From positions 1 through 23,620 of the IMG/VR virus record IMGVR_UViG_3300031673_000492: DNA of 23,620 bases. One strand, written 5' to 3'. The translations under genes were made by a program, and so were the position numbers. Numbering within the stretch: the stretch's first letter is position 1; every line of letters begins with the position of its first letter. Shown here one piece after another: positions 1 to 23,620 of the stretch. Origin of the DNA: a virus. Under the pieces are notes generated by a model. That model was not told the DNA's origin. It searched no databases and was given only the letters and a program-made list of their open reading frames with translations.

Positions 1-231
1 GAGTATTGCTTTGATTTTATCTTTCATTCCATCGACTGAATAGTTTAGTTTTTCAGCTAACTTTTCTTGAGTTATTGGGGTTCGGCTAAAGTAATACAGG
101 TATATTATTTCAGCTTCGTCTGTATCTAAACACTCTATAAGTGCATCTAACTCATTTCGTTCTTCTATCTTACCTAAATATTTCAGCTTCTTATATTCTT
201 TTAATCTTGTTTTTAATTCTTCATTACTCAT
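1..231 (-). CDS. Sigma-70 region 4-like phage transcription regulator (partial, C-terminus off the window)
   Basis: An open frame of 77 codons begins with ATG at 231 and runs without a stop to the left edge, so the C-terminus is missing. The N-terminal third is charged and helical (MSNEELKTRLKEYKK...). Residues about 40-77 look like sigma region 4: an acidic stretch, then IIYLYYF, then a helix-turn-helix (TQEKLAEKLNYSVDGMKDKI). Known relatives by layout are ArpU/RinA/DUF1492-type late activators, which sit before the terminase genes in Gram-positive phages and switch on late transcription. It has its own promoter (264-292) and a leader of about 26 nt. The ribosome site is weak (GGGGG, 10 nt before ATG); an upstream ATG at 247 meets a stop after five codons. 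The regulator role is inferred from HTH shape and position. Confidence 0.7.
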   Translation of the reverse strand, partial: MSNEELKTRLKEYKKLKYLGKIEERNELDALIECLDTDEAEIIYLYYFSRTPITQEKLAEKLNYSVDGMKDKIKAIL

Positions 232-263
232 TAAAGGTTAGCCCCCATATTGCAATAATACTT

Positions 264-292
264 ATTTTATCATAGCTTCAAGAAGTTGTCAA
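264..292 (-). promoter_or_regulatory. Sigma-A-type promoter for the sigma-like regulator gene
   Basis: On the minus strand a perfect -35 TTGACA (292-287) is followed by a 17-bp spacer and the -10 TAAAAT (269-264), with a TGn extended -10 just before it. It lies in the 86-bp gap between the gene ending at 318 and the gene starting at 231. No convincing terminator precedes it, so read-through from the long upstream operon is also possible. Confidence 0.8.
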
Positions 293-304
293 GTATAAAA
301 TACT
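292..304. promoter_or_regulatory. Inverted repeat touching the -35 box, possible operator
   Basis: The 13-bp sequence AGTATAAAATACT has 5-bp arms (AGTAT/ATACT) around AAA and overlaps the first base of the -35 of the promoter at 264-292. A related perfect palindrome sits in the same place beside the promoter at 13662-13690, which is why it is called a candidate operator rather than chance AT-rich symmetry. It is too weak to be a terminator. Confidence 0.4.
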
Positions 305-317
305 AAACTTACCATTA

Positions 318-572
318 TTACAGCACCACGATTGTTGTTCTCAAACCCTTATAATCATCATGCACAAGGCTAACACCTTTTATTGCTTCGTTAAAAGCTA
401 TAACACATTCTTCTACACTATTTCTGTGTTCACATATACCTCTTAATATTATCCCTTCTTTAACTTCGGCTTCTGTATGCACATACCATTGTTTTGATAC
501 ATGAGAAAATTTGATAGTTGTATTTATTCTAGCATTGTTTAAATATTTTATGTACTTATATATATCTTCCAT
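318..572 (-). CDS. Hypothetical phage protein, 84 aa
   Basis: No family recognised. The start chosen is ATG at 572, which overlaps the stop of the preceding cysteine-rich gene by one base (TAATG), implying translational coupling; a TTG four codons upstream is possible but has no spaced ribosome site. The protein begins MEDIYKYIKYLNN and looks like a small alpha/beta protein with a middle segment rich in Val, Glu and Ile and a hydrophobic C-terminal end (TTIVVL). It is the last gene of the long operon reading from 7907. Confidence 0.7.
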   Translation of the reverse strand: MEDIYKYIKYLNNARINTTIKFSHVSKQWYVHTEAEVKEGIILRGICEHRNSVEECVIAFNEAIKGVSLVHDDYKGLRTTIVVL

Positions 573-724
573 TATTTCACACAATCCTGTTTTAAATAAT
601 CTTTGCAGTAGTAAACATAACCCTTACACTCTTTACACCTATCTACACATATTCTCTTACAGCTTTTACATAGACAGTTTTTCATGCAGTATTTTTGATT
701 ATTCTTATCATATTTAGTTGTCAT
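572..724 (-). CDS. Cysteine-rich 50-aa protein
   Basis: ATG at 724 opens a 50-codon frame ending TAA at 572, fused by TAATG overlap to the next gene and overlapping the previous gene by 11 bp. Nine of 50 residues are cysteine (positions 13, 17, 19, 22, 26, 30, 33, 40, 48), giving CxxxCxCxxCxxxCxxxCxxC and then two more, with many Lys and Arg. This pattern suggests a metal-binding, probably zinc, mini-protein; disulfides are unlikely because no signal peptide is visible. A GGTGAT stretch lies about 7 nt before the ATG. The dense Cys pattern and the perfect coupling at both ends argue that it is real. Confidence 0.7.
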   Translation of the reverse strand: MTTKYDKNNQKYCMKNCLCKSCKRICVDRCKECKGYVYYCKDYLKQDCVK

Positions 725-977
725 TATCATCACCGCTTAATTTATTTAACTTTACATCAACTTTATATTTATATTCATTTATTCCATCAACCGTTGTGAT
801 AACCTTATCTGTTCGTGTTTCAAATATATCTTCAATTATGAACGGTGGTGCGACATCTGATAGTATTGTTTTGAATATAGATAAAACTGTGTTTGTTTCA
901 GCTTTATCTTTAACACTTTGCTTTGCCGATTTTGGTATTACCACTTCACTTGAATATTGCTCGTAACTCATTTTCAT
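714..977 (-). CDS. Hypothetical phage protein, 87 aa
   Basis: Not recognised. A strong AGGAGGT lies at 981-987. The ATG at 977 is only about 4 nt from it, while the second ATG (971, Met3) is about 10 nt away, so either may be used. The protein has a charged helical N-terminal half (SAKQSVKDKAETNTVLSIFK), a short hydrophobic APPFII segment, and a beta-like tail with alternating Lys/Val (EYKYKVDVKLNKL) ending in an acidic DDNDN. It overlaps the downstream cysteine-rich gene by 11 bp. Confidence 0.7.
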   Translation of the reverse strand: MKMSYEQYSSEVVIPKSAKQSVKDKAETNTVLSIFKTILSDVAPPFIIEDIFETRTDKVITTVDGINEYKYKVDVKLNKLSGDDNDN

Positions 978-985
978 ATTACCTC

Positions 986-1546
986 CTATCCTGCGTTTTT
1001 ATTTCCTACTAAACCATGTTCTTTGTAATACTCAAATCTAAAACCGTTATAGTGCGTTTTTCTTATATTAATACCTTTTAACTTCTTTGTTAAATGTGTC
1101 CGTAAAACATATTTAGTCATTCCATTATCTTCTGCTGCTTCTTTTATTGATTTATATATTTTTACTTGACGGTCATTTTTATACTTTACTACCCTTTTAT
1201 TATTCGTTTTTTTCCTTTTAGAATATTCTTCTTCGCTTATCCATTCTAAGTTTGAAACATCTGGATCACACAATATCCCATTTTTAAACCCTACATATTT
1301 ATAACCCTTTGTGTTTGGAATAAATTTCTCTGCAACTAATCTAGCTATATCATATTGTATCACCTTTCCATTGAAACAAAAACTGAATATCAATCTTGTA
1401 TTTGGTTTATTTCTACCCAATGTTATTTTACCTGACTTTATATTCTTTATTCTACCCATATCGGATATTAAATATTTATCCTTTATCGCTACTTTCCACG
1501 TTTCTATGTCTGTTGTTTCTATGTTGTTGTATTTTTCTAACTCCAC
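986..1546 (-). CDS. NUMOD4/NUMOD1 homing-endonuclease-like protein with a degenerate HNH core
   Basis: The layout is that of phage HNH endonucleases. A NUMOD4-like segment (about residues 16-40, with W17 and YLISDMGRIKN) leads into the HNH region (RLVAEKFIPN at 69-78, NLEW at 99-102), and a NUMOD1-like DNA-binding segment follows (about 118-155, VVKYKNDRQVKIYKSIKEAA). In active relatives the core reads VNHIDGNKxNN; here it is VGFKNGILCDPD, so the catalytic histidine and following Asp/Asn are gone. Cleavage is therefore unlikely, but DNA binding may remain. The start is GTG at 1546, overlapping the previous stop (TAGTG), with GGGGTG as ribosome site. It lies inside the operon as a normal coupled gene, not as an intron-borne element. 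Confidence 0.8.
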   Translation of the reverse strand: MELEKYNNIETTDIETWKVAIKDKYLISDMGRIKNIKSGKITLGRNKPNTRLIFSFCFNGKVIQYDIARLVAEKFIPNTKGYKYVGFKNGILCDPDVSNLEWISEEEYSKRKKTNNKRVVKYKNDRQVKIYKSIKEAAEDNGMTKYVLRTHLTKKLKGINIRKTHYNGFRFEYYKEHGLVGNKNAG

Positions 1547-2037
1547 TATTTCACCCCAAAATATTTTAATAGTTCTGGTTTAAATTTCTCTATTGCAGCT
1601 TCGGATAGTTCTTGTGACGAGAAATATATCGTATGCATTTCTCTATTAGAACTAACCCAACTTGTCATTAATTCTTTAGTTATATAACTTATAAAAATAT
1701 AAAATTTAAATTGTTTTTCATCTTCCCAATCTATCACATCATTATTCTCATCTGCAAACCGTTGCAACTTCGCCATTAGGTTAGTTCTTTCTTTGTAGTC
1801 TTGTGCGTATTGTTCAGTGGTGAAGGCTAAGTTATTACTTATTCTGTTATGATTAGTAACTGTCATATTATTATAAACACTAGCATGACCAACCCCCCCT
1901 TCATTATTTGCAAACCAATACTCTTCACAATCCATATCTGCATACTTGCTTTCCTTTATGCCAAATTGCTTTTTAAAGTTTAATACCGTTTCGGCTGATA
2001 ACTCTATTCTTTTACCATCTATTTCTATAAAGTTCAT
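1546..2037 (-). CDS. Hypothetical phage protein, 163 aa
   Basis: I do not recognise a named family, although the segment around residues 100-135 (NLMAKLQRFADENNDVIDWEDEKQ, split here as two blocks, then KFYIFISY) resembles proteins of unknown function common in Gram-positive phages. The N-terminus is FIEIDGKRIELS, followed by an acidic WF-containing stretch; the C-terminus is helical. The ATG at 2037 overlaps the preceding TGA (ATGA) and its stop overlaps the GTG start of the next gene, so it is translated as part of a coupled chain. No signal peptide or membrane segment is visible. Confidence 0.75.
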   Translation of the reverse strand: MNFIEIDGKRIELSAETVLNFKKQFGIKESKYADMDCEEYWFANNEGGVGHASVYNNMTVTNHNRISNNLAFTTEQYAQDYKERTNLMAKLQRFADENNDVIDWEDEKQFKFYIFISYITKELMTSWVSSNREMHTIYFSSQELSEAAIEKFKPELLKYFGVK

Positions 2038-2345
2038 TTTAGTTCCTCCAAAATTATTTTAATTGCTTCATTTCTTTTATCACATTCACTTTGTGCCTGT
2101 TTCTTTGTTCTAAACATATTTTGTTCTGTTTCCATTTCATATTCTTCATACTTAAATATCTCATCTCTTGGATTTGTTTTTATTTCATAAACTAATGTTG
2201 TATTAAATTTATCTATTGTATAATCTATTTCGCTTACTACATAAACATATTTACATATACTCCACTCACCTAAACCATATGCGTTGTTTTCTCTTATTAT
2301 TACATATATTTTATCATCTATATTATATTTTGTTTTAATCTCCAT
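2034..2345 (-). CDS. Hypothetical phage protein, 103 aa
   Basis: The first 60 residues are beta-rich (KYNIDDKIYVI, then KYVYVVSEIDYTI), resembling the small KOW/SH3-like barrels frequent in phage early regions. The last 30 residues form a charged helix (TKKQAQSECDKRNEAIKIIL). Function is unknown. It starts with ATG at 2345 one base after the RusA-like gene and overlaps the next gene by 4 bp. The barrel assignment is a guess from strand pattern only. Confidence 0.7.
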   Translation of the reverse strand: MEIKTKYNIDDKIYVIIRENNAYGLGEWSICKYVYVVSEIDYTIDKFNTTLVYEIKTNPRDEIFKYEEYEMETEQNMFRTKKQAQSECDKRNEAIKIILEELK

Positions 2346-2346
2346 A

Positions 2347-2706
2347 TTACCCCTCCAAAATTATTATAGTAACTCCATTTTCATTATCCATATCAAAGTA
2401 ATGATTTATACTACCTTTGATTTGTTCCCAGCCGTCATTTTCCATTACCCCAGCTTTGACAAGTCCATCGAAAATGTATTTCTGCATAAACGTTATGTTA
2501 TCCTTATCAGATCGCTTGTCTTTTCTGTGCCATATGAATATGAACTGTGCCGACTTAAAAGGCTTAATCTTCTGTTTTAACGCTTCTGCTGATACTATCT
2601 CGGTTGCTTCCTTTTTCATTTTAGCCGCAATGTACTTGTTTGACCGTTCAGCTTTGATGTATTTGTTGAGTGTTGGGAAGTCATGTGTTATTTGTAATAC
2701 TTGCAT
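2347..2706 (-). CDS. rusA: RusA-family Holliday junction resolvase
   Basis: RusA-type endonucleases are homodimers that cut four-way junctions, used by phages to resolve recombination or replication branches before packaging. The diagnostic acidic cluster is present: KRSDKDN at 64-70 (Asp67, Asp69), then FDGLVKAGVMENDGW at 79-93 with Asp80 and Asp91, and a C-terminal strand GVTIIILEG. Length 119 aa matches the family (about 120-140). ATG at 2706 directly follows the TAG of the preceding gene and lacks a good ribosome site, so translation is probably coupled. It fits with the annealing protein/exonuclease pair further up the early region. Confidence 0.88.
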   Translation of the reverse strand: MQVLQITHDFPTLNKYIKAERSNKYIAAKMKKEATEIVSAEALKQKIKPFKSAQFIFIWHRKDKRSDKDNITFMQKYIFDGLVKAGVMENDGWEQIKGSINHYFDMDNENGVTIIILEG

Positions 2707-2943
2707 CTATCTATTTATTACGGCTACAACAATACCTATAATTAAAACTAATACAACTAAAATTATACATATCCATATTGGAGAAAATACCCATAACCAA
2801 CTCCAACTAATAACCTTAGTTAGCTTCAACACTATAAACACTATTTGCAACAATCCTACAAAACCTATTCCACCACTACTGTTACTACTTGTGTTACTTC
2901 TCATTTTGTTGTCATATTCATATACATCTCTCATTCCGCTCAT
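2707..2943 (-). CDS. Small membrane protein, two predicted TM segments
   Basis: After a polar, Ser/Asn-rich N-terminus of about 25 residues come two hydrophobic stretches, about 26-43 (GFVGLLQIVFIVLKL) and about 50-76 (LWVFSPIWICIILVVLVL...), separated by KVISWSW. This pattern (VLKLTxVIxWSWxWVxSPxWI) matches small phage proteins often labelled transmembrane Fragile-X-F proteins, whose role is unknown. ATG at 2943 overlaps the previous stop by 4 bp; Met4 is an alternative. The gene end (AVINR) carries the same DNA motif as two neighbouring gene ends. Confidence 0.75.
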   Translation of the reverse strand: MSGMRDVYEYDNKMRSNTSSNSSGGIGFVGLLQIVFIVLKLTKVISWSWLWVFSPIWICIILVVLVLIIGIVVAVINR

Positions 2944-3263
2944 TCCTCTACCCCCTTATTTATTACGGCTAAATCTTTAATAATATTCATTTGACCTTTT
3001 AATTCTACTTTCTCCTTTTTCTTTGGGATCTTAATACTATTATCCTCGTTAGTACAGTACCATTGTAAATCTTCATTTCTTTTTATTTGTTCATCAGGAA
3101 AATATTTTCCATCAAAGTAAGCTATCCCCATAGCTTCTTCTATGGGACATAATTTTTGTTTTATCTGTCCGTCAAACTCTACATAGTGATTACATTTTTC
3201 ACAATGGTTTTCTAAAAACATCTGATACTCCGTTCCATTAGAAAAGGTTATTTTATTCATCAT
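2940..3263 (-). CDS. Cys-containing hypothetical protein, 107 aa (possible zinc site)
   Basis: Four cysteines fall in a zinc-like arrangement: CEKC at 21-24, CPIEE starting near 39, and a single Cys near 70 in QWYC. The intervening sequence is polar and charged. Similar CxxC...CPIEEA proteins are seen among Gram-positive phages without known function. The tail (AVINKGVEE) ends in a sequence that also supplies the ribosome site GGGGG for the next gene. The start is ATG at 3263 or 3260; both overlap the previous gene by 8-11 bp. Confidence 0.7.
   Translation of the reverse strand: MMNKITFSNGTEYQMFLENHCEKCNHYVEFDGQIKQKLCPIEEAMGIAYFDGKYFPDEQIKRNEDLQWYCTNEDNSIKIPKKKEKVELKGQMNIIKDLAVINKGVEE
2941..2970. 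repeat. Gene-junction repeat, copy 1
   Basis: Thirty bases here match 3460-3489 at 28 positions. Each copy covers the last codons of one gene (encoding INKGVEE), its stop, the GGGGG ribosome site and the ATG of the next gene. A shorter third piece (15 bp, TATTTATTACGGCTA) is at 2712-2726 in the end of the next gene. Confidence 0.75.
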
Positions 3264-3462
3264 ATTCCACTACTATAAATTGATAGTTCCAAACACTTTG
3301 ATTTACTTTCTTGCAGGCATTCTCTGCTATTTTTTTAGATGAATATGTTTTAGGTAGTCCACCATTACCACTCACTACTGCAAATACATCTCCATCTTTC
3401 TGATATCTATGTCCCGTATAGTAACTTTTTCTGTTCTCATCATCTTGTAAAGCATATCTCAT
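3253..3462 (-). CDS. Hypothetical phage protein, 69 aa
   Basis: A short basic/aromatic protein: RYALQDDENRKSYYTGHRYQ, then VFAVVSG, then a helix TYSSKKIAENACKKV and a final beta strand YQFIVVEYDE. The beta-beta-alpha-beta order resembles small phage proteins of unknown function that carry a KxYxSxxxAExA helix. The ATG at 3462 overlaps the previous TGA (ATGA), and the ribosome site AAGGGGG lies in the 3' end of the previous gene. Confidence 0.7.
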   Translation of the reverse strand: MRYALQDDENRKSYYTGHRYQKDGDVFAVVSGNGGLPKTYSSKKIAENACKKVNQSVWNYQFIVVEYDE

Positions 3463-3605
3463 TCTTCTACCCCCTTATTTATTTCGGCTTGTTCTACCTC
3501 ATATTCTATTTTTTTACAAGCCTTTTCATATTGTTCTATTGTTATTAAATCATGTATATAAAGTATTATCAATTCTTCTTGTGTCATTGGCTCTATATTA
3601 TTCAT
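3459..3605 (-). CDS. Small hypothetical protein, 48 aa
   Basis: The frame reads MNNIEPMTQEELIILYIHDL at the start and ends AEINKGVEE. It is mostly helical and acidic. ATG at 3605 overlaps the previous gene's TGA, with a strong GGAGATGGAGGA just before it, and its own TGA overlaps the next ATG. Coupling at both ends and the strong ribosome site support it as real. Function unknown. Confidence 0.65.
   Translation of the reverse strand: MNNIEPMTQEELIILYIHDLITIEQYEKACKKIEYEVEQAEINKGVEE
3460..3489. repeat. Gene-junction repeat, copy 2
   Basis: Second copy of the 30-bp repeat at 2941-2970 with two mismatches, again placed across a gene end, ribosome site and overlapping ATG. The two copies bracket exactly two genes (those ending at 3253 and 2940). 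Confidence 0.75.
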
Positions 3606-3739
3606 TCCTCCATCTCCACCTTTCTCAAACAATCGCATATATCCCAGCTTTCACGTAGTTCATCTTCTTCAAATTTTAAACCGCAGCTGGTGTGCCATTT
3701 CTGTTCTTCTTCGTTGTACTTCCAGTAGCATTTATCCAT
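3602..3739 (-). CDS. Small Cys/Trp zinc-ribbon-like protein, 45 aa
   Basis: Residues are MDKCYWKYNEEEQKWHTSCG in the first half and DICDCLRKVEMEE at the end. Cys4, Cys19, Cys35 and Cys37 with Trp6, Trp15 and His16 resemble the minimal zinc-ribbon proteins of phages that read CxYW...WxTSCG. Start ATG at 3739 has GGAGG six nt upstream; the stop overlaps the following ATG by 4 bp. Zinc binding is inferred from the cysteine pattern only. Confidence 0.65.
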   Translation of the reverse strand: MDKCYWKYNEEEQKWHTSCGLKFEEDELRESWDICDCLRKVEMEE

Positions 3740-3740
3740 A

Positions 3741-4991
3741 TTACACCTCCAATCTTTTTGCTATTTCATATATTACATTTACAGTTACAGAATTTCCCGC
3801 CTGCTTATAAAGTTGACTATCTGAATTTACTTTTGCTGCTCGTTCAAAATATTCATCTGGAAAGCCTTGTAGCCTAAAACATTCTTTTGGTGTTAATCTT
3901 CTTATTTTGTAATTATTCAAATACATTGGAGTGTGTCCTCCACCTTTACCCATAGCACTTGTTAGAGTAGTACATATTTCTTTGCTTTTACCTGCATTTT
4001 TTTGCATACTTCCTATTACTACTCCTTGATTACAAGAAGTTTCTAGTGTCTGTGCTACTCCTTTTCCTACTCTACCTCGTCTTGTTTCACTATCTGGGAA
4101 TTGTAGATTTATACTATCGCCTTCTCGTGCTACTGTATAACCTTTTTTAGTTGCTTCTTTTACTAAAACCGCATTATCTCCATCTGAACCTAAACCTTTA
4201 TAATATCTAGCTGTTACTGTACCTGCTGTTTCTGTTCCAATATCACGAATTGTTGCATCTTTCATTGATGCGAAGTTTTTGTCATCTGATGATTTATCTA
4301 ATTTACATAAATATATACTGTCCGACAACCCATTTCCACCTTTTTTCCCAGAAGTTAAACATGGTGAAATATTGTCTTTTCTAATTCTTAAACCTTCATC
4401 ATATCTATAATCTGCAATTTCTGTATCTATACTTTTTTCAATAACCTTTCCGTTTGTTCGTCTGATAGGAAATACTTGTCCGCTACTTCCGTCTCTAAGA
4501 TGTCCGATAATAAACACCCTTTCTCTGTTCTGCGGCACTCCAAAATTTTTGCTGTTAAGAACTTGGTACTCGACCCAATACCCCAATTCTCCCAACGTTC
4601 GCAAGATTGTTTCAAACGTGCTTCCGTCATCATGGGAGAGTAGTCCTCGTACGTTTTCAAGGAGTACAATTTTAGGCTTTCTGGACTTAACCAACCTTGC
4701 AATTTCAAAGAACAAAGTTCCTCTTGTATCTTCAAATCCTCCCCTTTTCCCAGCAATACTAAAACTTTGGCAAGGGAAACCTCCTGTGAAGATATCGACT
4801 TCTGGAAGTTCACTAGGCTCAACTGCTCTGATATCTGTTCCATAAAATTCACTCTCCTTTGGCTTGTGCATTGCTACATAGCTATTATGTGCGTATTTAT
4901 CTATCTCAATGTGTCCTTTACATTCGTGTCCTGCCATTTCAAGACCTAATCTAAAACCACCTATACCTGCAAATAAATCTAAAAAAGTCAT
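3741..4991 (-). CDS. dcm: DNA (cytosine-5) methyltransferase
   Basis: This is a full-length C5 methyltransferase that transfers a methyl group from S-adenosylmethionine to cytosine in a specific DNA sequence. Motif I is FLDLFAGIGGFRLGLE (3-18), motif IV GGFPCQSFS (70-78, catalytic Cys74), motif VI ENVRGL (112-117), motif VIII QNRERVF (154-160), and motif X QAGNSVTV (397-404). Between VIII and X is a long target-recognition region (about 170-370) with a TRRGRVGKG block. Length 416 aa is at the upper end for the family. AGGAGG sits just before ATG 4991. No restriction endonuclease neighbours it, so it is an orphan enzyme that probably protects phage DNA from host restriction. The target sequence cannot be read from this. 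Confidence 0.95.
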   Translation of the reverse strand: MTFLDLFAGIGGFRLGLEMAGHECKGHIEIDKYAHNSYVAMHKPKESEFYGTDIRAVEPSELPEVDIFTGGFPCQSFSIAGKRGGFEDTRGTLFFEIARLVKSRKPKIVLLENVRGLLSHDDGSTFETILRTLGELGYWVEYQVLNSKNFGVPQNRERVFIIGHLRDGSSGQVFPIRRTNGKVIEKSIDTEIADYRYDEGLRIRKDNISPCLTSGKKGGNGLSDSIYLCKLDKSSDDKNFASMKDATIRDIGTETAGTVTARYYKGLGSDGDNAVLVKEATKKGYTVAREGDSINLQFPDSETRRGRVGKGVAQTLETSCNQGVVIGSMQKNAGKSKEICTTLTSAMGKGGGHTPMYLNNYKIRRLTPKECFRLQGFPDEYFERAAKVNSDSQLYKQAGNSVTVNVIYEIAKRLEV

Positions 4992-5000
4992 ACCTACCTC

Positions 5001-5522
5001 CTATTTCAACATTTTCTGTTTCATCTCACCGATTTTATTTCTCAACTCTATTGGTATTTGTAATATTTCTAAACCTTTAGCTTTCTGCGTGTTGAACAAT
5101 TTAATGAAGTTTGACATACTGACATCTGAATTTTCACTTAAACATAAATCTACCCATGTTAAACGCTTAACTATTTCTCTTGTCAATTCACTCATACTAT
5201 CATACGCTTCATTCGGTCTGTACATTCCAAACTTTGCTATTGCTTTTTTAACTTCACCCCACGCTTCATCTGCTGTGATCTGTGATGCTGGATTTATTAG
5301 CTTTACTATCTCGGCTCTAACCTCGTTTATTGATGGTACAAACTTAGAATGTGCTATCAGGCTCTTAATTGCCATTTTAGCTGTAATAACATCTGTGTCT
5401 GATAACATCTCACACCACAATCCAACTAATGCGTTTCGGTCTATTGAGGTTAAATCTTTAAATGAATATGGATAGGCTACTTTTAATAAGGCTAGTATTG
5501 TTTGTGTTTCGGCTTTATTCAT
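5001..5522 (-). CDS. Putative replicative helicase loader (G39P-like)
   Basis: The 173-aa frame from ATG 5522 begins MNKAETQTILALLKVAYPYS and continues with a Trp-containing helix (LVGLWCEMLSDTD) and a block HSKFVPSINEVRAEIVKL. This is the N-terminal pattern of phage helicase loader/inhibitor proteins (G39P family), which deliver the host DnaB/DnaC helicase to a phage origin. The C-terminal half is helical and less conserved. A longer frame upstream exists, but ATG 5522 overlaps the preceding TGA by 4 bp, the standard junction in this operon. It stands directly after the replication initiator gene pair, and no helicase gene is present, consistent with recruiting the host helicase. Confidence 0.75.
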   Translation of the reverse strand: MNKAETQTILALLKVAYPYSFKDLTSIDRNALVGLWCEMLSDTDVITAKMAIKSLIAHSKFVPSINEVRAEIVKLINPASQITADEAWGEVKKAIAKFGMYRPNEAYDSMSELTREIVKRLTWVDLCLSENSDVSMSNFIKLFNTQKAKGLEILQIPIELRNKIGEMKQKMLK

Positions 5523-5815
5523 TTTTGCACCCATTCGCCACATCGCAAATCCCAATTCATTGATGCCATTTCGTTTAATTCTCCATAATCATCATAACCA
5601 TCAATAATACAATTACTATAAATGTATTTATATTCAAAACCATTAGAATCATATTCTTTAAAACAATCCGTATTAAATATGTTCCCATTTATTTTTCTGT
5701 TATTTCCACAAGTAAAACAATTCCTTTTTTCAGGATTATATTTACAATCATGTCTATCTGGTGTCATAAATACTTTTCCACAAAACTCACATTTATATGC
5801 TTTTATTTCTTTCAT
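5519..5815 (-). CDS. Zinc-finger-like hypothetical protein, 98 aa
   Basis: Two CxxC pairs stand close together: KCEFCGKVF at 8-16 with H22 and C24 following, and NCFTCGN at 32-38. More cysteines occur at about 51, 69 and 92. The first part resembles a C2H2/C2HC finger, suggesting a nucleic-acid or protein-binding role. It lies between the initiator and helicase-loader genes with 4-bp overlaps on both sides, so an accessory role in replication is possible but unproven. Confidence 0.7.
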   Translation of the reverse strand: MKEIKAYKCEFCGKVFMTPDRHDCKYNPEKRNCFTCGNNRKINGNIFNTDCFKEYDSNGFEYKYIYSNCIIDGYDDYGELNEMASMNWDLRCGEWVQK

Positions 5816-6639
5816 TCTATCACACCTTCTTTGTTTTCTATTAAATCATTATAAAAACCGTTATTTGATGCTGGTGCTGTGTTTTGGTTTAAGTAACTTT
5901 CAAATTTTGTGCCAAATAGTGTTTCAGGTCTGATATACATTTTCATATCCTCTTTGTCTTTCCACTCGTTATTTTTAATGTCAATTACTTTTTTAAAATC
6001 ATCAACTGTGAAGCCTTCATTTAATCGTGCGTTGATAAATGATTTAGTTTTAGCTGATGAAATTTTATAATTCTTGTTAGTTTGAGTGTTGAGATAGTCT
6101 ATTATTTCTAATCTTTGTTCTTTATATATCTCTTTCTTTTTTTCTTCTTCTACTTCTACTTCTATTTCTACTTCTACTTCTATTTCTTCTTCTACTTCTA
6201 TTTCTTCTTCTACTTCTATTTCTACACCGTACCGTTCTGATACACTATATATACTGTATCCATACTGTATAGAAATGTCAATAAAATCTTTTATAAAACC
6301 TTTTGTTTTTATTAATTTTATCTCATTTTGTATAAGTTTTGTAACTTTAGGATTTTTAGTTCCATTGTATTTCAACCAATTTGTTATAAATATCTCATTA
6401 TTTTTAGCATTATACTTTATTTTATTTTCTTCAACAAAGAAATCTAATAATTTAGTTATAGTTTCTGTGTTGTATCCTGTTTCAAATGCCATCTTTCGCT
6501 TTGGTAATTCATATATACCACAGATGGTTGTATTTGGATTAGTTATAAGGTACATATAAAAATACTTTTGTTCTGGTGTTAGTTCACCTAAAAAACTATC
6601 ATTCCAAAAACTTATGTGTATCTTTCTAAAAATCGCCAT
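5812..6639 (-). CDS. Phage replication initiator (DnaD-like, conserved phage C-terminal domain)
   Basis: Residues 1-110 (IFRKIHISFWND...LTPEQKYFYMYLITN) form the winged-helix-like N-domain of phage replisome organizers. Residues about 140-175 are a low-complexity Glu/Val/Ile linker. The C-terminal part (DYLNTQTNKNYKI, then RLNEGFTVDDFKKVID, then YIRPETLFGTKFESYL) is the conserved phage C-terminal domain (Phg_2220_C type) found on such initiators. These proteins bind an origin and recruit the helicase loader; the loader gene is two genes downstream. The gene contains three 11-bp iterons (6240-6272), a likely origin. ATG at 6639 follows the previous TAA immediately with AAGGTGAT upstream. Confidence 0.88.
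   Translation of the reverse strand: MAIFRKIHISFWNDSFLGELTPEQKYFYMYLITNPNTTICGIYELPKRKMAFETGYNTETITKLLDFFVEENKIKYNAKNNEIFITNWLKYNGTKNPKVTKLIQNEIKLIKTKGFIKDFIDISIQYGYSIYSVSERYGVEIEVEEEIEVEEEIEVEVEIEVEVEEEKKKEIYKEQRLEIIDYLNTQTNKNYKISSAKTKSFINARLNEGFTVDDFKKVIDIKNNEWKDKEDMKMYIRPETLFGTKFESYLNQNTAPASNNGFYNDLIENKEGVIE
6137..6223. repeat. Low-complexity TTC/TAC/TAT repeat tract inside the initiator gene
   Basis: About 87 bp of imperfect TTCTAC/TTCTAT/TTCTTC units on the + strand encode the alternating Glu/Val/Ile linker of the initiator. The tract is pyrimidine-rich on one strand and purine-rich on the other, lies next to the iterons, and is likely to vary in length between relatives by slippage. 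Confidence 0.8.
6240..6272. repeat. Three 11-bp iterons, candidate replication origin
   Basis: Units start at 6240, 6251 and 6262, exactly 11 bp apart. Their first nine bases are ATACACTAT, ATACTGTAT and ATACTGTAT; the last two are identical and nearly palindromic. They lie in the middle of the initiator gene beside its purine/pyrimidine tract. Phage initiator genes (lambda O and several lactococcal examples) often carry their own origin iterons in this position, so this is a candidate origin by analogy. Confidence 0.55.
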
Positions 6640-6972
6640 TTAATCACCTTGATCCTCGTTTTCTTTTAATAATATATATATTATTTCATTAGCTATGTCC
6701 ATATTATACGAGTCCATTTGTTTCATGTATTTTATAATATTTCTAGTTTTAATACCTCTGACTTTAAATCTATATTTATTAAATAGTTTTTTTGTATATG
6801 GTTTATAAAAATCATGAGAAGCTTCATCTTTTAAATCACTTTGTGTTATAGTTCTTTCGTTATCTAAGTAATAAACAGTAGCCCCAACTTTTATTATAGT
6901 TGCTACAATAACATCAGGCAATATCCATATGTTCGGTTCTTGGTAATGTATTACCTTATCACCTATCTTCAT
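6640..6972 (-). CDS. Hypothetical phage protein, 110 aa
   Basis: The first 50 residues (MKIGDKVIHYQEPN, VIVATIIKVGATVYYLDNERTI) look like a small beta barrel; the rest is basic and helical (KKLFNKYRFKVRGIKTRNIIKYMKQ). No named family recognised. It lies between the ribbon-helix-helix gene and the replication initiator with almost no spacing, so it is co-expressed with replication genes. The basic C-terminal half could bind nucleic acid, but this is only charge-based inference. Confidence 0.7.
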   Translation of the reverse strand: MKIGDKVIHYQEPNIWILPDVIVATIIKVGATVYYLDNERTITQSDLKDEASHDFYKPYTKKLFNKYRFKVRGIKTRNIIKYMKQMDSYNMDIANEIIYILLKENEDQGD

Positions 6973-6973
6973 A

Positions 6974-7114
6974 CTACACCCCCACCTTTTTAATTTTATC
7001 TTTTATTGCTTCCATAATAAAATCCTTGATCGTCTGTCCGTTTTCCTTTGCTGCGGCTTTAATTTCTGCGTGTTCTGTTTCTACCATTACTAATGGATAA
7101 CTTTTAACTTTCAT
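6974..7114 (-). CDS. Ribbon-helix-helix (Arc/MetJ-like) small DNA-binding protein, 46 aa
   Basis: From ATG 7114 the protein reads MKVKSYPLVMVETEHAEIKA and continues with AAKENGQTIKDFIMEAIKDKI. This is one beta strand followed by two helices, the shape of Arc-type or antitoxin-type RHH proteins that bind DNA as dimers. The start is fixed by GGAGG 7 nt upstream; an upstream in-frame ATG would lengthen it into the preceding gene without reason. It overlaps the DUF5131 gene by 11 bp. It could autoregulate the operon; no toxin partner is visible. Confidence 0.7.
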   Translation of the reverse strand: MKVKSYPLVMVETEHAEIKAAAKENGQTIKDFIMEAIKDKIKKVGV

Positions 7115-7907
7115 TGTTACACCTCCGATTTTCATTAAATCCATACGGAAATTCACATATTAATTCTTCTCCCCAAATCTCTTTTAAACTGTCCTTCATA
7201 AATACAGGAATATTATTCTTTTTACAATCTTCAATTATGTTCTCTATCCATTCACGTTTTGGAACTACCTTATCTTTTCTGTTTCCTGTTTCTGCTCCGA
7301 TAATTACCCAACCATAATTCTTGAATGTTTTACCTTTAAAACTTCCCATAATAGGCTCAATGCTAATAAATAAATTAACACTATGATGAACCATACAACT
7401 TTTATGATTTGATGGGTCTGTTGAAGTATCACCAAACCACCAGTTTCGTGGAATGTGTTTGTTTAATAGAGTTTCATATCTTTCTGGAAATTTTGTTAAA
7501 AATAAATAGTTATGTTGTGGTGCTAATTCACAAGATTTAAAAACTTCTACAATCCATTCATCTTTAACCCAATCACCAAATAAATCAGACATACTACAAA
7601 CAAATATGTTTTTACTTTTATTTATTTTTATAGGTTCATCTAACCTATATCTATGTAGAGTTGGAGAAAAACCAAAAGGATAAGGTTGTTTCCTGTTGTT
7701 TAATTTAATAGGGTTATCTAATTCAAAACATAATTCACCTTTATCTGTTGTAAATCCATTAAAAAGTCCGTCAAAATTATCAACATCACTACTTTTACAG
7801 CCAAATCTACTTGCTATCTTTCTAGCATAACAATATCCACAATCATTTAAACAACCAGTTACTGGATTCCAAGTCATATCACACCATTCTATTTTTGTTT
7901 TGTTCAT
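7104..7907 (-). CDS. DUF5131 (phage Gp37/Gp68 family) radical-SAM-like protein
   Basis: Family hallmarks are present in order: TKIEWCDMTWNPVTGC at 4-19, a CxxxCxxC cluster (Cys19, Cys23, Cys26) as used by radical SAM enzymes to hold a 4Fe-4S cluster, then FVCSMSDLFGDWV, FLTKFPERYE, FISIEPIMG, and GWVIIGAETG. These blocks define the phage Gp37/Gp68 family of about 230-280 aa. The reaction is unknown. It is the first gene after the promoter at 7930-7958, with a 5' leader of about 15 nt and ribosome site GGGAG 7 nt before ATG 7907. It is complete, and the second Trp-Thr-Asp of relatives is Trp-Cys-Asp here. Confidence 0.88.
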   Translation of the reverse strand: MNKTKIEWCDMTWNPVTGCLNDCGYCYARKIASRFGCKSSDVDNFDGLFNGFTTDKGELCFELDNPIKLNNRKQPYPFGFSPTLHRYRLDEPIKINKSKNIFVCSMSDLFGDWVKDEWIVEVFKSCELAPQHNYLFLTKFPERYETLLNKHIPRNWWFGDTSTDPSNHKSCMVHHSVNLFISIEPIMGSFKGKTFKNYGWVIIGAETGNRKDKVVPKREWIENIIEDCKKNNIPVFMKDSLKEIWGEELICEFPYGFNENRRCNNES

Positions 7908-7929
7908 TTCATCACTCCCTTTTTTCTTT

Positions 7930-7958
7930 AGTATATATTAGTTAGTAATTAATGTCAA
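7930..7958 (-). promoter_or_regulatory. Sigma-A-type promoter for the DUF5131/replication operon
   Basis: Minus-strand TTGACA (7958-7953), 17-bp spacer, TATACT (7935-7930). The -35 region (TTCTTGACATTAAT) is identical to that of the promoter at 12313-12341, suggesting common control of the two early operons. Transcription would begin near 7923, about 15 nt before the first ATG. Confidence 0.85.
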
Positions 7959-7985
7959 GAAAAAAATAACACCATAAGGTGCTAT
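7959..7985 (-). terminator. Rho-independent terminator after ssb
   Basis: Read on the minus strand, an 8-bp stem (ATAGCACC/GGTGTTAT with one G-T pair) closes on a TTAT loop at 7966-7985 and is followed by a run of seven T. It ends the early operon whose last gene is ssb. The T-run is directly joined to the -35 box of the next promoter. Confidence 0.85.
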
Positions 7986-8020
7986 CTTTCAATTGCAAAT
8001 TTTCTTATATAACTTAGTTA

Positions 8021-8425
8021 TCAAAAAAGTAAATCTGTATCATCGTCAATAGGTGTAAAATCTTCCTGCGTTTCTGCAACGTGAGTAGAATTATCTAATT
8101 TTGGTGCTTGTTTCTTACTGTCTAAAAATTCAAATTCATCGACTACAAATTCAGTTATATACACTTTGTTTCCGTCTTTGTTCTCGTAGTTTCTAGTTTG
8201 ACAATTACACTCTAACATTAATTTACTACCCTTTGATGTATATCTGTTTATTAATTCAGCTGTTTTTCGCCATGCTACGATTTGAAAAAAGTCTGTTGTT
8301 TTGCTGCCATCTTTGTTTTTGTATTTACGATCTACTGCAAAGCTAAAACTTGAATGTGCTGTATCACCTACTTTGTTATTTTTAATGTCTGATGCTATTC
8401 TACCAATGAAAAAAACTTTATTCAT
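8021..8425 (-). CDS. ssb: Single-stranded DNA-binding protein
   Basis: An OB-fold SSB of 134 aa: it starts MNKVFFIGRIASDIK, has the aromatic core SFSFAVDRKYKNKDG and TTDFFQIVAWRKTAELI, a middle SKLMLECNCQTRNYENKDG block, and an acidic C-terminal tip DDDTDLLF that in SSBs docks replication and repair partners. It coats single-stranded DNA during replication and annealing. It is shorter than host SSBs (about 160-175 aa) because of a brief linker, as in many phages. It overlaps the cysteine-rich-tail gene by 8 bp and precedes the terminator at 7959-7985. Confidence 0.95.
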   Translation of the reverse strand: MNKVFFIGRIASDIKNNKVGDTAHSSFSFAVDRKYKNKDGSKTTDFFQIVAWRKTAELINRYTSKGSKLMLECNCQTRNYENKDGNKVYITEFVVDEFEFLDSKKQAPKLDNSTHVAETQEDFTPIDDDTDLLF

Positions 8426-8828
8426 TACAACACCTACACTTACAACAACACTTACAACGTTTTTTTATTACAAAACAATCACACTTATCTTCTTTTCTTT
8501 TCCATAGCAGTTTTGGTTTAGGTCTCCCACCCATGAACATTTGCATTGTTGATGTTCCGTTGAGTTCTTCTAAAAAATCTTTTTTTGTTAATGGTAAAAC
8601 AAATGGTTCGTATATTTTTATAATATCCATATCTGGGTGCATACTACCGCAATAAAAGTTGTGTATTAAATTTTCTTTATAGTCATCAATGTCATGTCTG
8701 CTACCATTTTGTAAATTGTGCAACATATCTGTTTTACCACTTCCAATATTTACATTTAATAAGACTTTCCAATACTCACCATTTCTAGTAACAACTACAT
8801 ATCCTGTCCTTAAATCATTCTTATTCAT
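8418..8828 (-). CDS. Hypothetical protein with a very Cys-rich C-terminal tail, 136 aa
   Basis: The N-terminal 80 residues look like a beta-rich phage early protein (LRTGYVVVTRNGEYWKVLL). The last 21 residues hold nine cysteines (116, 118, 125, 127, 128, 129, 131, 133, 134) mixed with Lys and Arg, ending CKCRCCNE. This tail resembles a metallothionein-like metal clamp and is encoded by tandem TGTAAGTGT-like units, so it probably grew by slippage. ATG 8828 has GGAGG 7 nt upstream. The 3' end overlaps ssb by 8 bp, so the tail cannot be removed without touching ssb. Function unknown. Confidence 0.75.
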   Translation of the reverse strand: MNKNDLRTGYVVVTRNGEYWKVLLNVNIGSGKTDMLHNLQNGSRHDIDDYKENLIHNFYCGSMHPDMDIIKIYEPFVLPLTKKDFLEELNGTSTMQMFMGGRPKPKLLWKRKEDKCDCFVIKKRCKCCCKCRCCNE

Positions 8829-8979
8829 ACGCTTTCCTCCATTTAATAGTTTTTATTATCGCTTTAAATAATGTTGTTCCGTACTCATAGTTTTTCTCGC
8901 CATTCTTTGTTGTCATTACTTCCCAATCTTCTGCATTATTGTCGAAGTTGGTTTTTCTGATGCTAAAATTAATTTTCAT
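8821..8979 (-). CDS. Small hypothetical protein, 52 aa
   Basis: The frame starts MKINFSIRKTNFDNNAEDWE and ends KTIKWRKAYE with TAA at 8821, overlapping the next gene by 8 bp. AAGGAGG stands 4-5 nt before ATG 8979. A mixed-charge protein with a beta-like start and basic helical end. No family recognised; the strong ribosome site and junction support it. Confidence 0.65.
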   Translation of the reverse strand: MKINFSIRKTNFDNNAEDWEVMTTKNGEKNYEYGTTLFKAIIKTIKWRKAYE

Positions 8980-8988
8980 TATTCCTCC

Positions 8989-9099
8989 TTAAAATAGATA
9001 TTGTAAAACATTCCACATATAACTGAATAATCCTAAACATATGAATAAGAATAACATTATTGCTAAAATGAATACTGAAATTTGTGCGTAGTTTTTCAT
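8989..9099 (-). CDS. Single-pass membrane mini-protein, 36 aa
   Basis: MKNYAQ is followed by one hydrophobic stretch (ISVFILAIMLFLFICLGLF) and a short tail SYMWNVLQYLF. This is a single TM helix with almost no soluble part. Ribosome site AAGGAG lies about 9 nt before ATG 9099, and its stop (TAA) is part of the ribosome site of the next gene. Role unknown; tiny membrane proteins in phage early regions may affect host membrane functions or superinfection. Confidence 0.6.
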   Translation of the reverse strand: MKNYAQISVFILAIMLFLFICLGLFSYMWNVLQYLF

Positions 9100-9102
9100 T
9101 TT

Positions 9103-9387
9103 CTAAGCTCCTTTTATATATTTATCAACATTACGACCAATCTCTTCCCATTCTTCAATGTAGTCTTTTAGTTCGGTAAAATCCTGTAAAACTTCTTTAA
9201 CATTATGTTCAGCTATGTAACTATATAAATGATTAAATCTACTAAAAAAACCTTCAACTACATAAATATATTCATCTTCGCCATCATAGTCTTTCTTTTG
9301 TTTCTTTTTCACCTTCTTAAAAAGTGTGTAGTTTAAATTATCCACTTCTAATTGCCATTTATCTGATAAAATTTTTCTTTCTTTCAT
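9103..9387 (-). CDS. Hypothetical phage protein, 94 aa
   Basis: Begins KERKILSDKWQLEVDNLNYT, a two-strand pattern, then a lysine-rich turn (KKVKKKQKK) and helices (FSRFNHLYSYIAEHNVKEVL, LKDYIEEWEEIGRNV). The shape resembles DUF5405-like phage proteins that place a WxLxxDxxNYTL hairpin before a helical domain; I am not sure of this. ATG 9387 overlaps the HNH nuclease stop by 4 bp with AGGTGA upstream. Confidence 0.7.
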   Translation of the reverse strand: MKERKILSDKWQLEVDNLNYTLFKKVKKKQKKDYDGEDEYIYVVEGFFSRFNHLYSYIAEHNVKEVLQDFTELKDYIEEWEEIGRNVDKYIKGA

Positions 9388-10019
9388 TCTTTCACCTCGT
9401 CATATACTATACCGTACACGTGATATTTTTTCTTAAAACTTTCCCAGCCGATAGTATGTGCTTCTGTATGATATTCCCTTGAAAGACAAATCTTTTTACT
9501 TTTACTATCGTCAACCTTTTTTCTATTACCGCCCATTCCTATAACGTCAACGTGGTGTACTTCACCATCAAGATTAGTTATAGCACACTTCTTGTACTTA
9601 ATACATAACCATAAATATTTTGAAGTGTTTTCTGTTCGTGATAATAAACTTTCATCTGTTGCTATGCCAAATTTAAAAGCAAATTCTATTAGATAGTCAA
9701 TATAATCTTTTGCCGTTGTAACTGAACAATCTCTTAATGAAAAATGTTTTTCGCCTGTTTCAGCCATAAATTCATATTTAAGAAACTCTTTTAAAAACTC
9801 TGGCATATGTCCTGTGAATTTTGATATATCTCTTATTGTAGCATAAACCTTTTTTCTCTGCTCATTACTAATCGTTCTACCATCATCAATACGAATTTCA
9901 ATAGGAATTACACCATTCACAGCAAACCGACTTAAACCGCTTATTTCAGGCACTTCAACTATAAGCATAGTTTTACCCTCTTTATTGTTTTTAGCGGTGA
10001 TATGACCGTTTAAATACAT
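9384..10019 (-). CDS. Putative HNHc nuclease (phage HNHc_6 type)
   Basis: Residues 48-100 carry RTISNEQRKKVYATIRDISK and KHFSLRDCS, and residues 145-205 carry the nuclease part: CAIT (145-148), HHVDVIGMGGNRKKVD (155-170), a Cys at 178, and EYHTEAHTIGWESF (182-195). This is the phage family named putative HNHc nuclease, where HHVD...NR...H...H forms the metal and catalytic site. Active-site His155/156, Asn165, His184 and His188 are kept. Relatives usually have a CxxC before HHVD; here the second Cys is Thr, so a structural zinc may be lost. It stands beside the exonuclease/annealing pair, as usual. Confidence 0.85.
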   Translation of the reverse strand: MYLNGHITAKNNKEGKTMLIVEVPEISGLSRFAVNGVIPIEIRIDDGRTISNEQRKKVYATIRDISKFTGHMPEFLKEFLKYEFMAETGEKHFSLRDCSVTTAKDYIDYLIEFAFKFGIATDESLLSRTENTSKYLWLCIKYKKCAITNLDGEVHHVDVIGMGGNRKKVDDSKSKKICLSREYHTEAHTIGWESFKKKYHVYGIVYDEVKE

Positions 10020-10589
10020 TTAAATCACCTTCTGGTAGTTTTCCATTGATGGTATTGCTTTTGTGCGTAAACATTTAGCTAAATACTTTAATTTCGGTAA
10101 ATATTCTTGTTCGATAAAATTACTATCATAATCAATATGGTGTATTGAAATTCTTTTAATGTCTATTGGATTGTAAAAGTTATAATAATCTTCTGGCTCT
10201 AAACCATATGCTATTATTTTAGCACCTTTTTTAGAAGCGTACATCTGAACTTGAACTTGTCGCCAATAACTTTTTTTAACTTTAAAAACTTTTTCGTTGT
10301 TATAAGTCTTGACTTCATTGATGTAATTTTCTTCTTCGCCATCTAAATTAACTCGAAGGCGTAACTTTCTGATCTTAATCTGCCTATCCCTATCAACAAT
10401 TCCTAATTCATCTAATATCTTATGTTCATAATGCGTTCCTGTTATCATTTCTTTTGTTACGAAGTTATTTTTAGTTACACCACATTTCACCAACCACCAT
10501 GAAGCGAATGACTTTGTAGTCCAATTTCCTACAATGTAACCTGTGTCACTCGCACCAAACCAATTTGCTCTATCATGGTTGTTTATCAC
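10020..10589 (-). CDS. YqaJ/lambda-exonuclease-like PD-(D/E)XK nuclease
   Basis: The signature of phage recombination exonucleases is complete: GASDTGYIVGNW at 12-23, TGTHYEHKILD at 50-60 (Glu55), NLDG at 81-84 (Asp83), EVKT at 92-95 (Glu92, Lys94), and YWRQVQVQMYA at 108-118. Such enzymes chew one strand of double-stranded DNA so the partner annealing protein can pair the exposed strand. Length 189 aa is usual. The start is GTG at 10589, overlapping the stop of the annealing-protein gene (GTGA), with no clear ribosome site, so it relies on coupling; GASD near the N-terminus confirms this start. Confidence 0.88.
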   Translation of the reverse strand: MINNHDRANWFGASDTGYIVGNWTTKSFASWWLVKCGVTKNNFVTKEMITGTHYEHKILDELGIVDRDRQIKIRKLRLRVNLDGEEENYINEVKTYNNEKVFKVKKSYWRQVQVQMYASKKGAKIIAYGLEPEDYYNFYNPIDIKRISIHHIDYDSNFIEQEYLPKLKYLAKCLRTKAIPSMENYQKVI

Positions 10590-11266
10590 AGTTTTTCAAC
10601 TGCTTTCTCAAACGCACCTAACTTCTCATAATAAGATAATAATGTAGCAAATTGTTTTTGAGATACATTCAGCTCTTTACAAAGACTATCCATATCACTA
10701 TATTTGTGCAATTTACTTGTAACTAATGTTTCAACTCTGTTCTTAATTTTGTAAATACTATGAAGCGATAAATCATCACCTTGTTTCTTATCTTCTGTTT
10801 CATCATTCTTTTCCCACAAACTTAACCCTAAACCTGTAAGAATAGCCACACCTTTAACAAAAGCACGTTGTCTTGAAGTATTTACTAATTGTTGATTTAT
10901 TACTCCCATTTCTAATACTTCTGTACCATTGATTAAAGGATATACAAATTCGGCTGATTTATCATCTACAACTACTTTAACTCTAACTTCTGGTGCATAA
11001 GCGTTAAACTTTCTTTTGTCAGTTTCTTTTTTTATAATATCTTTACCATTATCATATACAAACATACTGTGACCGTTTTCATTTAATATTGGTATAAATT
11101 CTACTTTTTCAGCACCATTTAAATATAATAACTTTATACAAGTCGCCCAATTCAAATATCCTAATTGTTCTTTACTCCATTTACCATCTCTATTTACAGT
11201 AACTTCTTTATGGTCTAAATAATCTTTAATGTCAAGTTCGTATAGTGTTTTAAAATCTGCTATCAT
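10586..11266 (-). CDS. DUF1071-type single-strand annealing protein
   Basis: Key blocks are KEQLGYLNWATCIKLL (32-47), a HSMFVYDNG segment, VRVKVVVDDKSAEFVYPL, and INQQLVNTSRQRAFVKG followed by VAILTGLGLSLWE. The order YLxWAxA...QRxFVKGVAxxTGLGLxLW is that of DUF1071 proteins (Sak3-like group), phage annealing proteins that work with a 5'-3' exonuclease in recombination. A C-terminal extension of about 70 residues contains a helical CKELNVSQKQFATLL. ATG at 11266 lies 10 nt after the AGGAGG carried in the 37-bp repeat. The exonuclease gene follows with a 4-bp overlap. Confidence 0.78.
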   Translation of the reverse strand: MIADFKTLYELDIKDYLDHKEVTVNRDGKWSKEQLGYLNWATCIKLLYLNGAEKVEFIPILNENGHSMFVYDNGKDIIKKETDKRKFNAYAPEVRVKVVVDDKSAEFVYPLINGTEVLEMGVINQQLVNTSRQRAFVKGVAILTGLGLSLWEKNDETEDKKQGDDLSLHSIYKIKNRVETLVTSKLHKYSDMDSLCKELNVSQKQFATLLSYYEKLGAFEKAVEKL

Positions 11267-11310
11267 TCGTATCTTCCCTCCTGTTCTAATAGTTCTTTGT
11301 TTCTATTCAT
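11263..11310 (-). other. 15-codon mini-frame left by a duplicated gene end
   Basis: ATG at 11310 opens MNRNKELLEQEGRYE and ends in TGA overlapping the ATG of the annealing-protein gene. The sequence copies the last 13 codons of the gene ending at 11667. It is more likely a duplicated ribosome-site cassette than a functional peptide, although its coupling could help translation of the next gene. Confidence 0.5.
11270..11306. repeat. 37-bp perfect direct repeat, copy 1
   Basis: Identical to 11674-11710 over 37 bp. On the minus strand it encodes RNKELLEQEGR and ends with the ribosome site AGGAGGG. It lies between the gene 11303-11674 and the annealing-protein gene. Confidence 0.95.
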
Positions 11311-11674
11311 GTGCTTTCCAACACTCATAAGTTACATTATTTCCATCTTTATAAAAAACTCTTATTGATGGTTTAGCCCAAATACTATTATCGTAACAAT
11401 TATAATCTTCAAATTCTTCGTTTTCGTAAATCGTACTACTATTAAAATTCCAATCTCCAACCAATCCAGCAACTACATAATCAATTTTGTCACTATTTTC
11501 TTTGATGAATTTAATAGCTTTTTCACTATCATAAACCATGCGAAAACCAACATTACCCCTTGATCCTAAAAACCCTTCTGCAAAACTAATTGATTTAGGT
11601 GTTTCGTTTTTAAATAATACTTTCATTTCATTACCTCCGTTTTCTTCACATTTATATAACATTTCTTTACTCAT
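11303..11674 (-). CDS. Hypothetical protein, 123 aa, bracketed by 37-bp repeats
   Basis: Not recognised. From ATG 11674 (AGGAGG 6 nt upstream inside the repeat) the frame starts MSKEMLYKCEENGGNE. A second ATG at 11626 (MKVLFKNETPKSISF) has an equally strong GGAGG 6 nt upstream, so two products or an extended fusion are possible. The body is alpha/beta with GFRMVYDSEKAIKFIKEN, VVAGLVGDWNF, an acidic loop ENEEFEDYNCYDN, and a final VFYKDGNNVTYECW hairpin. The stop TAG overlaps the mini-frame at 11310. The repeats suggest the gene arrived as an insertion between two previously adjacent genes. Confidence 0.7.
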   Translation of the reverse strand: MSKEMLYKCEENGGNEMKVLFKNETPKSISFAEGFLGSRGNVGFRMVYDSEKAIKFIKENSDKIDYVVAGLVGDWNFNSSTIYENEEFEDYNCYDNSIWAKPSIRVFYKDGNNVTYECWKAHE

Positions 11675-11939
11675 ATCTTCCCTCCTGTTCTAATAGTTCT
11701 TTGTTTCTATCTATGCCTTCATCACGTTCAATTACAAGTTCATTAATTCTTAAAGTTAAATCATTTATTGCATCTTCAACTTTACACCTTAAACGATAAG
11801 CATAATCGTCATCTATCCATATGTTTTCTACAAAATAGCCTAAATTAATAAAGCAAGTTTCTAAATCTTCTAAATCTTTACCATATTCTTCAAAACTTGT
11901 TAAAGCTAAATCTGCTCGTTTTAAATTTTCGTTTCCCAT
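11667..11939 (-). CDS. Hypothetical helical protein, 90 aa
   Basis: A mainly acidic, helical protein: MGNENLKRADLALTSFEEYG, then DLEDLETCFINLGYFVENIWI, then a coiled-coil-like RCKVEDAINDLTLRINELVI. No family recognised. ATG 11939 has GGGAGGTG about 5 nt upstream, in the end of the preceding gene. Its last 13 codons are duplicated downstream as the 37-bp repeat. Confidence 0.7.
   Translation of the reverse strand: MGNENLKRADLALTSFEEYGKDLEDLETCFINLGYFVENIWIDDDYAYRLRCKVEDAINDLTLRINELVIERDEGIDRNKELLEQEGRYE
11674..11710. repeat. 37-bp perfect direct repeat, copy 2
   Basis: The original context of the repeat: it forms the true 3' end of the gene 11667-11939 and supplies the ribosome site for ATG 11674. 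Copy 1 is at 11270-11306. Confidence 0.95.
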
Positions 11940-11940
11940 A

Positions 11941-12087
11941 CTACACCTCCCAATCTTCTATTTGTTTATCTTCTAATACTTTTATCGCATAATCTAATGC
12001 AACCACTTCTTCTTTAAACCTTTTCATATCATTTTTTAATGAGTTCCTTTGCCACTCCAAACTTTCAATTACTAATTCAATCTTCAT
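11941..12087 (-). CDS. Small coiled-coil-like hypothetical protein, 48 aa
   Basis: The frame is MKIELVIESLEWQRNSLKND in its first part, ending AIKVLEDKQIEDWEV. It is almost wholly helical with a heptad-like spacing of Leu/Val. ATG 12087 lies in the end of the regulator gene (11-bp overlap), with GGGGG 5 nt upstream. The stop TAG precedes the next ATG by one base. No function can be given. Confidence 0.65.
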   Translation of the reverse strand: MKIELVIESLEWQRNSLKNDMKRFKEEVVALDYAIKVLEDKQIEDWEV

Positions 12088-12292
12088 CTTTACCCCCATT
12101 TAATTTTATGAATATTTTTACTATTTTATTTCTATCTGTCATTGATGGGAATGTTGTAAATAGTTTATATAACATTCCTGTTGATATCGCCCTTTTTCCA
12201 TTCTCTACATCTGATATGATCGGCTGTTGAATTGTTGTCTTATCTTCTAACTGTTTCTGTGTTAAACCCTTACTTTCTCTAAACTCTTTCAT
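12077..12292 (-). CDS. Cro/C1-type (XRE) helix-turn-helix regulator, 71 aa
   Basis: The HTH is clear: FRESKGLTQKQLEDKTTIQQ then PIISDVENGKRAISTGMLYK (about 4-43), with the QxxLxxxxxxxxxxISxxExGxR pattern of the XRE family. The rest is a short helix that may dimerise. As the first gene behind the promoter at 12313-12341, it probably controls its own operon and perhaps the neighbouring short-RNA promoter, whose start overlaps an inverted repeat. AAGGAGGT lies 5 nt before ATG 12292. Whether it is Cro-like in a temperate phage or a simple early regulator cannot be decided, since no integrase or divergent repressor is in the window. Confidence 0.88.
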   Translation of the reverse strand: MKEFRESKGLTQKQLEDKTTIQQPIISDVENGKRAISTGMLYKLFTTFPSMTDRNKIVKIFIKLNGGKDED

Positions 12293-12312
12293 TACACACC
12301 TCCTTTTTTAAA

Positions 12313-12341
12313 AGTATATCACTACATTATATTAATGTCAA
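12313..12341 (-). promoter_or_regulatory. Sigma-A-type promoter of the early (recombination) operon
   Basis: Minus-strand TTGACA (12341-12336), 17-bp spacer, TATACT (12318-12313), with a TGn extended -10. It drives the XRE gene and the long operon down to ssb. Transcription starts about 12306, so the leader is only about 14 nt and holds the AAGGAGGT (12298-12305). Confidence 0.88.
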
Positions 12342-12352
12342 GAAAAATGTGC

Positions 12353-12385
12353 AAATAAAAAACGCAACCTTTTATTGATTGCGTT
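12353..12385 (-). terminator. Rho-independent terminator between late and early transcripts
   Basis: On the minus strand a 7-bp stem AACGCAA/TTGCGTT (12379-12385 with 12361-12367) and 11-nt loop are followed by TTTTATTT. It stops transcription coming from the lysis/phosphoesterase side and from the promoter at 12438-12466, 12 bp before the early promoter -35. Confidence 0.8.
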
Positions 12386-12431
12386 AGTGGATATTGTTTC
12401 TTTGCTTAAACGATACTACTATACTAAATAT
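12353..12431 (-). ncRNA. Candidate ~80-nt phage small RNA
   Basis: A strong promoter (12438-12466) and a terminator (12353-12385) stand about 50 nt apart with no ATG-initiated frame between them, predicting a transcript of about 80 nt. Its 3' end is the terminator hairpin. Its 5' end lies in the inverted repeat at 12418-12434. No known RNA family recognised. Alternatively the promoter could feed the early operon through a leaky or anti-terminated terminator. Confidence 0.4.
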
Positions 12432-12434
12432 AGT
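12418..12434. promoter_or_regulatory. Inverted repeat over the predicted start of the short transcript
   Basis: ACTATACTAAATATAGT has perfect 6-bp arms (ACTATA/TATAGT) around a 5-bp centre and covers the predicted transcription start of the promoter at 12438-12466. The position fits an operator for the adjacent XRE regulator. It may instead form a 5' RNA hairpin. Confidence 0.4.
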
Positions 12435-12437
12435 TAT

Positions 12438-12466
12438 ATATTATCAAATTTAAATTACTTTGTCAA
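12438..12466 (-). promoter_or_regulatory. Sigma-A-type promoter inside the end of the deoxyribosyltransferase-like gene
   Basis: Minus-strand TTGACA (12466-12461) overlaps the last codons of the gene ending at 12455; after a 17-bp spacer comes TAATAT (12443-12438) with a TGn extended -10. By consensus this is one of the best promoters in the window, yet the only thing between it and a terminator is a short non-coding stretch. Confidence 0.7.
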
Positions 12467-12751
12467 GTCTATAATTTCTATTCCTAATAATTCAGCTCTA
12501 TTTAATTCTTCTATACAACCATTACTTCTGCCGTAAAGATAAAACTTATCACAAGCTGGAACTAAATTATCTAAACAATATGACATTATAATTTCACGTT
12601 CGTTGTCTTTTTCTTTCGTTATGAACGGAAAGTGCAAAGCAGGGCAAATTGGAACTTCTCCTTTGTTCCTGTGTTTTTTGCATATCTGCTTACATTTTAA
12701 ACGATTTATAAATGGTGAAGCTGAAAATGGGTGACTTATAAATACTTTCAT
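12455..12751 (-). CDS. Nucleoside 2-deoxyribosyltransferase-like (DUF4406/DUF7768-type) protein, 98 aa
   Basis: The protein starts MKVFISHPFSASPFINRLKC, has an internal PICPALHFPF, and ends with CDKFYLYGRSNGCIEELNRA and LLGIEIIDL. This is the small Rossmann-like fold of nucleoside 2-deoxyribosyltransferase relatives: an initial strand ending in a phosphate-binding loop, and a final SxGxxxExxxAxxxGIxI segment. The usual catalytic Glu would be in the CIEELNRAE block. Most phage members have no proven activity. ATG 12751 overlaps the phosphoesterase stop by 4 bp, so both are made together, possibly acting on nucleotides. A promoter begins inside its last codons. Confidence 0.68.
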   Translation of the reverse strand: MKVFISHPFSASPFINRLKCKQICKKHRNKGEVPICPALHFPFITKEKDNEREIIMSYCLDNLVPACDKFYLYGRSNGCIEELNRAELLGIEIIDLTK

Positions 12752-13557
12752 ACTATTATTGAACCTTTCATATGTTTTACTACCCTTCCGTTTTTATACT
12801 CATACCACAAATCAATAGTAGGACAACCAGTAACTATCGGTGAAAAACCTTTTTTAACCGCATATCCTCCCCAATTCAAAAACGTACCACTATTTACAAA
12901 TAAGAGTACTTTATCAATTAATGCACAATTAACGTGATCCGCTATCACTATTTTTTGTGGGAAAATCATTTGTTGGTGTGTATGCCCTGTTATGTATATA
13001 TCTGCTATTACTTCTTTTTTTAAATCTTCAAGTCTATTAGCTTTTGAGCCAACTCGACTTCCACCACCAGAACCATGCTTCATGTAAATTGATGTGGTAC
13101 AATAACTATCTTTTCTAGGTCTGCCATACTTTAAAAATAAAACAAAAGCATTTTCAGCGTACAAATTTTCTAAACCTAATAATATAGCAATATCTTCTAA
13201 TATACCACTATCAGCTTCTTTAGCACTTCTATCTTCGTGGTTACCGGGAGTTATTGCTAATATTTTATGTGCAATAGGTCTTAATAATTCTACTGCCATT
13301 TTCTTTTGTTCTCGTGGAGTATATTTATTTTCATATACACTACCAACGCTATTTTTAAGTGTGTTGTCAACAATATCCCCACCGATTAAAACGTAAGCGT
13401 TGGGGTTTTCTAATATCTCTTTAATTACTTCATTAACTTTTTTTTCATCGTAATAATGTGTTCCAATGTGAAGGTCTGATAAACCATACAATTTTATACT
13501 CGTCAGAGTTTTAGGTAAAATTCTAACAATTTTCGTTATTGCCTCTGGTGTTTGCAT
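12748..13557 (-). CDS. Calcineurin-like metallophosphoesterase
   Basis: All metal-binding motifs are intact: DLHIG (Asp28, His30), GGD (Asp61), GNHE (Asn106, His107), KHGSG (His161), and GHTH (His192, His194). The enzyme should be an active two-metal phosphoesterase; substrates of this superfamily include nucleic acids, cyclic nucleotides and phosphoproteins, and cannot be told apart here. Length 269 aa is normal for phage members. It lies after endolysin under its own promoter (13662-13690) and is coupled to a deoxyribosyltransferase-like gene, suggesting a nucleotide-directed pair. The ribosome site GAGGG is very close (3-4 nt) to ATG 13557, so translation may be modest. Confidence 0.92.
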   Translation of the reverse strand: MQTPEAITKIVRILPKTLTSIKLYGLSDLHIGTHYYDEKKVNEVIKEILENPNAYVLIGGDIVDNTLKNSVGSVYENKYTPREQKKMAVELLRPIAHKILAITPGNHEDRSAKEADSGILEDIAILLGLENLYAENAFVLFLKYGRPRKDSYCTTSIYMKHGSGGGSRVGSKANRLEDLKKEVIADIYITGHTHQQMIFPQKIVIADHVNCALIDKVLLFVNSGTFLNWGGYAVKKGFSPIVTGCPTIDLWYEYKNGRVVKHMKGSIIV

Positions 13558-13585
13558 ATACCCTCTTTCATTTATTCATTTAGCC

Positions 13586-13642
13586 TATCCCCACCGATAA
13601 ACTTATCCCCACACCTTAAACCACATAAAGCAAATTAAGGTG
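13586..13642. other. Structured untranslated leader of the phosphoesterase gene
   Basis: The 136-bp gap 13558-13693 holds no gene. Within it is an 8-bp inverted repeat CACCTTAA/TTAAGGTG (13612-13619 and 13635-13642, 15-nt loop) and two direct copies of TATCCCCAC (13586-13594 and 13604-13612) flanking a small GATAAACTTATC palindrome. There is no T-run, so it is not a terminator. It would be in the leader RNA of the phosphoesterase transcript and may be a protein-binding or RNA control element. Confidence 0.45.
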
Positions 13643-13661
13643 CTGCTCCTAAATTAAGAAT

Positions 13662-13690
13662 ATTGTTTCATATTTTTTACATTTTGTCAA
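13662..13690 (-). promoter_or_regulatory. Promoter for the phosphoesterase gene pair
   Basis: Minus-strand TTGACA (13690-13685), 17-bp spacer, and a weaker -10 AACAAT (13667-13662) preceded by TGn. It starts just after the endolysin stop (13694). Predicted start is about 13655, giving a leader of about 100 nt. Confidence 0.6.
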
Positions 13691-13702
13691 GTATTAATAC
13701 TT
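13689..13702. promoter_or_regulatory. 14-bp perfect palindrome at the -35 box, possible operator
   Basis: AAGTATTAATACTT is a perfect palindrome covering the end of the endolysin gene and the first two bases of the -35. It shares half-sites and placement with the inverted repeat at 292-304. Confidence 0.45.
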
Positions 13703-14296
13703 CCATCTTGCTTTTGAACCACGAACGTCAACGTGTGGATAGTGTCCTGAACCATAACCAACACCTCCGTTAGGGTTCATATAATCGCAAAGTTTTCCAA
13801 GCGTATCATTGTTTATTCCACTTACTGTAATATCAGCTGCAATTCCTAATAGATGTTTTGAACCACTCGAACCGCCTACTTTGGCATTCCATTGTTTGCA
13901 TCTTATTCCAGACTTAATTGCTATACCACGTTTTTTACCATCTGATAACGGATATTTTCTATTCACTTCTGTTCTTATTTCTTCTAGTAGTTGTTTTAAT
14001 TTAGTAGAAACTGCAACAGGATATCCATTGCAATACTTTCCGCCACAATGACATTTAAACTCACTATCAACAAAATGAGGTGTAGTATGTTCAGCAGAAT
14101 ATAAAGCTCTTGATGTATTAGCACCGTAAATTCCATCAACTACAAGTTTATTATCTTTTTGAAATTGCCTTACTGCTGCATCTGTTTCGTTTCCAAAATC
14201 ACCGTCAGCACCATATTTAGGAAGTTTATATCCCAATTTAAGCAACCTTTGCTGTAATACCTTTACTTCACTACCTTTACTGCCTTTTCTAAGCAT
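13694..14296 (-). CDS. Endolysin: peptidoglycan-binding domain plus M15 zinc peptidase
   Basis: Residues 1-65 are a peptidoglycan-binding domain (GSKGSEVKVLQQRLLKLGY, DGDFGNETDAAVRQFQKDN, VDGIYG). Residues 74-200 are an M15 (VanY/L,D- or D,D-peptidase type) domain: SGIRC at 129-133, SGSKHLLGIAADI at 144-156 and HVDVRG at 188-193, with zinc ligands His148, Asp155 and His188. It cuts peptide cross-links or stems in the host wall at lysis. Cys82, Cys84 and Cys89 may add a structural site. There is no signal peptide; exit relies on the holin gene just upstream. AAGGAG lies before ATG 14296. Confidence 0.93.
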   Translation of the reverse strand: MLRKGSKGSEVKVLQQRLLKLGYKLPKYGADGDFGNETDAAVRQFQKDNKLVVDGIYGANTSRALYSAEHTTPHFVDSEFKCHCGGKYCNGYPVAVSTKLKQLLEEIRTEVNRKYPLSDGKKRGIAIKSGIRCKQWNAKVGGSSGSKHLLGIAADITVSGINNDTLGKLCDYMNPNGGVGYGSGHYPHVDVRGSKARWKY

Positions 14297-14299
14297 ACT

Positions 14300-14500
14300 C
14301 TACTCCTTATCATCTAAAAAACTATGTGTTACTGTATTAGGGTTATTCACTATTCCTAACAATACTACTATTCCTAAAACTGCTAATGCTATTTCTTCAT
14401 AATTAGCTGGTAAAATACTTATGCCAAAACCCTCACACAACATTGGTATTAATGCTATAATGCTTATCCATAAACCGTAATTCCTTAATCTGTTTTTCAT
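14300..14500 (-). CDS. Phage holin, phi-LC3 family
   Basis: From ATG 14500 the protein is 66 aa: MKNRLRNYGLWISIIALIPM begins the first TM helix (about 9-25), ISILPANYEEI is a short loop, and AVLGIVVLLGIVNNPNT forms the second TM helix with the GIxNxPxT ending typical of phi-LC3 holins. Such holins open the membrane to release endolysin. The start is fixed by AAGGAG 8 nt upstream (14509-14514); an in-frame ATG ten codons earlier lacks this. The endolysin follows after 3 bp. Confidence 0.9.
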   Translation of the reverse strand: MKNRLRNYGLWISIIALIPMLCEGFGISILPANYEEIALAVLGIVVLLGIVNNPNTVTHSFLDDKE

Positions 14501-14516
14501 ATCTAATTCTCCTTTT

Positions 14517-14963
14517 TTAAAATAATTCAACTATATAATTATATATTGTAAATGTACCAATTACTGCCGTTAGAAATGTAACTATTAAACCTAAATATAT
14601 TCCTATGTTTTTTATTCTGCTATGTTTTTTTTTGATAATATTAATAGGGTTATATCTACATTCTGTATGTGCCTTTTCAATCTTTTTACAAGTTTCTTCC
14701 ACCGTTTTCATGCTATCTGTAAGTTTGGTGTCAAACTCATATTGTTTTTCGTGTAGTCCATTGTAGCTGTCAAACTTATCATTTACGTTTTTTGTTAGAT
14801 TATCAAGTTTATAATTTAGTTTTTTATAACTTTCTTCCGTCTTAACTTGATTAGTTTCTCTTATTAACCTATTGTCATTCATAAATACTTCAATCTTGTC
14901 AACTTTATCCATTATTTTAATGATAATGTCTTTGGTGGTGAAGTTACTTGTGCTATTCTCCAT
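14517..14963 (-). CDS. Coiled-coil protein with a C-terminal membrane anchor, lysis cassette, 148 aa
   Basis: Residues 10-100 form a long charged helical/coiled-coil stretch (IIIKIMDKVDKIEVFMNDNR, YKKLNYKLDNLTKNVNDKF), followed by a basic segment KKKHSRIKNI and one TM helix (about 122-144, IGIYLGLIVTFLTAVIGTF). This is the shape of XhlA/haemolysin-like proteins that accompany holins in Gram-positive phages. ATG 14963 has only weak ribosome signals (AGGGATAGGG is about 14-20 nt upstream), so it may be lightly translated, or the product might be a small virion/tail membrane protein. Confidence 0.68.
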   Translation of the reverse strand: MENSTSNFTTKDIIIKIMDKVDKIEVFMNDNRLIRETNQVKTEESYKKLNYKLDNLTKNVNDKFDSYNGLHEKQYEFDTKLTDSMKTVEETCKKIEKAHTECRYNPINIIKKKHSRIKNIGIYLGLIVTFLTAVIGTFTIYNYIVELF

Positions 14964-14982
14964 GACGTTGCATACCCTATCC

Positions 14983-17900
14983 CTATTTTTTTGTTGTAAT
15001 ATTTGAAATGTCTGGTAATTTACCTATTTCAATATTAGCTTCTTCTGTTGTTAATCCAATTCCTTTAAATCGTGCTTGTAAACTTTTCTTTAAGTTTTCT
15101 GACTTTACACCATTTCTAACGAGATCAGCTTCTAATAATGTCAAAACTTTCTTTTCTTTGTCTGTAATTGCACCATCTTTCACTATGTTAAAATAATCTT
15201 CATATAGGTTTTTGTTTCCATCATAGTAAAAAAGTCTATCAAATTTATATTTTAGTTCTGGTGATTGGTTGGCAGCATATTGTATATTTCTTTTTATGTT
15301 ATATACTGGAACACCAGTCAAAGCACCAACACTTTCAAAAAAATCAGTCCATAAAGCAAATTCTGTTTTATGAGCAGAATAAGGTGCGTAAACTTTTTTA
15401 TTTAAACTTTTTTTACCATCTTCATCTTCTACTACACTATAAAAATCACTAAGAGCTTTAGCTGTTTTTCTAAATGTGTTAATTTGTTGTAAACCAAAAG
15501 ATTGAATATCATAACCATCTTCAAAAGTGTTTATAATATCACTAAATAATGCTATGTTAGAAATTGCACTTTCTTTTAATTCATCACCAAAACTTACATC
15601 TTTCTTTTGTAATGTTTTTTTAATACCTGTACTTATTCCAGCATATGTCATTAAACCAGCAGTTAGTCCACTAATAGATTGTATTGCTTTTTTATAATTC
15701 TTTTGTTTTACAGCTTCGTTAATACTATCAATAAATATGTTAAAGTTTTGTTGTCTTTGAGTACTGAACATTGTAAGTGTTTTTAAAAGTTCGTTTTGGT
15801 TGCGCTGTAAACCTGTTCTAAAAACTATATCGTACATAGGTTGACTTTCATATACTGCGTCTTGAGTAACTCTACCAACTCTTTTATAAAATTCATCACT
15901 ACCATATTTTAAGTTAGGTTCTAATCTTCTAACTTGATTTTCGGCAATATTCCATATTCTACGGATAGTAATTTCATCTGCTTTTTTTATACCTTTTGCT
16001 AAATCAATTCCACCAATTTTACTTAAATCACCAGCTTCTAATGTTGAAGTACCTTTTGCAAATCTTTCATATAATGTAGGTGCATATCTATATATTATTT
16101 TATCATCTACTTGTTTAAGTAAATTATGACCTACAAAATCAACTGGGTTAAATGAAACTAATGAAGTAGGTAAAGATGCTGTTTGTTTAACTATTATAGA
16201 TGGGTTCAAACCAAGTATTGACCTTGCTACATTTCGTCTTGTTTTACTTAAAATATTTTCACCAACTATATTTGTTCTTGAAACATCATTTAACCAATTC
16301 TTAGCATATTTTATTGTTGAGTTTGTAACTTTATCACCTTTAACTACATTACCATATTCTTTTAGTTTGGTTTTAACTTGTGGAGTATCAAGGATTATAC
16401 GAGCATCATTTACTGCTTTACCTAAACCTATATAATTAGCACTTTCGTCTATGTGTTTTAATAAGGTGCTGTAATATGGTTTTCCTTGTGTACCTATATT
16501 GTTACTTACACGTTCTTTCAAAAAAGAATAACCTTGTAATGATGGTGGTAATGATTTTGGGTTTTCAGCAAAAGTTTTTTCTACTAATGTTTTGTTTCTT
16601 GTTGCTGGATAATAATTTTCATTGACTTCTGTAAATAAAGGTCGATAATTTATACTTTCATAAGTTTTATTTGAAAGATTACCTAATTCTCCATAAATAA
16701 CTTTACCCGTATTATACATATCAATTAATTCTGGGTAATTTTGTTCAACATATTTTTGAAATGAATTTACTTTATTAATATCAAATTGTAAAGTTGTGCC
16801 ATCTATTTTAGTATGACCGTTTTCTATCAAACCTCTTATCTGTCCATCATCTTTTGAAACTGCATATAAATCAAGTATTTCATTTTTAGACATATTAGTA
16901 TCTAAAATATCTACTGCATATTTAGGTGCTTTTTTTACTTTCATAAGTTCTTCTATTAATTTAGGATATTTAGTTCTTAAATTATCTAAATACTTTAAGT
17001 TCATATCCCTAATAACAGAAGCTCTAATTTCGTTTCCTTCTACAATAGGTCTAAATACTCTTTTATAAATACCATCTTCGCCATAATCACTTAATGTTTT
17101 AAAGAAAGTTACAGGTCTTAACCAATCAATTGTTCCTACTGTACCAAAAGACCTATCCATAAAAGCATTTCTACCTTTAGGCATATTAGTTACAATAGCA
17201 TCTATATCTTCTGAAAGCGTCATACCTTTTGAAGTTTTAAAGTCACCTGATTTTATTTGTTCGTATTGAACTATGTCAGCAATACTGTCTTGCAATTCAT
17301 CAATTTCTTTTAATGTCATATCTGATATTTGTTTATTATTTAATCTTTCTAATTTAGTTTTAAGGTTAGGATCAATATATTTACCATATTCACTACCAAA
17401 TTCTTTTTCAAGATAATTTACAGTATTAGAAAGTTTTAACTTTGTATTTGGTCTAATAGACTTACTTGTCAAGTCAATATTTTGAGTAATTTCTTTTAAA
17501 GCGTTTTGTCCTTTTTCTGAAAAGTTTTTGCTTTGTTTTACTATTTTAGCAATTCTATCTAACGCTTCTGTTCTTGTAACTCTATCTACTTGTTTTTGTT
17601 GAGAAGTTAATTCTTTTATTTTTTGATTAAGTTGATATTTTTTAAGTTTAATATCACCTTGAACCCTACCAGTTAATTTAGCTTCACCGGGCATTTTGCC
17701 AACAACAGATGGAACTTTTAAATCTGAAACTGTACTTAATGTTTGTTTTAAACTGTTTATTTGGTTATCAAGAAATTTAATTCTTTCTAATGATTTTAAA
17801 TCTGCACCTTTAAGTGTTTTTATTTTAGCATTATTAAGAACTCTCTTAATTGCTTTTATTTCACTTTCGCTAAACATTTGTAAACCTTTTTTATTTAAAG

Positions 17901-19707
17901 GTATTTGTTTAATTAGTTGTTCATATTCATTTATCTTATCAATGTATTTTTGTGGATTAGCTTCAATGTCTTTTATTGATATTTCAGTTTTAAGCGTTGG
18001 TAATGAGTTTTCAAGTGAACTAATATCTATTTTACTATCAAACGATTTTTCTAAGTTTAAAAATTCTTTACTTTTAGGAACTGACATTGTTACATCATCA
18101 AAACCTTCTCTTAGTTGTTTAATTGCCAACTCTCTATATTCACTCTTATTCGGTGATCTGCCTTCTTTAGCATAAAACTCTTGATACCATCTTGGATTGT
18201 TAGATACTCCACCAGTTCCACCAACTACTTCACCAAGTTCATCTCTGAATAACGCTGGACTTTCTACACCTTGTTTACCAGATGTTTCTATGTAATCCAT
18301 TTGCTCTTTTATTAATTCTTCATATCTATCTACTAATTCTTTTGGTTGAGTAGTAAGTTCTTCTGCTACTGCCTTTTCGGTTTGTTTTATAGGTTTACTT
18401 TGCTCAACTAACGATTTACCTTGTACTACTTCTTCGCCTAAAACTTTTTCTGGTTGCATTTCTTCTGCTAAAATTTTATTAACATCATATTCTTTCGCTA
18501 TTTGAGATTGTTCTACTAATGATTTGGGTTCTACTATTTCAGTTTTAGGTGTAACTTCTGATACTGCTTTTTGTGGTTCTACATTTAACATACTTTTAGT
18601 TCTGTTTTGTATGCTAAAATCTTCTGGTAATTCAGGTGAAAACTTATTTTTTACTGCTGTAACTAAATCAAAACTATCATTTGCTTCTTTAACTACATTT
18701 TCAAGTTCTGTGTTTTTAACCGTTTGTTCTATAAGTTCATTTGTAATATCAGATTTTTTTATTATTTTAGCAATTTTACCTATTGCTTCAAAAACACCAT
18801 TAGCAACTATATCAATTACAGCTGTTTCTCCGACTTTCTTACCTAAATCTTTTATATTTTTAATTTCACCATTTCTAAACGCTTCTATAATTTCCATTGG
18901 TTGACCTATAATAGCATCTTTAAAACCTTCAACTGTCATATTAGTTGCTAAATTTAGCCATTTACCGCTTAAAGCTGTTTTACCTAATACTTTTGTTATT
19001 CCCGGTTTAACTAAATCTGCAATAGAACTACCAGTAGCTTGATAAGCGACAGCAAACTTTAACATATTACCAACAAAACCACCAACATCACCAGCAGTAT
19101 CACCAGCCAATACATCTTTTCTTTCTTTTGCTCTTTCTGGAATACCAGCAATTTCTGTTATTGAACTAGGTACTACTTTGTTTTTATCAGCGTAAAGTTT
19201 AGCAGACGCTTTAGCAGAACTACTATACATTCTATCTGTTTGAGAAGTTGCTTCATCAAGAAGTCTAGCGAAAAACTTTTCAGCTGTACCATATTTGTTT
19301 TGTTCTATTTTACGAGCATCTGTTTCAACAAAAGTTTTTTCTTTTGGTAAAAATCTTTTTGACATACCAGTTACATCATTTATTTTAGGTTTAATTGGTT
19401 TAGTTTCTATATTACTGTACCTATCTCCAAGTTTAAAGCCACTTACATCAATTTGTGGAGTAGTTTTCGAGATAGTGGTAGGTTTACTTATACTTGAAGC
19501 TGTAAGCCCTGGTAATTTAGGTTTAACGCTTCCAGCGTTTACTAAACCAGTTGTAAATGTTCGTGGTTGTGGTGTAATAACTCTTTTAGGCGTGTTTAAT
19601 AAACTATCTTTAGGGGAATAGTCATATAGTTTTATTTTTGGCGGTGCTTTAGTACTTGGATCAACGCCTTGTATTATTTCAGCGAAAGTTAATTTTCTTG
19701 TTGCCAT
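14983..19707 (-). CDS. Giant putative internal virion (DNA-ejection) protein, 1574 aa
   Basis: The first 130 residues are Pro/Lys/Thr-rich and probably disordered. Hydrophobic or amphipathic helices occur at about 205-235 (GDVGGFVGNMLKFAVAYQ), 290-310, and 1345-1362 (ISGLTAGLMTYAGIS). A charged helical middle (about 400-800) includes WYQEFYAKEGRSPNKSEY, and a long C-terminal part has LNPSIIVKQTASLPTSLVSF and LTMFSTQRQQNFNIF, resembling large polyvalent phage proteins. These features, with size and place just before lysis, fit a podovirus protein injected with DNA to help cross the envelope, as T7 gp16 does; a tape measure is the alternative. AGGAG lies 6 nt before ATG 19707. No lytic transglycosylase domain was recognised. 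Confidence 0.7.
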   Translation of the reverse strand: MATRKLTFAEIIQGVDPSTKAPPKIKLYDYSPKDSLLNTPKRVITPQPRTFTTGLVNAGSVKPKLPGLTASSISKPTTISKTTPQIDVSGFKLGDRYSNIETKPIKPKINDVTGMSKRFLPKEKTFVETDARKIEQNKYGTAEKFFARLLDEATSQTDRMYSSSAKASAKLYADKNKVVPSSITEIAGIPERAKERKDVLAGDTAGDVGGFVGNMLKFAVAYQATGSSIADLVKPGITKVLGKTALSGKWLNLATNMTVEGFKDAIIGQPMEIIEAFRNGEIKNIKDLGKKVGETAVIDIVANGVFEAIGKIAKIIKKSDITNELIEQTVKNTELENVVKEANDSFDLVTAVKNKFSPELPEDFSIQNRTKSMLNVEPQKAVSEVTPKTEIVEPKSLVEQSQIAKEYDVNKILAEEMQPEKVLGEEVVQGKSLVEQSKPIKQTEKAVAEELTTQPKELVDRYEELIKEQMDYIETSGKQGVESPALFRDELGEVVGGTGGVSNNPRWYQEFYAKEGRSPNKSEYRELAIKQLREGFDDVTMSVPKSKEFLNLEKSFDSKIDISSLENSLPTLKTEISIKDIEANPQKYIDKINEYEQLIKQIPLNKKGLQMFSESEIKAIKRVLNNAKIKTLKGADLKSLERIKFLDNQINSLKQTLSTVSDLKVPSVVGKMPGEAKLTGRVQGDIKLKKYQLNQKIKELTSQQKQVDRVTRTEALDRIAKIVKQSKNFSEKGQNALKEITQNIDLTSKSIRPNTKLKLSNTVNYLEKEFGSEYGKYIDPNLKTKLERLNNKQISDMTLKEIDELQDSIADIVQYEQIKSGDFKTSKGMTLSEDIDAIVTNMPKGRNAFMDRSFGTVGTIDWLRPVTFFKTLSDYGEDGIYKRVFRPIVEGNEIRASVIRDMNLKYLDNLRTKYPKLIEELMKVKKAPKYAVDILDTNMSKNEILDLYAVSKDDGQIRGLIENGHTKIDGTTLQFDINKVNSFQKYVEQNYPELIDMYNTGKVIYGELGNLSNKTYESINYRPLFTEVNENYYPATRNKTLVEKTFAENPKSLPPSLQGYSFLKERVSNNIGTQGKPYYSTLLKHIDESANYIGLGKAVNDARIILDTPQVKTKLKEYGNVVKGDKVTNSTIKYAKNWLNDVSRTNIVGENILSKTRRNVARSILGLNPSIIVKQTASLPTSLVSFNPVDFVGHNLLKQVDDKIIYRYAPTLYERFAKGTSTLEAGDLSKIGGIDLAKGIKKADEITIRRIWNIAENQVRRLEPNLKYGSDEFYKRVGRVTQDAVYESQPMYDIVFRTGLQRNQNELLKTLTMFSTQRQQNFNIFIDSINEAVKQKNYKKAIQSISGLTAGLMTYAGISTGIKKTLQKKDVSFGDELKESAISNIALFSDIINTFEDGYDIQSFGLQQINTFRKTAKALSDFYSVVEDEDGKKSLNKKVYAPYSAHKTEFALWTDFFESVGALTGVPVYNIKRNIQYAANQSPELKYKFDRLFYYDGNKNLYEDYFNIVKDGAITDKEKKVLTLLEADLVRNGVKSENLKKSLQARFKGIGLTTEEANIEIGKLPDISNITTKK

Positions 19708-19719
19708 AAATAACTCCTA

Positions 19720-20589
19720 TTAGTAGTTTTGGCTTTGTCTTATATCGTTATAATATGCTCTATCTAAACTTTCTGCATAATCAAGTATTGATTGATAATC
19801 GTCATCACTAAATGCATTAAGTTTATCTCGTGATAAAGTTCCTAAATATTTCATTGCACCATCTTGTGTGTTACTAACAGATTTAAGATTATCATATATA
19901 CTTTTTAAGTTAGAATTATAAATTTCATTAGTAGTTTGTGGTCGTGGTTCTCTATTTATTACTTTACCAAGTTCTGATGCTCCACCTAGAATACTAAAAC
20001 CATTACTATTTATAATGTCATTTATTCCAATTTCACCTGTTGGTGTAGCAATACTTCCTGAACTTCCACCTGAACTTCCGCTATAACTACCACCTCTTAA
20101 TGATGCTTGATAGGCTCTTTCTTCTTGTAGTAATTGTTGTTGATAAGCTCTTTCTTCTTGTGCTTGTTGTTGTTGTCTTAAAGCCTCTAATAAACTGTAA
20201 CCTATTTCAGCTGCGGATTGAGACAACGCTTCATCTTCACTTCTTTGTATATCAGTTAAATTATTTCTTATTCCACGTTCTTCAAGTCCTTTTTGTTTTC
20301 CTATACCAGCAAGTGCGTTTTGTAATGTCACATTACTTGATAGTTGTTGTTGAATATTTTGACCGCCCCCGGGAACTGCTGATGCTCGACCTAAAGCTGC
20401 ACCTACATTTTTATCACGTTCTCTTTGCAAGAACTGATTTTGTATAGCTTGTGAACGTTGTGGTTTGTAAAGTTCATCTAATGTACCTAACTTTTGTTCT
20501 TGTTCAGTTCTTTGTTTACCAAACATTGTTTTTAATCTCTGTGCTTCGGCTTTGCCTTTTGCACCATAAACTTCCTCTAAGGTTGCCAT
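19720..20589 (-). CDS. Gln-rich putative virion protein, 289 aa
   Basis: The N-terminal half is a long charged, coiled-coil-like region (GKAEAQRLKTMFGKQRTEQE, LLEALRQQQQAQEERAYQQQ). It contains an 11-residue tandem repeat with QEERAYQ at each start, encoded by a 33-bp DNA repeat (about 20111-20176). A Gly/Ser linker (GGSYSGSSGGSSGS, about 165-180) leads to a C-terminal helical region of about 110 residues. No family recognised. It sits between the fibre-like and giant genes, 12 bp from the latter, so it may be a partner internal virion protein. AAGGAG precedes ATG 20589. Confidence 0.72.
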   Translation of the reverse strand: MATLEEVYGAKGKAEAQRLKTMFGKQRTEQEQKLGTLDELYKPQRSQAIQNQFLQRERDKNVGAALGRASAVPGGGQNIQQQLSSNVTLQNALAGIGKQKGLEERGIRNNLTDIQRSEDEALSQSAAEIGYSLLEALRQQQQAQEERAYQQQLLQEERAYQASLRGGSYSGSSGGSSGSIATPTGEIGINDIINSNGFSILGGASELGKVINREPRPQTTNEIYNSNLKSIYDNLKSVSNTQDGAMKYLGTLSRDKLNAFSDDDYQSILDYAESLDRAYYNDIRQSQNY

Positions 20590-20644
20590 TTCATATCTCC
20601 TTTATTTATTATAAAACTCGTTAAATTATATATCATATATACCC

Positions 20645-21883
20645 CTACAAAGCAGATTCAGAACTAAATATTGCTTGATATGTCGCATTATTTCTTGCTA
20701 CTATTACAACTGGTCTAAATTCTACATTCTCATTAGGGAATGTAAAGTCAATATATGCTATCAAATTATTTGTTGCTGTTGTATCTAATGCTATTGTTGA
20801 ACAAGCTGAAAAAGCGTTCACACCATCGCTTGGATTCCATTCACTAGCTGTTATTGTTAATGATGGTGCGTCTATCATTGTTTCTGGAAAACGGAAAATA
20901 ACCCTTCCTGTTGCCCCTGTTTTCATCTGTCCGTCACCCAAAACTGAATATGCTGTACCTGTTACAACTACTACAATACTTTGACAAATTTTTAATTCTT
21001 CTCGTTCATTTTTTATTTCATTGATTGTTGAAACTGTACCTTTCTCTAATTTAGGTAGTGATAATGTTCCTGTGTCAAATTCTATGTCTACACTTGTTCC
21101 ACCAGTTAATGTACCAGTAATACCAGTATCGCCAAAACTTCCAGCACCTATTTTACCTTGTGCTGTTCCAGTCCATGATAATATATGTGTTCCTGATTTA
21201 AAATTAACTCCTCTAACTGTTTGTATTAAACTTCCAGCACTTATTGTAAGTGTAGTTATATTTTCAACTGTTGCGAATGTATATGTGCAACCACTTGACC
21301 CTGCCTTAAATCTATCATGTCCGTATACCCCAGCACCCAAAACAACACTTCCTGAAACTTCTCTTTGATTTACTAAAAAGTTGCTATTATCTAATAGGTT
21401 AGGATTAACTTTAGTTATATCTCTAACTGGCAACATATCATTGCTTTCGTTTAAGAAAGTGTAATATAAACTATCTTGTGGCAATAATATTCCATCACTA
21501 CCACTTATTTTAATTGTTACTGAATACGCACTTGTTTCATTCATACATACCCATTGTTTATTTACTGCTGTTGGGAATATAATATTTATAGCACCAATAG
21601 GAGTTCCTGAAAACTCTAAGATACTATTTCCGTATTGTGTTGATGTTAATGTTACATCACCAGTTAAACCAGTTAAACTAATATTTAAAAGTCCACCTAT
21701 TGTAGCAAGGCTAGAGTCTATATCTGGAACAAGTGTGTCTTGTATATAGTCTTGCAAATATATAGATGCTTCATCAAATTTAGCTTGAACTAATGTGTAG
21801 TTTCCAACTGATGCACCGTAATCATCAACATTACCTTCAACCAGTTTAGAACTTGGTATATCGGTTAGTGGTGTAATAGCCAT
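20645..21883 (-). CDS. Tail fibre/appendage protein with carbohydrate-binding-like module, 412 aa
   Basis: The first 60 residues look like an attachment and coiled-coil part (VQAKFDEASIYLQDYIQDTL). The middle has NPNLLDNSNFLVNQRE and YGHDRFKAGSSGCTY, which matches the widespread NxLxNSxFxINQR...xxDRW module of phage receptor-binding proteins. A later NEREELKICQS resembles their typical EExLxxCQxY. The rest is Gly/Thr/Ser-rich beta sheet. It probably binds surface glycans on the host. AAGGAG lies 7 nt before ATG 21883, and the gene follows the structural gene above by 3 bp. A 55-bp gap (20590-20644) after it holds no clear signal beyond a ribosome site. Confidence 0.8.
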   Translation of the reverse strand: MAITPLTDIPSSKLVEGNVDDYGASVGNYTLVQAKFDEASIYLQDYIQDTLVPDIDSSLATIGGLLNISLTGLTGDVTLTSTQYGNSILEFSGTPIGAINIIFPTAVNKQWVCMNETSAYSVTIKISGSDGILLPQDSLYYTFLNESNDMLPVRDITKVNPNLLDNSNFLVNQREVSGSVVLGAGVYGHDRFKAGSSGCTYTFATVENITTLTISAGSLIQTVRGVNFKSGTHILSWTGTAQGKIGAGSFGDTGITGTLTGGTSVDIEFDTGTLSLPKLEKGTVSTINEIKNEREELKICQSIVVVVTGTAYSVLGDGQMKTGATGRVIFRFPETMIDAPSLTITASEWNPSDGVNAFSACSTIALDTTATNNLIAYIDFTFPNENVEFRPVVIVARNNATYQAIFSSESAL

Positions 21884-21886
21884 AAT

Positions 21887-23620
21887 CTATCTCCTTATTG
21901 TTCTATAAACTAAGTATTTTATATTGAGTTCTAACAAGCCAAAAGACTCATCAAGAACATCATTTCTTATTTCTATTTGAAAAGTGTTTGTTTTCTTTTG
22001 TTTAAGTTTTATATTAAATGCTAATGGAAATATATTAGCACTAAATGATAATGTCGAAAATACTAGTGTTGAAAACTGGAACAATGTCTGTGTAACTGTT
22101 CTTAATACTTCAAATACACTATTAATATCACTTCTAACGCTTACTTTTGCTGATGTAGTTGATAATGATTTAATTGTAAAAAACAGTTCTGATATGTTTT
22201 TATAAAATGAACCAGTGCCAAAATTTAATAATTTAGAACGCCAATATGCTGTAATTGCACTTCCATCATCATTAAAACTTGAAGTATTGTATTGATCTTG
22301 AAATTTATATATCTTACCTTTTCTACTATCACCAAATAATAATTCATTATCTAACATTAAAAAGTTATTAGCATATATATTGTCAAACTTTAACCATTGT
22401 TTTATGTCATAATCATATATCCACCCAATGCCAGTATTTGAATTTACTAACCAGTATTTTCTATCATAATCAATAGATTTGTAGTATTCTAAATTATCAA
22501 CATCTAATATACCTTGTGAAGATATATTGTCTATATTTCTATTTACTTTTAAAGAAATAACTTCTACATTTCTTTCATCTTCTATACTTGTATTTTTGGT
22601 TACATATACACCTTTTCTATCTAAATACATAGGGTTATTTTCAACTAATTGAACACTATCAGCAGTATATGCACCAGCTGATTTATTAAGTCTTTGCGTT
22701 GGGAATGTTACGTCACCATCTGTATCAATTTCTACTTTTCTTATATGTTGAGAATATTCTTTAAATACTACCAAAGTATTGTATTGAATTTCATAAGCTG
22801 TAATTGCTTCACCAGTATCACCTATTGTGTAAAAACCATTAATAGGAAAGTATGTAGCATCATATACACCTGATATGTAATCAACATTTAATTCATCTGT
22901 ATTACCAGTTAAAATAACTCTACTATCTGAATTACCACCATATACTGCAAACTGTTTGCATTTTTCTATCTTAGCACGATTTCCAGCTGTTGTTTTATAA
23001 GCTGTAATAACACAGTTATCTTCACTATTAAGTGGTGCAACTGAAAATGTTACTACACCAGTTGTTCTATTTACTGTAAACCCTACACCTTCAGTTAAAG
23101 CTATACCTTCTACTGTTGCTGTGACTGTTGTTGCGTCTAAATTAGCTAATGCTAAGTTATAAGCTACTGTTGCACCATCACCGTCATATCTTTGTGTAAA
23201 ACCAGCAGATATAAGATTAAGTTGTTCAAATAATGTACCACCACCAGCTGGTGGAGTACCTATTGTAATTGTTGGTATTTTACCAACTACTTCACTTACT
23301 GTTGTACCGTCATAAACTAAATACTTCACACCATCTAAAAAATAAAAATAATCTGTGAAAGTAAAACCTCTAACTTGACTATCAGCTATTCCTGTATAAA
23401 TAACTGCATACGTTTCAGCAGAATAATCAATAGTATATATTGCTGTTTGAAAAGCGGCTAAATTTATATCGCCAGTTATTTTTTTGTATGTAAAAATCCC
23501 GTTCACAGCTTTTGGTATCGTAACACCACCACCATCAACGAAGTCTATAACAGTTGTATAACCGGAACGTTTATCAATAGCACCATCATCATCAAGTGTT
23601 ACATTTAACATATCAGGCGA
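21887..23620 (-). CDS. Tail/head-completion structural protein (partial, N-terminus off the window)
   Basis: The frame is open to the right edge: before MLNVTLDDDGAIDKRSGY are the codons for Ser-Pro-Asp, and the conserved start motif SPDMLNVxLDxxGxIxKRxGY normally follows some 15-25 residues, so the true start is outside. The protein is beta-rich throughout. It has an inserted Ig-like piece (about 140-205, YDGDGATVAYNLAL, GFTVNRTTGVVTFS), then VDYISGVYDATYFPINGFYT and YNTLVVFKEYSQHI, blocks seen in phage stabilisation/tail-tube-type beta-propeller proteins (P22 gp10-like role). Exact family is uncertain. It is the first gene of the visible late operon. Confidence 0.72.
   Translation of the reverse strand, partial: SPDMLNVTLDDDGAIDKRSGYTTVIDFVDGGGVTIPKAVNGIFTYKKITGDINLAAFQTAIYTIDYSAETYAVIYTGIADSQVRGFTFTDYFYFLDGVKYLVYDGTTVSEVVGKIPTITIGTPPAGGGTLFEQLNLISAGFTQRYDGDGATVAYNLALANLDATTVTATVEGIALTEGVGFTVNRTTGVVTFSVAPLNSEDNCVITAYKTTAGNRAKIEKCKQFAVYGGNSDSRVILTGNTDELNVDYISGVYDATYFPINGFYTIGDTGEAITAYEIQYNTLVVFKEYSQHIRKVEIDTDGDVTFPTQRLNKSAGAYTADSVQLVENNPMYLDRKGVYVTKNTSIEDERNVEVISLKVNRNIDNISSQGILDVDNLEYYKSIDYDRKYWLVNSNTGIGWIYDYDIKQWLKFDNIYANNFLMLDNELLFGDSRKGKIYKFQDQYNTSSFNDDGSAITAYWRSKLLNFGTGSFYKNISELFFTIKSLSTTSAKVSVRSDINSVFEVLRTVTQTLFQFSTLVFSTLSFSANIFPLAFNIKLKQKKTNTFQIEIRNDVLDESFGLLELNIKYLVYRTIRR

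Follow-up and report, generated by a model that had tools for sequence, protein, structure and literature searches.

The early boundary of the Bacillus phages Palmer, Page and Pascal (Pagevirus) has the order lysis genes, a unit with FtsK-like and Rep genes, an intrinsic terminator, a TTGACA-type promoter (with TTGACG as the -35 in Pascal), an RBS, a small lambda-repressor-like helix-turn-helix (HTH) gene and the early genes. In all three phages the terminator overlaps the Rep stop codon and thus leaves no room for an additional promoter unit ahead of it. Short RNAs are known from other settings. The sRNAs DapZ, MicL and ArgX are mapped transcripts with known targets; each is made from a promoter of its own, which lies within a coding gene or at its 3' end, and has its 3' end in common with that gene; for DapZ, the promoter sits shortly before the dapB stop codon (PMC9438474). 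Among phage RNAs, lambda OOP is 77 nt and P22 sar 68/69 nt long (PMC12197685); OOP is antisense to cII while sar pairs with the ant mRNA. In the lambda Q, AlpA and Gifsy-1 IsrK/AntQ systems, a promoter is followed shortly downstream, before a gene, by an intrinsic terminator. The terminator of the AlpA-controlled alpB begins 54 nt past the transcription start (PMC7969949), and IsrK occurs as a terminated short form and as a read-through mRNA (PMC4825925).

We analyzed a stretch of 23,620 bases (the window), the uncultivated virus record IMGVR_UViG_3300031673_000492 of IMG/VR, which is probably a fragment. All plausible genes of the window are on the minus strand, as are the promoters and terminators described below. 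The virion protein encoded at 21887-23611 shared 39% identity with the corresponding protein of Bacillus phage Palmer across 99% of its length, and by this protein no annotated phage in the collection was closer than Palmer. The source phage is a distant relative of Bacillus podophages. The locus under study lies between two units. Upstream are a calcineurin-like metallophosphoesterase gene (12748-13557) and a DUF7768/deoxyribosyltransferase-like gene (12455-12751), and a promoter-like site, P0 (TTGACA-17-(TGA)AACAAT, 13690-13662), is likely the promoter of this unit. The leader of about 100 nt between P0 and the phosphoesterase gene (13690-13558) was predicted to form two hairpins (fold z -2.6, with 1 of 200 shuffles as good) and matched no Rfam family. 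Downstream, the early operon begins with a small XRE/HTH_3 regulator of 71 aa (12292-12077; HTH_3 match 2.5e-11), preceded by the RBS aaggagg at about 12303-12297 and followed by Sak-like, RecE-like and SSB genes.

Between the two units we identified an intrinsic terminator (12385-12355), whose stem-loop at 12385-12361 has a 9-bp stem with 4 G-C pairs, AACGCAATC-AATAAAA-GGTTGCGTT, an energy of about -10 kcal/mol and a T-rich tail, TTTTATTT. Directly past it is the early operon promoter P2 (TTGACA-17-(TGA)TATACT, 12341-12313), which matches 11 of the 12 consensus positions and carries the TG extension. A further promoter-like site, P1 (TTGACA-17-(TGA)TAATAT, 12466-12438), overlaps the DUF7768 stop codon; its -35 box (12466-12461) occupies the last codons of that gene, just ahead of the stop. 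An exact inverted repeat, ACTATA-tttag-TATAGT (12434-12418), is located at the predicted P1 start. The promoter, terminator, early promoter and repeat named by the original prediction were thus all in place. Its description of P1 as a near-consensus extended -10 promoter held for the -35 box (6/6), the 17-nt spacer and the TG extension but not for the -10, which matches at only 4 of 6 positions.

To score promoter-like sites across the whole window, we added the hexamer matches, gave 1.5 for TG and subtracted a spacer penalty. Four sites on the minus strand and none on the plus strand scored at least 11.5, against an expectation of 0.3 for Markov sequence of matching composition; since we devised the scheme ourselves and chose it once the sites had been seen, this and the other chance figures are indicative only. 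On these figures, promoter-like sites were in excess of chance. The four sites begin at 12341 (P2), 12466 (P1), 13690 (P0) and 292, and, apart from P1, which starts at the edge of its gap, they fall within intergenic gaps, which make up 3.7% of the window. The promoter at 292-264, one of the two best in the window, precedes a truncated gene (1-292) with weak similarity to sigma-70 region 4 and phage transcriptional regulators; by this similarity its product could be a late-gene activator. Two minus-strand terminators were located in gaps, the one at 12385-12361 and another at 7986-7964, and both are followed by a promoter of the pattern TTTTTC-TTGACA-TTAAT...TATACT. The second pair (7986-7930) has the same design, and its promoter (7958-7930) is a near twin of P2, almost matching it in -35 flank and -10. 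This pair heads a unit with a DUF5131/radical-SAM-like gene; a small Arc/ParD-like ribbon-helix-helix protein is encoded at 7156-6974, between the radical-SAM-like gene and the replication genes.

We then compared the locus with relatives. A DNA similarity search of the phage collection with this region returned no relative, and exact-pattern scans of viral contigs for P1 and for P2 found nothing. Protein-based scans with the XRE, DUF7768, phosphoesterase and 1574-aa proteins yielded no usable relatives; one candidate, L002, proved to be an unrelated XRE match. IMG/VR relatives were taken from a virion-protein profile, followed by an HTH search of their records. No equivalent boundary was present in L009 and L011, the nearest records when compared through the 574-aa virion protein, and the HTH matches in G001, G009, G027 and G035 were set aside because the boundary was absent or the context different. 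An automatic scan of large loci for terminator-promoter pairs, which was also how relatives in bacterial genomes were covered, found few, as most loci end before the region. A terminator with a promoter close behind and then a small HTH gene was common to Palmer, Page and Pascal and to four IMG/VR relatives (G011, G013, G014 and G018); from their sequences, the HTH proteins of G013 and G018 look MerR/excisionase-like. The window shares with the Pagevirus phages the terminator (12385-12361), the TTGACA-type promoter behind it (12341-12313), the RBS and a small HTH gene placed first, ahead of early and recombination genes. We also count as a likeness that the Pagevirus boundary sits downstream of a small unit coming after the lysis genes. 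It differs in having neither a gap nor P1, and in that the upstream genes are FtsK-like and Rep rather than phosphoesterase and DUF7768.

The relatives also pointed to how P2 may be controlled. Palmer and Page differ from Pascal in three half-sites around their early promoters, which change together, one in the spacer (GGCAAC to GGAAAC) and two downstream of the -10 (GTTACC to GTTTCC and GGCAAC to GGAAAC), as seen at 29085-29150 of L003 and in the matching segment of L004 (Pascal). Such concerted change suggests the operator of an HTH protein that controls its own expression. Within the P2 spacer of the window, 12338-12324 form a perfect palindrome, ACATTA-ATA-TAATGT, which has no other exact copy in the window and was absent from the original prediction. 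By analogy, this palindrome is a candidate XRE operator, and control of P2 by the XRE protein is plausible since the relatives show an operator at the equivalent promoter. The original prediction suggested that the regulator could bind the P1 repeat, and such control of P1 would have a weak repeat as its basis. Control of P1 and P2 together is speculative because the two repeats have 4 of 6 bases per half-site in common and differ in spacing. By themselves, the inverted repeats, that of the P2 spacer included, were not above chance, with three seen against 1.0 expected (p = 0.12).

Since the module of terminator, P2 and HTH gene recurs in relatives and the operator-like half-sites change together between Palmer and Pascal, the terminator most likely closes the phosphoesterase-DUF7768 unit and P2 opens the early operon. 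On present comparison the terminator and P2 make up an operon boundary of an ordinary kind that recurs in relatives, and P1 is the sole unusual piece. With moderate confidence, we favor an insulated operon boundary to which P1 probably adds a short terminated RNA. The upstream transcript would be halted at the terminator and the early operon started at P2, directly past it. The small XRE protein, the first early product, would most likely bind the P2 palindrome and limit its own operon. Lying in the DUF7768 3' end, P1 would use the terminator of that gene and probably yield an RNA of about 79 nt, in the manner of a 3'-end sRNA that has a promoter to itself, and transcription from P1 may occasionally read through into the early operon.

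The predicted RNA runs from 12431, 7 nt past the P1 -10, to 12353, and the terminator begins about 46 nt past this predicted start. The 69-nt gap between the DUF7768 gene and the terminator contains no usable start codon, and the sole start codon within the RNA is a TTG inside the terminator stem. A terminated RNA of about 80 nt, as in the original prediction, is what would directly be expected from P1. P1, which lies in AT-rich DNA at the DUF7768 3' end, might however resemble a promoter by chance, and the terminator and P2 alone would then matter; this possibility was judged on several grounds. The 4/6 match of the -10 agrees with a chance origin, and so do the repeats and the fold of the short RNA, which surpassed shuffles only slightly (z -1.8). 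In Palmer, Page, Pascal, G013 and G018, moreover, no site scoring at least 9.5 was present within 330 nt upstream of the terminator. The sole such site of G014, 240 nt upstream, falls inside a small ORF and was rejected as a second P1. An intergenic site in these 330 nt was therefore absent from six of the seven relatives; in G011 such a site lies 294 nt upstream and is separated from the terminator by a tRNA-Thr. The terminator-P2-HTH module is thus shared across a great distance while P1 is not, but with relatives so remote this counts only weakly against P1. On the other hand, a site of the quality of P1 was improbable in 98 nt of gap-like sequence (p = 0.001, indicative), and the other sites of such score sit at expected promoter positions. 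A chance origin is accordingly possible but somewhat unlikely. P1 is a statistically good promoter candidate that is probably active.

If P1 is active, its RNA could act as a regulatory sRNA that pairs with phage or host mRNAs, like OOP, sar and DapZ. The anatomy agrees well: P1 is placed like a DapZ-type promoter, where the upstream gene ends and by its stop codon, the predicted RNA ends at the DUF7768 terminator, and its size is near that of OOP and sar. DapZ, MicL and ArgX are, however, mapped transcripts, whereas the P1 RNA is predicted from sequence; unlike OOP and sar, it is antisense to no recognized gene. The best duplex with the starts of phage mRNAs was equaled by 72% of shuffles, giving no target above chance, and a search of 12353-12431 with the Rfam covariance models found no family (best sub-threshold E 0.95). 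A direct repeat of 74% between the leader (12395-12417) and the XRE gene (12252-12274) was judged to be probable chance. An sRNA from P1 is plausible but unproven, and pairing with phage or host mRNAs as its function is unlikely. The dedicated phage small RNA proposed originally is possible in this sense, but neither conservation, covariation, a known family nor a target stands behind it.

We also considered that the space before the terminator is a slot for noncoding RNAs, which contains a tRNA in one relative and would contain an unrecognized RNA in the window. In G011 a tRNA-Thr (L097, 1869-1944, minus strand) directly precedes the early-boundary terminator, which is followed by the promoter and the HTH gene, and in L048 (20368-20859) tRNA-Phe and tRNA-Pro precede a similar terminator and then a promoter. 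These are two examples only, that of L048 not at a verified early boundary, and ARAGORN and Rfam detected no tRNA or known RNA in the present region; we hold a shared slot to be improbable. About equally improbable is that P1 is regulated and that its RNA of about 79 nt governs entry into early transcription, by base-pairing or by controlled read-through into the XRE operon, with the XRE protein binding both P1 and P2.

The weakest reading, an antitermination or attenuation switch in which P1 feeds the early operon once a factor overrides the terminator, resembles the lambda Q/pR'/tR', AlpA and IsrK arrangements in the short distance from start to terminator and has a -10-like TATAGT after the P1 start, but it is very improbable, because P2 lies between the terminator and the XRE gene, so that, unlike in those systems, the early operon needs no read-through, because most relatives have the same layout without P1, and because no competing antiterminator hairpin was predicted in the read-through transcript and no antiterminator gene was recognized among the proteins scanned, many early genes being without a family and the contig probably a fragment. 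The anti-termination switch between late and early transcripts offered by the original prediction is for these reasons unsupported.

P1 offers a specific candidate phage sRNA beyond the enterobacterial models, though in a single sequence without close relatives. For the poorly studied Page-like phages, the insulated boundary predicts promoters insulated by terminators, a small HTH regulator at the head of the early genes, and an operator whose half-sites vary together between Palmer and Pascal.
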